DNA of 64,000 bases. Origin: Halorubrum californiense DSM 19288 (GTDB lineage Archaea; Halobacteriota; Halobacteria; Halobacteriales; Haloferacaceae). The notes below the pieces were generated by a model that was not told the DNA's origin, did no database searches, and worked only from the letters and a program-made list of their open reading frames with translations. Positions 1 through 64,000 of this stretch are shown piece by piece. The stretch is taken from positions 1 through 64,000 of the forward strand of contig NZ_AOJK01000059.1 of assembly GCF_000336875.1 (NCBI RefSeq), in the 5' to 3' direction. Every line of letters starts with the position of its first letter. Within the stretch, counting starts at the first letter, position 1. Position numbers and translations under genes: made by a program.

Positions 1-42
1 GGCGGCCGCTCGCAGGCGCGCGCCACCGCACTGCGTCGTCGA

Positions 43-501
43 TTATAATCCGTCGTCGCCGTCTCCGTCGTCCGATCCCGCCACCTCGAAGTACCGGTCG
101 CGGTGCTTCCGACAGCCGGGGTTGAACGCGGCACCGCACGCGGGGCACGTGTCGTCGCCGGACTGCGTCCGGCTGCCAGAGGCGCCTTGCGCCTCGCTGT
201 CACAGTCGAGGTACGCCCTCGCGGTGAGTGTCGTCCCGCAGCCGCCGCACAGCACCGCCGGCTCGTCGAAGCGCTCGCGGGGCCACGGGACCGCCTCGTG
301 GTCGGTCGCCGCGTCGTGACAGGCGTCGCAGGGGTAGTACGTCTCACAGCAGCCGAACCGGAGCGCGACCACGTCGACGGGGTCGTCCCAGTGTGCGCAG
401 CGCGTCTCGGGGTCGACGTCGATTCCGCGCAGGGGGACCCCGAAGCGCGGATCGGTGTCGGGCGCGGTCGTCGTCTCTCGGTCGGACGAATTAGTCGACA
501 T
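43..501 (-). CDS. CHY-type zinc finger protein
   Basis: A 152-residue cysteine/histidine-rich protein. After an N-terminal tail the pattern CAH...FGCC..YYPCDACH occupies about residues 35-70. It is followed by two CxxC pairs (CGGCG near 85, CPACG near 120) and a final C.KH near 130. This is the arrangement of CHY zinc finger proteins, which bind several zinc ions through one compact domain. Family role: mostly uncharacterised; in some relatives linked to redox or ubiquitin-type regulation. The ATG at 501 gives a complete domain. It lies just upstream of trmY on the same strand, so cotranscription is not excluded. Function beyond zinc binding is unknown. Confidence 0.85.
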   Translation of the reverse strand: MSTNSSDRETTTAPDTDPRFGVPLRGIDVDPETRCAHWDDPVDVVALRFGCCETYYPCDACHDAATDHEAVPWPRERFDEPAVLCGGCGTTLTARAYLDCDSEAQGASGSRTQSGDDTCPACGAAFNPGCRKHRDRYFEVAGSDDGDGDDGL

Positions 502-512
502 CGAAATTGCGG

Positions 513-1127
513 TCAGTAAGCGGTGTACCCGTCGGTGTCGAGCCAGTTGTGGACCACCGTGATCGCGTGGTCAGCGTGGAGCAGTTCGGGGCCGACGCGT
601 AGCCGGCGTTCGGATCGGTCGGCGACGGCGGCCGCCTCCTCACTCGTGAAGTCGTGATGGTCCGAGAGAACGAACACCGGATGGTCCGGGGGCTCGGCGT
701 CGACGAGCGGGTCGCCCTCCTCGTGGAGCTGGACCAGCGTCCCGTCCGGGCCGCGGCCGTCCGCGCCGACGAGCCGGTCGAGCGTCGCGTCGAGGCCCAT
801 CCGGCGGAGTTCGACGCCCTGCGAGACGTCCGCGGGCATGTGCCCGATGGCGTCGTCTTTGGCGTCGAGCGCGTCGCGGACCCGCGCGGCGACGTTGCGC
901 TCGTCGGGGTGGAGGTGGCGGAGCGTGTCGGAATCGAAGGTGACGGTGAACTCGTCGGCGATCACGAGGTGGATCCGAACCGACTCGCGGATGCCGTGCG
1001 AGAGGAAGACGCCCGCGCTCACGCACCGACAGCAGAGGTCGAGCCGCCCGGCCCCCGGGATGTCCGACAGCGAGACCGCGTCGGGGTCGGTGGGCACGTC
1101 GCGGCCGATGACGACGAACTGGCGCAT
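513..1127 (-). CDS. trmY: tRNA (pseudouridine(54)-N(1))-methyltransferase TrmY
   Basis: A 204-residue SPOUT-family protein beginning MRQFVVIGRDVPTD, as in archaeal TrmY (DUF358). In the family the enzyme uses SAM to methylate N1 of pseudouridine-54 in the T-loop of archaeal tRNA, giving m1-pseudouridine. The C-terminal FVLSDHHDFT (about residues 160-170) fits the SPOUT knot/SAM-binding region. The reading frame stays open far upstream, but only the ATG at 1127 gives the family N-terminus. A TATA-like box is centred 26 nt before it, so the mRNA is probably leaderless. That box also sits at promoter distance from the divergent gene at 1179. Confidence 0.9.
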   Translation of the reverse strand: MRQFVVIGRDVPTDPDAVSLSDIPGAGRLDLCCRCVSAGVFLSHGIRESVRIHLVIADEFTVTFDSDTLRHLHPDERNVAARVRDALDAKDDAIGHMPADVSQGVELRRMGLDATLDRLVGADGRGPDGTLVQLHEEGDPLVDAEPPDHPVFVLSDHHDFTSEEAAAVADRSERRLRVGPELLHADHAITVVHNWLDTDGYTAY

Positions 1128-1148
1128 ATCCGGGGCTCGCCCCCGATC

Positions 1149-1156
1149 CTCATAAG
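1149..1156. promoter_or_regulatory. Shared TATA box between trmY and a small zinc finger gene
   Basis: The nearly palindromic octet TCATAAGG lies midway between two divergent start codons. It is about 26 nt from the trmY ATG (1127, minus) and about 27 nt from the GTG at 1179 (plus). One TATA-like element could therefore serve two leaderless transcripts. The position is seen in the sequence; the bidirectional use is inferred. Confidence 0.5.
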
Positions 1157-1178
1157 GCGTGCGACCCGATCCGCCGCC

Positions 1179-1319
1179 GTGAGCCTCACCGGACTCTGCC
1201 AAGTCTGCGAGGCGGCGACCGCGAGTCACTCCTGCGACCGCTGCGGCCGCGCCGTCTGCGACGACCACTGGGACGAGACGGCCCGCGCCTGCTCCGGCTG
1301 CGCCGCCGGCCGCGGATGA
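1179..1319 (+). CDS. Small Cys-rich zinc finger protein (46 aa)
   Basis: A 46-residue ORF with four regularly spaced cysteine/histidine clusters: CQVC near residue 7, CDRC near 19, CDDHW near 27 and CSGC near 38. The pattern CxxC-x8-CxxC-x4-CxxHW-x7-CxxC resembles HIT/B-box-like treble-clef fingers, which bind two zinc ions. The GTG start is 27 nt downstream of a TATA-like box, fitting a leaderless transcript. Haloarchaea encode many such small zinc proteins with roles in protein interaction or regulation. No specific function can be assigned. The tight Cys spacing makes it more than a chance ORF. Confidence 0.7.
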   Translation: MSLTGLCQVCEAATASHSCDRCGRAVCDDHWDETARACSGCAAGRG

Positions 1320-1381
1320 GGGGCGCCGCTGGTCGCAGATGAGGAACGCCGCTGCCGCTCGACGGCGGCGCGCTGCCGCCG

Positions 1382-2212
1382 CTACCGGTGCCGGTTCAGC
1401 CGCTTCTTGAGCCGCTTCGCCGCGTCGCCGGCGGCGCCGAAGTACGTCGCCTCGTCGCCGGGTCGGCTCGACTCCTCGCCGGCGAAGATGATCCCGCGCG
1501 ATGAGTTCACGAGCCCGACGTCGACCGGGAGGTCGGGGCGCTCGGCGAGCCCGTGTTCGACCGCGGCCTCCGCGTCGCCCCCCTGCGCGCCGACGCCGGG
1601 TACGAGGAATGGGATCTCGGGAACGATCTCGCGGACCGTCTCCAGCTCGTCGGGCGTCGTCGCGCCCACGACGAGCCCGACGTTGCCGTTCGCGTTCCAC
1701 ACGTCCGCGAGCGCGGCGACGCGCTCGTAGAGCGGTTCGCCGGAGGCGAGTTCGAGGTCTTGGAGGTCCGCGCCGCCCGGGTTCGAGGTGCGACAGAGCG
1801 CGAACACGCCCTTGTCCGCGCGGTCGAGGAACGGCTGGAGCGAGTCGCGGCCGAGGTAGGGGTTCACTGTGATCGCGTCGACGTGGTCGAGCACCTCGGC
1901 GTAGCGCCGCGCGGTGTTGCCGATGTCGCCGCGCTTCGCGTCGAGCAGGACGGGGACGCCCTTCCCCTCCGCGTACGCCGCGGTCTCGCGGAGCGCGCGC
2001 CAGCCGTCGGGGTCCTCGTAGAAGGCGGCGTTCGGCTTGTAGCAGGCGGCGTGTTCGTGGGTCGCGTCGATGATCCGGCGGTTGAACGCCCACCGCGGGA
2101 GGTCGGCGTCGGTCACGGTCTCGGGGAGCCGGCTCGGATCGGGGTCGAGTCCGACCGAGACGACGCTGTCGACGGCGTCGATCCGGTCCGCGAGCGTCTC
2201 GAAGAAGTCCAT
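1382..2212 (-). CDS. pyrF: Orotidine 5'-phosphate decarboxylase
   Basis: A 276-residue TIM-barrel protein of the longer (type 2) PyrF family. It catalyses the last step of de novo UMP synthesis, decarboxylating OMP to UMP. The catalytic Asp-Lys-Asp cluster is visible as LLDAKRGDIGNTARRY near residue 90. An N-terminal SVGLDPD motif binds near the phosphate, and a C-terminal FLVPGVGAQGG near 205 is the phosphate-gripping loop. The ATG at 2212 has an AT-rich TATA-like box about 26 nt upstream. It is divergent from the MFS gene. No other pyrimidine gene is in the window. Confidence 0.95.
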   Translation of the reverse strand: MDFFETLADRIDAVDSVVSVGLDPDPSRLPETVTDADLPRWAFNRRIIDATHEHAACYKPNAAFYEDPDGWRALRETAAYAEGKGVPVLLDAKRGDIGNTARRYAEVLDHVDAITVNPYLGRDSLQPFLDRADKGVFALCRTSNPGGADLQDLELASGEPLYERVAALADVWNANGNVGLVVGATTPDELETVREIVPEIPFLVPGVGAQGGDAEAAVEHGLAERPDLPVDVGLVNSSRGIIFAGEESSRPGDEATYFGAAGDAAKRLKKRLNRHR

Positions 2213-2358
2213 ACGCGCACTGTGTCGAGGGGCGCACTAATCGTTGTGTTCCGCGTCGGTCGGGCCCCCTACCGGCCAGACGATCCGGTGTATGTGCCGA
2301 TCGGGGGATCCCGTAATAACAGGATACTCCCCTCGGCTCCCCGTCGGTCGCCACACGC

Positions 2359-3603
2359 ATGGCCGGTAGCACTGGCGGCGGCTTTCGGGCGTCGCTCTCC
2401 GGACCGATCCTGAAGTACTACGCCTACAAGGCGACGAAGGCGGTCGAGTTCTACCGGCCGATCATGTACCTCTTCTTCCTGGCGCAGGGGCTCTCGTTCA
2501 CACAGATCGCCGTTCTGGAGGCACTGTATAACCTGACGACGCTGTTCGGCGAGATCCCGACCGGCTACGTCGGCGACCGGGTCGGGCGACGCAACAGCCT
2601 CCTCGTCGGGACCGCGCTCATCTCCGTGACGCTCCTCGGAATCGGGCTGTCGAGTTCGTTCCTCCCGCTGGCCGGCCTCTACGTCTGCTGGTCGCTGGGG
2701 TACAACTTCCGCTCCGGAAGCGAGGACGCGTGGCTCTACGACACCCTCACCGACGACCTCTCCGAGGACGAATTCGCCAGCGTTCGGGGACGCGGGGAGT
2801 CGGCGGCGTTGGCCGTCGGGGCCGTCGCGGCGGTCTCGGGCGGTTATCTCGGAAGCGTCGACCTCTCGTACCCGTGGTTCGTCGCGGCGGGCGTGACGAG
2901 CCTCGGCGTCCCGGTGCTGCTCACGCTCGACGAGCCGGAGACGTACGAGGAGACCGCCTCGGAGGACCTGAGCCTCCGACGGACGGTCCGCATCGTGCGG
3001 GACGTCCTCTCGCGTCGTCGGCTGCGGTCGCTGCTGCTGTACTACTACGTCCTGTACGCCGCGGTCACGTACCTCGTGTTCGTCTTCCTCCAGCCGATCT
3101 TCGAGACCGTCGTTCTCGACCTCGGGGTCCCGAAGCCCCAGGTCGAATCCCTGCTGGGGTGGTTCTACGCGGCGTACAGCCTCGTCGGCGCGGTGCTCAC
3201 CTACTACACGGGAGCGATCCGGGAGCGGATCGGGCTGCGGACGTGGTTCCTCGTCCTCCCGTTCGCCGTCGGCGGCGCGCTGGTCGGCATGTACTTCGTC
3301 CCGGTGCTCGCCGTTCCGACGTTCCTCCTGATTCGGGGCGTGTCGGACGTCACGCGGTCGTTCGCCGGCCAGTACGTCAACGACCGGGTCGAGTCGCTCG
3401 GCCGCGCGACCGTCCTGAGCGCGATGGCGATGGTCAGCGGCCTCGCGGTCGTGCCGTTCCAGCTCGGGAGCGGCGTCGTGTCCGACGCCGTTTCTCCCCT
3501 GTTCGCGCTGGGCGTCGCCGGGGTCGTCCTCGTCGTCGGGGCCGCCGCTATCCTCGTCTGGGAAGCCCCCGTCGGGGACGACTCGGTCGGCGATCAGGTC
3601 TGA
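2359..3603 (+). CDS. MFS transporter
   Basis: A 414-residue polytopic membrane protein with about twelve hydrophobic helices. The loop between helices 2 and 3 carries GYVGDRVGRRNSLLVG (near residue 75), the classic motif A of the major facilitator superfamily. A second half-repeat begins after a cytoplasmic loop with ETYEETASEDLSLRR near 195-215. MFS proteins are secondary transporters driven by ion gradients. The substrate cannot be read from the sequence: drug or sugar export and nutrient uptake are all possible. It stands alone between pyrF (divergent) and an ATP-grasp gene (convergent). Confidence 0.85.
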   Translation: MAGSTGGGFRASLSGPILKYYAYKATKAVEFYRPIMYLFFLAQGLSFTQIAVLEALYNLTTLFGEIPTGYVGDRVGRRNSLLVGTALISVTLLGIGLSSSFLPLAGLYVCWSLGYNFRSGSEDAWLYDTLTDDLSEDEFASVRGRGESAALAVGAVAAVSGGYLGSVDLSYPWFVAAGVTSLGVPVLLTLDEPETYEETASEDLSLRRTVRIVRDVLSRRRLRSLLLYYYVLYAAVTYLVFVFLQPIFETVVLDLGVPKPQVESLLGWFYAAYSLVGAVLTYYTGAIRERIGLRTWFLVLPFAVGGALVGMYFVPVLAVPTFLLIRGVSDVTRSFAGQYVNDRVESLGRATVLSAMAMVSGLAVVPFQLGSGVVSDAVSPLFALGVAGVVLVVGAAAILVWEAPVGDDSVGDQV

Positions 3604-3631
3604 CCAGCTCTCCCGTTCGGAACGCCGTCGC

Positions 3632-4960
3632 CTAACAGGAGCAGTAGTACTCGCGGTCGACGAACTCCGTCTCGAACAGCTTCGCCGCCGGTCCCGGGTC
3701 CGCGGGGCGGTAGACGCCCGTCGTCAGGTCCCCCTCGCGCTCGAACGCGCCGGAGACGAGCCGCCGCCAGTCGGCGGCCGACAGCTGGTCCCAGAAGGCG
3801 TCGTCGCCCGCGAGCAGCGAGAGGTAGTCGCGGAGGTACACCCACCGGGTCGGCTCGACGCCGTCGGACTCGTAGCTCGCGTCGGTGACCGCGGCGTAGG
3901 CGGCCATCGGGAGGTTCGCGCCCGCGGCGACCGGCATCGAGATCCACTTCCACGGCCGGGTGTTGACGTCGAGCAGCAGGAACTCCTCTCGGGCCTCGTC
4001 GTAGACGAACTCCGACTCGCTGATCCCGTGGTAGCCCGCGTCGTCGAGGACGGCGAGCGCGCGCTCCTCGATCGCCGGCTCGTCCGCGGTCTCCACGAGA
4101 CAGGACGTACCGAAGTTGCGCGGGTACCGCACCGCGGCGTTGCCGACGACCGCGAGCGCGTCGTCGCGCCCGGACGGGGGGACGTAGGAGGCCAGCGAGT
4201 GGTCCTTCCCCGTCGCGATGTCGACGCGCTTCTGCGCCATCACCGCGATCCCCTCCTCGCTCGCGGCCGCGACGACGTCGGCGAACTCCTCGCGGTCGGC
4301 CACCTCGATCACGTTGGTGCCGAACGCCTCCTCGAAGTCGCGCTTGAGTTCGGGCTTGACCACCAGCGGGAAGCCGAGTTCCGCTGCGACCTCGTCGACC
4401 GACGCGTCCGCCTCGCGCGTCCCCGCCGCCGCGGTCTCCGCCAGCCGGTACGTCTCCGGGTAGGGTACGCCGAGCCGCTCGCAGGTCGCGTACAGCGCCG
4501 ACTTGTTCAACACGTCGTCGAGCGTGTCGCTCCCGGCGAAGGGGAGCCGGACGCCGTCGGGGTCGGCCTCGGCGTACGAGAGCGCCCACTCGTCCATACA
4601 GCCGAACGCGACGGCCTCCGTGCCCGCGGCGTCGACGACCGCCTCCACGTCCTCGCGGAACCCGTCGAGGTCGTCGAGCGGGTACGTCACCGCCCCCGCG
4701 AAGTCGACCGCGTCCGACGGGGGCGCGAGCCCGTCGTGGGGGACGGCGTTCCCCGCCCCCGCGTCTCCCCCGCCTGCGCCGCCCGCCCCCGCGCCGCCAG
4801 CGCGGTCGAGCGCGATGACGGGCACGTCGTGGGCGTCGAGCGCGCGGGCGACGCCGAGGCCGGTGATGTGCGCGTTGCTGACGAGCGCCGGCGGCCGGTC
4901 GAACTCGGCGTCCGCGAGCGCGTCGATCAGTCCCTCCGTGGACCGAAACGTGTCTGCCAT
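3632..4960 (-). CDS. ATP-grasp carboxylate-amine ligase family protein
   Basis: A 442-residue protein. Its N-terminal Rossmann-like region starts PALVSNAHITGLGVARAL. A central ATP-grasp region contains FPLVVKPELKR near residue 200, and the C-terminal metal-binding part contains LLDVNTRPWKW near 320, where an Asn/Asp pair ligates magnesium. The family joins a carboxylate to an amine using ATP through an acyl-phosphate. The substrate is unknown. A Gly/Ala-rich insertion (residues about 62-80) interrupts the N-terminal domain. The ATG at 4960 is chosen because a TATA-like box (CACAAAAGC) is centred about 25 nt upstream. A longer start at 4984 would lack this spacing. Confidence 0.8.
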   Translation of the reverse strand: MADTFRSTEGLIDALADAEFDRPPALVSNAHITGLGVARALDAHDVPVIALDRAGGAGAGGAGGGDAGAGNAVPHDGLAPPSDAVDFAGAVTYPLDDLDGFREDVEAVVDAAGTEAVAFGCMDEWALSYAEADPDGVRLPFAGSDTLDDVLNKSALYATCERLGVPYPETYRLAETAAAGTREADASVDEVAAELGFPLVVKPELKRDFEEAFGTNVIEVADREEFADVVAAASEEGIAVMAQKRVDIATGKDHSLASYVPPSGRDDALAVVGNAAVRYPRNFGTSCLVETADEPAIEERALAVLDDAGYHGISESEFVYDEAREEFLLLDVNTRPWKWISMPVAAGANLPMAAYAAVTDASYESDGVEPTRWVYLRDYLSLLAGDDAFWDQLSAADWRRLVSGAFEREGDLTTGVYRPADPGPAAKLFETEFVDREYYCSC

Positions 4961-5127
4961 ACCCGGTGTCGACGGTCGACGCACAAAAGCGTCCCACGTA
5001 CCGGCCCCGAATGCCCGTATCGGTGACGGCTCTCTCGCGGAGATCGGTGACGACCGTCTCGCGGAGAAGAGAGCGGTCCCGGGGGCGACGCGAGCGGCTT
5101 TTCAGGCCGCGTCGCCTCCGGGTCGAT

Positions 5128-5676
5128 ATGAGCGAAACCGAAGACGACGCCGAGCGCGCCGACGGGGACGAGCCCGACCCGACCGACGAACTCCCCGACC
5201 GGGTCCGGCGGGCGTTCGCGGACCACGGCTCCTTCGAGCGCGACGGCGACGGCTGGGTCTCGACGACGACCGCGTTCGACGGGCGCGTCCGCGCCGAGTC
5301 GGCCGTCGAAGGACGAGTCCGGTTCGCCGTCACCGTCCGCGTGCCGACCCTCTCGGCGGTCACCGCCGACGAGGTCGCCGACGTGGTCGAGGACGGCTGG
5401 GCCGACACGTTCGAGCGCCGCGCGGTCGACGTCGGCGGCGTCACGCGAAAGGACCGGGAGTTCGACCCCGCGATCGAGCGCGGGGGCGACGAGATAGCGG
5501 TCACGTACGCGTTCGAGGATATCAACGAGCGGCGCGGCGTCGACGACGCGGGCGCGCTGATCGACTTCGTCGAGGGGACGTACGTCCAGGGCGTGATCCC
5601 CGGCTACGAGTACACGCCCCCGGTCTCCGACCTGCTCTCCGCGGCGCGACAGCAGGGCGGCGGCGGCCCGGTCTGA
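5128..5676 (+). CDS. Conserved haloarchaeal protein (DUF5813-like)
   Basis: A 182-residue soluble acidic protein. It has an Asp/Glu-rich N-terminal tail (about 30 residues), then an alpha/beta region with the segments RFAVTVRVPTLSAVTADEV and VTYAFEDINERRGVDDAG. The C-terminus has a PVSDLLSAARQQGG segment and a Gly-rich end. It resembles a conserved haloarchaeal family known only by a DUF number. No catalytic motif or membrane segment is visible. The ATG at 5128 is preceded by GCTTTTCA at leaderless distance. It diverges from the ATP-grasp gene, and a small membrane protein gene follows. Confidence 0.7.
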   Translation: MSETEDDAERADGDEPDPTDELPDRVRRAFADHGSFERDGDGWVSTTTAFDGRVRAESAVEGRVRFAVTVRVPTLSAVTADEVADVVEDGWADTFERRAVDVGGVTRKDREFDPAIERGGDEIAVTYAFEDINERRGVDDAGALIDFVEGTYVQGVIPGYEYTPPVSDLLSAARQQGGGGPV

Positions 5677-5766
5677 GAGGCGGCCCGGGCTGAGCGACGG
5701 GCCGGTCTGAAGGGCGGTCCGGTCCGAGGCCGATAGGGGCAAGTGTCGGCGGCCCGTACGGCGACC

Positions 5767-6090
5767 ATGCTCGCGCTGTTCGGGTTCGGCAGCCTCCTCG
5801 CACTCGTCGCGTTCCACACGTTTCTCGCCGGGGTGGCGACCCGGTTCTTCCGGATTCAGCTCTCGACCTCGTGGGGGTCGGTCGTGTACACGGTCGTGTT
5901 GACCCCCCTGCTGCTGCTCGTCTCGACGCTCGTGTTCACCGGCGCGCTCGGCGTCGGGACCGGGATCGACGTCGGGAGTTCGACCATTCTGCTGGCGCTT
6001 TTGATCGCGCTCCCGCTGGCGCTCGGCGTCGCGATAGACTACCTCTACGTCCCGTCGCCCGACGAGTACGAACTGCCCGACACGCGCTGA
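5767..6090 (+). CDS. Small conserved membrane protein
   Basis: A 107-residue protein with three hydrophobic helices (about residues 3-25, 36-58 and 70-95) and a short acidic C-terminal tail ending DEYELPDTR. The helices are clear; no functional motif is present. An in-frame GTG 24 nt upstream would add eight residues, but ATG 5767 begins directly with the first helix and has a weak TATA-like element at the right distance. It is convergent with tmk (about 43 bp between stops). Probably an uncharacterised haloarchaeal membrane family. Confidence 0.65.
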   Translation: MLALFGFGSLLALVAFHTFLAGVATRFFRIQLSTSWGSVVYTVVLTPLLLLVSTLVFTGALGVGTGIDVGSSTILLALLIALPLALGVAIDYLYVPSPDEYELPDTR

Positions 6091-6133
6091 CGCGGTCCGG
6101 GCTCGGGCCCGAGTTCCGGGCGGACCGCGGCGG

Positions 6134-6727
6134 TCAGCGGTCGACGAGCCCGGCCACGATATCTTCGACCCGCGCCACCACGTCCTCCGGAGCGCGCGTC
6201 GCGTCGACGCGGTGGAACCGAGCGGGGTCCGCGTCGATCAGGCGCTCGTAGTTGTCGCCCACGGCCGCGAGGTAGCCGTCGCGCTCGAACTTGTCCGTTC
6301 GCCCGGCGCGCTCGGCCGCGGTCTCGGGGTCCAGATCGAGGTAGATCGTCGCGTCCGGCGGGCGCGAGAACGCGGCGTGGATCCCCCGGACGTACTCCAG
6401 CGGGCGCCGGATCCCGGCGTCGGCCCGCGCGAGCGTCGCCCCCTGATAGGCGAACCGCGAGTCCGAGTAGCGGTCGGAGATCACCAGCCCGTCGTCGGCG
6501 AGCGCCGGCCGGACCGTCTCCGAGAGGTGGTTCGCGTGGTCGGCGGTGTACAGGAACAGCTCCGCGAGCGGGTCGGCGTCCGGGTCGCCCATCGAGCGTC
6601 CCACCGCCTCCCCGTACCAGCTGTCGGTGGGTTCGCTGGTGAACGTCGCGTCGGGGTACACGTCGTGGAGCGCCTCCCAGACCGTCGTCTTGCCGCTGCC
6701 GTCGAGCCCCTCCAGCGTGATCAGCAT
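6134..6727 (-). CDS. tmk: Thymidylate kinase
   Basis: A 197-residue P-loop kinase that phosphorylates dTMP to dTDP with ATP, essential for dTTP supply. The Walker A loop [14 protein letters not shown] is at residues 4-18. The [13 protein letters not shown] motif (DRY/H type) near 85-97 binds the nucleotide base and phosphate. [16 protein letters not shown] near 130 leads into the LID. The length is typical. The start at 6727 begins [10 protein letters not shown], the expected N-terminus. It is divergent from the CNNM/CorC gene. Confidence 0.93.
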
Positions 6728-6816
6728 GGTGGCGTTCCGCCGCCGCGAGGAATAAACGGCGCGGGTCCGGCCCGGGCGTCAGGGACTCCCTCGGTCCGAG
6801 CGCGGCTCCGCCCGCC

Positions 6817-6824
6817 CTTTTTAG
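6817..6824 (+). promoter_or_regulatory. TATA box before the mini-ORF and CNNM/CorC gene
   Basis: CTTTTTAG is the only AT-rich octet in the tmk-CNNM intergenic region. Its centre is about 28 nt before an ATG at 6848, the distance of a leaderless start. That ATG opens a short ORF rather than the main gene. Confidence 0.5.
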
Positions 6825-6847
6825 TGACCCCTTCCCAAACGACGGCC

Positions 6848-6898
6848 ATGGTCGTCGATTCGTCAGCCGCTCACGCGCGCCGAGGGGACGGATGGTAG
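6848..6898 (+). CDS. Putative 16-residue leader ORF overlapping the CNNM/CorC start
   Basis: A 17-codon ORF ([16 protein letters not shown]) starting where a leaderless transcript from the 6817 TATA box would begin. Its TAG (6896-6898) overlaps the next gene, whose ATG is at 6892-6894. A GAGGGG Shine-Dalgarno-like stretch lies at 6882-6887 inside the mini-ORF, four bases before that ATG. The arrangement suggests translational coupling or reinitiation. Whether the peptide is made is unknown. The alternative is a longer untranslated leader. Confidence 0.35.
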   Translation: MVVDSSAAHARRGDGW

Positions 6899-8271
6899 CC
6901 GTCGCCGTCTCGCTCTCGCGGGTGGCGGCCGCCCTCGTGTTGGTCGCCCTGAACGGCTTCTTCGTCGCCTCGGAGTTCGCGTTCGTCAGGATCCGGGCCA
7001 CCTCGGTCGAGCAGCTCGTCGAGGAGGGGAAAGCGGGCGCGGACACGCTCCAAGAGGTGATGACCAACCTCGACGACTACCTCGCGGCGACCCAGCTCGG
7101 AATCACGCTCGCGTCGCTCGGGCTCGGATGGATCGGCGAGCCCGCCGTCGCGGCGCTCATCGAACCCGTCCTCGGCCCGCTCCTGCCGGAGGGGCTGGTC
7201 CACCTCGTCGCGTTCGCGATCGGGTTCTCGTTCATCACCTTCCTCCACGTCGTCTTCGGCGAGCTGGCGCCGAAGACCATCGCCATCGCGCAGGCGGAGC
7301 GCATATCGCTGTTGCTCGCGCCGCCGATGAAGCTCTCGTACCTGCTCTTCAGGCCCGGCATCGCGGTGTTCAACGGCACCGCGAACGCCTTCACGAGCCT
7401 GATCGGCGTCCCGCCCGCCTCCGAGAGCGACGAGACGCTCGAAGAGCGGGAGATCCGGCGCGTGCTGGCGCGGGCCGGCGAGGCCGGCCACGTCGACGAG
7501 TCCGAGGTCGCGATGATCGAGGGGGTCTTCGAACTCGATGACACCGCGGCCCGAGAGCTGATGGTTCCCCGTCCGGACGTCGTCTCGCTGCCCGCGGACG
7601 CGTCGCTGGCGGCGATCCGCGAGACGGTCCTCGACGCCGGCCACACGCGGTATCCGGTCGTCGAGAACGACGACGCCGACCGCGTCGTCGGGTTCGTGGA
7701 CGTGAAGGACGTGCTGCGCGCGACCGAGGCGGGCGACGACGGCACCACCGCGAGCGACCTGGCACGGGAGATACTCGTCGTCCCGGAGACGACGAGCGCC
7801 AGCGACCTCCTCGTCCAGTTCCGCGACGAGCGCCGGCAGATGGCGGCGGTGATCGACGAGTGGGGCGCCTTCGAGGGGATCGCGACCGTCGAGGACGTCG
7901 CCGAGGCGCTCGTCGGCGACCTCCGCGACGAGTTCGACGTCGTCGACCGCCGCCACACCATCCGGCGGACCGGCGACCGGACGCACGAGGCCGACGGGTC
8001 GGTCGCGCTCGACGGCGTCAACGACGCGCTCGGTACCGACCTCAGCGGCGACGGCTACGAGACGCTCGGCGGGTTCGTCCTCGACCGTATCGGGCGCTCT
8101 CCCGAGGTGGGCGACGTCGCGGAGACCGAGGCGTACGCCTTCGAGGTCACCGCGGTCGACAGAGCGCGCATCTCGACGGTACGCGTCACGCGGCGCGACG
8201 ACTCGGACGAGTCGGGCGCCGACGGAGACGGCGCGGACGCCGGTGCGGGTTCGACCGACGACGCGGCGTGA
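6892..8271 (+). CDS. CNNM/HlyC-CorC family membrane protein with CBS domains
   Basis: A 459-residue protein. The N-terminal DUF21/CNNM membrane domain (residues about 1-185) contains [15 protein letters not shown] and the helix [19 protein letters not shown] pair of CBS domains (about 205-330) begins [16 protein letters not shown]-terminal CorC/HlyC domain (about 345-430) contains [15 protein letters not shown]. Such proteins are linked to magnesium or sodium homeostasis, with the CBS pair sensing nucleotides. The tail is acidic and disordered. The start overlaps a mini-ORF stop and has a GAGGGG ribosome site. The old name 'hemolysin' is not supported functionally. Confidence 0.88.
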
Positions 8272-8365
8272 GCCGCGCCGCCCGGGTTCTCCCATCAGCG
8301 GAACCGGACCGCCCCACGCCGCGACCGACGCGAGCGTTTTTCACCCGCGGCCGCGACCCGCCTGT

Positions 8366-9229
8366 ATGTTCGACCGAATCTGCGTCCCCACCGACGGCAG
8401 CGACGCGGCAGCGGCGGCCTTCGAACACGTGCTGGCGATCGCCGCCGACCACGGCGCGACGGTCCACCTCCTCCACGTCGCGGACACGACCCGCGACAGC
8501 GTGACCCGGATCGGCGGCGACGTGGTCGACGTGCTGGAGCGCGAGGGCGAGTCCATCGTCGAGGCGGCGGCCGCCCGCGCCGCCGAGGCGGGCGTCGACG
8601 CGGAGACGGCGGTCCGACAGGGCGGCGTCCCGGAGACGGTCGCCGCCTACGCCGAAGAGGTCGACGCCGACCTCGTCGCGATGTCGACCAAGGGGCGGCA
8701 GGGCGTCGAGCATCTCGTCGGCAGCACGACGGAGCGCGTCGTCCGGGAGTCGCCGGTGCCGGTGCTGGCGCTCCGGCCGGGAGACGAGACCGTCCCGTAC
8801 CCGTACGAGGACATCCTCGTTCCGACCGACGGGAGCCCGGCCGCGACCGCCGCGCTCGACCGCGCGCTTCCGATCGCGGAGCGGGCGGGCGCGACGGTCC
8901 ACGTTCTCTCGGTCGTCGACACCGGCGGGATCGGTATCGGCGACCACGTCGAGGTGGACGTACTCTCGGAGTACGCCGACGACGCGGTCGCCGAGGGCGT
9001 CGAGCGCGTCGAGGCCGCCGGGCTGGAGGCGGTCGGCGCCGTCGAGGCCGCCCCCTCGGCCGCGCGCGGGATCCGGGCGTACGTCGACGACCCCGGCGCC
9101 GACCTCGTGGCGATGGGGACGCACGGCCGGACCGGCGTGGGGCGGTACCTGCTGGGGAGCGTCGCCGAGCGCACCCTCCGGACGGCCCCCGTGCCGGTGC
9201 TGACGGTTCCGGTTCCCGAGGAGGAGTGA
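8366..9229 (+). CDS. Tandem universal stress protein (two UspA domains)
   Basis: A 287-residue protein made of two UspA repeats. Repeat 1 starts [15 protein letters not shown] and repeat 2 starts [17 protein letters not shown] near residue 150. Each ends with the nucleotide-binding pattern G-2x-G-9x-G-(S/T): [17 protein letters not shown] near 110 and [18 protein letters not shown] near 252. This indicates an ATP-binding subtype. Family role: stress survival. The ATG at 8366 follows GTTTTTCA at leaderless distance. The open frame upstream of it is not used. Confidence 0.9.
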
Positions 9230-9315
9230 TCCCGAGCGACCGGGGGACGCCGACCGACGGGACGTGCGTCTGACGCCGCGGTAGGTTTACGGGGCTTCCA
9301 CGCGACATAGTTCGC

Positions 9316-10212
9316 ATGAAAGTGTTGGTAGCCGGGGGGACCGGCTTCATCGGATCGTACCTCTGTCGCGCGCTCGCCGACGACGGCCACGCGGTGACCG
9401 CGCTCTCCCGCTCGCCCGAGGAGGCGCCGGAGGGCGTGACGGGCGTCAGCGGCGACGTGACCGACTACGACTCCATCGCGTCGGCCGTCGACGGCCACGA
9501 CGCGGTCGTGAACTTAGTCGCGCTCTCGCCGCTGTTCGAACCGGACGGCGGTAACCGCATGCACGACCGAATCCACCGCGGCGGGACCGAGAACCTCGTC
9601 CGCGCGGCCGAGGACGGCGGCGTCGACGGGTTCGTCCAGTTGAGCGCGCTCGGCGCGGACCCGAACGGCGACACCGCCTACATCCGGTCCAAGGGCGAGG
9701 CGGAGGGGATCGTCCGCGAGAGCGAGCTCGACTGGACGATCTTCCGCCCCTCGGTCGTCTTCGGCGACGGCGGGGAGTTCGTCTCGTTCACCAAGCGGCT
9801 GAAGGGGATGTTCGCGCCGGGCGTCCCGCTATACCCCCTCCCGGGCGGCGGGAAGACGCGGTTCCAGCCCATCCACGTCGAGGACCTCGTCCCGATGATC
9901 GCCGCCGCCGTGACCGACGACGAACACGCTGGCGAGACCTACGAGGTCGGCGGGCCGGAGGTGCTCACGCTCCGGCAGGTGACGGACCTCGTGTACGAGG
10001 CGGAGAAGAAGGGCGTCACCATCGTCCCGCTGCCGATGCCGCTCGCGAAGATCGGCCTCTCGGTCCTCGGGGCGGTCCCCGGGTTCCCGATGGGCGCGGA
10101 CCAGTACCGCTCGCTGAAGTTCGACAACACGACCGCCGACAACGACGTCGGCGCGTTCGGGGCCGACCCGGCCGAGCTGACGACGCTCGGCGAACACCTC
10201 GGGATCCGATGA
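9316..10212 (+). CDS. NAD(P)-binding NDUFA9/atypical SDR family protein
   Basis: A 298-residue atypical short-chain dehydrogenase. The N-terminus MKVLVAGGTGFIGSYLC is the Rossmann dinucleotide loop. FVQLSALGADPNGDTAYIRSKGEAE (about residues 100-125) holds the Ser and Lys, but the Tyr sits in YIRSK rather than the usual YxxxK, as in NDUFA9-like proteins. In mitochondria this family is a structural complex I subunit; in archaea it may bind quinone or NADPH, or act as an oxidoreductase. TATA-like GTTTACG lies at leaderless distance. It precedes cetZ on the same strand, with a separate promoter between them. Confidence 0.8.
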   Translation: MKVLVAGGTGFIGSYLCRALADDGHAVTALSRSPEEAPEGVTGVSGDVTDYDSIASAVDGHDAVVNLVALSPLFEPDGGNRMHDRIHRGGTENLVRAAEDGGVDGFVQLSALGADPNGDTAYIRSKGEAEGIVRESELDWTIFRPSVVFGDGGEFVSFTKRLKGMFAPGVPLYPLPGGGKTRFQPIHVEDLVPMIAAAVTDDEHAGETYEVGGPEVLTLRQVTDLVYEAEKKGVTIVPLPMPLAKIGLSVLGAVPGFPMGADQYRSLKFDNTTADNDVGAFGADPAELTTLGEHLGIR

Positions 10213-10270
10213 CCGGGAACGCGGACGTGTCAACTGTGCTAATCTCAACGCTGGTAACGGCAACCGAAGG

Positions 10271-10280
10271 CTTATATATG
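10271..10280 (+). promoter_or_regulatory. Promoter of cetZ
   Basis: CTTATATATG is a near-perfect archaeal TATA box preceded by CGAAGG, a plausible BRE. It is about 47 nt before the cetZ ATG, so transcription should start near 10302 and leave a leader of about 20 nt. Confidence 0.75.
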
Positions 10281-10307
10281 AGATCGCGTTCTGTTCAGTT
10301 CAAACGC

Positions 10308-10314
10308 GGAGGGA
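10308..10314 (+). promoter_or_regulatory. Shine-Dalgarno of cetZ
   Basis: GGAGGGA, seven bases before the ATG. This matters because most neighbours look leaderless, whereas cetZ appears to use SD-dependent initiation. Confidence 0.65.
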
Positions 10315-10321
10315 GCACACG

Positions 10322-11500
10322 ATGAAACTCGCAATGATCGGATTCGGACAGGCGGGGGGCAAAGTCGTTGACAAGTTCTTGGAGTATGATAAGCGGACGG
10401 GCTCCGAGATCGTTCGGGCCGCAGCAGCCGTCAACACGGCGAAGGCGGACCTCATGGGGCTCGAACACATCACCGAGGACCAGCGCGTCCTCATCGGCCA
10501 GTCGCGCGTGAAGGGCCACGGCGTCGGCGCGGACAACGAACTGGGCGCGGAGATCGCCGAGGAGGACATCGACGAGGTCCAGGGCGCGATCGACTCGATC
10601 CCGGTCCACGAGGTCGACGCGTTCCTCGTCGTCGCCGGGCTCGGCGGCGGCACGGGCTCCGGCGGCGCGCCGGTGCTCGCGAAACACCTCAAGCGGATCT
10701 ACACCGAGCCGGTGTACGGGCTCGGCATCCTGCCGGGCAGCGACGAAGGAGGGATCTACACCCTCAACGCGGCCCGGTCGTTCCAGACGTTCGTCCGCGA
10801 GGTGGACAACCTGATGGTGTTCGACAACGACGCCTGGCGGAAGACGGGCGAGTCCGTGCAGGGCGGCTACGAGGAGATCAACGAGGAGATCGTCCGGCGG
10901 TTCGGCATCCTCTTCGGGGCCGGCGAGATCCAGCAGGGCCAAGAGGTCGCCGAGAGCGTCGTCGACTCCTCGGAGATCATCAACACGCTCTCGGGCGGCG
11001 GCGTCTCCACGGTCGGCTACGCCGAGGAGGAGGTCGAGGAGCGCTCCTCCGGCGGACTGCTCTCGCGGCTGCGCGACGACGGCGACGACGAGGAGCTCGA
11101 CAGCGCCCACACCACGAACCGGATCACGAGCCTCGTCCGCAAGGCGGCGCTCGGCCGGCTCACGCTCCCCTGTGAGATCGAGGGCGCGGAGCGCGCGCTG
11201 CTCGTGCTCGCGGGCCCGCCGGAGTACCTCAACCGGAAGGGTATCGAGCGCGGCCGGAAGTGGCTCGAAGAGCAGACCGGATCGATGGAGGTCCGCGGCG
11301 GGGACTACCCGTACCGCGGCGCCGGCTTCGTCGCGACCGTCATCCTGCTCGCGGGCGTCACGAACGTCCCGCGGATCAAGGAGCTCCAGCAGGTCGCCAT
11401 CGAGGCGCAGGACAACCTCGACGAGATCCGCGAGGAGAGCGACGAGAACCTCGACGAACTCGTCAGCGACGACAGCGACGAGCTGGAATCCCTGTTTTAG
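10322..11500 (+). CDS. cetZ: CetZ tubulin-like GTPase (CetZ1 type)
   Basis: A 392-residue tubulin/FtsZ-superfamily GTPase. MKLAMIGFGQAGGKV starts the nucleotide fold. The tubulin signature AGLGGGTGSGGAPVL lies at about residues 104-118. The T7-loop region is replaced by the CetZ-type middle domain, and the C-terminal tail DNLDEIREESDENLDELVS is acidic. CetZ1 controls rod-cell shape and motility in Haloferax, assembling at the membrane as a GTP-dependent filament. Its tail and the position next to cofC/cofG match the CetZ1 locus that I recall from Haloferax. A strong TATA box and an SD precede it. Confidence 0.92.
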   Translation: MKLAMIGFGQAGGKVVDKFLEYDKRTGSEIVRAAAAVNTAKADLMGLEHITEDQRVLIGQSRVKGHGVGADNELGAEIAEEDIDEVQGAIDSIPVHEVDAFLVVAGLGGGTGSGGAPVLAKHLKRIYTEPVYGLGILPGSDEGGIYTLNAARSFQTFVREVDNLMVFDNDAWRKTGESVQGGYEEINEEIVRRFGILFGAGEIQQGQEVAESVVDSSEIINTLSGGGVSTVGYAEEEVEERSSGGLLSRLRDDGDDEELDSAHTTNRITSLVRKAALGRLTLPCEIEGAERALLVLAGPPEYLNRKGIERGRKWLEEQTGSMEVRGGDYPYRGAGFVATVILLAGVTNVPRIKELQQVAIEAQDNLDEIREESDENLDELVSDDSDELESLF

Positions 11501-11518
11501 GGCCCGCCGTCGCTCGCG

Positions 11519-12172
11519 ATGGAAGTCATCGTCCCCTTTTCGACCGACCGCCCGAAATCTCGACTCTCGGGCGTCCTTTCGCCCGACGAGCGCCGCGGAT
11601 TCTCGCGCGCGATGCTCGACGACGTGCTCGACGCCGTCGTCGCCGCGGGCGGCGACCCCCGGGTCCTCGCCACCGACGCGGTCGACGTCGACCGGCCGGT
11701 CACCGTCGACGACCGCCCGCTGACGGAGGCCGTGAACGCGGCGCTCGACGCGCGGTTGGGAGCGGGCGGTGAGGCGGGGAACGGCGACACCCCCGAACCG
11801 GTCGCCGTCGTGATGGCGGACCTCGCGCTCGCCACTCCGGCCGCAGTGGAGCGCCTGTTCGCGGCCGGCCAGAACGCCGACGTCGCGATGGCGCCGGGTC
11901 GCGGCGGCGGGACGAACGCGTTCGTCGCCTCGCACCCGGAGTTCCGCGTGGACTACCACGGCGCGTCCTACCTCGACCACCGCGAGATAGCGAGCGAAAT
12001 CGGCGCGGCGTTCGCCGCGGTCGACTCGCAGCGGCTCGGCACCGACGTCGACGAGCCCGCCGACCTCGCGGAGGTCCTGATCCACGGCGAGGGGCGGGCG
12101 GCGGCGTGGCTCCGGGAGGCCGGCTTCGCGCTCGACGCGTCCGAGGGTCGCGTGGCGGTCGTCCGAGAGTGA
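11519..12172 (+). CDS. cofC: 2-phospho-L-lactate guanylyltransferase
   Basis: A 217-residue nucleotidyltransferase-fold protein. CofC activates 2-phospho-L-lactate (or phosphoenolpyruvate) with GTP for coenzyme F420 assembly. Visible family features are the N-terminal [20 protein letters not shown] substrate loop, the [13 protein letters not shown] segment (residues about 95-108) and the [12 protein letters not shown] loop near 125-137. It begins 18 nt after cetZ on the same strand and is followed by cofG about 100 bp downstream. Here the F420 genes are split between this site and the cofE-mer pair near 55 kb. Confidence 0.9.
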
Positions 12173-12253
12173 GCGCGCCGAAACCGACCGCTCGGCTATT
12201 CGATCGCCGACGTAACCAAATACGGGTTCATCGGGGGATCCGCAACCGCGATT

Positions 12254-12262
12254 CTTTTTAAA
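12254..12262 (+). promoter_or_regulatory. TATA box of cofG
   Basis: CTTTTTAAA is centred about 26 nt before the GTG at 12284 and only 17 nt before the GTG at 12275. It supports a separate leaderless transcript for cofG and favours the later start. Confidence 0.6.
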
Positions 12263-12283
12263 CGTCGACCGCGAGTGACGGCC

Positions 12284-13447
12284 GTGTTCGCCGGGGCCGA
12301 CGAGTACGACGTTGACGTCGCGGTCGACGAGCTGGCGGTCGAGCGACTGCTCTCGGTCCGCCCGAGCGACGTCGACGCCGCCGACCGGCTCACCTTCGCG
12401 CGAAACGTCTTCATCCCGCTCACCACCGCGTGCCGGTACACCTGTACGTACTGTACCTACTATGATGTCCCCGGCGAGGCGTCGCTTCTCTCGCCCGAGG
12501 AGGTGCGCGAGCAGTGCCGCGTCGGCGCCGACGCCGGCTGTACGGAGGCGCTGTTCACCTTCGGCGACGAGCCGGACGACCGGTACACCGAGGTCCACGA
12601 GACGCTCGCAGAGTGGGGGTTCGACTCGATCCACGAGTACCTCTATCGGGCCTGCGAAATCGCCTTGGAGGAGGGGCTGCTCCCGCACTCGAACCCGGGC
12701 GACCTGACCGAATCGCAGTTCGCCGGCCTCCGGGAGGTGAACGCGTCGATGGGCGTCATGCTGGAGACGACTGCCGACGTCGACGCGCACAGCGGCGGGC
12801 GACGGAAGACGCCCGGTCAGCGGCTCAACACGATCCGGGCGGCGGGCCGGCAGGGTGTCCCGTTCACGACCGGCATCCTGGTCGGTATCGGTGAGGACTG
12901 GCGCGACCGCGCCGAGAGCCTGCTCGCGATCCGCGAACTCCACGAGCGACACGGTCACGTCCAGGAGGTGATCGTACAGAACGTCGTCCCGAACGAGCGC
13001 TCCGACTTCCCGAAGCCGGACCTCGCGACGATGCGCCGGGTCGTCGCGATGGCCCGCGCGGCGCTTCCGCCGGAGGTGTCCGTTCAGGTGCCCCCGAACC
13101 TCTCGCCGGCGGCGGACCTCGTCGACTGCGGGATCGACGACCTCGGCGGCGTCTCGCCGGTGACGGACGACTACATCAACCCGGCGTACGAGTGGCCGGA
13201 CCTCCGTGGGCTCGAAGCGGTCGCGGACGCCGGCGGCGTGCCGCTCCGCGAACGCCTCCCGACGTACGCCCGGTTCCTTCCCGAGGAGTTCCGACCCGCC
13301 GGCATCGACCCGGCGCCCGAACCCGACGGGCGCGACGCGTGGATCCCGCCCGCCGTCCGCGAGCGGATCGCGGCGGACGACGTCCACGGCCGACGGCTGC
13401 GCGCGGTCGCTCGCGGCGACGGACCGCTCGCGGTGCGGAGCGACTGA
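12284..13447 (+). CDS. cofG: FO synthase subunit CofG (radical SAM)
   Basis: A 387-residue radical SAM enzyme that, with CofH, builds the 7,8-didemethyl-8-hydroxy-5-deazariboflavin core of coenzyme F420. The iron-sulfur motif CRYTCTYCTYYD (CxxxCxxC, about residues 47-58) is intact. TATA distance favours GTG 12284; GTG 12275 is an in-frame alternative adding three residues. cofH is not in this window. The position after cetZ and cofC looks conserved among haloarchaea. Confidence 0.9.
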   Translation: MFAGADEYDVDVAVDELAVERLLSVRPSDVDAADRLTFARNVFIPLTTACRYTCTYCTYYDVPGEASLLSPEEVREQCRVGADAGCTEALFTFGDEPDDRYTEVHETLAEWGFDSIHEYLYRACEIALEEGLLPHSNPGDLTESQFAGLREVNASMGVMLETTADVDAHSGGRRKTPGQRLNTIRAAGRQGVPFTTGILVGIGEDWRDRAESLLAIRELHERHGHVQEVIVQNVVPNERSDFPKPDLATMRRVVAMARAALPPEVSVQVPPNLSPAADLVDCGIDDLGGVSPVTDDYINPAYEWPDLRGLEAVADAGGVPLRERLPTYARFLPEEFRPAGIDPAPEPDGRDAWIPPAVRERIAADDVHGRRLRAVARGDGPLAVRSD

Positions 13448-13545
13448 CTCGGTTTCCCGCCGGGGACCAGTGCCCCGTGCGAGCGACCGGTTCCTCACGC
13501 GGCCGTCCGTCCACCGAACGTAAACAACCGCGCCGCCAGTAGCTT

Positions 13546-13554
13546 CTTTATATA
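13546..13554 (+). promoter_or_regulatory. TATA box of the mscS gene
   Basis: CTTTATATA is centred about 25 nt before the GTG at 13575, which decides that start among three in-frame GTG codons (13560, 13572, 13575). Confidence 0.6.
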
Positions 13555-13574
13555 GTCTCGTGAAGGGGCGGGTG

Positions 13575-14435
13575 GTGTATCCCTTACAGCTCGACGCGGT
13601 CACGAACGCGGTCGACGTCGCGGCGATAGCGACGTCGGTGGTCGGGTTCGTCGCCGGGTTCCTGGCCGTATTGCTGCTCGGCAAGTACGTCGTCATCCCG
13701 GGGCTTCGGCGGATCGGCAGGTCGCGCGGGTTCGACGAGGCGGTGGTGAGCCTCGGGACGAACGTGCTCAACGCCGTGGTCTGGGTGGCCGCGATCGCCA
13801 TCGGCTTCGCCGTGGCCGGCTACGGCGGCTTCCTCTCGGCGTTCGCGGTGTTCGGCGGCGCCATCGCGCTCGCGGTCGGCTTCGCGGCGCAGGACCTCCT
13901 CGGCAACTTCGTCGCCGGCGTGTTCATCCTGAAGGACAAGCCGTTCGAGGTCGGCGACTGGATCCAGTGGGACGGTGAGTCCGGCCGCGTCGAGGAGATA
14001 GACCTCCGCGTGTCGCGCGTCCGGACCTTCGACAACGAGCTCGTCACCGTCCCGAACGGTGACCTCGCCAACAGCGCGGTGACGAACCCGGTCGCGTACG
14101 ACACGCTCCGCCAGAAGTTCGTCTTCGGCATCGGCTACGACGACGACATCGCGGAGGCGACCGACATCATCGTCGAGAAGGCCGAGGCCCACGAGGAGGT
14201 TCTCGACGACCCGGGCGTCTCGGTCCGCCTCGTCGAGCTCGGTGACTCCGCGGTCGGGCTCCAGTCGCGCTGGTGGATCGCCGACCCCGACCGCGGCGAC
14301 TTCGTCCGCGTGCGCTCCGAGTACGTCACCGCGGTGAAGGAGGCGTTCGACGACGCCGGCATCGACATGCCGTACGTCCACCGGCAGCTCACCGGGAGCG
14401 TCGAAGTGATCGAAGACGTCGCCGCCGACGAGTAG
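13575..14435 (+). CDS. MscS-type mechanosensitive ion channel
   Basis: A 286-residue channel. Hydrophobic helices lie at about residues 12-35, 55-80 and 85-110. The pore helix GGAIALAVGFAAQDLLGNFVAG has the Gly/Ala packing of MscS TM3 and runs into LKDKPFEVGDWIQWDGESG, the start of the beta domain. MscS channels open under membrane tension and release solutes after hypo-osmotic shock, a useful role for a halophile. The GTG at 13575 is chosen from TATA spacing. The C-terminus is acidic. It is convergent with the MATE gene. Confidence 0.9.
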   Translation: MYPLQLDAVTNAVDVAAIATSVVGFVAGFLAVLLLGKYVVIPGLRRIGRSRGFDEAVVSLGTNVLNAVVWVAAIAIGFAVAGYGGFLSAFAVFGGAIALAVGFAAQDLLGNFVAGVFILKDKPFEVGDWIQWDGESGRVEEIDLRVSRVRTFDNELVTVPNGDLANSAVTNPVAYDTLRQKFVFGIGYDDDIAEATDIIVEKAEAHEEVLDDPGVSVRLVELGDSAVGLQSRWWIADPDRGDFVRVRSEYVTAVKEAFDDAGIDMPYVHRQLTGSVEVIEDVAADE

Positions 14436-14458
14436 GCCGCACCCGCGTCCGCACGCCC

Positions 14459-15910
14459 CTATCCGACCTCTTCCTCCGCGTCCCCCGCGTCGGGCCGGTA
14501 CTGCCGGCTGACGGCCTGCCACCGGTTCGACCGGAACCGGAACCCGTTCAGTCCGGCGGGCACGAGCTTCTCCGCCACCAGCGCCGCGTACAGCCCGCCC
14601 ACCCCGAGCGGCGTGACGAGGCCGAGGAGCGCGACGGGGAGCGCGAAGACGTACAGCCCGACCATCGACGCGAGGAAGGGCCAGCGCGTGTCGCCAGCGC
14701 CGCGCAGCGACCCCGTGATCGACCCGTCGACGCCGAGCGGCACCGCCGAGACCGCTGCGGCGACGACGAACGCTGCGGTCGCGCTCACCGCGGCCGGGTC
14801 GTCGACGAAGGCGCCGGCGATCGGCGTGGCGGCGGCGATCACCGCGGCCGACGCGAGGACGTAGACGACCGCCGACAGCGCGATCACGTCGCGGCCGTAC
14901 GCGGTCGCGAGCGACTCCTCGCCCGCGCCGAGCCGCTGGCCGACGAGCGTGCTTGCGGCGATGGAGAACCCCCAGCTGAAGCTCCCGAGCAGCGCCCGCA
15001 CCCGGCGGCCGACCTCCAGGGCGGCGACCGTCGCGTCGCCGAACGACGACGCGATCCACAGGAGCGGGAAGACGACGACTCCCTCGGCGACCCGCCGCGC
15101 GATGAGCGGCGCGGAGACACGGAGCAGTTGCCGGCTCAGCCCGGGGTCGAACCACGGGCCGGAGCGCCCGACCGGGACCGGCGAGGCGCCGCGGCCGAAG
15201 TACGACCGCCCGGACATCCCCCACGCGAGGAGGAGCCCGACGGCGGCGATGGAGACGGCGGTGCCGAGCCCGGCGCCGAACACGCCGAGGCCCGCGCCGA
15301 GGACGAGCCAGACGGTGAGGACGACGTTCAACAGCGCGCCGCCGGCGCGCGCGACCATCGGGGTGCGGGTGTCGCCGACGCCGGCGTACGTCCGGCTGGC
15401 GATCATGTTGAAGAACTCGAAGGCGAGCGCGGGCGCCGTGACCGCGAGGTAGGTGGTCCCGGCGGACAGCGCGGCCCCGTCGCCGCCCACGAGGGCGATC
15501 AGCCGCTCCGCGCCGAGGACGTACCCCGCGACGATGGGGGCGACGAGCAGCGCGGACACGATCAGCGACTGCTTGACGACGAGCCCCGCCCGGCCACGCT
15601 CGTCGCCGCCGTAGTTCTGCGAGACGAGCGAGACGGTGCCGCCCGCGAGCCCGATGGAGACGAACTTCGCGAGCTGCCAGAACGCGAAGGCGTACCCCAT
15701 CCCGGCGACCGCCGAGACGCCGACCGCGTAGCCGATCACCGCGAGGTCGACGGTGTTCTTCGACATGATCGCGAACCCAGTCACGATCCGGGGCCACGCG
15801 AGCCCCATCGTCTCGTCGAGCCGCGACCGGTCGATGACGCCGGCCCGGTCGAGCGCGCCCGCGACCGCCTCGCCGACGCGAGCGACGCCCTCCCGGAGCC
15901 GTGATAGCAT
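14459..15910 (-). CDS. MATE family efflux transporter
   Basis: A 483-residue protein with about twelve hydrophobic helices in two similar halves, as in MATE (multi-antimicrobial extrusion) exporters. The first half contains AWPRIVTGFAIMSKNTVDLA, corresponding to MATE helix 1, and MIASRTYAGVGDTRTPM near residue 170. The second half has the matching TGSLRGAGDTRWPF near 400. MATE proteins expel cationic drugs or metabolites in exchange for sodium or protons. The substrate is unknown. The ATG at 15910 gives the full first helix; no clear TATA box was seen. Confidence 0.88.
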   Translation of the reverse strand: MLSRLREGVARVGEAVAGALDRAGVIDRSRLDETMGLAWPRIVTGFAIMSKNTVDLAVIGYAVGVSAVAGMGYAFAFWQLAKFVSIGLAGGTVSLVSQNYGGDERGRAGLVVKQSLIVSALLVAPIVAGYVLGAERLIALVGGDGAALSAGTTYLAVTAPALAFEFFNMIASRTYAGVGDTRTPMVARAGGALLNVVLTVWLVLGAGLGVFGAGLGTAVSIAAVGLLLAWGMSGRSYFGRGASPVPVGRSGPWFDPGLSRQLLRVSAPLIARRVAEGVVVFPLLWIASSFGDATVAALEVGRRVRALLGSFSWGFSIAASTLVGQRLGAGEESLATAYGRDVIALSAVVYVLASAAVIAAATPIAGAFVDDPAAVSATAAFVVAAAVSAVPLGVDGSITGSLRGAGDTRWPFLASMVGLYVFALPVALLGLVTPLGVGGLYAALVAEKLVPAGLNGFRFRSNRWQAVSRQYRPDAGDAEEEVG

Positions 15911-15984
15911 TGGACTTCGATACGGGTTGAGTCGGCTTGTGTCTGTCCGTCCGCGTCACGGAAGAGGCGTCCGTCGACTCGGGG

Positions 15985-16497
15985 TCAGTCTCGTTCGAGC
16001 AGCGATCGCGCCCGCCGGACGTAGCTGTTCGCGTCCCAACTGCGAGCGTCGCTGACCGCGTCGAGTACCGCCGTCGCGTCGGCGGTCGAGAGCGCGCCGG
16101 GCCGGACGAACGCCGAGAGGAGCGTCGGCGTCGTGACGAGCCGGGTGTCGGCGAGCGACGCGTGAATCAGGCCGAGCTGATTGAACTCGTCACAGAGTAA
16201 CAGCGCGGCGTCGAGGGCGTTCGCGAGGGCGACGGCGGCGTTCTCACCGTCGTCGAGCGGGAACGCCTCGTCGAGGTCGACCGACCGGGTCGAGATTGCT
16301 CCGGTTCGGTCGAGGACAGCGGTCGCGGCGCGACCGTGTACGTCGTCGTACGAAGCGGTCTCGCGGAGCTCTTCGACGACCACCGTCGGAACGACGACCT
16401 CGTACCGATCCACGCAGATCGAGAGGGGGTCGGGGTCGTCGCGGGCGGCGATCCCGAGGCTCACGAGGCCGGGGGTGTCGGCGACGAGCCGAGACAT
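15985..16497 (-). CDS. PIN-domain toxin-like protein
   Basis: A 170-residue protein with the PIN nuclease arrangement. An early Asp occurs in LVADTPGLVSLG (residue 7), Glu residues in VVVEELRE (about 43), and the acidic cluster DDGENAAVALANALDA near 92 is followed by LLLCDEFNQLGL near 110. PIN toxins are magnesium-dependent RNases of VapC type. Its ATG directly follows the stop of the RHH-like gene upstream on the same strand with no spacer, which is typical of antitoxin-toxin pairs. It is a little longer than usual VapC (130-150 aa). Targets are unknown. Confidence 0.75.
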   Translation of the reverse strand: MSRLVADTPGLVSLGIAARDDPDPLSICVDRYEVVVPTVVVEELRETASYDDVHGRAATAVLDRTGAISTRSVDLDEAFPLDDGENAAVALANALDAALLLCDEFNQLGLIHASLADTRLVTTPTLLSAFVRPGALSTADATAVLDAVSDARSWDANSYVRRARSLLERD

Positions 16498-16800
16498 CTA
16501 CGCGTCGGCGACCTCGTCGACGAACCCCTCGTCCAACTGCCGTTTCAGCACCCGGAGGTTCGCGGCCTCCTCGGCGCCGACGAGCGCTTTGAGCTGCTCG
16601 ACGGAAATCTCGTCGTCGTAGTAGGCGGCGGCGATCTCCTGGGTGAGCGCGTCGTCGTGGGCCGCCTCTTGGAGGTACTCCCGCAGCGCCGTCACGAGGA
16701 TGTCCGTCCGGTCTTCTCCGAGCACGTCCGCGAGCGCGTCGGTCCGGTCGATGAGCCGGTGCGGCGCCCGGAACTGGACACGCTTCTTGTCGCTGCTCAT
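16498..16800 (-). CDS. Ribbon-helix-helix antitoxin-like protein
   Basis: A 100-residue protein. Its N-terminus has a short basic strand KKRVQFRAP, followed by two helices (LIDRTDALADVLG and RTDILVTALREYL), the ribbon-helix-helix DNA-binding fold. The C-terminal half is acidic and helical, suited to wrapping a toxin. Two adjacent ATG codons (16803 and 16800) could start it; 16800 is nearer the leaderless distance from the TATA-like CAATTATC. Stop and toxin start abut. RHH antitoxins usually repress their own operon, and the repeats upstream fit an operator. Confidence 0.72.
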   Translation of the reverse strand: MSSDKKRVQFRAPHRLIDRTDALADVLGEDRTDILVTALREYLQEAAHDDALTQEIAAAYYDDEISVEQLKALVGAEEAANLRVLKRQLDEGFVDEVADA

Positions 16801-16802
16801 CA

Positions 16803-16856
16803 TGTGTACGATGTGAGCCAACGCAATTATCGCTTGGCGTGTGTACAACGTGAGCC
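16803..16856 (-). promoter_or_regulatory. Operator-like direct repeats flanking the TA promoter
   Basis: Two 17-bp direct repeats (16803-16819 and 16840-16856), identical at 15 of 17 positions, read TGTGTACGATGTGAGCC and TGTGTACAACGTGAGCC. They lie on either side of the TATA-like CAATTATC (16823-16830) of the PIN/RHH pair. One overlaps the predicted transcription start and the other the region upstream of the TATA box. This geometry suits autorepression by the RHH protein. The repeats are seen; binding is inferred. Confidence 0.55.
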
Positions 16857-16938
16857 TCCGGGTCGGTTCGGGGAGCCGCCTCGGTGGACCGCTTCCGGAG
16901 CGCAATCGTTTTCACCGAACCACCGACGCATACCACGT

Positions 16939-17571
16939 ATGAATACCAGTGAGTGGCGGACGTATCTCGTCACCGCGTCGAGCCGCTCCGCCGGGCGGAC
17001 GACCCCCGAGGTCGTCGCGGCCGCGCTCGACGGGGGCGTCGACGTTGTCCAGCTTCGCGACAAGGGCGTGAGCGACCGCGAGCGCTACGAAACCGGGCTG
17101 CGGCTGCGCGAGCTGACCGCCGAGGCGGGGGTCCCCCTGATCGTGAACGACCGGATCGACCTCGCCGCCGCGGTCGACGCGGACGGCGTCCACCTCGGAC
17201 AGACGGATCTCCCGGTCGCGGTCGCCCGCGAGCGACTGGGGGAAGACGCCGTCGTCGGCGTCTCCGCGTCGACGGTCGAGCAAGCCGAGGCGGCCGAGAC
17301 CGCGGGCGCGGACTACCTCGGCGTCGGGGCCGTCTACGGCACCGACTCGAAGGCCGTGTCCGGCGACCGGGACGGGATCGGGACGGAGCGGATCGCCGCG
17401 GTCGCCGACGCTGTCGAGGTTCCGGTGATCGGAATCGGCGGCATCGACGCGGGAAACGCCGCGCCCGTGGTCGGGGCGGGCGCGACCGGCGTGGCGGCGC
17501 TGTCGGCGATCACGGCCGCCGACGACCCGGAAGCGGCGACCGCGGCGCTGCGAGCGGCGGTCGCGGAGTGA
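16939..17571 (+). CDS. thiE: Thiamine phosphate synthase
   Basis: A 210-residue TIM-barrel enzyme that joins HMP-diphosphate and thiazole phosphate to give thiamine phosphate. Visible ThiE motifs are VQLRDKGVSDRE (about residues 36-47), LIVNDRIDLAAAVDADGVHLGQ (66-88), GADYLGVGAVYGTDSK (122-137) and IGIGGIDAGNAAPVVGAGA near 160-180. The ATG at 16939 follows GTTTTCA at leaderless distance. The downstream kinase thiL is far away (39 kb). No thiamine riboswitch was recognised upstream. Confidence 0.93.
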   Translation: MNTSEWRTYLVTASSRSAGRTTPEVVAAALDGGVDVVQLRDKGVSDRERYETGLRLRELTAEAGVPLIVNDRIDLAAAVDADGVHLGQTDLPVAVARERLGEDAVVGVSASTVEQAEAAETAGADYLGVGAVYGTDSKAVSGDRDGIGTERIAAVADAVEVPVIGIGGIDAGNAAPVVGAGATGVAALSAITAADDPEAATAALRAAVAE

Positions 17572-17593
17572 GGGGTGACGAGAAGGCGAGCCC

Positions 17594-18445
17594 TCAGACC
17601 TCGCGCTCGAACTCGGGCGCGAACAGCCGCGCCGACATCGGCGCCGGGTCGCCCTCGGTGACGTTGTACGCGGAGAAGTCGGTGACGCCCGCCTCGCGGA
17701 GCAGGTCCTCGTCGTAGAAGCTGTTGCCCGTACACTCCGCGGGGTCGCGTGCGAGAATTTCGAGCACCGCGTCGGAGACGACCTCGGGGGTCCGCCAGTC
17801 GTCCTCGGTCCCGAGCCCGAAGTAGCGCGTCGCGCGGGTGTCGATGGTCGTCACCGGCCAGAAGGTGTTACAGCCGACGTCGTCGCTCGCCAACTCCTCG
17901 GCGAGCGAGAGCGTGACGAACGACATCCCGAGCTTCGACCACGCGTACGGCGCCTTCCCCGGCGAGCGGTCGGTCACGATCGGCGGCGAGTTCGACAGCA
18001 GCCACGCCTCGTCTTGGTCCGCGAGGTGGTCGGCGAACGCGTGCGCGACGAGGTGGGTCCCGCGGACGTTCACGTCCGTCAGGAGGTCGAACCGGTCGGC
18101 CGGGAGGTCGGCGATATTGGCCAGTTGGATCGCGCTCGCGTTGTTGATGACGATGTCCACCTCGCCGAACTGTTCGATCGACTCCTCGACGACTTCTTCG
18201 ACGCGGTCCTCGTCGCGGAGGTCGAGTTCGAGCGCGAGCGCCTCGGGCCCGCGCTCGCGCACCTCGCGGGCCGTCTGCTCGATCGACCCCGCAAGCTCGG
18301 AGTCGTCGCCGTCCGTCGTCTTCCCCGTCGAGACGACGTTACAGCCGCGGTCGGCGAGCGCGAGCGCTATCTGCTTACCGATGCCGCGAGTCGTCCCGGT
18401 GATGAACGCCGTCGAGCCCGAGAGGTCGAGATCCGCGAGTGCCAT
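17594..18445 (-). CDS. SDR oxidoreductase (HSDL2-like)
   Basis: A 283-residue short-chain dehydrogenase. The cofactor loop TGTTRGIGKQIALAL is at residues 16-30, NNASAI near 102, and YAWSKLGM near 168 holds the Tyr-Lys pair. The order and the C-terminal extension (GNSFYDEDLLREAG) resemble the N-terminal domain of HSDL2-type proteins of lipid metabolism. The normal Ser before the Tyr may be replaced within SNSPPIV. The substrate is unknown. A TATA-like GATAATTC is 26 nt before the ATG. It is convergent with thiE. Confidence 0.82.
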   Translation of the reverse strand: MALADLDLSGSTAFITGTTRGIGKQIALALADRGCNVVSTGKTTDGDDSELAGSIEQTAREVRERGPEALALELDLRDEDRVEEVVEESIEQFGEVDIVINNASAIQLANIADLPADRFDLLTDVNVRGTHLVAHAFADHLADQDEAWLLSNSPPIVTDRSPGKAPYAWSKLGMSFVTLSLAEELASDDVGCNTFWPVTTIDTRATRYFGLGTEDDWRTPEVVSDAVLEILARDPAECTGNSFYDEDLLREAGVTDFSAYNVTEGDPAPMSARLFAPEFEREV

Positions 18446-18535
18446 ATCTCTCGTTCGACCGACCGAGGGATAATTCTCGGTGGTCGAGCGTGGAATCGAT
18501 GATGCGATAGCACCGATCGTTCACAAGTGACGACT

Positions 18536-18785
18536 GCGGTGGCGCGTGCCGACGAGCGGCCGGAGGCCGCGAGTCGCACGCGCGAGGGAGTCGGCCGACC
18601 ACAGGGAGGCCGACGAGGTTGGGGAGGCGTGAGGCTGTGGTGCGGTTGCGGTGGGTGGGACTCAAAGGGGCAGCCGCGAGGACGAAGCACGGCGACGCAA
18701 GCACTGGAGGGAGCGAACGGAGTGAGCGACCGAAGCGCGCAGCGAGCCGCGCGAGTCCTCGCGGCTGGGGCTTTGGAGTTGGTCC
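18536..18785 (+). repeat. Structured interspersed element, copy 1 (possible ncRNA)
   Basis: An element of about 250 bp shared with four other sites in the window. It starts GCGGTGGCGCGTGCC, has a shared core GAGGTTGGGGAGGCGTGAGG, then GGGACTCAAAGGGGCAG, and ends GGCTGGGGCTTTGGAG. Helix A is 18556-18570 (GCGGCC/GGCCGC). Helix B has arms 18590-18596 and 18608-18614. Long helix C pairs 18671-18683 with 18755-18767. It fills most of the 416-bp gap between two minus-strand SDR genes; the rest (18446-18535, 18786-18861) shows only promoter-like sequence. No conserved ORF spans the copies. Confidence 0.75.
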
Positions 18786-18861
18786 CCGCGGACGCAACGA
18801 CATATAGCCGAGCAGTTGGGGATTTGGAGGTGTTCGCCGCCGATCCGAACTCAATCCAGTC

Positions 18862-19629
18862 TTATCGCGTCGCGGACTTCCACTCGCGCAACCCGATCCG
18901 GCCGCCGTTCAGGTCCTCGACGGGCGCCTCGGTGGCGGCCCAGACGAACAGCGGCGCGACGCTCTCGGGGTCGCGGGCGCGCTCCTTGCCGGTGAGGTCG
19001 GTGGCGACGAGACCGGGGTCGACGACGCCGACGGTCGCGTCGAGGTCGGCGGCGAAGCCGCGCGCGACCCCCTCAGCGGCCGCCTTCGAAACCGCGTACG
19101 CGCCCATCCCGGGCTTCGACTCGGCCGCGACCGCGCCCGACGGGACGACGACGCGCGCGTCGTCGGCCAGGTGGGGAACGGCCTCGGTGATCGTGGCGAA
19201 CACGCCGCGCGCGTTCGTCCGCATCGTGTCGTCGAAGTCGGCGTACGTCACCTCGGTCGTCGGCTGCTCGCCGGGCGCGCCGTGGAACACGCCGGCGTTC
19301 GCGAACACGACGTCGACCGGCCCGGCCTCGCGGGCGACGCGCTCGAAGAAGCGTTCGAGGTCGAACTCGTCGCGCACGTCGACGCGGTCGCCCCACGCGG
19401 TGCCGCGCTCGGCGTCGTCGTCGGCCTCGGCGTCCTCGTCGCCGCCGGCCTCGGCATCGTCGTCCGTCTCGCTCTCGTCGCCCGCGCCGTTCAGCGCCGC
19501 GACGGTCCGATCGACCGCGTCGCCGTCCCGTCCGGAGACGGCGACGAACGCCCCCTCGTCGACGAACGCCTCGGCGACGGCTCGCCCGATCCCGCTCGTT
19601 GCCCCGGTGATCGCGACCGTCAGATCCAT
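18862..19629 (-). CDS. SDR oxidoreductase with acidic insertion
   Basis: A 255-residue short-chain dehydrogenase. The cofactor loop TGATSGIGRAVAEAF lies at residues 8-22, the NAG motif in VVFANAGVF near 110, and YAVSKAAAEG near 178 carries the catalytic Tyr and Lys. Between strands 2 and 3 (about residues 52-80) sits an Asp/Glu-rich low-complexity insertion, an uncommon place in SDRs and probably a solvent-exposed loop. Substrate unknown. The ATG at 19629 has a TATA-like CTTAGT about 27 nt upstream. Confidence 0.85.
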   Translation of the reverse strand: MDLTVAITGATSGIGRAVAEAFVDEGAFVAVSGRDGDAVDRTVAALNGAGDESETDDDAEAGGDEDAEADDDAERGTAWGDRVDVRDEFDLERFFERVAREAGPVDVVFANAGVFHGAPGEQPTTEVTYADFDDTMRTNARGVFATITEAVPHLADDARVVVPSGAVAAESKPGMGAYAVSKAAAEGVARGFAADLDATVGVVDPGLVATDLTGKERARDPESVAPLFVWAATEAPVEDLNGGRIGLREWKSATR

Positions 19630-19710
19630 GTGGAAACGAGTACGCGCGTCGGCGACTTAGTGGTACCCACTCGGCGCGACCCCGCGCTTCGCCCGGCCGC
19701 ATCTGACCGG

Positions 19711-19718
19711 ATTTATAC
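19711..19718 (+). promoter_or_regulatory. TATA box of the bacterioruberin operon
   Basis: ATTTATAC is centred 27-28 nt before the crtD ATG at 19742, supporting a leaderless crtD-lyeJ-cruF transcript. Confidence 0.6.
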
Positions 19719-19741
19719 CGCCGCCGCCCCTACGATCGCGT

Positions 19742-21244
19742 ATGGACGTGGTCCCGGACATCGGCGGTGTCGCCGGCGAGTCCGTCGTCGTGATCGGCGG
19801 CGGATTCGGCGGCCTCTCGACGGCCTGTTACCTCGCGGACGCCGGCGCGGACGTCACCCTGTTGGAGAAGAACGAGCAGCTCGGCGGCCGCGCCAGCCGG
19901 CTCGAAGTCGACGGCTTCAAATTCGATATGGGGCCGTCGTGGTACCTGATGCCGGACGTGTTCGAGCGGTTCTTCGGTCACTTCGGCCGGTCGCCCGACG
20001 AGTTCTACGAGCTGGAGCGGCTCGACCCGCACTACCGCGTGTTCTGGAAGGACGGGGACAAGGTCGACGTGCTGCCGGACCGCGAGAAGAACAAGGAGAT
20101 ATTCGAGTCGTACGAGCCGGGCGCGGGCGAGGCGTTCGACGCGTACCTCGAGGAATCCCAGCGCACCTACGAGATCGGGATGGAACACTTCGTGTACGAG
20201 GACCGCCCGCGGCTGCGCGACTACGTGGACAAAGACGTCCTCCGCTACTCGTGGGGCCTCTCGCTGCTGGGCAAGATGCAGGGGCACGTCGAGGACTACT
20301 TCGACCACCCGAAGCTCCAGCAGCTGATGCAGTACACGCTCGTGTTCCTCGGCGGCTCGCCGACGAATACGCCGGCGCTGTACAACCTGATGAGCCACGT
20401 CGACTACAACATGGGCGTCTACTACCCGGACGGTGGGATCGGCGCGGTCGTCGACGGCATCGTCGACCTCGCCGAGAAGCTCGGCGTGGAGTTCGTCACC
20501 GACGCCGAGGTGACGGGGATAGAGGGCCGGTACGGCGCGTTCGCGGTCGACACGGAGAACGGCGAGCGCTACCTCGCCGACCGCGTCGTCTCTGACGCCG
20601 ACTACGCGCACACCGAACAGGCGCTCCTGCCCGAGCGCAAGCGGCAGTACACCGAGGAGTACTGGGAGTCGCGGACGTACGCCCCCTCCGCGTTCCTGCT
20701 GTACCTCGGCGTCGAGGGCGACGTGCCGAACCTCGAACACCACACGCTCGTCCTCCCGACCGACTGGGACGAGCACTTCGAGCAGATCTTCGACGACCCC
20801 GAGTGGCCCGACGACCCGGCCTACTACCTCTGTGTCCCCTCGGAGACCGACGACTCGGTCGCGCCCGAGGGGCACAGCAACCTCTTCGCGCTCGTCCCGA
20901 TCGCGCCCGGGCTGGCCGACACCCCCGAGATCCGGAACCGCTACCGCGACCTCGTGATCGACGACATCGCAGAGAACACCGGCACCGACCTTCGCGGCCG
21001 GGTCGTCGTCGAGGAGACGTTCTCGGTCGACGACTTCTCCGACCGGTACAACAGCTACGCGGGCAGCGCGCTGGGGCTGGCGCACACGCTCACGCAGACG
21101 TCGCTGCTGCGCCCGTCGCACGTCTCTGACGCGGTCGACGGGCTCTACTTCACGGGGTCGACGACGACGCCCGGCATCGGCGTCCCGATGTGTCTCATCA
21201 GCGGACAGGTGACCGCGGAAGCGATGGCCGACGACGACGTGTGA
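19742..21244 (+). CDS. crtD: Carotenoid 3,4-desaturase (phytoene desaturase family)
   Basis: A 500-residue FAD-dependent desaturase. The dinucleotide motif VVVIGGGFGGLSTACYLADA is near residues 15-35, and the family C-terminal signature GLYFTGSTTTPGIGVPM is near 465. CrtI and CrtD are hard to separate by motif. Here the downstream lyeJ and cruF place it in the bacterioruberin cluster described in Haloarcula japonica, where the first gene is crtD, introducing 3,4 double bonds. It overlaps the next gene's possible GTG start by four bases. A CrtI role is the alternative. Confidence 0.82.
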   Translation: MDVVPDIGGVAGESVVVIGGGFGGLSTACYLADAGADVTLLEKNEQLGGRASRLEVDGFKFDMGPSWYLMPDVFERFFGHFGRSPDEFYELERLDPHYRVFWKDGDKVDVLPDREKNKEIFESYEPGAGEAFDAYLEESQRTYEIGMEHFVYEDRPRLRDYVDKDVLRYSWGLSLLGKMQGHVEDYFDHPKLQQLMQYTLVFLGGSPTNTPALYNLMSHVDYNMGVYYPDGGIGAVVDGIVDLAEKLGVEFVTDAEVTGIEGRYGAFAVDTENGERYLADRVVSDADYAHTEQALLPERKRQYTEEYWESRTYAPSAFLLYLGVEGDVPNLEHHTLVLPTDWDEHFEQIFDDPEWPDDPAYYLCVPSETDDSVAPEGHSNLFALVPIAPGLADTPEIRNRYRDLVIDDIAENTGTDLRGRVVVEETFSVDDFSDRYNSYAGSALGLAHTLTQTSLLRPSHVSDAVDGLYFTGSTTTPGIGVPMCLISGQVTAEAMADDDV

Positions 21245-21252
21245 TCTCCGCC

Positions 21253-22182
21253 GTGAGCGACCAGAACCGATCCGCCGAGGACGGGCAGCCTCGATCCGCC
21301 GGCGACGAACAGCCCCGATCCGCCGGGAGCGGGAGCGAAGGGCTCCGCTACCTGCTGGTGCTGTCGCGGCCGCGCTTCTGGCTCTACCTCGCCGGCCCGG
21401 TCGCGGTCGGCGTCACCTACGGAATCGACGCCGTGAGCGGCCTGTTCACGCCTACGACGGTCGCGCTCGCGGCGTACTTCCTCGTGCCCGCCAACGTGTT
21501 CCTCTACGGCGTCAACGACGTGTTCGACGCCGACATCGACGAGCTGAACCCGAAGAAGGATGGCCGCGAGGCGCGGTGGCAGGGGAGCCGACTCGTGGTC
21601 GCTGCGGTCGTCGCGTCGGGGTTCCTCGGACTCGCGACGCTCGCGATCACTCCCCGGGTGGCGTGGCCGTACCTGCTCGGCTTCCTCGTCCTCGCGGTCG
21701 GGTACAGCGCGCCGCCGGCCCGGTTCAAGACGACGCCGTTCCTCGACTCGCTGTCAAACGGGCTGTACGCGCTCCCCGGCGCGGCGGCGTACGCGACGTT
21801 GGCGGGCACGCACCCGCCGCTCGCGGCGCTCGCCGGCGCGTGGCTCTGGACGATGGGGATGCACACGTTCTCCGCCATTCCGGACATCGAACCGGATCGC
21901 GCGGCGGGGATCGACACGACCGCGACGCTGCTCGGCGAGGCGCGCACGTACGGCTACTGCTTCGTGGCGTGGACCGCCGCGGCCGCGGCGTTCTGGCTGG
22001 TGGACGCCCGCCTCGGGGCGCTGCTCGGGGTGTACCCGCTGTTCGTCGCGTGGGTCGCCCGCTCGTCGATCTCGGTCGACCGCGCCTACTGGTGGTTCCC
22101 GGCGCTGAACACCGTCGTCGGCACGCTGCTGTCGATGGGCGGCCTCTGGCGGGTGTACCCGCTCTGGGAGGCGCTGCCGTGA
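21253..22182 (+). CDS. lyeJ: Lycopene elongase / 1,2-hydratase
   Basis: A 309-residue UbiA-superfamily prenyltransferase. The Asp-rich motif NDVFDADIDELNPKKDGRE (about residues 85-103) binds the prenyl diphosphate through magnesium. A second Asp motif DIEPDRAAGIDTTATLLG is near 212. About eight hydrophobic helices are present. LyeJ adds C5 units to lycopene ends and hydrates them, leading to bisanhydrobacterioruberin. The exact start is open: GTG 21241 overlaps the crtD stop and GTG 21253 is 9 nt after it. The N-terminal 30 residues are polar. cruF follows with a four-base overlap. Confidence 0.88.
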   Translation: MSDQNRSAEDGQPRSAGDEQPRSAGSGSEGLRYLLVLSRPRFWLYLAGPVAVGVTYGIDAVSGLFTPTTVALAAYFLVPANVFLYGVNDVFDADIDELNPKKDGREARWQGSRLVVAAVVASGFLGLATLAITPRVAWPYLLGFLVLAVGYSAPPARFKTTPFLDSLSNGLYALPGAAAYATLAGTHPPLAALAGAWLWTMGMHTFSAIPDIEPDRAAGIDTTATLLGEARTYGYCFVAWTAAAAAFWLVDARLGALLGVYPLFVAWVARSSISVDRAYWWFPALNTVVGTLLSMGGLWRVYPLWEALP

Positions 22183-23087
22183 GCGACGGCGACCGAGCGG
22201 GGTCGACGGGGACGACCGCGGCCGCGACGACCGGCTCCCGACTCGACGCGCTCCGCGAGCGCACGCCCGACACGCGCCGCGAGGCCGAGGCGCTGCTCGA
22301 CCGCCTCGTCCGCGAGAACCGCTTCACCATCGCGGTCGTCTTCCCGCTCGTCGGGGCGATCGCGCTCGTCGGCAGCGCCGAAGGGTGGGTACCGGAGCCG
22401 TTCGCGTTCCACCCGTGGTTCGTGCTGTTCGGCGTGATCGTGATGCGCTCGCCGCTCGTCGTCGGCGTGCTGCCGACGATCGACCGCCGCGCGCTCGGCT
22501 GGATCGGCGCCCTGACGGCGTACACGTACCTCATCGAGGGCGTCGGCGTCGCGACCGGGTGGCCGTACGGCGAGTTCGCGTACACGGTCGACCTCGGGCC
22601 GATGCTCGCGGGCGTGCCGGTGGCGCTCCCCGTCTTCTTCATCCCGCTCGTGATGAACGCCTACCTGCTCTGTCTGCTCCTGCTCGGCCCGCGCGCCGAC
22701 AGCGTCTGGGTCCGGCTGGCGACGGTGATCCCGGTCGTCGTCGCCATGGACGTGGTGTTGGACCCCGGCGCGGTGTCGCTCGGCTTCTGGAACTTCGGCG
22801 GCGGCGCGTTCTACGGCGTGCCGCTCTCGAACTACGCCGGGTGGGTGCTGTCCGCGGTGGTCGCCGTCGTCACCCTCGACCGCGCCTTCGCGGCGGTCGG
22901 GATCCGCGAGCGCCTCCGCGACTGCGAGTTCATGCTCGACGACATGGTGAGCTTCGTGATCCTCTGGGGCGGGATCAACGTCTGGTTCGGGAACCTGCTG
23001 CCCGCGGCGGTCGCGGCCGCGTTCGGCGTCGGCCTCGTCCGCGCCGACCGGTTCGACACGCGGCTGTTCACGGAGTGGCGGCGATAG
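22179..23087 (+). CDS. cruF: Bisanhydrobacterioruberin hydratase
   Basis: A 302-residue membrane protein with about seven hydrophobic helices after a polar N-terminal tail of about 35 residues. It belongs to the CruF/DUF422 carotenoid hydratase family. Recognisable stretches are TYLIEGVGVATGWPYGEFAY (about 112-131), MDVVLDPGAVSLGFW (about 190-204) and the family's FYGVPLSNYAGW. It hydrates the ends of bisanhydrobacterioruberin to give bacterioruberin, a red membrane pigment. The GTG start overlaps the lyeJ stop, indicating translational coupling. Confidence 0.88.
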   Translation: MSDGDRAGSTGTTAAATTGSRLDALRERTPDTRREAEALLDRLVRENRFTIAVVFPLVGAIALVGSAEGWVPEPFAFHPWFVLFGVIVMRSPLVVGVLPTIDRRALGWIGALTAYTYLIEGVGVATGWPYGEFAYTVDLGPMLAGVPVALPVFFIPLVMNAYLLCLLLLGPRADSVWVRLATVIPVVVAMDVVLDPGAVSLGFWNFGGGAFYGVPLSNYAGWVLSAVVAVVTLDRAFAAVGIRERLRDCEFMLDDMVSFVILWGGINVWFGNLLPAAVAAAFGVGLVRADRFDTRLFTEWRR

Positions 23088-23112
23088 CGAAGGACGAATC
23101 GACTCGGCTGCG

Positions 23113-23120
23113 CTTATATA
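23113..23120 (+). promoter_or_regulatory. TATA box upstream of dacZ
   Basis: CTTATATA is a strong TATA box 83 nt before dacZ. At leaderless distance (about 27 nt) it points not to dacZ but to a GTG at 23143 opening a mini-ORF. Confidence 0.65.
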
Positions 23121-23142
23121 CCGGGCGGTCCTCTTTCCGACT

Positions 23143-23199
23143 GTGACTGACGGCGGCAATCGCAGCGGACGACCGGACCGGGAGGAGCGACGGCGATGA
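23143..23199 (+). CDS. Putative 18-residue leader ORF overlapping dacZ
   Basis: GTG-initiated ORF of 18 codons plus stop, very basic at its end (PDREERRR). The GTG sits exactly where the leaderless transcript from the 23113 TATA box should start. Its TGA (23197-23199) overlaps the dacZ ATG (23196-23198) as ATGA, and GGGAGGAG inside it is a good ribosome site for dacZ. This suggests coupled translation. The peptide itself may or may not matter. Confidence 0.4.
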   Translation: MTDGGNRSGRPDREERRR

Positions 23200-23753
23200 G
23201 CGACCTCGCCATCGAGTACGGCGACCACGAGCGGGTCCGCGAGGTGGTCGACCGGCTGACCTACTGCGTCGAACACGTCAGCGTCTCCTTCGACGGGTGG
23301 GAGGAGCCGCACGTGAAGGGGCCGGGGCTGTACTTCGCCGTCATCGGCGACAGCGACTACGGCACGTACGCGGACGCGATGGGCGACAACTGCTGGCCCC
23401 GCGACACCGCCCCCGCCGTCTTCGACGGGGACGCGCTCGCGGCCGCGGCCGAGTCGGTGAGCGTCGCGCAGGACGGCGGCGTCGTCGTCGCGGTCGACGG
23501 GGAGATCGAGAGCCAGATGGTCCGGTTCCGCGACCTCGGCACCCGCGACGAGGAGGCCGACCTCGTGGACGACGTGAGCTACGAGCCGTGGATGGGGTCG
23601 CGGCACATGAGCGCCATCGAGACGTCGATCCGGCCGGAGGTCGTCGCGACGGTGACCCTGAGCGAGGAGACCGGCCGCGTCAGCGTGTTCCGCGACGGCG
23701 AGGCGAACAGCATGCGGCGCGAGGAGATCGGCGGCCGCTGGCGCGGCGAGTAG
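23196..23753 (+). CDS. dacZ: Diadenylate cyclase-like protein (DacZ)
   Basis: A 185-residue protein resembling haloarchaeal DacZ, which makes cyclic di-AMP from two ATP. The DAC-domain landmarks are VFDGDALAAAAESV (DGA-like, about residues 75-88) and GSRHMSAIETS (about 130-140), at the place of the usual RHR motif. An N-terminal FDGWEEPHVKGPGLYFAVIG precedes them. Cyclic di-AMP controls osmotic balance in many prokaryotes. The second Arg of RHR is Met here; I recall this as usual in the haloarchaeal branch but could not verify it. Upstream it is coupled to a mini-ORF. Confidence 0.75.
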   Translation: MSDLAIEYGDHERVREVVDRLTYCVEHVSVSFDGWEEPHVKGPGLYFAVIGDSDYGTYADAMGDNCWPRDTAPAVFDGDALAAAAESVSVAQDGGVVVAVDGEIESQMVRFRDLGTRDEEADLVDDVSYEPWMGSRHMSAIETSIRPEVVATVTLSEETGRVSVFRDGEANSMRREEIGGRWRGE

Positions 23754-23910
23754 CGCGCTTCGCGTCCAGCGGTTACAACGGTAGCGAAGCGAAAGCCCAC
23801 GGCTTTAGCCGTGGGATGAAGCCGACAAATGGGAAGCAAACCACCGGGTATTAGCCCGCCCGATATTCCCACGTTTTAATCCGCTCCAATCGTTCATTAC
23901 AACCGTAATC

Positions 23911-24957
23911 GTGGTCACGACGACTGTCACCACGACGTTCCATAATCCATCCCGCGACCGCCGCAGAGAGTGGCAACGCGCCACCCACTTGTACCGCGAC
24001 ACCAAGCAATTCTGTATCGACGGGTGGGAAACCGGCGAGTTCGGGATGAGTGTGACCACGGCCAGCATTGACAACGCCCTCTACTCGGCTATCCAGAATC
24101 AGGCAATCCGCGAAGCCAAATCCGACTAGAAGAAAGACGGCATCGTGGAGTATCACGCCAGCCAGCCGTTCGCGGTCAACAACCAGAACTGGGAGATCGA
24201 CCGCACCGACAACGGCACGCTCGTCGTTGGCTTCCCCTGTATCTCGGGGTGGTGGTACACGCCGATCGACGTGTACGACGACATCGCCGACGACGTTGCC
24301 CGGCTCGTGGATGGTGAGGTGGACAGATCCCGGTTACAGGTGTACCGCCGGGGCGACGACTGGTACTGTACGTTCACCGTCGAGTACGATGCCGAGATGG
24401 GCGACGAGACAGTGATTGGTGTGGATATAGGCCACAACCAGCTGCTCGCTGCCGACGCCGAAACTGGCGAGTCGATGCTGATGTCCGGCCGTGAGGCGAA
24501 ATACGTCCGACGCAAATATCGTTCCCTACGTGAGTCGCTTCAACAGGCGGGTGCGCTTCGCGCACGCAACCGCGTGGGTGACAAAGAGGAGCGTCGGATT
24601 CGTGACCTCAATCACACTGCCTCCCGTCGCCTCATCGACTGGGCCACACAATTCGAAAATCCTGTTCTGAAGATCGAGGATTTGGAGGGGATCAGGCAGG
24701 GAAGCGACTGGCGTGGCGTTCATTCGTGGCACTTCCACCAGTTACAGGAGTTCGTCACCTACAAAGCCGAGCAAGTAGGAATTCGCGTCGAGAAAGTAGA
24801 TCCGTTTGAGACGAGTCAACGCTGTTCGGCCTGTGGTGGCGAGGGGACACGGGATGGCTACCACTTCTCGTGTGTTGAGTGCGACCGTGGCCGTCACGCC
24901 GACCTGAACGCCGCCGAGAACATCCGTCAACGGGAGGGAGAACCATGTACGGCCTAA
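23911..24957 (+). pseudogene. tnpB: TnpB RNA-guided nuclease, interrupted by an amber codon
   Basis: Reading frame continuous from 23911 to 24957 except for TAG at 24127-24129, codon 73. The downstream part (from GTG 24145) keeps the RuvC acids: Asp in [10 protein letters not shown], Glu in LKIEDLEG and Asp in [12 protein letters not shown]. It also keeps the zinc finger RCSACG...CVEC. TnpB is the ancestor of Cas12 nucleases and cuts DNA with a guide RNA from the element's right end. The N-terminal wedge region is thus separated. A shortened protein lacking the first 78 residues could be made, but activity is doubtful. Confidence 0.8.
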
Positions 24958-25203
24958 CGCTTCGGGCGAGGCGAACCGTGCGACCTCGTAGACTGAACAC
25001 TCCACCGTCTGCTTCGCAGACGCCCGGCGTGACCGGGGAGGAAGGCCGCTTTGACCCGGCTGTATGCGCTGGAAAGCACGTCTGGGGTCGTAACCGGACG
25101 GCGACCGCTGACGTTCCACGCGAAAGCGTTCTTGAGAACCGAGGAAACGCGCAACCTGAATATCCCCGTCGGGGAATCCCACCCCTTTAGATGTGGGAGG
25201 AGG
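24958..25203 (+). other. Right-end region, possible guide RNA (omega/reRNA) source
   Basis: About 245 bp after the tnpB stop, with no credible ORF. In related elements this region encodes the RNA that guides TnpB and ends at the element border. It has short inverted repeats (for example GTCTGCTTCGCAGAC at about 25009-25023) and the terminal hairpin. The RNA assignment is by analogy only. Confidence 0.4.
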
Positions 25204-25279
25204 TCAACACGGGCGCGGCGCTCCCGGAGACCGACACCGAGGCCCCATCGTTAAGCCCCGGCCGGGCGAACGCAGACAT

Positions 25280-25705
25280 ATGTACGACGATATTCTGGTG
25301 CCGACCGACGGGAGCGAGGCCGTCGACCGCGCGCTCGACCACGCTACACGGCTCGCGACGGACCACGACGCGACGCTCCACGCGCTGTACGTCGTCGACC
25401 GGCGGGTCACGGCCGCCAACTCGGGCGACCTCCACGAAGAGGTCGTCGAGGACCTCGAATCGCAGGGCGAGGCGGCGGTCGGCGCGGTCGCCGACGCGGC
25501 GAGCGAGGCCGGCCTCGACGTCGAGACCCACATCGCACACGGAACCCCGGACACGGAGATCGTCGAGTACGCCGACGAGTTCGGTATCGACGTGATCGTG
25601 ATGAGCCCGGAGGGGAAGTCGCCGCGCGAGCGGATCCGGTCGCTCGGGAGCGTCTCCGACCGCGTCGCCGACGACGCGTCCGTGCCGGTGTTCCTGATCA
25701 AGTAG
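25280..25705 (+). CDS. Universal stress protein (single UspA domain)
   Basis: A 141-residue UspA-fold protein beginning [19 protein letters not shown]. The C-terminal nucleotide loop, normally G-2x-G-9x-G-(S/T), is MSPEGKSPRERIRSLGSVSDRV near residues 108-130. The first glycines are changed, so ATP binding is less certain than in the tandem protein at 8366. The ATG at 25280 is 29 nt after an AT-rich GTTAAG. It lies about 75 bp beyond the right end of the IS element, so the insertion may have replaced its original upstream region. Confidence 0.85.
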   Translation: MYDDILVPTDGSEAVDRALDHATRLATDHDATLHALYVVDRRVTAANSGDLHEEVVEDLESQGEAAVGAVADAASEAGLDVETHIAHGTPDTEIVEYADEFGIDVIVMSPEGKSPRERIRSLGSVSDRVADDASVPVFLIK

Positions 25706-25816
25706 CCCGGTCGTCGGGCGGCGCCGACCGGGCCCGCTCGCGGGCGATCGCGGTCGACCGCGACCATGCGACGCGCGTCCGAGCCAATTAGGTGGGCCCG
25801 GGTCCGACGCTCCGGC

Positions 25817-26584
25817 ATGGAACTCACCGTGCTCGGGTCCGGCAGCGCGATGCCGGTCCCCGACCGCGCGCAGGCCGGGTACCTCCTCGACGACGGCGAC
25901 CGGTCGCTGCTCGTCGACTGCGGCAGCGGCGTCCTCCAGCGCCTCGCCGGGACGGAAACGGGCTACGAGGGCGTCTCGACCGTCCTCCTCACCCACCACC
26001 ACCTCGACCACGTCGCGGCGCTTCTTCCACTCCTGAAGGCGCGCTGGCTCGCTGGCGAGGAGCATCTGGAGGTCGTCGGCCCCGCGGGCACGAAATCGCT
26101 CGTCGACGGCCTGCTCGACGTCCACGACTACCTCGACGGGCGGATCGACCTGGCGGTCCGCGAGGTGTCGGCGTCGCGCTCGTTCGCCGCCGGCGGGTTC
26201 GGCGTGACCGCCCGCGAGGCGCGCCACTCGATGGACGGGTTCGCCTACCGGTTCTCGCCGCCGAGTTCGGACGCCGCGCCCGCCGACGGCCCGCTCGCGC
26301 TCTCGGGCGACACCGAGGCGTTCGCGGGGATGGCGCGGTTCGCGGACGGCGCCGACTGCCTCGTCCACGACTGCTCGTTCCCGGACGACGTCGACGTGTC
26401 GAACCACCCGAACCCGACGAGCCTCGGCGAGTCGCTCGCGGGCGCCGAGATCGGGACGCTCCTCCTCTCGCACCTCTACCCGCACACCGGCGGCCGCGAG
26501 CGCGAGATGGCCGAGAGCGTCCGTGAGGCGGGGTTCGACGGCGAGGTGAACGTCGCGGCCGACGGGCTCCGCGTGTCGCTGTAA
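25817..26584 (+). CDS. MBL-fold metallohydrolase (RNase Z-like)
   Basis: A 255-residue metallo-beta-lactamase-fold hydrolase. It starts MELTVLGSGSAMPVP. The zinc motif HHHLDH lies in LLTHHHLDHVAALLPLL near residue 62. Later ligands appear to be ARHSMD near 138, LSGDTEAF near 165 and LLLSHLYPH near 218. The TVLGSGSA start and order of ligands resemble RNase Z and arylsulfatase-like hydrolases. Without the RNase Z exosite a tRNA role is uncertain; phosphodiester or lactone hydrolysis is possible. TATA-like CAATTAGG is at leaderless distance. Confidence 0.82.
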   Translation: MELTVLGSGSAMPVPDRAQAGYLLDDGDRSLLVDCGSGVLQRLAGTETGYEGVSTVLLTHHHLDHVAALLPLLKARWLAGEEHLEVVGPAGTKSLVDGLLDVHDYLDGRIDLAVREVSASRSFAAGGFGVTAREARHSMDGFAYRFSPPSSDAAPADGPLALSGDTEAFAGMARFADGADCLVHDCSFPDDVDVSNHPNPTSLGESLAGAEIGTLLLSHLYPHTGGREREMAESVREAGFDGEVNVAADGLRVSL

Positions 26585-26679
26585 ATACGCTTTGGGGCGA
26601 GATCGTAACCGCCGTTCGCCCGGGTTTCGGTCGCGACGTAACCGTCTACTGTTACGCACTCGCACGATCGACCCGGATA

Positions 26680-26685
26680 TTTAAA
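26680..26685 (+). promoter_or_regulatory. TATA box of moaA
   Basis: TTTAAA within GATATTTAAACG, centred about 28 nt before the moaA ATG, consistent with a leaderless mRNA. Confidence 0.6.
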
Positions 26686-26709
26686 CGCGCGTAGTCGCTG
26701 CGATCCCCT

Positions 26710-27714
26710 ATGGCCGGCCCACTCGCGGACGACTTCGGACGGGAGGTGACGGGGGTTCGGATCTCGCTCACCGACCGGTGTAACTTCGACTGCGTCTACT
26801 GCCACAACGAGGGGCTCGGGGACACGCGCGGGCCGATGGAGCCGAGCGAGTCGGAGATGAGCGCGGACGACGTGGTCCGCTTCTTGGAGGTCGTAGAGGG
26901 GTACGGCGTCGACGCCGTGAAGTTCACCGGCGGCGAGCCGATGCTCCGGCAGGACTTGGAGGAGATCATCGAGCGCACGCCCGACTCGATGGAGGTGTCG
27001 ATGACGACGAACGGCACGTTCCTCCCCGGGCGCGCCGAGGACCTGAAGGCCGCCGGCCTCGACCGCGTCAACGTCTCGCAGGACGCGCTCGACCCGGACG
27101 ACTTCGCGGAGGTGACGAAGTCCGGCGCCTACGAGAAGGTCCTCGAAGGCGTGAAGGCCGCCGTCGACGCCGGGCTCGACCCCGTGAAGCTCAACATGGT
27201 CGTGTTCACGCACACCGCGGGCTACGTCGAGGAGATGGTCGAGCACGTCGCCGACAACGAGGGGCTCCAGCTCCAGCTCATCCAGTACATGCCGGAGCTG
27301 ACCGGCAAGCCCGAGTGGAACGTCGACATCGGGCGCGTCCACGACTGGCTCGCGGAGAAGGCGGACCGCGTCGAGCGCCGCGAGATGCACGACCGGAAGC
27401 GCTACTTCGTCGGCGAGGCGAGCGACGACGGCACGGGCGGCATGGTCGAGATCGTCGACCCCGTCGAGAACGAGGAGTTCTGCGCCAACTGCGGCCGCGT
27501 CCGCGTCACCCACGAGGGGTACCTGAAGGGGTGTCTCAACCGCAACGACGACCTCCGGTCGATGGGCGAGATGAGCCGCGAGGAGATCGCGGAGACGTTC
27601 GAGGAAGTGGTCGCGAATCGGGTGCCCTACTACGGCGAGTACCTCGTCGAGAGCGAGGACGGCGAGTACGAACTGAACGAGAAGTACCTCGGGACGCCGA
27701 GCGCGGCGGACTGA
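26710..27714 (+). CDS. moaA: GTP 3',8-cyclase MoaA
   Basis: A 334-residue radical SAM enzyme for the first step of molybdenum cofactor synthesis, converting GTP to 3',8-cyclo-GTP. The SAM cluster motif [12 protein letters not shown] (CxxxCxxC) lies at residues 24-35. [11 protein letters not shown] near 75 is the SAM-binding GGEP. The C-terminal second cluster is [19 protein letters not shown] near 258-276. The usual C-terminal Gly-Gly is not seen; the tail ends LGTPSAAD, a variation in some archaea. No other moa gene is adjacent, and an AT-rich island follows directly. Confidence 0.92.
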
Positions 27715-27762
27715 ATTGGAATTTTGAGAGGCAACTATATACGAGTCATTATCTGCCTCATT

Positions 27763-28341
27763 TTAGGCGTTGAATCCGATTGTTTCCTTGACATCTGACA
27801 CAACACTTGGACAATTTGTTAAATAATATTTTATTTTTCTTCTCCAATTTTCTCTTTGGTTACTATCTTGGATGTGTGTGATATCTTCCAGAGATTGTTT
27901 AAATGCGATAAGATCAAAAGAGCCAGAATTTGTATTTTGGATTATAACATCAACAGAAAAGAAAACAAAATGCGGATTTTCAGATGTCTCATTATACTCC
28001 AAACGTAGATCTCCTCTATATTGTTCATCCAACTTTGCTTGAAGAGATGTTTCAAACGGGTTCTTTCCGTTCCCATCAAAATCAACGAGTAGTATAAGAT
28101 TCAAATCATCAATTTCGGTTGCGATCGTGCGGAATTGTTTAATTACTTCTGACTTCCCACCTTCTGACTTATACAGGTAGTCAATCTGATCACCTACCTG
28201 ATGCTGTCTGATACGAGTACTCTGGGATTCAGTGGCTAGTTGAGCATTAAAAGTATCATAATCGGAACCTCTATTATATTTATGTAAGAGTTTAAGAAAC
28301 TCTAAGTCGTGTTTTCCCTCACTAAAAATTATAGTGGACAT
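27763..28341 (-). CDS. TOPRIM-like protein of an ATPase/nuclease pair
   Basis: A 192-residue protein. The N-terminus MSTIIFSEGKHDLEFLKLL fits the TOPRIM Glu motif (EGKxD), and LNLILLVDFDGNGKNPF near residues 87-103 fits the DxD motif. The start at 28341 is one base after the ATPase stop, so the two are coupled; an upstream ATG at 28398 would overlap it. Codon use is AT-rich and the protein much less acidic than its neighbours, which suggests recent transfer. Partners of this sort occur in PARIS (AriB, DUF4435), RloAB and split OLD systems. The exact family is uncertain. Confidence 0.65.
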   Translation of the reverse strand: MSTIIFSEGKHDLEFLKLLHKYNRGSDYDTFNAQLATESQSTRIRQHQVGDQIDYLYKSEGGKSEVIKQFRTIATEIDDLNLILLVDFDGNGKNPFETSLQAKLDEQYRGDLRLEYNETSENPHFVFFSVDVIIQNTNSGSFDLIAFKQSLEDITHIQDSNQRENWRRKIKYYLTNCPSVVSDVKETIGFNA

Positions 28342-28342
28342 C

Positions 28343-29665
28343 CTATATCCCCCTGAGATCTGAATTAAGCTCTTGTACCTCTTCTTTACCTTGTTCATAG
28401 CCCAATTCTCTGTGGATTTTTCCGGTCATCTGTATTATTTGGAAGTTGGAACGGAGATATTCTCCATGTGACTCCTCTAAGGGATCGGATAGGAATCCTT
28501 CAATCATATCTAAATTATGCGTTGTTATGAATAATTGAATATTTTCTTCCTTGGCGAGTTTAATTAGCTGCCTAATTAATTTTTCAACATATCCTGGATG
28601 CATATGAACATCTGGTTCTTCCAAGAGCAGTACGTTCTCAGTCGTCCGATTGTCAAAAAGATGCCATAAACAACCAATGATGCTTTTAAACCCATCTCCC
28701 ATAAATTCATATGGAACTTCGTGTTTTGAGCCATTCTCTGTGTATACGATCTTATTAAATGAAAAGTCATTCAGATTGTTTATTATATCTGATCTTTTGA
28801 GAAAGTCTTCAATGTCACTAGCTATTATAGCTGATCGATCTTCCGAAAGTGAAGTCTTGTGAGAATCCAGTTTGGGATCTCTAATTAATGAAACTCCTTC
28901 TACCTCTCTCGGATCATCCCCAACGAACTGATCACCACCAAAGCGCGGCGCAAGTAACCTTCTAAAATCATGTGAGAGTGTATTGCGTATATTCTTGTCA
29001 TCCTCTTCTGAAAATGATTCAATCTGTATGTTTTGTATTGCCCGATCGATAGATCGGTCTACAGCCTTCCTCCGGATATTATGATATCCATTCCCAAGGT
29101 GAATATATGGATACATATCTCCATCAATCTCAAGAACAATCATACTATCTTTCATATTAGATATTATTTCTTCTTCAGAGAGATTCGCAATAACCTCGGA
29201 CATAATTTCTTCTGTGTCATCTCGTATATTGCTCACTGTCTGAGCTATCTCAAGATTTGTCACTTCTGTTCCAACAGCCATTGGATATCCTTCATTTATT
29301 TCAAGAACATCATTTATAATATTCATTGAATAATTAAGAACCTCAGAATCATTTGGTTGCCTCAGACCAATATCATCATGAATTGTATTTGAATTAGAAT
29401 TACTATCATATGAGTCGAGTGTCATTTGCCCTTTGCGATATTCACATTCAATTGAGCCTGCCCCACTTCCCTCATTTATGATTTTATCAAGGTTTCCGCG
29501 TAGCTGTTCAATATTACTTGGATTGAATAGGAGGTCGATTGACTCAAGCAGAGAAGTCTTGCCCACATTATTCCTACCGGTAATTAGGTTGATCTGCGTT
29601 GGGTTCAATTCTATCTCATTAATACTTTTTATACCGCCAACTCGAAGGCGCTCAATAGTAGTCAT
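28343..29665 (-). CDS. AAA_15/AAA_21 ATPase, defence-associated type
   Basis: A 440-residue OLD/SMC-like ATPase. It opens MTTIERLRVGGIKSINEIEL, followed by Walker A TGRNNVGKTSLLES (about residues 29-42). A long variable helical middle follows, then the ABC-like Walker B VLLLEEPDVHMHPGYVEKL near 345 and the switch histidine FITTHNLDMIEGF near 375. Such ATPases with a TOPRIM partner sense phage proteins or DNA ends. The gene is strongly AT-rich relative to the window. It shares an operon with the downstream TOPRIM-like gene, and its start lies about 60 bp from the tRNA-Arg 3' end. Confidence 0.8.
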   Translation of the reverse strand: MTTIERLRVGGIKSINEIELNPTQINLITGRNNVGKTSLLESIDLLFNPSNIEQLRGNLDKIINEGSGAGSIECEYRKGQMTLDSYDSNSNSNTIHDDIGLRQPNDSEVLNYSMNIINDVLEINEGYPMAVGTEVTNLEIAQTVSNIRDDTEEIMSEVIANLSEEEIISNMKDSMIVLEIDGDMYPYIHLGNGYHNIRRKAVDRSIDRAIQNIQIESFSEEDDKNIRNTLSHDFRRLLAPRFGGDQFVGDDPREVEGVSLIRDPKLDSHKTSLSEDRSAIIASDIEDFLKRSDIINNLNDFSFNKIVYTENGSKHEVPYEFMGDGFKSIIGCLWHLFDNRTTENVLLLEEPDVHMHPGYVEKLIRQLIKLAKEENIQLFITTHNLDMIEGFLSDPLEESHGEYLRSNFQIIQMTGKIHRELGYEQGKEEVQELNSDLRGI

Positions 29666-29723
29666 TGACCGAATGATTAGCAAAACAGCTCTTTCAGTTC
29701 TTTGGTATTATAAGAAGCAGGAA

Positions 29724-29798
29724 CGAGCACGGTGGGATTCGAACCCACGACCATCGGATTAGAAGTCCGACGCTCTATCCTGGCTGAGCTACGTGCCC
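29724..29798 (-). tRNA. tRNA-Arg (anticodon UCU)
   Basis: A 75-nt cloverleaf on the minus strand. Acceptor GGGCACG pairs with CGTGCTC (one G-U). The D arm is GCTC/GAGC. The anticodon stem is TCGGA/TCCGA with loop CTTCTAA, giving TCT. The T arm is GTGGG/CCCAC with TTCGAAT, and the discriminator is G. No CCA is encoded. No intron is visible. Confidence 0.95.
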
Positions 29799-29822
29799 TC
29801 ATCAACTCCTGATCCCCCGAGT

Positions 29823-29830
29823 CTAAAAAA
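29823..29830 (-). promoter_or_regulatory. TATA box of tRNA-Arg
   Basis: CTAAAAAA on the plus strand (TTTTTTAG on the gene strand), centred about 28 nt upstream of the tRNA 5' end. Confidence 0.6.
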
Positions 29831-29906
29831 CGCCCGCGGTTCGCCGCGGGGCGCTCGGGACTGCCCAACAGCAGACCTAAGTCCGCGAGCGGAGTAGCCG
29901 CCGGTA

Positions 29907-30494
29907 ATGAACGTCATCGGAACCGTCGGCCTCCCCGGCAGCGGGAAGGGGGAGGCGGCGAACGTGGCCGAGGCGGCCGGCATCCCCGTCGTCGTCATGG
30001 GCGACGTGATCCGCGCCGAGTGCCGCCGCCGCGGGCTCGACCCGGCGGAACACCACGGACGGATGGCCGGCACGCTCCGCGAAGAGGAGGGCGACGACGC
30101 CATCGCCGCGCGGACGCTCCCGCGGATTCGGGAGGCCGCGGCCGAGAGCGCCCGCGACGAGACCGTCCTCGTGGACGGCCTCCGCTCGACCGTCGAGCTG
30201 GAACGCTTCCGCGAGGCGTTCGGCGACGACTTCACGCTCGTCGCGATCCGCGCGCCCTTCGAACTGCGCGCCGAGCGACTGGGCGAGCGCGGCCGCGACG
30301 ACTCCGACTCCGACTTGGAGGCGCTGCGCGAGCGCGACGCCCGCGAGGTCGACCTCGGCCTCGGCGAGACCCTCGAATTGGCCGACGTCGAGATCGACAA
30401 CACCGACAGCCTCGCCGCGTTCCGCGACCGCGTCCGCGAGGTGCTGGGGGTCGACGACGCTGAACCGCCCGAGGCCGGAGGTGACGGCGCGTGA
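29907..30494 (+). CDS. UPF0200 nucleoside/nucleotide kinase-like protein
   Basis: A 195-residue P-loop protein. Walker A is GLPGSGKGEAANVAE at residues 8-22, as in adenylate kinase and dephospho-CoA kinase relatives. LVDGLRSTVELERF near 92 supplies the Walker B-like region, and the LID analogue is RAERLGERGRDDSDSD near 130. This is the archaeal UPF0200 family, whose substrate is not established. It overlaps the UPF0201 gene by four bases, a pairing I associate with archaeal genomes. The C-terminal tail is acidic. Confidence 0.85.
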   Translation: MNVIGTVGLPGSGKGEAANVAEAAGIPVVVMGDVIRAECRRRGLDPAEHHGRMAGTLREEEGDDAIAARTLPRIREAAAESARDETVLVDGLRSTVELERFREAFGDDFTLVAIRAPFELRAERLGERGRDDSDSDLEALRERDAREVDLGLGETLELADVEIDNTDSLAAFRDRVREVLGVDDAEPPEAGGDGA

Positions 30495-30943
30495 TCTACA
30501 GCGTCGACGTCCGGATCGAGGTCCCGGTCAACGACACGGAGGTGACCGACCGGGTCGCGGACGCGGTCGAGAACGTCTTCCCGGACGCCGAGCCGGTCCA
30601 CGAGGACGGGCGGCTCGTCTCCGAGACGCACAGCCTCGACGCCTTCTCCGACGTGCTCCACGAGCAGGAGATCCTCGACACCGCCCGCCGCGTGTTCCGG
30701 CAGAACCGCACCGAGGAGGGGTTCGCCTTCTCGCTGAAGAAGCAGGCGGCGCTCGAGGGCGTCGTCAACTTCGCGGTCGGCGAGCCGGACGAACTCGGCG
30801 AGATAGCCGTCGACGTGCGCGTCCGCGAGCCGGACGTGGAGTCGTTCATCGACTACGTCGCGCCCGAGACGGACGAGGGCCAGCCCGTCGACCCGGTCCG
30901 CGAGTACGGCGACCGCTTCGATCCCGAGGACGAGGTGTACTGA
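30491..30943 (+). CDS. UPF0201 family protein
   Basis: A 150-residue protein starting MIYSVDVRIEVPVNDTEVTD, with the family's central stretch ARRVFRQNRTEEGFAFSLKKQAALEG (about residues 75-100). UPF0201 proteins resemble an RNA-binding fold and are often annotated as RNA-binding; the role is unknown. The GTG start overlaps the stop of the UPF0200 gene, so the two are translated together. Confidence 0.85.
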   Translation: MIYSVDVRIEVPVNDTEVTDRVADAVENVFPDAEPVHEDGRLVSETHSLDAFSDVLHEQEILDTARRVFRQNRTEEGFAFSLKKQAALEGVVNFAVGEPDELGEIAVDVRVREPDVESFIDYVAPETDEGQPVDPVREYGDRFDPEDEVY

Positions 30944-30977
30944 AGCCGGTTCGGTTCGTCGGCTATCGACGCGTCGC

Positions 30978-31583
30978 TCACTCGGCCGTGGCCCCGGCCG
31001 CGGCCCCGCCGACGGCGCCGAAGACGGCCGGGTAGACGAGCCCAGCGAGCAGCACCGCCGTGACGAGCGTCGGCGCGACGCTCGCGCCGTCGCCGACGGC
31101 GTACCGGAACAGGAAGGCGCCGATCACGGCGAGCGGGAGGTAGCCGGCGACCGCGAGCGCGCCGGACTGCGCCCCGTCAACGGGCGTCGTCGCGCCCGCA
31201 GCGCGCGCTATCGCGACACCGGCGACGATGAGCAGCAGCGGCGGCACGACGGACAGATAGGTGAACCCGCCGTCGCTTTGCGAGATGAAGTTCACCGACT
31301 GGGCGGCGTCGATCAGCGACGGCACCTCGACGTCGACGAAGTGCGCGTTGTAGAACACCCAACCGACGCCTCGCCAGACGGAGATGGTGTCGCCGCCGAA
31401 CAGGTCGGCGAAAAAGTTGATCCCGGACAGTCCCTCCTCGACCCGGCCGCTCTGCGTGACGTAGACGACGAGGTAGCCGAGGACGTACGAGATCGCCCCC
31501 GCGGCCGCCCCGACGACCGCGCTGCGGCCGAGGTCGCTTCCCGCGCCTGTCGCGCTCGCTCCGCCGCTGGCTGGTGAAGACAT
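30978..31583 (-). CDS. Haloarchaeal multipass membrane protein
   Basis: A 201-residue protein with about five hydrophobic helices (residues about 22-45, 105-128, 138-160 and 165-195, plus one weaker). The extracytoplasmic loop contains FNAHFVDVEVPSLIDAAQS-like sequence (about 75-100). It resembles a conserved haloarchaeal DUF family with no known role. The ATG at 31583 is chosen because TATA-like GCGTAAGTG is 27 nt upstream; the open frame beyond is rejected. It is convergent with UPF0201. Confidence 0.7.
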   Translation of the reverse strand: MSSPASGGASATGAGSDLGRSAVVGAAAGAISYVLGYLVVYVTQSGRVEEGLSGINFFADLFGGDTISVWRGVGWVFYNAHFVDVEVPSLIDAAQSVNFISQSDGGFTYLSVVPPLLLIVAGVAIARAAGATTPVDGAQSGALAVAGYLPLAVIGAFLFRYAVGDGASVAPTLVTAVLLAGLVYPAVFGAVGGAAAGATAE

Positions 31584-31692
31584 GCGCCCGGTATCGTTTC
31601 GGACGGCGTAAGTGTTTGTTGGGTCGTAACGAATCCGGAAATCAGCGCCGTGGAGAGTGTAATAAACCCGTTCCCGCCGGAAGCGCGTCGGA

Positions 31693-32286
31693 TCAGGCGG
31701 TCGCCTCCCGCCACTCATCTCGCGAGATCGTGTACCGGACCTCGTCGTGGACGCTGTCGTCGAAGAACGTCAGGTGGTTCCGGAGCAACCCCTCGCGCCG
31801 GCCGCCGAAGCGATCGACGTACTTCTCGATGGCCCGCCGCGACTGCTCGTTGTCGGGGTGGTGGCTCACGGCGACGATGTCCAGGTCGAGGTCGTCGAAC
31901 GCGACCTCGACGAGCGCGGCGGCGCGCTCGCCGGAGTAGCCGCGGCCCCAGAACCCCTTCCGAAGCCACGTGCCGAGGACGGCGGTTCGCTTCTCCCAGT
32001 CGACCTCGAAGCCGCCGAAGCCGGCGATCTCGCCCGCGCCGTCCTCGCCCTCGCGGGGGCGGATGACGTAGCTCGCGGCCTCGTTCTCCTCGAACCGCTC
32101 GCGGCCGCGTTCGAGGAACTCCAGCGTCTCCTTCTTCGTCTCGTGGGGGTCCCACGGGACGTACTCGGCCACCTCGTCGATGCCGGGGTCCGACGAGCAG
32201 ATCCGGTAGCACTCGTCGAGGTCGACGTTCTCGGGACTCCGCACCGCCAGCCGAAGCCGGTCCGTCTCGATTGTCTCGGGGAACAC
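31693..32286 (-). CDS. GNAT acetyltransferase (RimJ/RimL type)
   Basis: A 197-residue GNAT protein. The N-terminal ETDRLRLAVRSPENVD strand is typical of RimJ/RimL relatives. The acetyl-CoA loop is LRKGFWGRGYSGERAAALVE near residues 118-136, and VSHHPDNEQSRRAIEKYVDRFG near 145-166 is the C-terminal Asn/Ser region. It probably acetylates an N-terminal amine or small molecule. GTG 32286 is at leaderless distance from TATA-like GGATAAAC. Confidence 0.87.
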   Translation of the reverse strand: MFPETIETDRLRLAVRSPENVDLDECYRICSSDPGIDEVAEYVPWDPHETKKETLEFLERGRERFEENEAASYVIRPREGEDGAGEIAGFGGFEVDWEKRTAVLGTWLRKGFWGRGYSGERAAALVEVAFDDLDLDIVAVSHHPDNEQSRRAIEKYVDRFGGRREGLLRNHLTFFDDSVHDEVRYTISRDEWREATA

Positions 32287-32376
32287 GTCGAAGGAGTCGT
32301 CGTCGCCCGGATAAACTCCATCGCCGGCACGAGGGTCAGTGGCACAGCCACCGCCCGGCGACGACCTCCTCCCCGA

Positions 32377-33309
32377 CTACGCGTCGAGCGCGTCGGCGAG
32401 GTCGTCGCCGACGCTCGCGATCGCCTCGCGGGCGCGGTCGACCTCCTGCATCGTCATGAACCCGTGAACCATCGACGGGTAGTTCTCGTACCGCGTCGCG
32501 ACGCCGTCGGCGACGAGTTTCTCCGCGTACGCCTTCCCGCCGTCGCGGAGGGGGTCGAAGCCCGCGGTGACGACCGTCGCGGGCGCGACGTCAGAGAGGT
32601 CGCCGGCGTTGATCGGGTCAGCGTACGGGTTCCGGCGGTGGATCTCGTTCCGGTAGTACGCCGCCGAGAACCACTCGATGTCCGCCTGTGAGAGGACGGT
32701 CCCGGCGTGTTCGCGGACCGACTCCTGTTCGGGGTCGGTGCCGACTCCCGGATAGAGGAGGGCCTGATGTGCGATCTCGGGACCGTCCCGCTCGGCGGCC
32801 ATGAGCGCGGTCACCGCGGCGAGATTCCCGCCCGCGGAGTCGCCGGCGACCGCGAGGTCGCCAGTTCCGCGGAGCCGCTCCGTCGAGTCCGCCGCCCACT
32901 CGACGGCGGCGTACGCGTCCTCGACCGCGGCCGGGAACGGGTGTTCGGGCGCGAGGCGGTACTCGACCGACAGCACGGCGAAGCCGCTCTCCCGCGTGAG
33001 GTGTCGGCAGAGCCAGTCGTGCGTCTCGACGCTTCCGAGGACGAACCCGCCGCCGTGGAAGAAGACGACGGTCGGAAACGGGGGCTCCCCCTCGGGGCGA
33101 TACAGCCGGGCATCGAGATCGTCCTCAGGACCTGGGAGGGAGACCGACTCCGTCGCGCCGACGCTCGGCGGGTTGCGGTTCTGAAGCCGCGTCAGGGGGT
33201 CGGTCAGGAGTCGGAGCAGTTTCAGCTTGTAGCGTCCGTGCGGGAGGGGAATCCGCGACTGGCGGGCCGCGGCGCGCTTCGCTTGGGGATCGATCTGGTC
33301 GGCGCTCAC
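32377..33309 (-). CDS. Alpha/beta hydrolase, HSL/esterase family
   Basis: A 310-residue hydrolase of the hormone-sensitive lipase group. The oxyanion motif HGGGFVLGS lies near residues 84-92. The nucleophile elbow GDSAGGNLAAV is near 158, the acid in AGFDPLRDGG near 252 and the His in MVHGFMTM near 285. It hydrolyses carboxyl esters; the natural substrate is unknown. The start at 33309 is the first ATG/GTG of the frame; no TATA box was obvious. Confidence 0.9.
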   Translation of the reverse strand: MSADQIDPQAKRAAARQSRIPLPHGRYKLKLLRLLTDPLTRLQNRNPPSVGATESVSLPGPEDDLDARLYRPEGEPPFPTVVFFHGGGFVLGSVETHDWLCRHLTRESGFAVLSVEYRLAPEHPFPAAVEDAYAAVEWAADSTERLRGTGDLAVAGDSAGGNLAAVTALMAAERDGPEIAHQALLYPGVGTDPEQESVREHAGTVLSQADIEWFSAAYYRNEIHRRNPYADPINAGDLSDVAPATVVTAGFDPLRDGGKAYAEKLVADGVATRYENYPSMVHGFMTMQEVDRAREAIASVGDDLADALDA

Positions 33310-33394
33310 GCCGCGGGAGTCGTCGGCCCGTCGACAAGACGGTTGCGGCGGGGGCAGGGGCGGAGGCGATGCCGGGTGGATCTCGTCGCGGCCG

Positions 33395-34315
33395 TCAGCC
33401 GACGACGCCGGCCGCCCGAAGCTCCTCGCGGATCGCGTCGCGTTTCACTAGCCCGAACCCGACGCAGATGATCAGGAAACCGGCGACCGTAGTGAGGGTG
33501 ATCCCTTCGTCGAGGAGGAACCAGCCGACAAGGGCGGCGAACACCGGCGCGACGTAGGAGACGAGGTTGATCTCGATCGGGCCGAGTCGGTCGAGCAGGT
33601 CGAAGTAGATGAGGAAGCCGAGCCCGCTGGCGACGACCGAGAGGTAGCCCAAGGCGAGCAGCGACTCCGTCGTCCAGACCGCGTCGGCGACCGACTCGCC
33701 GAGCGCGAACCCGACCAGGTGAGTGAGGCCGGCGCCGAGCAGCATCGACCACGCCTCCATCGTCTCGATGGCGATGTCGGCCTCGGAGGCGCGCGAGAGG
33801 ACGGAGCCGAGCGCGAACGAGGCGGCCGCGAGCAACACGAGCAGCTTCGCGACCGTGCCGCCGCCGGTCAGGTTCGCGGGGTCCGGGTTCGCGAGGACGA
33901 CCGCGCCGACGAGGCCGATCCCGAGCCCGAGCGCGCCGACGGCGGTCAGCCGCTCGGCGGGGAGGAAGGCGCGTGCGAAGACGGTGGTCAGGAGCGGCGA
34001 GAGACTGACGATGACGGCCGCGACGGCGCTCGTCACCGCCGGGTCGGTCTCGCCGAGGAACAGGAACGAGTGGTACGCGGCGATGATGAACACGGCGCCG
34101 GAGGCGACTTCCAGCCACTGGTCGCGGCCGCGGGGAATCGGGTCGTCGACCGCGTACGCGGCGTAGGCCAGCATCACGACGCCCGCCACGTCGTACCGGA
34201 GCGCGGCGAACGTCACCGGCGGGAAGTACGCCAGCCCCGCCTTGATCGCGACGAACGCGGACCCCCACACGGCGGCGAGGACGAGGAACAGCGAGAGGTT
34301 TCTGAGGCGGCTCAC
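33395..34315 (-). CDS. EamA/DMT family transporter
   Basis: A 306-residue protein with ten hydrophobic helices in two EamA repeats. Helix 1 is LFLVLAAVWGSAFVAIKAGL. The second repeat begins LLVLLAAASFALGSVLSR near residue 150. DMT proteins export metabolites such as amino acids or take up small solutes; direction and substrate are unknown. GTG 34315 is preferred over ATG 34342 because the TATA-like CAAAAGG is centred on 34342, 27 nt upstream of 34315. The longer start would overlap that box. Confidence 0.87.
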   Translation of the reverse strand: MSRLRNLSLFLVLAAVWGSAFVAIKAGLAYFPPVTFAALRYDVAGVVMLAYAAYAVDDPIPRGRDQWLEVASGAVFIIAAYHSFLFLGETDPAVTSAVAAVIVSLSPLLTTVFARAFLPAERLTAVGALGLGIGLVGAVVLANPDPANLTGGGTVAKLLVLLAAASFALGSVLSRASEADIAIETMEAWSMLLGAGLTHLVGFALGESVADAVWTTESLLALGYLSVVASGLGFLIYFDLLDRLGPIEINLVSYVAPVFAALVGWFLLDEGITLTTVAGFLIICVGFGLVKRDAIREELRAAGVVG

Positions 34316-34433
34316 GTCCGCCCTCTTCCGTCGGCGCGTCAAAAGGTTCCGGAAACGGCCGCGTTCGCTGGATTCGAACGATAGTGTAAGATGTTACCAA
34401 ACAAGGTAGGAAGCCGCTACCGGACGGGGACCG

Positions 34434-35093
34434 TCACCGGACCCGATACCCGTCGGCGTCGCGGGCGACGACGCCGACATCGGAGAGCCGGCGGAGGGCG
34501 CCCTCGACCGTCGACTCGCGGGCGCCGACCTCGTCTGCGACCGCCGCGGGCGTGCCGTCGGTCTCGACCACGGCGGCGATGACGGCCGCGAAGAAGCGGC
34601 TGTCTGCCTGTCCGCCGAGCCGCTCGTCTATCTCGGCGAGAGCGTCCTCGACGCGGCCCTGGACCCAGCGCTGGGCGAGCGAGAGCTCGCGGTCGAGGTC
34701 TTGGAGCCGCGCGAACTCTTCGGCGAGGTCCGCGAGGTCGCCGGTCTCGCCCGAGCCGTCCGGGGCCTCGATCGAGAGGTGCGGGCAGCGTCCGGACATG
34801 TCGAGGCTGTTCTTCGCCGGGTACGCGCTCTTCGCGCCGAAGCCGTACGGCGAGACGCTCACCTCCAGCCGGAGGCTGCGCGCGATCCGGAAGTACTTCC
34901 GCCGCTGGTCGTCCGTCGTCGACTCGACGAGACCGGCCTCGTCCAGCTTCCGCAGGTGGTCGATCACCGCCTTCGGGCTCACGTCGAGGTACTCCGAAAT
35001 CTCCGTGACGTAGCAGGGTTTGGTGGCGAGAAGCCGGAGGATGCGCCGCCGGTTCTCGTTGCCGAGGAGATCGAGCAGTACCGCGGAGTCCAT
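34434..35093 (-). CDS. ArsR-type winged-helix transcription regulator
   Basis: A 219-residue protein. The N-terminal winged helix-turn-helix has LLGNENRRRILRLLATKPC (residues 8-26), then CYVTEISEYLDVSPKAVIDHL (recognition helix near 45) and the wing STTDDQRRKYF near 60. The C-terminal half has a helical segment (about 125-160) and a second small HTH-like region, EVGARESTVEGALRRLSDVG near 190-210. Two HTH motifs in one chain are unusual for ArsR. The ligand is unknown. TATA-like GATAAAAGG is 29 nt before the ATG. It diverges from gpmI. Confidence 0.83.
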   Translation of the reverse strand: MDSAVLLDLLGNENRRRILRLLATKPCYVTEISEYLDVSPKAVIDHLRKLDEAGLVESTTDDQRRKYFRIARSLRLEVSVSPYGFGAKSAYPAKNSLDMSGRCPHLSIEAPDGSGETGDLADLAEEFARLQDLDRELSLAQRWVQGRVEDALAEIDERLGGQADSRFFAAVIAAVVETDGTPAAVADEVGARESTVEGALRRLSDVGVVARDADGYRVR

Positions 35094-35243
35094 TAACGTG
35101 TGGTTAGCGTTCAGCAGATAAAAGGTTGGCTTCCGGCGACCGCTCGTCGGCGGCGATGATCGACCGATGGAGCGGCCCCGCAGGGAGGACGGCGGGGTGA
35201 CACCCATCGAAGGGTAGTTACCCGCAGGGCGGCACGCTGGGGT

Positions 35244-36767
35244 ATGGAGACGGCACTCGTCATCCTCGACGGCTGGGGGCTCGGCGACCACGACCGCCGC
35301 GACGCGGTGAAGGCGGCCGACACGCCGACGTTCGACGCGGCGACGGAGCGCGGGGCGGACGGCCGCCTCGTCGTCCACGGGCGTCGCGTGGGGCTCCCGG
35401 AGGGACAGATGGGCAACTCCGAGGTCGGTCATCTTAACATCGGCGCCGGCCGCGTGGTGAAGCAGGCCTACACCCGGATCACGGACGCGCTCGCGGAGGG
35501 GTCGCTCGCCGACAACGACGCCGTTGCGGACGCGCTCGACTACGCGGACTCGACCGGCGGCCGGGTCCACTTCATGGGGCTCGTCTCGGACGGCGGGGTC
35601 CACTCGGACGTGGAGCACCTGCTCGCGCTGATCGACGCCGCGGCCGACGCGGGCGTGCCCGCCACGAGCCACGCGTTCACCGACGGGCGTGACACGGTGC
35701 CCGAGATCGCCGACGAGTTCCTCGCGAACGTGACCGCGAAGGCCGACGAGCGCGGCACCGGCCACGTCGCGACCGTGACGGGCCGCTACCACGCGATGGA
35801 CCGCGACGAGAACTGGGAGCGGACGAAGAAGGCGTACGACGCGATCGTCGCCCGCGAGGCCCCGCACGAGGCCGAGAGCGCGGTCGCGGCCGCCCGCGAG
35901 GCGCACGCCCGCGGCGAGACGGACGAGTTCGTCGAGCCGACGCTCGTCGCCGACGAACCCGCGCTCGCCGACGGCGACGCGGTGATCTTCTTCAACTTCC
36001 GCGCCGACCGCGCCCGGCAGCTGGTCCGGATGCTCACCGGCACTCGCCCCGAGTGGGGGTTCGACCTCGACCAGCCGGACGTCCGAATGACGACGATGAC
36101 CGAGTACGACGAGACGTTCGACTTCCCGGTCGCGTTCCCGCCGGAGATCCCCGCGAACACGATCGGCGAGGTCGTCGCGGACGCCGACGGCACCCAGCTC
36201 CGGATCGCCGAGTCGGAGAAGTACCCCCACGTCACCTACTTCCTCAACGGCGGCCGCGAGGTGGAGTTCCCGGGCGAGATCCGGACGATCGTCGAGAGCC
36301 CGGACGTCCCGACCTACGACCTCCAGCCCGAGATGTCCGCGCCCGAGGTGACCGACGAGGCCGTCGAGACGATCGCCGCCGAGGACCCCGACCTGCTCGT
36401 GTTGAACTACGCGAACCCCGACATGGTGGGCCACACCGGCGACTTCGACGCCGCCGTCGAGGCCGTCGAGGCCGTCGACGAACAGCTCGACCGCCTGCTC
36501 TCCGCGGTCGCCGACGCCGGCGCGCACGCGGTCGTCACGGCCGACCACGGCAACGCCGACGACATGGGAACCGCCGAGGATCCCCACACCGCCCACACGT
36601 ACAACCCGGTCCCGCTCGTCTACCTGACGCCCGACGGCGGCGACGGCGGCAAGCAGGTCCGCGAGGGCGGGTCGCTGTGCGACATCGCCCCGACGCTGCT
36701 CGACTTGATGGACCGCGACCGCCCCGCCGAGATGACCGGCGAGAGCCTGCTGGCCGATAAACGATAA
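35244..36767 (+). CDS. gpmI: 2,3-bisphosphoglycerate-independent phosphoglycerate mutase
   Basis: A 507-residue iPGM of the alkaline phosphatase superfamily, interconverting 3- and 2-phosphoglycerate with two manganese ions. The N-terminus LVILDGWGLG gives the first metal Asp. The catalytic Ser is in MGNSEVGHLNIGAGR near residues 60-74. FTDGRDTVP near 148 and NYANPDMVGHTGDF near 392 supply substrate and metal ligands, and TADHGNADDM near 435 supplies the second metal site. Length is typical. Confidence 0.95.
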   Translation: METALVILDGWGLGDHDRRDAVKAADTPTFDAATERGADGRLVVHGRRVGLPEGQMGNSEVGHLNIGAGRVVKQAYTRITDALAEGSLADNDAVADALDYADSTGGRVHFMGLVSDGGVHSDVEHLLALIDAAADAGVPATSHAFTDGRDTVPEIADEFLANVTAKADERGTGHVATVTGRYHAMDRDENWERTKKAYDAIVAREAPHEAESAVAAAREAHARGETDEFVEPTLVADEPALADGDAVIFFNFRADRARQLVRMLTGTRPEWGFDLDQPDVRMTTMTEYDETFDFPVAFPPEIPANTIGEVVADADGTQLRIAESEKYPHVTYFLNGGREVEFPGEIRTIVESPDVPTYDLQPEMSAPEVTDEAVETIAAEDPDLLVLNYANPDMVGHTGDFDAAVEAVEAVDEQLDRLLSAVADAGAHAVVTADHGNADDMGTAEDPHTAHTYNPVPLVYLTPDGGDGGKQVREGGSLCDIAPTLLDLMDRDRPAEMTGESLLADKR

Positions 36768-36799
36768 ACTCCGGATCGATTCTCGCACGTTCCACGGCG

Positions 36800-36807
36800 T
36801 TTTAATA
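36800..36807 (+). promoter_or_regulatory. TATA box of the thiolase gene
   Basis: TTTTAATA, centred 27 nt before the ATG at 36831, giving a leaderless transcript. Confidence 0.6.
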
Positions 36808-36830
36808 CGCCGTCTGTCCTGTTATCTTTC

Positions 36831-37973
36831 ATGACAGACGAGACCACGCCCGTGATCGCGGCCGCATACCGAACGCCGCAGGGGAAAGACGGCGGCGTCT
36901 ACGCCGACGTCCGCAGCGAGGACCTCTCGACGACGCTCATCGACCACGCGCTCGACGAGACCGGGCTGACCAGCGACCACGTCGACGACCTGATGTGGGG
37001 CGTCGCCCAGCAGCGCACCGAGCAGGACAACAACGTCGCGCGCGTCATCGCGCTCCTCTCCGAGTTGGGCGAGTCGGTGCCCGCCACCTCCATTAACCGG
37101 TGGTGCGCCTCCTCGATGCAGGCGGTCATCTCGGCGTCGGACGCGATCGCCGCGGGCAACCGGGAGTGTATCATCGCGGGCGGCGTCGAGAACATGAGCC
37201 GCGTCCCGATGGACGGCGACTCCTACGAACACCTCCACCCAGAGCTGTCGGAGCAGTACAACATCTTCCAGCTGCAGATGGGGATGACCGCGGAGAAGGT
37301 CGCAGAGGAGTACGACGTGAGCCGCGAGGCGCAAGACGAGTACGCGGCCCGCAGCCACCAGCGCGCCGCCGAGGCGACCGAGTCGGGCCGCTTCGACGAC
37401 GAGATAGTTCCCGTCGAGACCGAGGACGGACTGGTCGAGGAGGACGAGGGGATCCGCCCGGACACGACAGCCGAGAAGCTGGCGGACCTGCCGCCCGCGT
37501 TCACCGGGGACGGCAGCGTCACCGCGGGGAACTCCTCGCAGATCTCCGACGGCGCGTCGCTGACGGTCGTCACGAGCAAGGCGTTCGCGGAGGAGCACGG
37601 GCTCGACGTACTCGCCGAGGTCGGCACGAACAACGTCGCCGGCGTCGACCCCACCGTGATGGGGATCGGCCCGGTGCCGGCCACCCGCGGCCTCCTCGAA
37701 CGCGCCGGCACGGACATCGACGACTACGATCTGGTCGAGCTCAACGAGGCGTTCGCCTCCCAATGCGAGTACTCGCGGCGCGAACTCGGTATCGACGAGG
37801 ACAGCTACAACGTCAACGGCGGCGCCATCGCGCTCGGCCACCCGCTGGGCGCCTCGGGCGCGCGCCTCCCCGTCACGCTGCTTCACGAGATGCAAAAACA
37901 GGACGCCGACCGCGGGCTCGCGACGCTCTGCGTCGGCTTCGGGCAGGGGGCCGCGATCGAGTTCCTGCGATAG
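36831..37973 (+). CDS. Thiolase family acetyl-CoA C-acyltransferase
   Basis: A 380-residue thiolase. The nucleophilic Cys is in NRWCASSMQAV near residues 88-98, the active-site loop in ELNEAFASQCEY near 305, the catalytic His in GGAIALGHPLGASGAR near 328-343 and the second Cys in LCVGFGQGAAIEF near 367-379. It either cleaves 3-ketoacyl-CoA in beta-oxidation or condenses acetyl-CoA, for example for polyhydroxyalkanoate. The start MTDETTPVIAAAYRTP is the family N-terminus. The stop is followed after about 25 bp by repeat copy 2. Confidence 0.92.
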   Translation: MTDETTPVIAAAYRTPQGKDGGVYADVRSEDLSTTLIDHALDETGLTSDHVDDLMWGVAQQRTEQDNNVARVIALLSELGESVPATSINRWCASSMQAVISASDAIAAGNRECIIAGGVENMSRVPMDGDSYEHLHPELSEQYNIFQLQMGMTAEKVAEEYDVSREAQDEYAARSHQRAAEATESGRFDDEIVPVETEDGLVEEDEGIRPDTTAEKLADLPPAFTGDGSVTAGNSSQISDGASLTVVTSKAFAEEHGLDVLAEVGTNNVAGVDPTVMGIGPVPATRGLLERAGTDIDDYDLVELNEAFASQCEYSRRELGIDEDSYNVNGGAIALGHPLGASGARLPVTLLHEMQKQDADRGLATLCVGFGQGAAIEFLR

Positions 37974-37998
37974 GCGCCGCAAGAAGCAGTAAATTTCT

Positions 37999-38262
37999 GC
38001 GGTGGCGCGCGCCTCCGAGCGGCCGCCATCGGCGGCCGCGAGGAGCGCGTGCGAGGGAGTCAGTCGCCGGAGCGAAGCGGAGGCGACTGACGAGGTTGGG
38101 GAGGTGTGAGGCTGCGGCGCTGTGCGGTGCGGGGCGGGACTCGAAGGGGCAGTCGCGAGGCGGGCGCAGGCGACGCAAGGACCGCAGGGAGCGAGCGTAG
38201 CGAGCGACTGAGGACCACAGCGAGCGTGCGCCCGCCTCGCGGCTGGGGCTTCGGCGGTGGTC
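37999..38262 (+). repeat. Structured interspersed element, copy 2 (possible ncRNA)
   Basis: Same layout as copy 1, just after the thiolase stop and on the same strand. Helix A has nine-base perfect arms (38019-38027/38031-38039). Helix B has ten-base perfect arms (38059-38068/38082-38091) whose sequence differs wholly from copy 1 yet still pairs. Helix C pairs 38150-38168 with 38227-38245 over 19 positions with one G-U. It occupies most of the 342-bp gap between convergent thiolase and thiL; the remainder is AT-rich with no ORF. Confidence 0.78.
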
Positions 38263-38315
38263 GCCGTCAGTTTAGGGTCAATTACTTATAAACGAGCGAT
38301 CGACCCGTTGACGGC

Positions 38316-39230
38316 CTACTCGTCCCCGTGCGTGAATCCGCGGTCGGGTAGGGGGTCGCCGTCGGCGAGGACGCGCGGGCCCGCTTCGCCGTCCGGCTCC
38401 TCGACCACAGTTCCGATCCGCGTGAGCCCGGACGGACAGCCTTCGCGAACTCCCGCAATCTCCGCTTCCGACACCGCACACAGCAGCTCGAAGTCCTCGC
38501 CGAAGTGCGCCGCGAGTTCGAACCGCTCGGCGGAATCTTCGGCCACCGCCTCGACCGCGGGATGAACCGGAACCGCGTCGCGCTCGATTTCGATCCCGAC
38601 GTCGCTCGCCTCGGCGAGTTGGTGACACGACCGCGCCAGCCCGTCCGAGGAGTCCATCATCGCGGTCGCCGTCCCCGCCAGCGCGAGCCCGTCGGCCACG
38701 CGCGGCGTGAACCGGAACAGCTCGTTGGCGCGTTCGATATCGTCCTCGCCGCCCCTCTCGAACAGCCGCAGCGCCGCCGCCGACCGGCCCCACTCGCCGG
38801 TGACGCAGAGCGCGTCGCCCGGTCGCGCCCCGCCGCGAGTGACGCTCCCGGCCTCGGTCACGTCACCGATCGCGGTGGTCGCGGTCGTGAACTCGACGTG
38901 CTCGTCGAGGTCGCCGCCCACGTACTCGGCGTCGACCGCCTCGCAGACGTCGACCGCGCCCGCGACGAACCGCGACAGTTCCTCGCGGTCGAACGCCGCG
39001 TCGGCGTAGACGGCGACCGCGGCGCTCGCCGCGGCGCCCATCGCGGCCACGTCCGACAGCGACGCGCCCACCGCGCGCCAGCCGGCGGTGTACCGCGTCG
39101 TCCTGGACGGGAAGTCGGTCCGCTCGTGGAGCATGTCCGTCGTGATGGCCGTCCCGTCGACGACGGCGGCGTCGTCGCCCGCGTGCGGGAGGTCGGCGGT
39201 GAGGGCCCGAAGGGCGTCGCGCTCGTTCAC
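38316..39230 (-). CDS. thiL: Thiamine-monophosphate kinase
   Basis: A 304-residue ATP-dependent kinase (PurM-like fold) that phosphorylates thiamine phosphate to thiamine diphosphate. GDDAAVVDGTAITTDMLHE (about residues 17-35) binds metal and substrate. AMGAAASAAVAVYADAAF near 62, GGDLDEHVEF near 100 and MDSSDGLARSCHQLA near 190 are characteristic. GTG 39230 is selected since a TATA-like CTTATTGG is 28 nt upstream and the earlier ATG (39293) adds a basic tail absent from the family. Confidence 0.9.
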   Translation of the reverse strand: MNERDALRALTADLPHAGDDAAVVDGTAITTDMLHERTDFPSRTTRYTAGWRAVGASLSDVAAMGAAASAAVAVYADAAFDREELSRFVAGAVDVCEAVDAEYVGGDLDEHVEFTTATTAIGDVTEAGSVTRGGARPGDALCVTGEWGRSAAALRLFERGGEDDIERANELFRFTPRVADGLALAGTATAMMDSSDGLARSCHQLAEASDVGIEIERDAVPVHPAVEAVAEDSAERFELAAHFGEDFELLCAVSEAEIAGVREGCPSGLTRIGTVVEEPDGEAGPRVLADGDPLPDRGFTHGDE

Positions 39231-39354
39231 TACCCGACGCTCCGCGCGTGGAGCCAATAAGCGATCGGTCCGGGCCGCCGGCGCCAGCGCCATCGACGTC
39301 GCACGACGCCCCCGACCGGGGGCGCGCCGGCCCGGCGATCGCCGTGTGTATGTT

Positions 39355-39430
39355 CCGTGTTGTCATGAAACATTTAATCGAGTAAAACAACATAACGAAT
39401 ATTATCATTATCAATCATTATGTTTATTAC
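39355..39430 (+). promoter_or_regulatory. AT-rich promoter region of the isocitrate lyase cluster
   Basis: A sharply AT-rich patch in a GC-rich intergenic region (39231-39455). It contains two TATA-like boxes (CATTTAAT near 39368 and TTTATTA near 39422) and short repeats such as TTATCATTATCAATCATTATG. The GTTGT...ACAAC arms near 39358-39390 form a weak palindrome that could be an operator for carbon-source control. Confidence 0.45.
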
Positions 39431-39455
39431 TGTCCTCCGAATCTTTCCGGTCGCA

Positions 39456-39554
39456 ATGGGAGTATCCGTACACGGACACGCAGCGACCCGAGGCATCGAC
39501 TCGATCACCAGACGACCGCCGCAACCGCCCACACGACCCGATGACGACACCTAA
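39456..39554 (+). CDS. Putative 32-residue ORF at the head of the isocitrate lyase cluster
   Basis: MGVSVHGHAATRG..., 32 codons ending TAA at 39552, overlapping the start of the next ORF (39541) by 14 bases. Its ATG is about 31 nt after the TTTATTA box, close to leaderless spacing. Composition is basic and not clearly protein-like. It is listed because it heads an unbroken chain of overlapping ORFs. Confidence 0.25.
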   Translation: MGVSVHGHAATRGIDSITRRPPQPPTRPDDDT

Positions 39555-39858
39555 CGACACGCCCGACGACACGACCCGACGCACCGACAGCACGACCGAT
39601 CGAACGACCGGTTCGAACTCGACGACCACTTCTCCGCGGACGATCCCCGGCCGCACCCCGCTCACCGAGGCGGCCGGCGCGCCGCTGGTCCCGACGATCG
39701 CGACCCGCCGAGCGACCGGAACGCGGACTCCCGGCTCGCCGACGGCGACCGACACCCGCCGGCCGACGCGCCCGCCGACGGACCGCGAGCGCGACGCGCC
39801 GCTCGTCCCTGACCTGCGCCCCGCCTCGCGGACGCGGACCGACGGGGGGTCGCGATGA
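39541..39858 (+). CDS. Hypothetical Thr/Arg/Pro-rich protein
   Basis: A 105-residue ORF with no recognised domain, rich in Thr, Arg, Asp and Pro, and likely disordered. Its stop overlaps the next ORF as ATGA (39855). The basic composition is atypical for a haloarchaeal protein, so it could be a spurious ORF in GC-rich DNA. The ordered overlaps with its neighbours are the main reason to keep it. Confidence 0.35.
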   Translation: MTTPNDTPDDTTRRTDSTTDRTTGSNSTTTSPRTIPGRTPLTEAAGAPLVPTIATRRATGTRTPGSPTATDTRRPTRPPTDRERDAPLVPDLRPASRTRTDGGSR

Positions 39859-40079
39859 CGGCGAACGCGACGCGCCGTCCCCGCGACCGCTCGACCAGAC
39901 CGGCGGAGTCGTTCCGCCGCACCGTCCCCATGGCGGGGACCGGCGACGGCCCGCGACCGGACGCCACGACGTTCGCGCCGACCGCTCGGGCCGCCGGCGA
40001 CCGCCGCGACGACCGCCGCACTACCGACGGCCGTGGCACCGCGCTGAACCGCACCGCAGACGACGACTCCACGCAGTAA
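39855..40079 (+). CDS. Hypothetical small basic protein upstream of isocitrate lyase
   Basis: A 74-residue ORF ([15 protein letters not shown]...) rich in Arg, Thr and Asp, with no known motif. It begins within the stop of the preceding ORF and ends four bases before the isocitrate lyase ATG, a spacing that suggests coupling. It also lacks the acidic bias of real neighbours, so coding status is uncertain. Confidence 0.35.
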
Positions 40080-40083
40080 TCCG

Positions 40084-41124
40084 ATGAATCCCAACGAACT
40101 CGACGACGACGTCTTCGACAGAGACATCGACAACCCGGCCGGCCGGAAGCTCCGCGAGCTGTTCGACGAGCAGGAGTACACGTTCGCGCCCGGGATCTAC
40201 CACGCGCTCGACGCCCGCCTCGCGGAGATGGCCGGGCTCGACGCGGCCTACATGAGCGGCTACTCGACCGTCCTCGGCCAGTTCGGCTTCCCAGACCTGG
40301 AAATGGTCACTATGTCCGAGATGGTCGAGAACGCGAAGCGCATGGTCGAGGCGACGAACCTGCCCGTCATCGCCGACTGCGACACCGGCTACGGCGGCGT
40401 CCACAACGTCCGGCGCGCGGTCCGCGAGTACGAGAAGGCCGGCGTCGCCGCCGTCCACATCGAGGACCAGACCTCGCCGAAGCGCTGCGGGCACATCGCG
40501 GGCAAGCAGATCGTCTCCCGCGAGCAGGCGCGCTCGCGGTTCGAGGCCGCCGTCGACGCCAAGCAGAGCGAGGACACCGTCATCATCGCCCGCACCGACG
40601 CGTACGGCTCCGCCAACGGCGACTGGGAGGAGCACCTCGAACGCGGGCGGATCTACGCCGACGCCGGCGTCGACCTCGTCTGGCCGGAGATGCCCGACCC
40701 GTCCCGCGAGGACGCGGTCGAGTACGCCGAGACGATCCACGAGACCCACCCGGACCTCGATCTGGCGTTCAACTACTCCTCCTCGTTCGAGTGGGGCGCC
40801 GAGGAGGACCCGCTCACCTTCGAGGAGCTGGGCGATCTGGGCTACCAGTACATCTTCATCACGCTGTACGGGCTCCACTCGGGGGCCCACGCCGCCTACG
40901 AGGACTTCGAGAACATCGCGGAGAACGACGAGCAGGCGCAGTTCGACCTCGAAGAGCGGTACATCGGCCACGAGACCGAGAGCCACCACGAGCTCTCCTT
41001 CGTCCCGCGGTATCAGGAGGTCGAGGCCGAGTTCGACCCCGAGGCGCGGCGGCGCCAGGAGGAGTCGGCCGGCTTCACCGAAGAGGAGAACGACCCGATC
41101 ACGGCCTCGGAGGGCGACGACTGA
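40084..41124 (+). CDS. aceA: Isocitrate lyase
   Basis: A 346-residue enzyme of the isocitrate lyase/PEP mutase family that splits isocitrate into glyoxylate and succinate for growth on acetate or fatty acids. The signature loop [11 protein letters not shown] near residues 135-145 holds the catalytic Cys. [10 protein letters not shown] near 99 and HIEDQ near 130 bind magnesium. The size is the short haloarchaeal form. It shares one base with the downstream CitE-like gene (ATGA). Confidence 0.9.
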
Positions 41125-42044
41125 TGGCCGGGCCGGACGACGTCACGCTCCGGCGGAGCCAGCTGGCCACGCCGGGCTCCGACCCGGAGATGATCGAGCG
41201 GGCGCCCGACTCCGGCGCCGACGAGGCGTTCCTCGACCTGGAGGACTCCGTCGCGCCCTCAGCGAAGGTCGACGCCCGCGAGAACGTCATCGAGGGGCTG
41301 ATCGAGTACGACTGGTCCGACACCCGGCCCTGCTACCGGATGAACGGCGTCGACACCCGGTGGTTCTACGACGACGTGATCGAGGTCGTCGGGCGGGCCG
41401 GCGAATACCTCGACACGATCATGGTGCCGATGGCGAACAACCCGGAGACCGTCGCCACCGTCGACAACCTCCTGACGCAGGTGGAGGAGAACAACGACCT
41501 GCCGGTCGGCGACATCGGGCTTCAGGCGCAGATCGAGTCGCCGGAGGCGATGACGAAGGTCGCCGACATCGCCCGCGCCAGCGACCGGCTGGAGTCGCTC
41601 GTGTTCGGCCCGGGCGACTACACCGCCAACGTCGGCGCCGCCGGGCTCACCATCGGCTCCGGCGGTGGCTACCCCGGCCACTACTGGCACTACCAGCTCG
41701 CGCGCATCGCTCACGCGGCGAAGGCACAGGGCCTACAGGTGATCGACGGACCCTACGCCGAGATCGAGGATGCGGAAGGGTTCCGCGACTCCTGCCGGTG
41801 GGCGAGTCAGCTGGGCTGTGACGGCAAGTGGGCGATCCACCCGAGCCAGATCGGGCCCGCCAACGAGACGTTCGCGCCCTCGCCCGAGGAGGCCGAGAAG
41901 GCCCGCCGGATCGTCGACGCCTACGCGGAGGCGAAAGAACAGGGCAGAGGCGCCGTCTCGGTCGACGGCGAGATGGTCGACGAGGCGACCGACAAGATGG
42001 CCCGCGGCATCGTCGCGCGCGCCGAGCAGGCCGGCGTCCTGTAG
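41124..42044 (+). CDS. CitE/HpcH-type lyase (beta-methylmalyl- or malyl-CoA lyase-like)
   Basis: A 306-residue TIM-barrel lyase. AFLDLEDSVAPSAKVDARENV near residues 34-54 carries a metal-binding acid and substrate Arg. IGLQAQIESPEAM near 133-145 supplies the catalytic Glu. VFGPGDYTANVGA near 160 gives the metal Asp. Relatives cleave or form malyl-CoA, beta-methylmalyl-CoA or citramalyl-CoA, using glyoxylate. It overlaps isocitrate lyase by one base. It is clearly shorter than the separate archaeal malate synthase family (about 430 aa in Haloferax as I recall). Role in glyoxylate use is inferred. Confidence 0.78.
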   Translation: MAGPDDVTLRRSQLATPGSDPEMIERAPDSGADEAFLDLEDSVAPSAKVDARENVIEGLIEYDWSDTRPCYRMNGVDTRWFYDDVIEVVGRAGEYLDTIMVPMANNPETVATVDNLLTQVEENNDLPVGDIGLQAQIESPEAMTKVADIARASDRLESLVFGPGDYTANVGAAGLTIGSGGGYPGHYWHYQLARIAHAAKAQGLQVIDGPYAEIEDAEGFRDSCRWASQLGCDGKWAIHPSQIGPANETFAPSPEEAEKARRIVDAYAEAKEQGRGAVSVDGEMVDEATDKMARGIVARAEQAGVL

Positions 42045-42067
42045 GAGCGCGCCTGCCGCTCGCCTTG

Positions 42068-43384
42068 TTATTGCGGCTCCGAGATCGCACCGCGTTTCCG
42101 GAGTTCGTCGATGTCGCCGTCGTCGTAACCGTACTCGCGCAGAACCGACTCGGTGTGTTCGCCGAGCGCGGGCGGGTGACGGCGGACGGTCGTCGGCGTC
42201 CGCGAGAAGTGCATCGGCGAGCCGGGGAACCGGACCGTGCCCGCCGTCGGGTGTTCCGCCTCAGCGAGCATGCCGCGCGCCTCGATCTGCGGGTCGGCGA
42301 ACACCTCGCTCACGTCGCGGACGCGGCTCGCGGGCACGTCGTACTCGTCCAGCCGGTCGACCGCCTCCTCGGTCGACATGGCCGCGAACGTCTCCTCCAG
42401 CTCGCGTTCGAGCTCGTCGCGGTTCCGGACGCGGCCCTCGTTGGTCTCGAACCGCTCGTCCGCGAGCAGGTCGGGGCGGTCGAGCGCCTCGCAGAGCGGC
42501 GGCCAGAATCGGTCCGACGAGCAGGCGACGACGACGTAGTCGTCCGCGGTCTCGAACGCTCGATAGGGGACGATGTTCGGGTGTTTGCTCCCCATCCGTC
42601 CCGGCGCCTCGCCGCTGGCGAAGTAGTTCGTCGCCATGTAGCTCGTCCAGGCGGCCTGCCCGTCGAGTAAGCTCACGTCGATCTTCTGCCCGCGACCGTC
42701 GCCGAGTTCGCGTTCGAGCAGCGCCGCGAGGATCGCCTGCGTCGCGTACATCCCGGCGCCGACGTCGGCGAGCGCGACGCCGATCCGCACCGGCGGGCCG
42801 CCCTCCACGCCGGTGAAGGACATGAAGCCGCCGCGGGCCTGCATCATGATGTCGTAGGCGGGCCTGTCGCGGTCGGGGCCCCACTCGCCGTAGCCGGAGA
42901 TGGCGCAGTAGACGAGTCCGGGGTTCTCCTCGACGAGGTCGCCGTAGCCGAGCCCCCACTCCTCCGTCTTGCCGACCCGGAAGTTCTCGACGAGCACGTC
43001 GGCCTCGCGCGCGAGGTCGCGGACGACCGCGCGCCCCGCCTCGGTCGTGAGGTCCAACTGGATCGACCGCTTGTTGCGGTTGACGCTGACGTAGTAGGCA
43101 CTCGCGTCGCCCCCGTCGTCTTCGTCGCCTCCGGCCTCTTCGTCGCCTCCGGCCTCTCCGTCGCTTCCGGCCTCTCCGTCGCCGTCGTCCTCGCTGAACG
43201 CCGGCGGGACCCACGTTCGGGTCTGGTCTCCCGCGCCGGGGCGTTCGACCTTGATCACCTCCGCGCCGAGGTCGCCGAGCTGCATCGTACAGAACGGGCC
43301 GACGAGGACGCGAGAGAGGTCCAACACCGTGAGCCCGTCGAGCGGGCCGGTGTCGCTCTCCGGGTCGCGCGCCTCACCCACCAC
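42068..43384 (-). CDS. CaiB/BaiF class III CoA-transferase
   Basis: A 438-residue protein starting with the class III motif LDGLTVLDLSRVLVGPFCTMQLGDLGAEVIKVE. The catalytic Asp is in GFMSFTGVEGG/ALADVGAGMYATQA (about residues 195-225). It transfers CoA between carboxylic acids, for example succinyl-CoA to mesaconate or (iso)caproate-like acids. Between residues about 65 and 90 there is an acidic six-residue repeat. Its convergent position beside the CitE lyase suggests shared CoA-ester metabolism, but substrates are unknown. GTG start. Confidence 0.85.
   Translation of the reverse strand: MVGEARDPESDTGPLDGLTVLDLSRVLVGPFCTMQLGDLGAEVIKVERPGAGDQTRTWVPPAFSEDDGDGEAGSDGEAGGDEEAGGDEDDGGDASAYYVSVNRNKRSIQLDLTTEAGRAVVRDLAREADVLVENFRVGKTEEWGLGYGDLVEENPGLVYCAISGYGEWGPDRDRPAYDIMMQARGGFMSFTGVEGGPPVRIGVALADVGAGMYATQAILAALLERELGDGRGQKIDVSLLDGQAAWTSYMATNYFASGEAPGRMGSKHPNIVPYRAFETADDYVVVACSSDRFWPPLCEALDRPDLLADERFETNEGRVRNRDELERELEETFAAMSTEEAVDRLDEYDVPASRVRDVSEVFADPQIEARGMLAEAEHPTAGTVRFPGSPMHFSRTPTTVRRHPPALGEHTESVLREYGYDDGDIDELRKRGAISEPQ
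43123..43190 (-). repeat. 18-bp tandem repeat inside the CoA-transferase gene
   Basis: About three and a half copies of an 18-bp unit (CGTCGCCTCCGGCCTCTC, with one or two changes per copy), each encoding six residues of the type GDEEAG or SDGEAG. It stays in frame and forms an acidic loop. Copy number probably varies among strains through slippage. Confidence 0.75.
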
Positions 43385-43500
43385 GCGCTCTCGCCTCCGC
43401 GGGCCGTCGCCGTGACCGGTTCATGCGTTCCGCGTCGGCGGCCTGCGTAGTGAGTGTTGCGGCGGAACTTCGATCGGGAAAACAGCAGGAAAGGACCGGC

Positions 43501-43665
43501 TTAGGCCGGAAGCGTGTCGATCCCGTCGATCTCGACGTAGCCGTAGCCGCAGTCCGGGCAGCGCCACTTCGTCTTTTCGCCGAGGTGGAGCGTCATCGCC
43601 GCGGTCCGGTAGAACGAACGAGTCTCGCCGCACGCGGGACAGTCTACGTCCTTTTCGAGCGCCAT
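43501..43665 (-). CDS. Small zinc-ribbon protein (54 aa)
   Basis: MALEKDVDCPACGETRSF begins a 54-residue protein. The two Cys pairs, CPACG (residue 9) and RCPDCGYGYVEIDGID (residue 36), form one zinc ribbon separated by 23 residues. The ATG at 43665 has a TATA-like GTATTGAA 27 nt upstream, supporting a real leaderless gene. Similar very small zinc proteins are common in haloarchaea and some affect stress or swarming. No specific role is known. It was easy to miss because of its length. Confidence 0.75.
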   Translation of the reverse strand: MALEKDVDCPACGETRSFYRTAAMTLHLGEKTKWRCPDCGYGYVEIDGIDTLPA

Positions 43666-43719
43666 ATGCGCCGATCGACCCGGGCCGGTATTGAACCTAC
43701 TGATTCGGGTTTCGACCGC

Positions 43720-44703
43720 TCACCACACCGGCGCGAGCAGCAGCGCGACCGTCGCCGCAATGAAGACGAGTTTGAGCGCGGTGTTGACAACGATCACCTT
43801 CGTGCCGAACGAGGCGCCCCAGATCCCGTACTGGAACGGGATCGAGCGCCGGAACGTGGAGACGGCGAACGAGAGGATGCTCCCGATCAGCAGCGACGCG
43901 ACCGCGGTCCGCGTCGTGAAGATACCTGCTTCCGTCCCGGCGAGCGTCGCCGCGCCCGCGGTCGTGTCGAGCGTGAACACCGCGATGACCGGCACCGCGG
44001 CGCCCGGCAGGCCCAGCACGCTCGTGATCGGCTCCGCGACGCTCGTCAGCGCGGTCACGTCGTACGTCGTGACGAGCCAGATGACGAGCGTGTACACGAC
44101 CGCGAGCCGGGGAACGATCCGGCGGAGAGTCCCCCATGACTTTTCGGCGGCGTCGCGCACGCGCTCCCGGTCGGTGCGGTCGTCGGCCTCGGGCCCGGTC
44201 GCGTCGACGTCGGCGAGCGCGGACCGGTCGACGTTCGCCTCCGAGAGGAGGAGTCCGCCCGCGACGACGCCCGTCACGGTGATGAGCAGCGCGATGCCGG
44301 CGCGCGCGCCGACGTAGACGGCGCCGGTGGTGACGCCGAGGATCGGGATCAACACCGGGACGTAGTAGGTGAACACGTGCTGGACGAAGCCGAAGAACGT
44401 GTTCATCACCACGGCGACGAGCGTCGCCCGGTCGTCGAGGAGGCCCGCCTCGCGGTACTCCGCCAAGGTGGCGTAGCCCGCGGTCGTCGACGCCGCGGTC
44501 GTGAGGATCGCCGTCCCCACCTCGTCCGGGAGGTTCGCCGGCCGCGTGAGCCACCCCGCGATCCCGGCGACGTACCGGACCAGGCCGAACGCGACGGCGA
44601 CGTTGGCGGCGAAGACGCCGCCCGCGATGAATGCCGTGATCCGGGCCAGCCGGGGGACCACCTCCGCGACTAGGACCGAGAGGTCGGCGGCGACCGATTG
44701 CAC
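43720..44703 (-). CDS. Nucleoside recognition (Gate) domain membrane protein
   Basis: A 327-residue protein with about eight hydrophobic helices in two similar halves, each with a Gate-type segment: GTAILTTAASTTAGYATLAEYREAG near 72-96 and AVPVIAVFTLDTTAGAATLAGTEAG near 245-270. The Gate fold is found in nucleoside carriers and sporulation SpmA/B proteins. The substrate is unknown. GTG 44703 is preferred (AT-rich box about 27 nt upstream); a TTG at 44730 would add nine residues. Confidence 0.8.
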   Translation of the reverse strand: MQSVAADLSVLVAEVVPRLARITAFIAGGVFAANVAVAFGLVRYVAGIAGWLTRPANLPDEVGTAILTTAASTTAGYATLAEYREAGLLDDRATLVAVVMNTFFGFVQHVFTYYVPVLIPILGVTTGAVYVGARAGIALLITVTGVVAGGLLLSEANVDRSALADVDATGPEADDRTDRERVRDAAEKSWGTLRRIVPRLAVVYTLVIWLVTTYDVTALTSVAEPITSVLGLPGAAVPVIAVFTLDTTAGAATLAGTEAGIFTTRTAVASLLIGSILSFAVSTFRRSIPFQYGIWGASFGTKVIVVNTALKLVFIAATVALLLAPVW

Positions 44704-44844
44704 GGATCGACGTAGGCGAGGGGCGCTCAAATGGCCGTCGGAACGGGCGGGCGTTCCCGAGGCGTCGGAACGCGCCGCGGTGCTGGAACTCGGGGCCGGA
44801 GCGGCGCGCGGGGCTTATGTTCCGCCGCGGAGAACGCCCTCCCG

Positions 44845-45729
44845 ATGGCTCCCGCCGAGGACGACATCTCGATCGACGAAAAGCGCGTGTACGCGGGCAG
44901 CGCCGGCCGCACCGACGCCTACGTCGCGACGGGGACCGGGATCGTCCGCCTCTCGCTGTCGGCCGACAAGATCGGTGCGTTCGACATGGTCGCCCGCGAC
45001 CCCGCCCGCGACGTCGCCGTCCTCGCGCGCGACGGGGGGTCAGACCTCGTCGTCGCGGCCACGCCCGACGGCCTCTCGGCCGCCGCGGTCGGCGACGACC
45101 CCGACTTCGCGCTCGCCGACGACGATCCGGCGGTCGCGGTCGGTGTGGCGGGCGGTCGTGCCGAGGTGATCGTCGCGCGCGAAGACGGCGCGATCGAGCG
45201 CGTCGAGTTCGAGGAAGGCGGGACGGCGGTCGTGTCGACGGCGCGGCTCGACGCCGTGGCAGACCCGCGGGCGGTGGACGGCGCGCTCGTGGCGGCCGCA
45301 GACGGGGTGTACAGAGTCGATGAGGGCGGACTCACGGACGTCGGCCTCGACGACGCGCGCGACGTGGCCGGCATCGGGATGCCGCTCGCGGCGACCGGCG
45401 CGGGGCTCTACTGGCTCGGGAACGGCTGGATGACGGCTCGGGCGGGAGATGCGGAAGCGGTCGCGGCCGACGGCGACGGCCACGCGATGGCGGTCGTCGA
45501 CGGCGAACTGCTGGTTCACGCGGACGCGGCCGGCGAGTGGAACGACGAGACGTGGGAAGCCGCGGACCTGCCCGTGGACGAGACGGCCGTCGCGCTCGGC
45601 TACGGACCGGGTGTCTCGGTCGCGGTCACCGACGCGGGCACGCTCTGCGTCGACGCCGGCGACGGGTGGCGACACCAGGTGGTCGGCGTCCGGGACGTGG
45701 CGGGCGTGGCGCTCGCGGTCGTGGAATAG
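44845..45729 (+). CDS. Beta-propeller protein (HVO_0234-like family)
   Basis: A 294-residue acidic protein built from repeated short strands of about 40 residues, for example VYAGSAGRTDAYVATGTGI, GSDLVVAATPDGLSAAAVG and GALVAAADGVYRVDEGGL, as expected for a six- or seven-bladed propeller. It resembles the haloarchaeal family that I recall being named after HVO_0234. No catalytic residues are evident; such proteins usually serve as interaction scaffolds. TATA-like CTTATG is 29 nt before the ATG. It is convergent with the peptidase gene, with repeat copy 3 between. Confidence 0.75.
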   Translation: MAPAEDDISIDEKRVYAGSAGRTDAYVATGTGIVRLSLSADKIGAFDMVARDPARDVAVLARDGGSDLVVAATPDGLSAAAVGDDPDFALADDDPAVAVGVAGGRAEVIVAREDGAIERVEFEEGGTAVVSTARLDAVADPRAVDGALVAAADGVYRVDEGGLTDVGLDDARDVAGIGMPLAATGAGLYWLGNGWMTARAGDAEAVAADGDGHAMAVVDGELLVHADAAGEWNDETWEAADLPVDETAVALGYGPGVSVAVTDAGTLCVDAGDGWRHQVVGVRDVAGVALAVVE

Positions 45730-45749
45730 ATACTTGTCGACGGACTGCC

Positions 45750-46005
45750 GGCGACCGCCTCCAAAGCCCCGGCCGTGAGGCGGGCGCACGCTCGCTGCGC
45801 TCCTCGCTCAGTCGCTGCCGCTCCTTCGCTGTGGTGCTTGTGTCGCCTGCGCCCGCCTCACGGCCGCCCCTTTGAGTCCCACCCCGCACCGCACGCCTCC
45901 CCAGCCTCGCGGTTCGCTCGGGGCTCCCTTCGGTCGCCCTCGCTCACCGCGTCCCTCGCGCGTGCGACTCGCGCCCTCCGGGCGCTCGTCGGCACGCGCC
46001 ACCGC
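45750..46005 (-). repeat. Structured interspersed element, copy 3 (possible ncRNA)
   Basis: Reverse-oriented copy, downstream of the minus-strand peptidase gene. Helix A spans 45971-45985 (GCGCCC/GGGCGC). Helix C pairs 45848-45866 with 45770-45788 over 19 perfect pairs. Its seventh pair is T-A where copies 1 and 2 have C-G and copy 5 has G-C. Helix B is imperfect here (outer GCGGT/ACCGC and inner GGGC/GCCC). It fills most of the 322-bp gap; the rest is a short AT-rich stretch with a palindrome (46011-46024). Confidence 0.78.
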
Positions 46006-46010
46006 CTCGA

Positions 46011-46024
46011 TCATTTATAAATGA
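46011..46024. promoter_or_regulatory. Perfect 14-bp palindrome TCATTTATAAATGA
   Basis: Lies between the peptidase stop and repeat copy 3. It contains a TATA-like core readable on both strands. It could be a promoter for the element (its start would fall near 45990) or a terminator-like AT patch. Only the symmetry is certain. Confidence 0.4.
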
Positions 46025-46051
46025 AAAGTTAGATTCCCGCTCTGGGCCGCC

Positions 46052-47002
46052 TTACGCGCTCGGCAGGTCGATCTCGTCGCCGTCGGCGTACACAGTCGGA
46101 TTCCGAATGATGCCGTCGAGGTGGAGCGGCGCGTCCGTCTCGCCGCCGATCCCGGCGTTGTCGCCGATGGCGATGTGGACGGTGCCGCCCGCCTTCTCGT
46201 CGAGGAGGACCGAGCCGACGAGCGCCTCGACGCCGCCGTTGGTTCCGATACCCAACTCCGCGAGGTTGTACGCCGCGTCGCCGACCTCGTCGGCCGCAGC
46301 CTCCACGTCGGCGCGGATCGCGTCGTCGCCGATGTCGGTGACGAACCCGTCCTCGACCTCGAACGCGAGCGTCTGCTCCTCGCCGAGCAGGCCGTGAGGC
46401 ATCATCGTCCCGTCGACGACGAAGGTCCCGGTCGCGGTCTCCGGAGCGACGAACACCTCGCCGGCCGGGAGATTCGAGAAGTCGCCCGGCTCGCGCACCA
46501 TGCCGGTGTCGGCGAGCCACTCGCGGTCGCCGATCCCGAAGGTGATGTCGGTGCCGGCGGACGCGGTGACGCGGACCTCCTCGGCGCCCGCGACTTGGTC
46601 GAGCACGTCGTCACAGGCGGCGTCGATGGCGGCGTAGTCGGCGTCGAGCCCGGTCGTGAACACGTCCTCGGTGATCCCCGGCAGCGTCGCGCCGCGCGCG
46701 CCGGCGTCGCAGGCCGCGCCGCGGGCCCGGGTGTGACTCAGGCTCTTCGTCGTCGGCGCGAGGAAGACGTCCGCTTCCTTCATCGCGGCCGCGACCGGGG
46801 CCGGCGGCTCTGTCCCGTGCTGCTCGGCCGGCGGGTACCGCAGGACCGTCGCGTCGTCGGTGACTGCGCTCGCGGCCGCGTAGAGCGCCTCGCCGATCGG
46901 CTCGCGCTCGTCGTCCGTGACGATTGCGACCGACTCGTCGGGCGCGACGTTCAGGCACTGTTCGACCGCGGTCGCCGCGGCGTCAGAGAGGTCGGCTGCC
47001 AT
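46052..47002 (-). CDS. Aminopeptidase-like protein (M29-related family)
   Basis: A 316-residue protein. The N-terminal domain reads MAADLSDAAATAVEQCLNV. The C-terminal half has the metal-site-like stretch NLAELGIGTNGGVEALVG, then HIAIGDNAGIGGETDAPLHLDGI near 275-297. The GIGTN and IGDN motifs are those of the M29-type aminopeptidase superfamily, which uses two metal ions. Some ligands differ, so activity on leucyl peptides is presumed only. ATG 47002 is supported by TATA-like CGTTAGG 28 nt upstream. Confidence 0.75.
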   Translation of the reverse strand: MAADLSDAAATAVEQCLNVAPDESVAIVTDDEREPIGEALYAAASAVTDDATVLRYPPAEQHGTEPPAPVAAAMKEADVFLAPTTKSLSHTRARGAACDAGARGATLPGITEDVFTTGLDADYAAIDAACDDVLDQVAGAEEVRVTASAGTDITFGIGDREWLADTGMVREPGDFSNLPAGEVFVAPETATGTFVVDGTMMPHGLLGEEQTLAFEVEDGFVTDIGDDAIRADVEAAADEVGDAAYNLAELGIGTNGGVEALVGSVLLDEKAGGTVHIAIGDNAGIGGETDAPLHLDGIIRNPTVYADGDEIDLPSA

Positions 47003-47155
47003 GCCAGCGTCTCGGTCCGGCCGGGCGTTAGGCCTTGTCATCGCCGTGTTTACTCTATTCCGTAATTGAATTATTTACGTCCGGTACCGATCGACGTCGA
47101 ATTAACCGATCGATTACTCGTGGGGTAGTTAATTTCATTTCGCCTTCCTCGAAAA

Positions 47156-47163
47156 GATTATAC
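47156..47163 (+). promoter_or_regulatory. TATA box of the type II GAPDH gene
   Basis: GATTATAC, centred about 27 nt before the ATG at 47187, within a generally AT-rich intergenic region (47003-47186). Confidence 0.6.
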
Positions 47164-47186
47164 CGGTTCCCGAGCGAGGGGCAGAT

Positions 47187-48254
47187 ATGATACGCGTGGG
47201 CGTCAATGGGTACGGCACGATCGGGAAACGGGTCGCGGACGCCGTCGCGGCCCAGCCCGACATGGAGCTCGTCGGCGTGACGAAGGCCTCGCCGGACTAC
47301 GGCGTGGAGGCGGCGGCGCGGCGCGGCTACGACCTGTACGCGGCCGTCGAAGACCGCACCGACGCGTTCGCGGCCGCCGGCGTCGACCTGACCGGGGCCT
47401 TGGACGACCTGCTCGACGCCGTCGACGTGGTCGTCGACTGCGCGCCCTCCGGCGTCGGCGAGCGCAACGCCCCCGTCTACGAGGCGCACGACACGCCCGT
47501 CGTGTTCCAGGGCGGCGAGGACGCCGCCGTCGCCGAGACCTCGTTCAACGCGCGCGGTCGGTTCGAGGCGGCCCGCGGCGCCGACTCCGTCCGCGTCGTC
47601 TCCTGTAACACGACCGCGCTCTCGCGGCTGCTCGCGCCGCTCGACGAGACGTACGGCGTCGAGAAGGCGCGCGTCACGCTCGTGCGCCGCGGCGGCGACC
47701 CGAGCGAGACGGACCGCGGGCCGATAAACGACATCGTCCCCGACCCGGCGACGGTCCCCTCCCACCACGGCCCGGACGTGAACGAGATACTCCCCGACGT
47801 GCCGGTCGACACCGCGGCGCTGAAGGCGCCGGTCACGGGGATGCACACCCACAGCGTCAACGTCACCTTGGAGACCGACCCCGACTCGGCGGCCGTCCGC
47901 GACCTGCTCGCCGACGAGAGCCGGATCTTCCTCGTCCCCGAGGGCGCTGGCATCGACGGCGCGGGCGCGCTGAAGGAGTACGCCGCCGACGCCGGCCGCC
48001 CCCGCAGCGACCTCTGGGAGAACTGCGTCTGGGAGGAGTCGATAAGCGTGTCCGGCCGGGACCTGTACCTCTTCCAGAACGTCCACCAAGAGGCCGACGT
48101 GGTTCCGGAGAACGTCGACGCGGTCCGCGCGGTGGCGAGCGACGTCGACGCAGCCGAGTCGGTCGCGCTTACAAACGAAACGCTCGGCGTCGGCCTCGTG
48201 AGCCGGCTCGGGGGCGGCGACCGCGCGCACGTGGAACTGCCGGCCGACGACTGA
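47187..48254 (+). CDS. Type II glyceraldehyde-3-phosphate dehydrogenase
   Basis: A 355-residue archaeal-type GAPDH. The N-terminus [17 protein letters not shown] is the NAD(P) loop. The catalytic Cys is in [13 protein letters not shown] near residues 139-151. Further conserved parts are [19 protein letters not shown] near 170-188 and [11 protein letters not shown] near 220. It oxidises glyceraldehyde 3-phosphate or works in the gluconeogenic direction; in haloarchaea type II is thought to be gluconeogenic, type I glycolytic. Standalone gene with its own promoter. Confidence 0.93.
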
Positions 48255-48301
48255 CCGCCGCTGTCGAGCCCGGTTCCAGTGTTACCACCCGGAAGCGGCG
48301 G

Positions 48302-48478
48302 TCACTCGCTCGGTCGCGTGACGAGGAACGTCCGCCCGCCGCGCCGTTCGAGGTGGACCTCGCTGCCGTCGACGCGGTTCGATCGGATCCGGTCCGGGAG
48401 GCGGTCGGTTCGACAGTCGGTGACGTCCACGCGCGTCGGCGTCGCGTACCGCGGTCGGTCGGCGGTGACTGCGCTCAT
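48302..48478 (-). CDS. Small hypothetical protein (58 aa)
   Basis: A 58-residue ORF, MSAVTADRPRYATPTRVDV... ending FLVTRPSE, with a beta-rich C-terminal half (GSEVHLERRGGRTFLVT). A clear TATA box (CGTATAAGC) sits 28 nt upstream of the ATG, which makes it a likely real gene despite its length. No family recognised. Confidence 0.6.
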   Translation of the reverse strand: MSAVTADRPRYATPTRVDVTDCRTDRLPDRIRSNRVDGSEVHLERRGGRTFLVTRPSE

Positions 48479-48501
48479 ACCTCTCCGTTGCGTCGGATCG
48501 C

Positions 48502-48510
48502 ACGTATAAG
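48502..48510 (-). promoter_or_regulatory. TATA box of the 58-aa gene
   Basis: CGTATAAGC on the plus strand (GCTTATACG on the gene strand), centred 28 nt from the ATG at 48478. Confidence 0.55.
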
Positions 48511-48581
48511 CGAGCCATGCGCGGAGTGAAAGTGAAAGTGGACGGCTCGGGGTCGCTGTCGACCGGAAAGTCGCGGCCGCG

Positions 48582-48881
48582 TTATCGCCGCAGGTCGGTC
48601 GCCTCGTCGTCCTCGACGAACCGCACCGTGAAGTAGTCGTAGCCGCCGTATGCGGCGTCGAGCGCGCCCATCCACCAGTTCCACCGCTCGACCAGCGAGG
48701 AGCCGTCCGGCGCGTCCTCCAAGTGGCCGATCACCCCAGTCACGGTCAGTCCGTGGCCGCGGTCCTCGGAGGGCCGCCCGGAGTCGACGAGGTCGCGGGC
48801 CGACCGCGAGACGGCGCGCCGCTCCGCCTCGGTCCCGCCGAACTCGTCTTCGAGCGCGCGTTCCAGACGCTGTCTGTCCAT
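48582..48881 (-). CDS. Hypothetical protein (99 aa)
   Basis: A 99-residue acidic protein starting MDRQRLERALEDEFGGTEAE, with an N-terminal helix and a C-terminal WNWWMGALDAAYGGYDYFTVR segment. No known domain. The ATG at 48881 is 25 nt after TATA-like GTATATGA; a GTG at 48887 is too close to it. Acidic composition supports coding. It diverges from nothing and precedes the 58-aa gene on the same strand. Confidence 0.65.
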   Translation of the reverse strand: MDRQRLERALEDEFGGTEAERRAVSRSARDLVDSGRPSEDRGHGLTVTGVIGHLEDAPDGSSLVERWNWWMGALDAAYGGYDYFTVRFVEDDEATDLRR

Positions 48882-48972
48882 GCTCACGCTACGTACCGCG
48901 GGTATATGAGTCGCGTGGTAGGGGGTGTCACAACCGGTGTCGAAGCCGGGGTGTCGGCCGAACTCCCCCGAC

Positions 48973-49959
48973 TCACAGCCGCGCGGCGAGCGCCAGGAAC
49001 AGCAGCGAGAACGGAGCCGTGAGCAGCGCCAGCGCGACCCCGCCGGCCCCTTCGCCGGCCGCGACGGCCATCAGGAGGCCGACGACCAGTGAGAACGACC
49101 CCAGTACCGCGAGGGTGAGTCGCTCCGGGACGCTCGCTCGGTCCGGGCCGTCGCTCTCCGCGAGCACCGCGTCGAGCGCCGACTCGACGTCGGCGGCGCG
49201 CTCGACCGGAACGAACAGCCACGGCGTGGACCGGAACCACGCGTTCCCCCGGTACGCGAGCAGGAACAGCGTCGTCCACCGGAGGTCGACTCGCCGCGTC
49301 CGGACCACGGCCCCGAGGTCGTCGCTCCGGGTCCGGTCGTGACCCGGATACGTCCGCTCGACGACCCGTTCGGCCGGGTCGAGTCGGACGACCATGCCGT
49401 TCGACTGGACGACCGCCGGCACGAACCAGACGAGCCAGAACAGCGGCCAGAGGGCGGACAGGAAGTCGAACGGGAGCGCCAGCGCCGCGGCGACGACGGC
49501 CCCGAATCCGGCGAGCGTCCAGCCCGGGGTGAGCGCGCCCGCGGCCTCGCGGAGGCGGGAGACGGTCAACTCGCCGACCGAGGTCTCGCGGTACCAGACG
49601 TACAGGGAGGGAAGGGTGGCGACCGCGAGCGCGAACAGGAACCCGACGGCGGCCTCCGCGAGGTCGACGCTCGGCAGTGCGAGTTCACCGGCGGCGGCGC
49701 CCGTGAGTACGGCGACTCCGACGGTGCCGATCGAGACGAGGACCGCGCCGACGATCCCGACCGTCGCCCCGGCCGCGAGCGAGCGGAGGCGGTCGTGACG
49801 GACGGGCCCCCATTCGATCGAGTCGCGTTCGGCAGTCGCCCCGGGGTCGCGCGACTCGGCACCGTCGTCGGGTTCGCCGCGGTCGTCGTTCGAGAGGACG
49901 CGGTCGACGGAATCGACGGTGTCCGCGGTGGAGGCCGCGGGTCCGCTGTCGGAGGGCAT
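48973..49959 (-). CDS. Haloarchaeal membrane protein with acidic N-terminus
   Basis: A 328-residue protein. About 55 acidic, disordered residues precede paired hydrophobic helices at about 60-115 and 145-180. A soluble region of about 110 residues (WFVPAVVQSNGMVVRLDPAERVVERT...) follows, and two final helices span 290-328. The soluble part has a bPH/PH-like beta pattern. Function unknown. TATA-like CAATAAAAGC is 26 nt before the ATG. Confidence 0.7.
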   Translation of the reverse strand: MPSDSGPAASTADTVDSVDRVLSNDDRGEPDDGAESRDPGATAERDSIEWGPVRHDRLRSLAAGATVGIVGAVLVSIGTVGVAVLTGAAAGELALPSVDLAEAAVGFLFALAVATLPSLYVWYRETSVGELTVSRLREAAGALTPGWTLAGFGAVVAAALALPFDFLSALWPLFWLVWFVPAVVQSNGMVVRLDPAERVVERTYPGHDRTRSDDLGAVVRTRRVDLRWTTLFLLAYRGNAWFRSTPWLFVPVERAADVESALDAVLAESDGPDRASVPERLTLAVLGSFSLVVGLLMAVAAGEGAGGVALALLTAPFSLLFLALAARL

Positions 49960-50023
49960 ACGGCCCGATTTATCGTCGATTCAATAAAAGCGTGCGGCCG
50001 ATGAGCTTCGGTGGCCCGAACGA

Positions 50024-52444
50024 CTACGCGCTCGACTCGTCGGGTTCCGCGTCCGCGGTCGGCGGCTCCGCCGGTTCGACGTTGCCGAGGCGGAGCGCGT
50101 TGCCGGTGACGCCGAGACTCATGCCCATGTCGCCGACGACCACGGCCATCGCGACGCTCACGTAGCCGAGCGGGGCGCCGGCGGCGAGCAGCGCCTTCAC
50201 GGCGAGGGAGGCGCCGATATTGGTACGGATCGTCTCGCTCGCGCGGGAGGCGAGGTCGACGACGTACGGGAGCCGCGAGAGGTCGTCGGCCATCAGTGCC
50301 ACGTCGGCGGTCTCGATGGCGGTGTCGGTGCCGGCTGCGCCCATCGCGATCCCGACGTCCGCGGCCGCCAGCGCCGGCGCGTCGTTGATCCCGTCGCCGA
50401 CCATCGCGACGCCCCCCTCAGTCTCGGCCGCGAGTTCGCGCACGGCCGCGACCTTCTCGTCCGGGAGCAGTTCCGCGCGGACCTCGTCGACGCCGACGCG
50501 CTCGCCGATCGCCCGCGCGGTCCGCTCGTTGTCCCCGGTGAGCATTGCGACGCGGTCGATCCTGAGTTCGTGGAGCCGGTCGACGACCCACGCGGCCTCC
50601 GGACGGACGGTGTCCGCGACCGCGACGACGCCCTCCAGTTCCGTCTCGGTACCCACGAGGACGACCGTCTTCCCCTCGGCCTGAAGCCGCGGGATCGTCT
50701 CGCTCGCCAGGTCGAGGTACCGTCCGTGGTCGCAGGATTCGGGCTCCGCGACGGCGTCCGATTCGGTTCCGTTCCCTCCGTCTGCGTCGCCCTCCGCGCC
50801 GTCGCGCTCGCGGACCACGCCGCCGTCCGAGCGGACGTGCGCGTGGCTCAGGTCGAACCCGAGGTCCGCGAACAGCGAGGGTTTGCCGGCGTAGTGGGTC
50901 TCGCCGTCGAGGTCGGCGCGGACGCCCTCGCCGGTCAGCGCCTCGAAGTTCGTGACCTCGACGTCGTCGGCCGCGTTCTCGTCGTCTGGTTCGGGACCGG
51001 CCTCTTCGCCGCGCGCGACGATCGCCGCCGCGACCGGGTGTTCGCTCCGGCGCTCGATGGCGGTCGCGCACGCGAGCACGTCGGCGGCCTCGCGATCGCC
51101 GAGCGGGACCACGTCGGTCACCGACAGTTCGCCGCGCGTGAGCGTCCCGGTCTTGTCGAGCGCGACGGCGTCGACGTCGCCGGCGGCCTCCAAGTGTTCG
51201 CCGCCCTTGATCAGGACGCCGTTCCGGGCGGCCGCGGTCACGCCGGAGACGACGCTGACGGGCGTGGAGATGACGAACGCGCACGGGCACGCGACGACGA
51301 GGAGCGTGAGCCCGCGGACGAACCACGTCTCCGCGCCGCCGCCCACGAGGACCGGGCCCAGCGCGGCGGTGGCGACCGCGCCGACCACGACGATCGGGGT
51401 GTAGACGCTCGCGAAGCGGTCGACGAATCGCTCGGCGCGCGTCTCCTCGCCGTTGGCCGCCTCGACGAGTTCGACGACCCGCGCGATGGTCGACTCCGAC
51501 GCGGGCGCGGTCGCCTCGATTTCGAGGTAGCCGGCCTCGTTGATCGAGCCGGCGTACACCTCGTCGCCGGGCTCCTTCTCGGCCGGGACCGACTCGCCGG
51601 TGATCGGCGACTCGTCCACCGCGCCGGAGCCCTCGCGAACGACTCCGTCGAGCGGCACGCGCTCCCCCGGACGCACCGCGAGCCGCTCGCCCGTCGCGAC
51701 GCTGTCGGCGGGCACCGTCTCCTCGTCGCCGTCGCGGATGACGACCGCCTCGTCGGGCGACAGCTCCATCAGCTCGCGCAGCGAGGTGCGCGCCCGGTCG
51801 ATGGAGTAGCGTTCGAGCAGCTCCGCGACCGAGAACAACACCGCGAGCGTCGCCGCCTCGAACGGCAGGTCGACGAGCAGCGCGGCGAGGACGCCGACGC
51901 TCATCAGCAGGTCGATGTCGAGGCTCAGCCCCCGGAGCGAGTAGAAGCCGTTCCGCAGGATCGGCGGGCCGGCGACCGCGACGGCGAGCAGGTACGCGAC
52001 CGACGCGCCGGTGACGGCCCACGGGCCGAGGAAGCCGACGCCGCCGAGCGTGGCGAACGTCGGGTCGAGTCCCGGGAGCAGCCACTCCAAGACGAGCCCG
52101 ACCGCGAGGAAGGCGCCGCCGACCGCGGTGGCGACCGCCCGGGGGCTCGTGAACAGGTCGTCGGCGACGCCGTCGGACTCCGCGTCCGCGACCGCGTACC
52201 CCGCGCCCTCGACGGCGGCCGTCAGCGCCTCGACGTCGGTCCGGTCGGAGTCGTACGTGAGGACGACGACCCCCGTGGTCGGGCGCGTGTCGACCGAGAG
52301 GACGCCCTCGCGGTCGAGCGCGCCCTCGACTTTCCCCGCGCACGACGAGCAGTCCATGTCCGGCACCGCGAGGCGGAGTTCCACGCCGTCGGGAGAGCTA
52401 TCGGTTCCCCTGCCGGAACCGTCGGATCCGCGTGAATCGCTCAT
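50024..52444 (-). CDS. P1B-type heavy-metal ATPase (zinc/cadmium exporter type)
   Basis: An 806-residue ATPase. An N-terminal HMA domain has MDCSSCAGKVE near residue 32. The membrane metal site is CPCAFVISTPVS near 388. The phosphorylation site is DKTGTLTRGELS near 427, and an SEHPVAAAI motif follows. The hinge is GDGINDAPALAAADVGIAM near 690. The last helix, GDMGMSLGVTGNALRL, has the Asp position of ZntA rather than CopA residues, favouring Zn/Cd/Pb export. The nucleotide domain holds an acidic insertion near 555-575. Leaderless from TTATTAAT. Confidence 0.9.
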   Translation of the reverse strand: MSDSRGSDGSGRGTDSSPDGVELRLAVPDMDCSSCAGKVEGALDREGVLSVDTRPTTGVVVLTYDSDRTDVEALTAAVEGAGYAVADAESDGVADDLFTSPRAVATAVGGAFLAVGLVLEWLLPGLDPTFATLGGVGFLGPWAVTGASVAYLLAVAVAGPPILRNGFYSLRGLSLDIDLLMSVGVLAALLVDLPFEAATLAVLFSVAELLERYSIDRARTSLRELMELSPDEAVVIRDGDEETVPADSVATGERLAVRPGERVPLDGVVREGSGAVDESPITGESVPAEKEPGDEVYAGSINEAGYLEIEATAPASESTIARVVELVEAANGEETRAERFVDRFASVYTPIVVVGAVATAALGPVLVGGGAETWFVRGLTLLVVACPCAFVISTPVSVVSGVTAAARNGVLIKGGEHLEAAGDVDAVALDKTGTLTRGELSVTDVVPLGDREAADVLACATAIERRSEHPVAAAIVARGEEAGPEPDDENAADDVEVTNFEALTGEGVRADLDGETHYAGKPSLFADLGFDLSHAHVRSDGGVVRERDGAEGDADGGNGTESDAVAEPESCDHGRYLDLASETIPRLQAEGKTVVLVGTETELEGVVAVADTVRPEAAWVVDRLHELRIDRVAMLTGDNERTARAIGERVGVDEVRAELLPDEKVAAVRELAAETEGGVAMVGDGINDAPALAAADVGIAMGAAGTDTAIETADVALMADDLSRLPYVVDLASRASETIRTNIGASLAVKALLAAGAPLGYVSVAMAVVVGDMGMSLGVTGNALRLGNVEPAEPPTADAEPDESSA

Positions 52445-52468
52445 TGGCTCATCGTAGCGGTCCCATCG

Positions 52469-52476
52469 TTATTAAT
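52469..52476 (-). promoter_or_regulatory. TATA box of the P1B ATPase gene
   Basis: TTATTAAT (plus strand), centred 28 nt from the ATG at 52444. The region also has several other AT-rich patches that could hold a metal-responsive operator. Confidence 0.55.
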
Positions 52477-52551
52477 TCGGCTACCATTTTTGGCCCCTAA
52501 TTTATCAACTGTTGTTAAAATATTTTAAGTATCTACTAACTGAGGCGACGA

Positions 52552-52560
52552 AGTATTTAT
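52552..52560 (+). promoter_or_regulatory. TATA box of the small membrane protein gene
   Basis: AGTATTTAT, centred about 28 nt before the ATG at 52584; divergent from the ATPase promoter. Confidence 0.55.
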
Positions 52561-52583
52561 CCGCAGGTGGGCTACCTCGGCGC

Positions 52584-52946
52584 ATGACAGATTGGCGCGC
52601 CGTCGGCTACGGCTTCGTCGTGATGCTGATCGCCGGGCTACTGGCGACGTTCGTCCCGGTCGTGGGCCACGTTGGCGCGGGGCTCATCGGCGGGTTCGTC
52701 GCCGGCTACGTCGCCGGCGGCGGCCTGCTCTCCGGCTTCTGGCACGGGCTACTGGCGGGCTCCGTGAGCGGCGTCGTGGTCACGGTCCTGCTCGCCGCCT
52801 TCGGCGGCCTCGTCGGACTGGTCGGCGGCCCGTTCGGGAGCATCCTCGGCGGCGCGGGCGTCCTCGTCGTCGGGCTGTTCCTGACGCTCCTGTTCGCGAT
52901 CGACTCGGCGCTGGCTGGCGCCATCGGCGGCGTTCTGGGGGACTGA
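52584..52946 (+). CDS. DUF5518-type small membrane protein
   Basis: A 120-residue protein that is almost entirely hydrophobic and glycine-rich, with three to four helices (about residues 8-28, 32-50, 55-80 and 88-118). Repeated small-residue helix-packing motifs occur, such as GAGLIGGFVAGYVAGG. It resembles haloarchaeal DUF5518 proteins of unknown function. A strong TATA box gives leaderless spacing. It is divergent from the metal ATPase. The stop is soon followed by repeat copy 4. Confidence 0.75.
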   Translation: MTDWRAVGYGFVVMLIAGLLATFVPVVGHVGAGLIGGFVAGYVAGGGLLSGFWHGLLAGSVSGVVVTVLLAAFGGLVGLVGGPFGSILGGAGVLVVGLFLTLLFAIDSALAGAIGGVLGD

Positions 52947-52965
52947 TCAGCGTTCGCCCGCAGTC

Positions 52966-53137
52966 GGCGCGTGTCTGCGAGCGGCCGCCTCCGGCAACAC
53001 CGCAGCGAAGGCACGTAGTGACTGAGCGAGGAGCGTGGTTCGAGACGCCTTTGGCGTCTCGTCATCACGAAAGGCGCGCAGCGCCTTTCGAACGACAGCG
53101 AGCGTACGGTCTCCTCGCGACTGGGGCTTCGGTAGTG
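52966..53137 (+). repeat. Structured interspersed element, copy 4 (divergent, remodelled)
   Basis: Keeps the start (GCGCGTGTCTGCGAGCGGCC) and end (CAGCGAGCGTACGG...GACTGGGGCTTCGG) of the family, but the middle core is missing. In its place are two perfect hairpins: 53041-53061 (nine-base arms around TTT) and 53068-53090 (ten-base arms around GCA). It is shorter (about 170 bp), sense to the upstream gene, and lies between convergent genes. Assignment as a family member rests on the ends. Confidence 0.5.
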
Positions 53138-53223
53138 TTCGTGTCGATCGGCGGCGTACCCGTGACGAACGAAAAGCGTGGACCGAATCGCAGCGAACCG
53201 TTCGTCTCCCGACTGGTCTCTTC

Positions 53224-53697
53224 TTAAGCGCTCTCGACGGCGTCGAGGACCGCCTCGTAGTCCGGCTCGTTCGTCGGATCCTCGGCGACCCAGTCGAAGA
53301 CGACCTCGCCGTCGTCGTCGATCACGAACACGGCGCGGTTCGCGATGCCGTGGAGACCGAGGTCCGCGATGTCCATCTCCAAGCCGTACGCCCGGATCGC
53401 GTCGCCGGCCATGTCGCTCACGAGGTCGAACTCGATCCCGTGTTCATCGCGGAACGCGCCCTGCGAGAACGGCGAGTCGGCGCTGACACCGAAGATGGTC
53501 GCGCCCGCGTCCTCGAACGCGTCGGCGCGCTCTTGGAACGCGATCATCTCGTTCGTACACGGCGGCGTGAACGCGCCGGGGAAGAACGCGAGCACGACCG
53601 GCCCGTCGCCGACGTGGTCGTCGAGGTCGAACGGCTCGTGGTCGCTCGTGCCGACCGTCGCGGTGAACGTGGGTGCGTCGTCGCCTGTGGATACCAT
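53224..53697 (-). CDS. Peroxiredoxin (AhpC/TSA-like)
   Basis: A 157-residue thioredoxin-fold peroxidase. The peroxidatic Cys is in FFPGAFTPPCTNEM (about residues 38-51; the P-x3-T-x2-C motif is present as TPPC). FRDEHGIEFDLVSDMAGDA near 82-100 is typical of the Prx5/PrxQ region. Reduces peroxides with thiols. No clear resolving Cys is seen, so it may be of the 1-Cys type. ATG 53697 is 27 nt from TATA-like CGCAAAAGAC. Confidence 0.9.
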   Translation of the reverse strand: MVSTGDDAPTFTATVGTSDHEPFDLDDHVGDGPVVLAFFPGAFTPPCTNEMIAFQERADAFEDAGATIFGVSADSPFSQGAFRDEHGIEFDLVSDMAGDAIRAYGLEMDIADLGLHGIANRAVFVIDDDGEVVFDWVAEDPTNEPDYEAVLDAVESA

Positions 53698-53839
53698 CGG
53701 CTCACGGTACGGCCGATTCACGCAAAAGACTTGTCGCGACTCCGTTCGGTGCCGGTTTCGGTCCGGGTCAGGATCGGGCCGCCCCGGGTCGTCACGGGCC
53801 GCCCTGTGTCGCCTCGGGCCACCCCGGACCACCTCGCGG

Positions 53840-54343
53840 CTAGTCGCGGTCGAGGTACTCCTGTTGAATCGCGACGATTTCCGCGGAGTCCTCGCAGTCG
53901 GCGTACCGCCGGAGCGGCTCCGCGTTGAGTTCGAGGAACGTCTCGCCCCACGTGAACTTCGACAGCGCGCGCTCCGCGTGGTCGCGCTCGCCGAGGATGA
54001 TCAGCGCGGCGGCGAACGCCTCGACCGTCGTGAGCCGCATCGGGCGCCCGAAGTTCACGGGGTTGGCGGCGACGAGGTACGGGAGCGCGCGGTGTTCGCC
54101 CGGGAGCGAGAACATCTTCTCGCCCGCCGACTCCCACGAGCAGTCGAGCGCGACCAGGGCGTTCTCGCGGGCGAGGTCGGCGTCCGCCGGCGAGAGCGCC
54201 CGCTCCGCGTGGGGGTTGAGGACGACCCCGTACGGCGTTGCCCGGTCCGAGCGGTGGAGCTCGGCGAGGTCGAAGCGCGCGAGCTTCCGGGCCGTACACT
54301 TGTCGGGGTCGTCGTCGCCCTCGTACCGGACGTGGAGGTCCAC
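53840..54343 (-). CDS. tsr3: rRNA aminocarboxypropyltransferase Tsr3
   Basis: A 167-residue DUF367/Tsr3 protein that transfers the aminocarboxypropyl group of SAM to a pseudouridine of small-subunit rRNA late in ribosome assembly. Family motifs: [11 protein letters not shown] near residue 14, [15 protein letters not shown] near 40, ALDCSWES near 65, [17 protein letters not shown] near 85 and [12 protein letters not shown] near 137. GTG 54343 is supported by TATA-like GTATAAGC 26 nt upstream. Confidence 0.9.
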
Positions 54344-54421
54344 GCTACGAGGTTGTCCGAGCCGGGTATAAGCTGTGCGGACGGAACCGCGAAAAAATGG
54401 TGGGCCGTCGGCCGCGCTCGC

Positions 54422-54532
54422 TCACGGGGCGCGGGTCTGCGTCACTATCGGATCAGGTTCGTCCTCCTCGGACGGAACACGCGTCTGCGTCTCGATCGGA
54501 GCCGATTCGCCTTCGGTTGTCGGTTCGTTCAT
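54422..54532 (-). CDS. Possible 36-residue acidic protein with internal repeat
   Basis: MNEPTTEGESAPIETQTR... a 36-residue ORF. Its two halves repeat the pattern P-I-x-T-Q-T-R-x-P (residues 12-20 and 28-36) around an acidic linker. Composition is acidic as in real haloarchaeal proteins, and an AT-rich box (54559-54568) lies about 30 nt upstream. It lies in the 444-bp gap between tsr3 and cofE. The rest of that gap (54570-54680) is AT-rich and shows nothing I can name. Confidence 0.4.
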   Translation of the reverse strand: MNEPTTEGESAPIETQTRVPSEEDEPDPIVTQTRAP

Positions 54533-54787
54533 CGCGTGTCTCAATATTTACTCGTCGCGTAAAAAATTTTGGCTGAAATACCTATTACTCTCTCTTTGGA
54601 CTTGTATTCACATGGTTTTTTGGCATTTATATCAGCGAATGTTTTAGAAAATGATCTTTTTGTGCCTGATTGAACGTACTACTTGTTCGGCAGTCCGCCG
54701 CGAACCGGACTCCGGCGCTTCGTCCCGATACCGTCAAACCGGCCCGGTACCGGCGGGGTTTTTCCTCGTCGCCGCGCAGGGGATAGC

Positions 54788-55543
54788 ATGGAGCTGTTCG
54801 CGGTCCCGGACCTCCCGGAGATCAGGGAGGGAGACGACCTCGCCGGCATGATCGACGAGCGCGTCGACCTCCGCGCGGACGACGTGATCGTCGTCGCGAG
54901 TACGGTCGTCTCGAAGGCGGAGGGGCGCGTCTTCGACCTCGACGACTTCCCGGCGAGCGAGCGCGCGGAGGCGGTCGCCGACCGGCTCGCGGAGATCGCG
55001 GGCGAAGAGAAGGACCCGCGCTTCGCGCAGGCCGTCATCGAGGAGTCGACGGAGCTCCTGATGGAGGCGCCGTTCCTACTCACCGCGACGCGCTTCGGAC
55101 ACATCGGCGTGAACGCCGGCATCGACCGCTCGAACGTCCCCGACGGCGACCTGCTGCTGCTCCCGGAGCGCCCCTCCGAGAGCGCCGAACGGATCCGCGA
55201 CGGCGTCGCGGCCGACCGCGTCGTCGTCAGCGACACCTGCGGGCGCCCGTTCCGCCACGGCCAGCGCGGGGTCGCGATCGGCTGGGCCGGGATGCCCGCC
55301 AGCCGCGACTGGCGCGGCGAGCGCGACCGCGACGGCCGCGAGATGGGCGTCACCGTCCAGAACGTGATCGACGAGCTCGCCGCCGCCGCCAACCTCGTCG
55401 CCGGCGAGGGCGACGGGGGCACCCCGGTCGTCGTCGTCCGCGACTGGGCGTTCGGCGACCACGACGGCTCGGACAACCACTTCCGCGAGGTCGAGGGCGA
55501 CTTCGTCCGGCAGGCCCTGCGGGAGTGGACCTTTCAGGAGTAA
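54788..55543 (+). CDS. cofE: Coenzyme F420-0:L-glutamate ligase
   Basis: A 251-residue enzyme that adds L-glutamates to F420-0 using GTP. Family motifs: VPDLPEIREGDDLAGMI near residues 6-22, DDVIVVASTVVSKAEGRVFDL near 30-50, ATRFGHIGVNAGIDRSNVP near 99-117 and VSDTCGRPFRHGQRGVAIGWAGM near 147-170. The start at 54788 gives the family N-terminus; a weak TATA-like GTTTTTCC is at leaderless distance. The mer gene follows after two bases, so the two form an operon. Confidence 0.92.
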   Translation: MELFAVPDLPEIREGDDLAGMIDERVDLRADDVIVVASTVVSKAEGRVFDLDDFPASERAEAVADRLAEIAGEEKDPRFAQAVIEESTELLMEAPFLLTATRFGHIGVNAGIDRSNVPDGDLLLLPERPSESAERIRDGVAADRVVVSDTCGRPFRHGQRGVAIGWAGMPASRDWRGERDRDGREMGVTVQNVIDELAAAANLVAGEGDGGTPVVVVRDWAFGDHDGSDNHFREVEGDFVRQALREWTFQE

Positions 55544-55545
55544 CC

Positions 55546-56529
55546 ATGCTCGGAATCGAACTCACCCCCGAACACGAGTTGTCCCGCCTCGTCGACCTCG
55601 GCGTCCGCGCCGAGGACGCCGGCTACGACGCCGTCTACTCGACGTGTCACTACAACAACCGCGACCCGTGGGCGTTCCTCTCGCGGCTCGCGACCGCCAC
55701 CGATTCGGTCCGGCTCGGCCCGGGAGTCGCCAACCCCTACGAGACCCACCCGGTGACGCTCGCCTCGAAGGTCGCCACGCTCGACGAGCTGTCTGGGGGC
55801 CGCGCCGTCTTCGGACTCGGCCCGGGCGACCCCTCGACGCTGGCGAATCTCGGGCTCGAAGACGAGCGCGGGCTCCGCCCCGTGCTGGAGGCGTTCAAGA
55901 CCGCCCAGAAGCTGTGGGCCGGCGAGCGCGTCGACCACGAGGGCGCCTTCGACGCGACGGACGCGGGGCTCAACTACGAGCCCCCACAGGGCGCGTCGAT
56001 CCCGGTCCACGTCGGCGGCGAGGGACCGCACATGTGCCGGATGGCCGCGAAGCACGCGGACGGCCTCCTGTACAACGGCTCGCATCCGAAGGACCTCGCG
56101 TGGGCCCGCGAACAGGTCGACGACGGCCTCGGCGACAGGCCCGATCACCGCGGCGAGTTCGACCTCATCGCGTACGCCGCGGTGTCGGTCGCCGAGGACG
56201 AGGCCGCCGCCCGCGAGGCCGCCCGCCCGCCGGTCGCGTTCATCGCCGCCGGCGCGGCGCCGCCCGTCCTGAAGCGCCACGGGATCGACCCGGACGCGGC
56301 GGCGGAAATCGGCGAGCGCGTCTCGGCCGGCGAGTTCTCCGCCGCCTTCGAGCGCGTGACCCCGAAGATGATCGACGCGTTCTGTATGGCGGGCACCCCC
56401 GAGACCGTCCACGAGCGCGCCGCCGCCGTCGCCGACCACGCCGACGGCCTCGTCGTCGGGTCGCCGCTCGGCCCGGACCTTGAGACCGCCGTCGACCTCG
56501 CGGCCGAGGCGGTCGGCGGCGCCTTCTGA
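55546..56529 (+). CDS. mer: F420-dependent 5,10-methylenetetrahydromethanopterin reductase-like protein
   Basis: A 327-residue bacterial-luciferase-fold oxidoreductase. MLGIELTPEHELSRLVDLGVRAEDAGYDAVYS opens it. RLGPGVANPYETHPVTLASKVATLDELS (about 58-85) and GRAVFGLGPGDPSTLANLGL near 88-107 are typical of Mer, including the nonprolyl cis bulge region. It would use reduced F420 on a methylene-tetrahydro(methano)pterin or folate C1 unit. Haloarchaea are not methanogens, so its role is in C1 metabolism. Immediately after cofE. Other F420 luciferase-type enzymes cannot be fully excluded. Confidence 0.85.
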   Translation: MLGIELTPEHELSRLVDLGVRAEDAGYDAVYSTCHYNNRDPWAFLSRLATATDSVRLGPGVANPYETHPVTLASKVATLDELSGGRAVFGLGPGDPSTLANLGLEDERGLRPVLEAFKTAQKLWAGERVDHEGAFDATDAGLNYEPPQGASIPVHVGGEGPHMCRMAAKHADGLLYNGSHPKDLAWAREQVDDGLGDRPDHRGEFDLIAYAAVSVAEDEAAAREAARPPVAFIAAGAAPPVLKRHGIDPDAAAEIGERVSAGEFSAAFERVTPKMIDAFCMAGTPETVHERAAAVADHADGLVVGSPLGPDLETAVDLAAEAVGGAF

Positions 56530-56624
56530 GACGCGCCCGGCGGCGCCGCCTCGACCATTCGGGCGTCGGAGCGGATTTTCACGCTCCGGGAACCGAGAAT
56601 CGATCGTGATAGCGGCGACCGGGG

Positions 56625-56632
56625 TTTCATAA
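56625..56632 (+). promoter_or_regulatory. TATA box of the transducer gene
   Basis: TTTCATAA, centred 27 nt before the ATG at 56656, fitting a leaderless mRNA. Confidence 0.55.
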
Positions 56633-56655
56633 CCCGCTCCGGTCGAGAGCCGAAC

Positions 56656-58407
56656 ATGTCCACGACACGACATCGCCGCCCGGGGATTCGCGGGCGGTAC
56701 GAGGCTCTCCTGTGGCAGACGATGGACGCGCTCGGCGTCACGGAGTCGATAGAGCGCAAGGTCGTCGCGGCGGTCGGCATCCAGTTCCTCGTCACCGTCG
56801 GCATCTTCCTCACGCAGTTCGTCCTCTCCGGGACCGCCGCGTACGTCGTCTCCGGCGCCCTGTTCCTCGGCGCGGTCGTCGCCATCTACAACACGCTGCT
56901 CATCGTCCGACACGACTTCGTCGCCCCGATCCGGGCCTTGGAGCGTGAGGCGGAGGCGATCGCGGCGGGGGAGATCGAGCGAACGAGCGACGTCGACGCC
57001 GCCGGTCCGTCGGACGGCGACGCCGCGGACGCGCTCGACCCGACACAGCCCGACGAGGTGGGCAGCCTCGTCGGCGCGTTCGGCGAGGTCCGCGGCTACC
57101 TCACCACCGTCTCGGCGCAGGCGGAGGCGCTCGCGGCACAGGAGTTCGACGACCCGGCGCTCGACGAGGACGTCCCCGGCTCCTTCGGCCAGTCCCTCGA
57201 CGAGATGGCCGAGAACCTCGCCGCCTACACCGCCGAGCTGGAGGCGCTCGTCGACGCCTTCGGCGACGCCGCGGAGCGCGCGCAGGACGGCGACCTGACC
57301 GCGACCATCGACGCGGAGGCGCTGGCGACCGACGAGGAGCGGTACGCCGAACTCGTCGACAACTACAACCGACTCGTCGCGACCCTCGGGGAGACGCTCG
57401 GCGACGTCGGCGCGTTCACCGCGGACGTGGCCGGCACCGCGGACGACGTGCGCGCGAGCATGGACGAGGTCGACGACGCGAGCGGCGAGGTCGCCCGCTC
57501 GGTCCAAGAGATATCCGACGGCGCGGCCGAACAGACCGACGAGCTGGAGGCGATCGCCGGCGAGATGAACACGCTGTCCGCGACGGTCGAAGAGATCGCG
57601 GCGAGCGCCGACGACGCCGCCGAGACCGCTCGCGACGCGGCCGAACGCGGTCGATCCGGCCGTGAGGAGGCGGCCGAGGCGATCGCGGAGCTGGAGACGC
57701 TCGAAACCCGGATCGGCGAGACGGCGGACGCGGTCACCGACCTCGCGGAGCGGGTGGGCGAGATCGACGAGATCGCGGCCGTGATCGACGAGATCGCCGA
57801 AGAGACCAACCTGCTCGCCCTGAACGCCTCCATCGAGGCGGCGCGCGCCGACGGCTCCGGCGACGGGTTCGCGGTCGTCGCGGACGAGGTGAAGTCGCTC
57901 GCGGAGGAGACCCGCGAGTCGGCTGCGGAGATCTCCGGCCGCATCGAGGCGGTCCAGGAGGCGTCGGCGGAGACCGCGGCCGACGCGGAGCAGATGGAGA
58001 CGCAGGTCGCGGAGGGCGTCGGGACCATCGAGTCGACGCTGCGGGAGTTCGAGGGGGTCGTCGAGGACGTGACGACGGTCGACGAGACCGTTCAAGAGAT
58101 CAGCGACGCGACCGACGACCAGGCGCGCACGACGCAGGAGGTCGTCGACATGGTCGACGGTGTCGCGTCCGTGAGCGGACAGACCGCGACTGAGGCCGAG
58201 ACCGTCGCGGCGGCGGCCGAGGAGCAGACCGCGACCGTCTCCGAGGTGACGGGGCAGGTCCACACCCTCTCGGACCAGTCCGACGAGCTACTGGCGCGGC
58301 TGAACGAGTTCGAAGTGCCGGAAGGTGACGGCGGGAGCGCGAACGCGGTCGGGGGTCTGGAGAGCGGGCTCGGTGCGCGGTCGGCGACCGGCGCAGACGA
58401 CGATTGA
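56656..58407 (+). CDS. Methyl-accepting chemotaxis (Htr-type) transducer
   Basis: A 583-residue transducer. Two adjacent hydrophobic helices (about residues 38-60 and 62-84) have almost no extracellular loop, so there is no outside sensor. A HAMP region (about 85-140 and a second around 190-245) follows. The signalling domain has the highly conserved tip [23 protein letters not shown] near 375-398, then [20 protein letters not shown]. Glu-rich repeats are methylation sites. It signals to CheA; the input is unknown and may come from a membrane partner such as a sensory rhodopsin, none of which is adjacent. Confidence 0.88.
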
Positions 58408-58442
58408 GCGGCTCGCCGACCGATCCGTCCGGGTCTCGTCGT

Positions 58443-58682
58443 CTATTCGGAACGGCCGCGGCCGCCGAGCGCCGGGAGGTTGACGCCGATTTCGTTGAGC
58501 AGCGCGCCGACCGCCGCGTAGCCCAACACGGCCACGGCACCGACGAGCAGCACCTGTCCGGTGACGACGAGTAGCGCCGACAGCGGGTCGCCCGCGCCGA
58601 GTATCAGGTCGTTCAGGAAGATGTCGACGAACCGGCCGACGTCGCCGACCAGCCGCGAGACGAAGTCGATGAGTGCGATCAT
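58443..58682 (-). CDS. Small membrane protein (79 aa)
   Basis: A 79-residue protein: an amphipathic N-terminal helix (MIALIDFVSRLVGDVGRFVDIFLN), one strong hydrophobic helix (about residues 37-62, ALLVVTGQVLLVGAVAVLGYAAVG) and a short basic/acidic end. No family identified. Weak TATA-like GTACTTGG is 27 nt before the ATG. It is convergent with the transducer. Confidence 0.6.
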   Translation of the reverse strand: MIALIDFVSRLVGDVGRFVDIFLNDLILGAGDPLSALLVVTGQVLLVGAVAVLGYAAVGALLNEIGVNLPALGGRGRSE

Positions 58683-58769
58683 GGGCCACGGTTGGGCCGG
58701 GGGGTACTTGGGTGTTGAGTTCGCGGCGGCGATTCGCCTCGTCCGGTCGCGTCACGAACGGCGCGAGGG

Positions 58770-59216
58770 CTACGTTTCCGCTGTCGCCGGCTCCGGCGAC
58801 GAAGCCGCCTCGTCGTCAGCGCGCGCGTACCGCAGCGCCCAGCCGATCAGGACGCCCTGAAACGGCAGCCGGATCAGCGCCGCGAGCCGCGCCGGGCCGA
58901 CGAGCCGGTCCGGGACGAGGTCGTTCAGCGTGTCGCTCCGGGCGAGATGGACGTTCGCCGGGAACACCGCGACGAGGAGGGCGGCGATCCCCCACGCGGA
59001 CGGGCGTCGCGTCCGGGGTATCGCGACCCCGATCCCGAGGAGGATCTCGGCGATCCCCGAGAGGTACACGAGCGCGACCGGCCGGGGGAACGAGGGCGGG
59101 ATCGCCTCGGCGAACCGTTCCGGGATCAGGAAGTGGGCGATGCCGGCGACGACGTACGTCGCACCCATCACCGGGGCGAGCGAGCGGCCGGACTCCGTGT
59201 CGTCTGCGTCGGTCAT
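58770..59216 (-). CDS. DoxX family membrane protein
   Basis: A 148-residue protein with four hydrophobic helices typical of DoxX/DoxD-like proteins: GATYVVAGIAHFLIPERFAEAIP (the HFL..P motif near residues 22-40), ALVYLSGIAEILLGIGVAIP near 50, WGIAALLVAVFPANVHLA near 78, and RLPFQGVLIGWALRYA near 118. The family is linked to thiol or oxidative-stress processes. ATG 59216 is supported by TATA-like CGTATCAG 27 nt upstream. Confidence 0.87.
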   Translation of the reverse strand: MTDADDTESGRSLAPVMGATYVVAGIAHFLIPERFAEAIPPSFPRPVALVYLSGIAEILLGIGVAIPRTRRPSAWGIAALLVAVFPANVHLARSDTLNDLVPDRLVGPARLAALIRLPFQGVLIGWALRYARADDEAASSPEPATAET

Positions 59217-59357
59217 ACCTCGCCACACGAGCGGGAGGCGTATCAGTCCTCGGCGGCGCGGGGCTCGCGGCGGACCGACCGACTCGCGCGGCGCGTCGGG
59301 ACCCGAGAGTTCCGGGAACCGAACCCCTTACGAACGGCCGAGCCCAACGTCGTCGTA

Positions 59358-61259
59358 ATGAACACGTTGTTCTGGGTACTCACCGGGATCCTCGCGTACG
59401 CCGCGGTCGCGATGTGGCTGCGGAACGAGGGGGTCCTCCCGGACGCGTTCAGGGTCTCCGGACCGGTGTTGACCCTCCGGACGCTCCGCGGGCGCGCCTT
59501 CCTCGGCCGGCTCGCGGCGCCGAAGCGGTTCTGGCGCGCGGTCGCCAACCTCGGGCTCGGGGGGGCGTTGGTGGCGATGGTGGCGTCGTTCGCGCTGATC
59601 CTCTCGTCGGCGATGTCGGCGTTCACGAACGCGCAGCCCTCCGCGATCCAGCAGCCGCAGAACTTCCTCATCATCCCCGGCGTCAACGATTTCCTCCCGC
59701 TGTCGGTCGCCCCCGAGATCATCGCCGGCCTCGCCGGCGCGATGGTGGTCCACGAGGGCGCCCACGGCCTGCTCTGCCGGGTCGAGGACATCGACATCGA
59801 CTCGATGGGACTCGTCTTCTTCGCGCTGCTCCCGGTCGGCGCGTTCGTCGAACCGGACGAAGAGGCGACCCAAGAGGCCTCCCGCGGCGCCCGCGCCCGG
59901 ATGTTCGCGGCCGGCGTCACCGCGAACACGGTGCTGACGATCGTCGTCTTCGCGCTCCTCTTCGGTCCCGTCGTCGGCGCCATCTCGCCGGCGGCCGGCT
60001 ACGCGGTCGGCGAGGTGAACCCCGGCTCCCCGGCGGCCGCGGCCGACCTCTCGCAGGGCGACCGCGTCGTCGAGGTGGGGGGGACGCCGATCGAGACGAG
60101 CGGCGAGTTCGAGGCCGCGATCGCTGACGCCGGCGACTCCGTCGCGCTCACCGTCGACGACGGCGAGACGCGGGAGACGGTGACGGTCGACCGCGAGCTA
60201 CAGGTGGTCGGCTCCGCCGGCGGCAACCCCCTCGGGGTGATGATCGAGGGGAAGCCCGTGACGATCGCGGCCGTGAACGGCGAGTCGGTCGCGACCGAGT
60301 CCGGCTTCTTCGACGCGGTCGGCGGCGACGAGCGCGCGACGCTGACGGTGACGGGCAACGCCACCGTCCTCGATCAGGTCCGCGATGCGCCCGGCGCGGA
60401 GAACGCCTCGGGCGTCGGGGCCGCGGACGGCGAGGGGGCCGTCACCGTCCCCGACGTGCCGGTCGGCGCCTACGTCGTCGGCGTTCAGGAGGACGGGCCC
60501 ATCCACGACGCGGGCGCGGCCCTCGGCGAGCCGCTGACGATCGTCTCCGTGGACGGCGAGCGCGTCGTCGACAACGCTGCGCTCTCGGCCGTCCTCGGCG
60601 AGCGAGAGCCGGGCGAGACCGTCCCGGTCACCGTGTTCGACGCCGACGGCGAGCGCGACACCTACGACGTGGAGCTCGACCCGCACCCGACCCGCGGCGG
60701 CGGGTTCATCGGCGTCAGCGTCTTCCCCGGCACGAGCGGGCTCGCGCTCGACGACGTGGGCGTCACGGAGTACCCGGCGGGCGCGTACCTCACGCTGCTC
60801 GGGGGCGACGGCGGCGAGGGGACGAGCGACGGGCTCCCACTCGGGGAGATCACGGACTCGCCGCTCGGCCTCGTGTTCGTCGCGCTCATCCTCCCGCTCG
60901 GCAGCCTGTTCGGGCTCCCGTTCAACTTCGCGGGCTTCACCGGCGACCTGACCAACTTCTTCGTCGTCGAGGGGCCGCTCGCGGCGCTCGGCGGCGGCGT
61001 CTTCCTGCTCGCGAACCTCCTCTTCTGGTCGGGGTGGATCAACATCCAGCTGGCGCTGTTCAACTGCCTGCCCGCGTTCCCGCTCGACGGCGGCCGCATC
61101 CTCCGGATGGTCGCCGAGGCGGTGATCAGTCGGGTCCCGATCAGCGACCGGCACGCCGCCGTGCGGACGATCACCGTGTCGTCCGGGTTCGTGATGCTGA
61201 CCGGATTGATCGCGATGATCTTCGGCAACCAGATCCTCACCGCCCTCGGACTGATCTGA
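59358..61259 (+). CDS. Site-2 protease family (M50) with PDZ domains
   Basis: A 633-residue intramembrane metalloprotease. The zinc motif HEGAHGLLCRVED lies near residue 133, after four hydrophobic helices. The second zinc ligand is in LPAFPLDGGRILRM near 573. Two PDZ-like regions lie between: about 215-285 (NPGSPAAAADLSQGDRVVEVGG) and about 370-440 (VGVQEDGPIHDAGAALG). Such proteases release membrane-bound regulators by cutting within the membrane. The substrate is unknown. Repeat copy 5 starts one base after its stop. Confidence 0.9.
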   Translation: MNTLFWVLTGILAYAAVAMWLRNEGVLPDAFRVSGPVLTLRTLRGRAFLGRLAAPKRFWRAVANLGLGGALVAMVASFALILSSAMSAFTNAQPSAIQQPQNFLIIPGVNDFLPLSVAPEIIAGLAGAMVVHEGAHGLLCRVEDIDIDSMGLVFFALLPVGAFVEPDEEATQEASRGARARMFAAGVTANTVLTIVVFALLFGPVVGAISPAAGYAVGEVNPGSPAAAADLSQGDRVVEVGGTPIETSGEFEAAIADAGDSVALTVDDGETRETVTVDRELQVVGSAGGNPLGVMIEGKPVTIAAVNGESVATESGFFDAVGGDERATLTVTGNATVLDQVRDAPGAENASGVGAADGEGAVTVPDVPVGAYVVGVQEDGPIHDAGAALGEPLTIVSVDGERVVDNAALSAVLGEREPGETVPVTVFDADGERDTYDVELDPHPTRGGGFIGVSVFPGTSGLALDDVGVTEYPAGAYLTLLGGDGGEGTSDGLPLGEITDSPLGLVFVALILPLGSLFGLPFNFAGFTGDLTNFFVVEGPLAALGGGVFLLANLLFWSGWINIQLALFNCLPAFPLDGGRILRMVAEAVISRVPISDRHAAVRTITVSSGFVMLTGLIAMIFGNQILTALGLI

Positions 61260-61260
61260 G

Positions 61261-61500
61261 GCGGTGGCGCGTGCCGGTGAGCGCCCTTCGGGCGCGAACC
61301 GCACGCGCGAGGGAGTCGGCCGACCGCAGGGAGGCCGACGAGGTTGGGGAGGCGTGAGGCGCTGTGCGGTGCGGGCCGGGACTCAAAGGGGCAGCCGGGA
61401 GGCGGGCGCAGGCGACGCAAGCACCGCAGGAGCGAGTGAAACGAGCGACGAGGAGCGCAGCGAGCGTGCGCCCGCCTCCCGGCTGGGGCTTTGGAGGTGT
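61261..61500 (+). repeat. Structured interspersed element, copy 5 (possible ncRNA)
   Basis: Begins directly after the protease stop codon on the same strand. Helix A spans 61281-61295 (GCGCCC/GGGCGC, loop TTC). Helix B has arms 61315-61321/61333-61339. Helix C is 19 perfect pairs, 61392-61410 with 61467-61485. Its seventh pair is G-C where copy 3 has T-A and copy 1 C-G. The conserved core GGTTGGGGAGGCGTGAGG and the GGGACTCAAAGGGGCAG segment are intact. Confidence 0.8.
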
Positions 61501-61633
61501 CTACTGTCGGTCTGTAGTCTCCACGGAGTTCGGGATGTATCAGAATGGCTCTGCCGAAATCCTCAACTAATGATCTCCTGAAGATACTATGCTGAATACA
61601 CCGAACGTATTTTGAGAGTATTCCCTATCTAAT

Positions 61634-61652
61634 ATTGGTTGAATCAACCAAT
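61634..61652. promoter_or_regulatory. 19-bp palindrome (nine-base arms)
   Basis: ATTGGTTGA-A-TCAACCAAT, in the AT-rich gap 61501-61707, about 55 bp before the TraB-like ORF. It could be an operator or transcription signal. Apart from it the gap shows only AT-rich sequence. Confidence 0.4.
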
Positions 61653-61707
61653 TCTGTCATAACCTAGCACTATAGTCATGTGTCTGGATTGATTAACGAC
61701 GTACCAG

Positions 61708-62392
61708 ATGGATATCTGGATTTCCTCGGGCACACGTTGGCAGTATCGCTGAACGTGAGAAACGAATTAGGGAGCAACTCGAAAATCCAGATATCATATT
61801 TGCTGAGGGTGTAGAAAAGTCAACTGAACGAAAGCAAATTCTATCTATTCTTAAAATCATTCCTGTCGCTCCACTACTCGCTGCTGCTGTTATTTTCCAT
61901 ATATACATCTCAGTCGAAATACGCGGAATAATAAAATCGAAGGTAAGCGGTGGAGAGAGTGGGAGAGACGTTGAGATGGTTGAAGACCTAACCTCCCGCC
62001 ACGATATTGAGTGGTGCGAGATTGACAATGAACCACTCGGAGAGTATATTTATTCTCGTGTAATCTTCTGGGGAATAGTTAATTGGGCATCTCTATTTGG
62101 AATTACAATTTTCATGTGGCCTTCTACACCGACTCTGTGGAACGCGATACAATACAGTGCTGTGTTGCTTTTAACAGGCTATATTCTTCTTATATCCCTG
62201 CTTGCGGTTGCTAACTATGCTCGTGAGGAAACAACGGCCGAAGTAATCGGCAGCTATAGCCGAAAATACGATCAGGCCGTCGTCGTCATAGGAGAAGCTC
62301 ACCACCTTGGAGTAGGCAGAAGATTGACTGAAAAATCAGAACTCAATGTGATGAATCCGGAGCCGGTGAATCTGGACTTGGGGGTGCGATAA
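61708..62392 (+). pseudogene. TraB-like membrane protein, apparent N-terminal frameshift
   Basis: Frame 1 reads MDIWISSGTRWQYR and stops at 61750. A second frame is open through this point to 62392 without an ATG before 61976. It reads AHVGSIAERE, then NPDIIFAEGVE, two to three hydrophobic helices, and ends YDQAVVVIGEAHHLGVG. Joined near 61733 the text resembles the TraB motif SSGT-AHVGS. The downstream 138-residue part can start at ATG 61976. AT-rich codon use suggests transfer. TraB assignment is inferred from motif resemblance only. Confidence 0.5.
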
Positions 62393-62514
62393 TACTCTGG
62401 ATTTTTGAGCAATACGAGCGGTTAAAACGTTAAGAAGACATAATTATGGTCGTTACTTAGGTGCTCTCACAGACCGAGGGAAACGGGTTTCCGCGGCGGG
62501 CGCGACGCCCCCGT

Positions 62515-63759
62515 ATGACCCACTCGCGGACGGTCGAACTCGAGGGACACCTCATCGACAGCGGGACGATGCAGCGCTGCTTCGGCGCGGTGATGGACCT
62601 CGGCGGTTCCTTCGACGTCGAGCAGTTCGATGTCGGGAAACACGAGACCGAGGAGTCGTACTGCCGGCTGACCGTCTCCGCCGACGACGCCGAGACGCTG
62701 CGGGACATCCTCCACGAACTCCACCAGAACGGCGCGGTGCTGGAGAACCCCTCCGGGGTGGACCTCGTCGCAGCGCCCGCGGACAAGGTCGTGCCGCCGG
62801 ACTTCTACTCGACGACGAACCACCCGACCGAGGTGCTGTACGACGGCGAATGGATCGACGTCGAGCGGATCGAGATGGACTGCGCGCTGGTGGTGGAGCC
62901 GGAGGGCAACCAAGACGGCTCTCCGCGCGCCTACACGAAGACGCTCAACGCGGTCGAAGAGGGGGACCTGATCGCCACCGACCGGTCCGGGGTCCGGGTG
63001 AACCCGCCCGAGCGTCCGCGGAGCGGCGGCAGCGCGTTCGGCTTCATGCAGGGCGGCGTCTCCGCCGAGCGCCCCTCCGAGTCGACTATCCGCGAGGTCG
63101 CCAAGGAGCTGCGCGCGGTGAAAGAGGACGGCGGGAACGTGATGGTCGTCGCGGGCCCCGCGGTGATCCACTCGGGCGCCGGCGACGCGCTCGCGGACTT
63201 GGTCGCCGCTGGCTACGTCGACGCGCTCTCCGCGGGCAACGGGTTCGCCACCCACGACTTGGAGCGCTCGCTCTACGGCACCTCGCTCGGGATGAACGTC
63301 GAGACGCTCGAACACCCGCGGAAGGGCCACAAACACCACATCTGGACCATCTCGGAAATCATCCGGGCGGGCGGAATCGAGGCCGCCGTCGAGGAGGGGA
63401 TCGTCACGGAGGGCGTGATGTACGAGTGCGTCGAGAACGACGTCGACACCGTCATCGCGGGGTCGATCCGCGACGACGGCCCCCTCCCGGACACGATCAC
63501 CGACGCGGTCGAGGCGCAGAACGCGATCCGCGAGCAGGCCCACGACGCCGACATCGTGATCATGCTCGCGACGCTGCTCCACTCCGTCGCCGTCGGCAAC
63601 TGCCTCTCGTCGACGACGAAGACCGTCTGCGTCGACATCAACCCCGCGACGGTCACCCAACTGCTCGACCGCGGCTCGGCGCAGGCGATCGGCATGGTCA
63701 CCGACATCGGGACGTTCGTCCCGACGCTCGCGGAGTTCGTGCTGGAGGGCGACGCGTGA
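62515..63759 (+). CDS. Archaeal ornithine cyclodeaminase (LOR/SDH-related family)
   Basis: A 414-residue protein of the TIGR00300-type family. The N-terminal domain has VELEGHLIDSGTMQRCFGAVMDLGG, the central one DFYSTTNHPTEVLYDGEWI near 95-115, then DALSAGNGFATHDLE near 240. The C-terminal NAD-linked region has VIMLATLLHSVAVGNCL. The methanogen relative converts ornithine to proline and ammonia with bound NAD. A GTG at 62461 would add 18 poorly supported residues; ATG 62515 is used. It overlaps the next gene by four bases. Confidence 0.85.
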   Translation: MTHSRTVELEGHLIDSGTMQRCFGAVMDLGGSFDVEQFDVGKHETEESYCRLTVSADDAETLRDILHELHQNGAVLENPSGVDLVAAPADKVVPPDFYSTTNHPTEVLYDGEWIDVERIEMDCALVVEPEGNQDGSPRAYTKTLNAVEEGDLIATDRSGVRVNPPERPRSGGSAFGFMQGGVSAERPSESTIREVAKELRAVKEDGGNVMVVAGPAVIHSGAGDALADLVAAGYVDALSAGNGFATHDLERSLYGTSLGMNVETLEHPRKGHKHHIWTISEIIRAGGIEAAVEEGIVTEGVMYECVENDVDTVIAGSIRDDGPLPDTITDAVEAQNAIREQAHDADIVIMLATLLHSVAVGNCLSSTTKTVCVDINPATVTQLLDRGSAQAIGMVTDIGTFVPTLAEFVLEGDA

Positions 63760-64000
63760 GCGTCGAAATCCGCCCGTACGACCGTGATCGCGACGCAGAC
63801 GGGCTGTACGCGCTGAAGACCGCCTTCGAGCGCGGCCTCGGCGAGCACACCGGGGGCGACGAGAAGGCGGCCGCCTACGAGGGCAAACTCACCGACGCGT
63901 ACCGCGACCGCTGGCTCGACTGGGTCGACCGCTGCGTCGACGACGATCCGCGGTGCGTGACCGTCGCGGTCGAGGAGGGCGAAGAGAGGCCCATGACCGC
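63756..64000 (+). CDS. GNAT acetyltransferase, N-terminal part (runs off window)
   Basis: The GTG overlaps the cyclodeaminase stop (GTGA). The 81 visible residues begin VSVEIRPYDRDRDADGLYALKTAFERGLG, a typical GNAT N-terminal strand-helix, and continue to a CVTVAVEEG strand. The acetyl-CoA loop would lie beyond the window end. Possibly an operon partner in amino-acid metabolism. Confidence 0.65.
   Translation, partial: MSVEIRPYDRDRDADGLYALKTAFERGLGEHTGGDEKAAAYEGKLTDAYRDRWLDWVDRCVDDDPRCVTVAVEEGEERPMT

Follow-up and report, generated by a model that had tools for sequence, protein, structure and literature searches.

A probable split OLD-type ATPase-TOPRIM module beside tRNA-Arg in Halorubrum californiense

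In the 64,000-nucleotide stretch of the Halorubrum californiense DSM 19288 genome analysed here (the window), two minus-strand genes, called as open reading frames (ORFs), lie between moaA and tRNA-Arg(UCU) and encode a 440-aa ATPase and a 192-aa partner (Table 1). The longest ORF of the ATPase is a 446-aa version starting from TTG, and a single base separates the ATPase stop codon from the ATG of the partner gene. GC content is 0.37 for the two genes and 0.35-0.39 within the insert versus 0.65-0.74 outside (about 0.70 for the neighbourhood), and the ORFs, the GC content and the tRNA call together confirm the coupled two-gene AT-rich island that the first-pass annotation had described here. 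A TATA-like box, TTATAATA, precedes the ATPase ATG by about 41 nt, lies 10 nt past the tRNA 3′ end and may serve as an archaeal promoter; a sigma-70 promoter scan was not informative, the host being an archaeon. The neighbours of the pair are moaA, tRNA-Arg and a kinase-like gene. The window also carries a TnpB gene of IS200/IS605 type (23911-24957, plus strand; Cas12f1-like_TNB 2e-20 in a 270-aa part), which is broken by an in-frame TAG at 24127-24129 and where local GC falls to about 0.59.

Table 1. Features of the moaA/tRNA-Arg interval, in window coordinates.
Feature	Coordinates	Strand	Basis
moaA	26710-27714	+	Radical_SAM 4e-33, Mob_synth_C 2e-14
AT-rich insert, moaA to tRNA-Arg, about 2.0 kb	27715..29723	.	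GC, gap in relatives
Gene 2: small TOPRIM-type protein, 192 aa, predicted nuclease effector	27763..28341	-	ORF, AF2 model, profiles, alignment
[ST]xE motif SLE (S150, E152 invariant)	27886..27894	-	alignment; equivalent to BpOLD T506/E508
TOPRIM DxD motif (D87, D89)	28075..28083	-	alignment; equivalent to BpOLD D455/D457
TOPRIM glycine motif KSEGG (K58, G62 invariant)	28156..28170	-	alignment
TOPRIM motif I, EGKHD (E8, D12)	28306..28320	-	alignment; equivalent to BpOLD E400/E404
Gene 1: OLD/SMC/PtuA-like ABC ATPase, 440 aa from ATG	28343..29665	-	ORF calls, Pfam, structure model
C-terminal tail LNSDLRGI, family consensus LxLDLRGI	28346..28369	-	D436, L437, R438, G439 invariant
Switch histidine motif TTH, aa 381-383	28517..28525	-	sequence; T382, H383 invariant
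Walker B LLEEP region, aa 346-351	28613..28630	-	sequence; E349, E350 invariant
Walker A, GRNNVGKTS, aa 30-38	29552..29578	-	sequence; G30, N32, N33, G35, K36 invariant in A4 alignment
TATA-like box TTATAATA, putative archaeal promoter	29706..29713	-	sequence
tRNA-Arg(UCU), hotspot edge, 3′ end toward island	29724..29798	-	tRNA call and sister-genome comparison

The ATPase matches Pfam AAA_21 (3e-26) and AAA_15 (4e-24), and the motifs read from it at first pass, GRNNVGKTS, LLLEEPDVHMHP and TTH, are present and invariant in the A2 and A4 alignments, in which all of its ABC motifs are conserved. An hmmsearch with the A4 profile returned OLD (6e-13), PtuA (5e-9), Rad50 (6e-9) and AriA (2e-5), and the predicted structure (pLDDT 80) resembles PtuA, SMC, Rad50 and GajA (Foldseek probability 1.00, TM 0.3-0.45). 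The DLRG tail is a possible docking element for the partner; the ATPases of the bacterial relatives end in IEIR, IEVR or RGE, and a docking tail may be common to the archaeal and bacterial ends.

The partner has no significant match in Pfam or NCBIfam, and PDB searches with it by phmmer and hmmsearch yielded no significant match. Among 26 aligned partners, E8, G9, K58, G62, D87, D89 and E152 are found in 26/26 and D12 in 25/26, so that the EGKxD and DxD motifs noticed earlier, here SEGKHD and LVDFDG, are conserved across the family. As the motifs of the pair are invariant or nearly so in these 26 partners and in the ATPase alignments, they are not a product of chance. The two-metal site of BpOLD is composed of E400, E404, a glycine after strand 2, D455, D457 and T506xE508 (PMC6755086), and the invariant E/D/G/DxD/E set of the partner, mapped by motif, equals this site residue for residue; the complete OLD-superfamily TOPRIM set, namely E(x3)E/D, the glycine after strand 2, DxD and [ST]xE, is present. 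S150 and E152 of the SLE motif are likely to be second-metal ligands, comparable to LEDF of DUF3226. An hhalign comparison of the archaeal partner profile with bacterial DUF3226 partners gave a probability of 94% (E 1.4e-7), and Pfam DUF3226 and DUF4435 matches of the archaeal partners fall below the cut-off. In the AF2 model of the 192-aa protein (pLDDT 87), strands alternate with helices; E8 follows strand 1, and DxD follows a strand further on. Foldseek of this model against PDB and BFVD placed no TOPRIM among the best 50 matches; RecA and the other matches (TM <0.4 by query length) were rejected as chance. The first-pass annotation had named a missing TOPRIM fold as grounds for refutation; the Foldseek result neither confirms nor excludes that fold, and motif and profile evidence support the partner as a predicted TOPRIM nuclease.

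At least 33 archaeal loci carry the partner gene directly 3′ of its ATPase gene, with a slight overlap or a few bases in between, and the hosts comprise Halobacteria together with one Nanohaloarchaeon, one Aenigmatarchaeon, one Thermoplasmatota and one Methanomicrobiaceae MAG, the last with masked sequence within the small gene. Distance matrices of the two proteins agree over 26 loci (Mantel r 0.81, 0/2000 permutations as high), and the GC of the pair is well below that of the locus in most carriers. This obligate linkage, the co-variation and the low GC lead us to regard the two genes as a single mobile module that is inherited together. The small protein is present in 6 of 97 near relatives and in 17 of 391 genomes of the class. 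Within Halorubrum, one other carrier (G013) was found among the genomes searched, with the small gene elsewhere on the genome, and a further copy (L071) came from the contig collection, in which a single-sequence ATPase search had no match and an alignment query was needed. These three Halorubrum-type copies fall in separate clades of the ATPase tree, which indicates horizontal acquisition. The closest ATPase to that of the window belongs to another genus of the same family (50%; 42-44% to Natrialbaceae), and together with the position of the other Halorubrum copies this excludes universal vertical inheritance; the recent acquisition that had been suspected is supported, and the distribution is rare and scattered in the tree. 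No virus-borne copy of the pair was found in IMG/VR or among phages. Two genomes of one genus, in the same family as the window (G184 and G225), carry about four copies each (L152, L154, L159-L164) with near-host GC of 0.53-0.66; unlike the AT-rich single copies elsewhere, several are orthologous between the two genomes and some are broken by stops, and several of them look resident rather than mobile.

The gap between moaA and tRNA-Arg ranges from 50 to 8066 bp in the 39 genomes of the genus where it was measurable, the emptiest sites in relatives being 50-102 bp, and sister cargo, often AT-rich, includes GmrSD with a C5 methylase, DUF4238, a Fic-like gene and unknowns. The same tRNA-Arg is single-copy at the hotspot in relatives without the pair. 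Among other loci of the family, 13 of 17 have no tRNA in the stretch covered, and one of 17 lies within about 250 bp of one. The first-pass annotation had pointed to the tRNA adjacency, allowing that it may simply mark an insertion site, and the variable gap, the unrelated cargo in sisters and the few tRNA-adjoining loci elsewhere uphold this simpler view; the adjacency is best read as a property of the insertion site. For the hotspot, tRNA-directed integration is plausible, fragments of the tRNA 3′ end recurring 56-174 bp from the tRNA in several sisters; at the far edge of the window insert, a search for an att-like direct repeat matching the tRNA 3′ end found none. In Halorubrum ezzemoulense, 18 of 70 tRNA genes are near genomic islands (PMC11078007). 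In several genomes of the genus (L045, L047, L049, L054, L056, L057, L196, L201), tRNA-Arg and the kinase-like gene are separated by about 4.5 kb of GC-rich DNA, versus about 100 bp; this stretch, on the 5′ side of the tRNA, may be either another variable slot or an insertion of ancestral age. The inserts of L046, L057 and L183 hold similar-looking AT-rich cargo encoding proteins of about 270-356 aa, to which L046 and L183 add a second protein of about 230 aa; the 332-aa cargo protein of L183 has no Pfam match.

The closest relatives of the pair are bacterial pairs of an ATPase and a DUF3226 protein, the PADLOC candidate PDC-M38, a widespread family. Outside the archaeal family, the nearest ATPases come from bacteria, and the gene after most of them encodes an LLVEGxDD protein of 180-240 aa. 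The bacterial partner tested matches PF11536 (DUF3226; 8e-69) and PDC-M38B (5e-68), with a weak OLD-like_TOPRIM match, and the best PDB matches of the bacterial partners' profile, all weak, are AriB (E 0.004), PH0156, 1t6t and RNase M5. PDC-M38A is matched by 13 of 13 family ATPases (best 7e-31; window 1.6e-23), and one M38B model by 5 of 12 archaeal partners at E < 0.1 (best 5e-7), that of the window not being one of them. The two kinds of pair share gene order, ATPase type, partner size (about 200-225 aa), the residues ExxxD...G...DxD...LE and profile homology. The archaeal partner differs by about 32 additional residues that separate helix 1 from strand 2, by a different C-terminal part, by having no clear Pfam match, and by the invariant lysine K58, which is special to the archaeal family and not seen in the bacterial kin. 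The archaeal ATPases likewise form a separate clade, with DLRG instead of IEIR at the end: the ATPase tree places the bacterial rows on one side of a branch (SH-aLRT 97) and 27 of 29 archaeal rows in another group (94), the two most distant archaeal rows lying outside both supported groups. For the archaeal pair, the best description is that of a lineage sister to the PDC-M38-type pairs. To our knowledge, PDC-M38 is a candidate system that is itself unvalidated, and our literature search found no mention of PDC-M38 or DUF3226. The PADLOC putative candidates, the class that includes PDC-M38, are described in PMC12988326.

Taken together, we consider it probable that the pair is a horizontally mobile split OLD module, composed of an ABC ATPase and a TOPRIM nuclease, that is most likely antiviral or anti-plasmid and is the archaeal sister of PDC-M38. 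The defence role proposed at first pass is supported at the strength of "probably defensive", on three grounds: the roles known for the relatives, the patchiness of the distribution, and restriction genes, which occur in the hotspot and beside one sister copy (L011/L064); by ORF inspection this copy adjoins an integrase and type I RM-like genes. An improbable alternative is that the pair belongs to the toxin-antitoxin or addiction type and serves to maintain mobile DNA, with no trigger dedicated to antiviral action. Such a pair would share the two-gene, AT-rich and sporadic character and the conserved catalytic site, and PDB titles also call AriA the antitoxin to AriB; however, a 440-aa ATPase with every ABC motif conserved is large for a plain antitoxin, the pair occupies a chromosomal slot with restriction genes in sisters, and tblastn of either protein against the plasmid collection gave no match at the limits used. 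It is very improbable, and already disfavoured, that the pair is a RecF/Rad50-like or Cran1-like ATPase-nuclease with a role in housekeeping or DNA repair that is AT-rich by chance: the ATPase is related in fold to RecF, Rad50 and SMC, and the archaeal OLD protein Cran1 of Sulfolobales, which has a role in the cell cycle rather than in defence, offers a precedent (PMC12796447), but the confinement to so few, scattered genomes of the class and the foreign base composition in most carriers speak against it.

The first-pass annotation had matched the layout to PARIS, RloAB or split OLD systems, of which the split OLD-type pair of ATPase and TOPRIM protein stood, while PARIS as such did not, and RloAB fell away with no Pfam match to RloB (PF13707) at E <= 1 in the window protein and six family members. 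Class 1 and 2 OLD proteins (TsOLD, BpOLD, GajA) likewise combine an ABC ATPase with TOPRIM and a two-metal site of the same catalytic residues (PMC6755086), but they are fused single chains, Class 2 with an adjoining helicase gene, whereas here there are two genes and no helicase. Gabija, in which a fused GajA accompanies the UvrD-like helicase GajB, was rejected on the same split and on the neighbouring genes. A fused single-chain OLD protein of about 554 aa with a REIENY motif is also encoded in the window's own genome (L172, G000 contig C83, 1207-2871). Weak profile matches link both proteins of the pair to mad3/mad4 of MADS and to HEC-01A/B; mad3/mad4 are part of the larger MADS system, and no further MADS genes lie beside the pair. 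It is highly unlikely that the pair is true PARIS (AriA and AriB, Class 4 OLD) with a tRNA-cleaving effector and the adjacent tRNA-Arg functionally linked as target or decoy: the split adjoining genes and the TOPRIM motifs are shared with PARIS (EGRHD in AriB) and PADLOC AriA is the top ATPase match, but the AriA models behave like generic AAA_15/AAA_21, with nearly equal lengths and E-values, so that the label was rejected as non-specific, AriA fits the ATPase profile less well than OLD, PtuA or Rad50 do, the DUF4435 match of the partner (E 0.015, 15.5 bits) is below the cut-off of 27, the effector has 192 aa versus 308-316 aa for AriB chains in the PDB, and the tRNA is that of the hotspot. 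PARIS itself responds to anti-restriction proteins, Ocr among them, and cleaves tRNA. The only DUF4435 match in 194 class genomes is a contig-edge protein of the same genus (L169, G007 contig C78, 38-1234), in which an AriB-type DUF4435 is fused to the C-terminal part of an ATPase, a possible archaeal fused PARIS/OLD protein.

Reasoning from OLD, Gabija and PARIS, we consider that the ATPase of the split OLD module most likely detects an invader and keeps the TOPRIM nuclease under its control, the former being sensor and regulator and the latter, small and presumably metal-dependent, the effector. The ATPase would dimerise or oligomerise through ATP and would hold the TOPRIM protein inactive, possibly via the conserved C-terminal DLRG tail. 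Once an invader is sensed, it would release or activate the TOPRIM protein, which would then cut nucleic acid by two-metal catalysis, and the infected cell would be killed or arrested. Complex formation, nuclease activity, the trigger, the substrate (DNA or RNA, tRNA included) and defence itself are what we infer in this scheme.

OLD Classes 3 and 4 have been reported only from bacteria (PMC12796447), and the pair is a compact archaeal example of the split ATPase and TOPRIM arrangement, a kind reported as bacterial only. Current profile libraries miss or mislabel it, the effector being unmatched and the ATPase called AriA by generic models. Little is known of antiviral systems in archaea (PMC12988326), and the moaA/tRNA-Arg interval, a small-cargo hotspot in the genus, is a place to look for other defence genes. 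A more speculative and rather doubtful extension is an archaeal split-OLD class whose ABC ATPase would recognise viral proteins and set free a small TOPRIM RNase, which might be a tRNase and whose invariant lysine would lie near the active site. If true, this class, with a proposed range of Halobacteria, Nanohaloarchaea, Aenigmatarchaeota, Thermoplasmatota and Methanomicrobia, would be the archaeal counterpart of PARIS.
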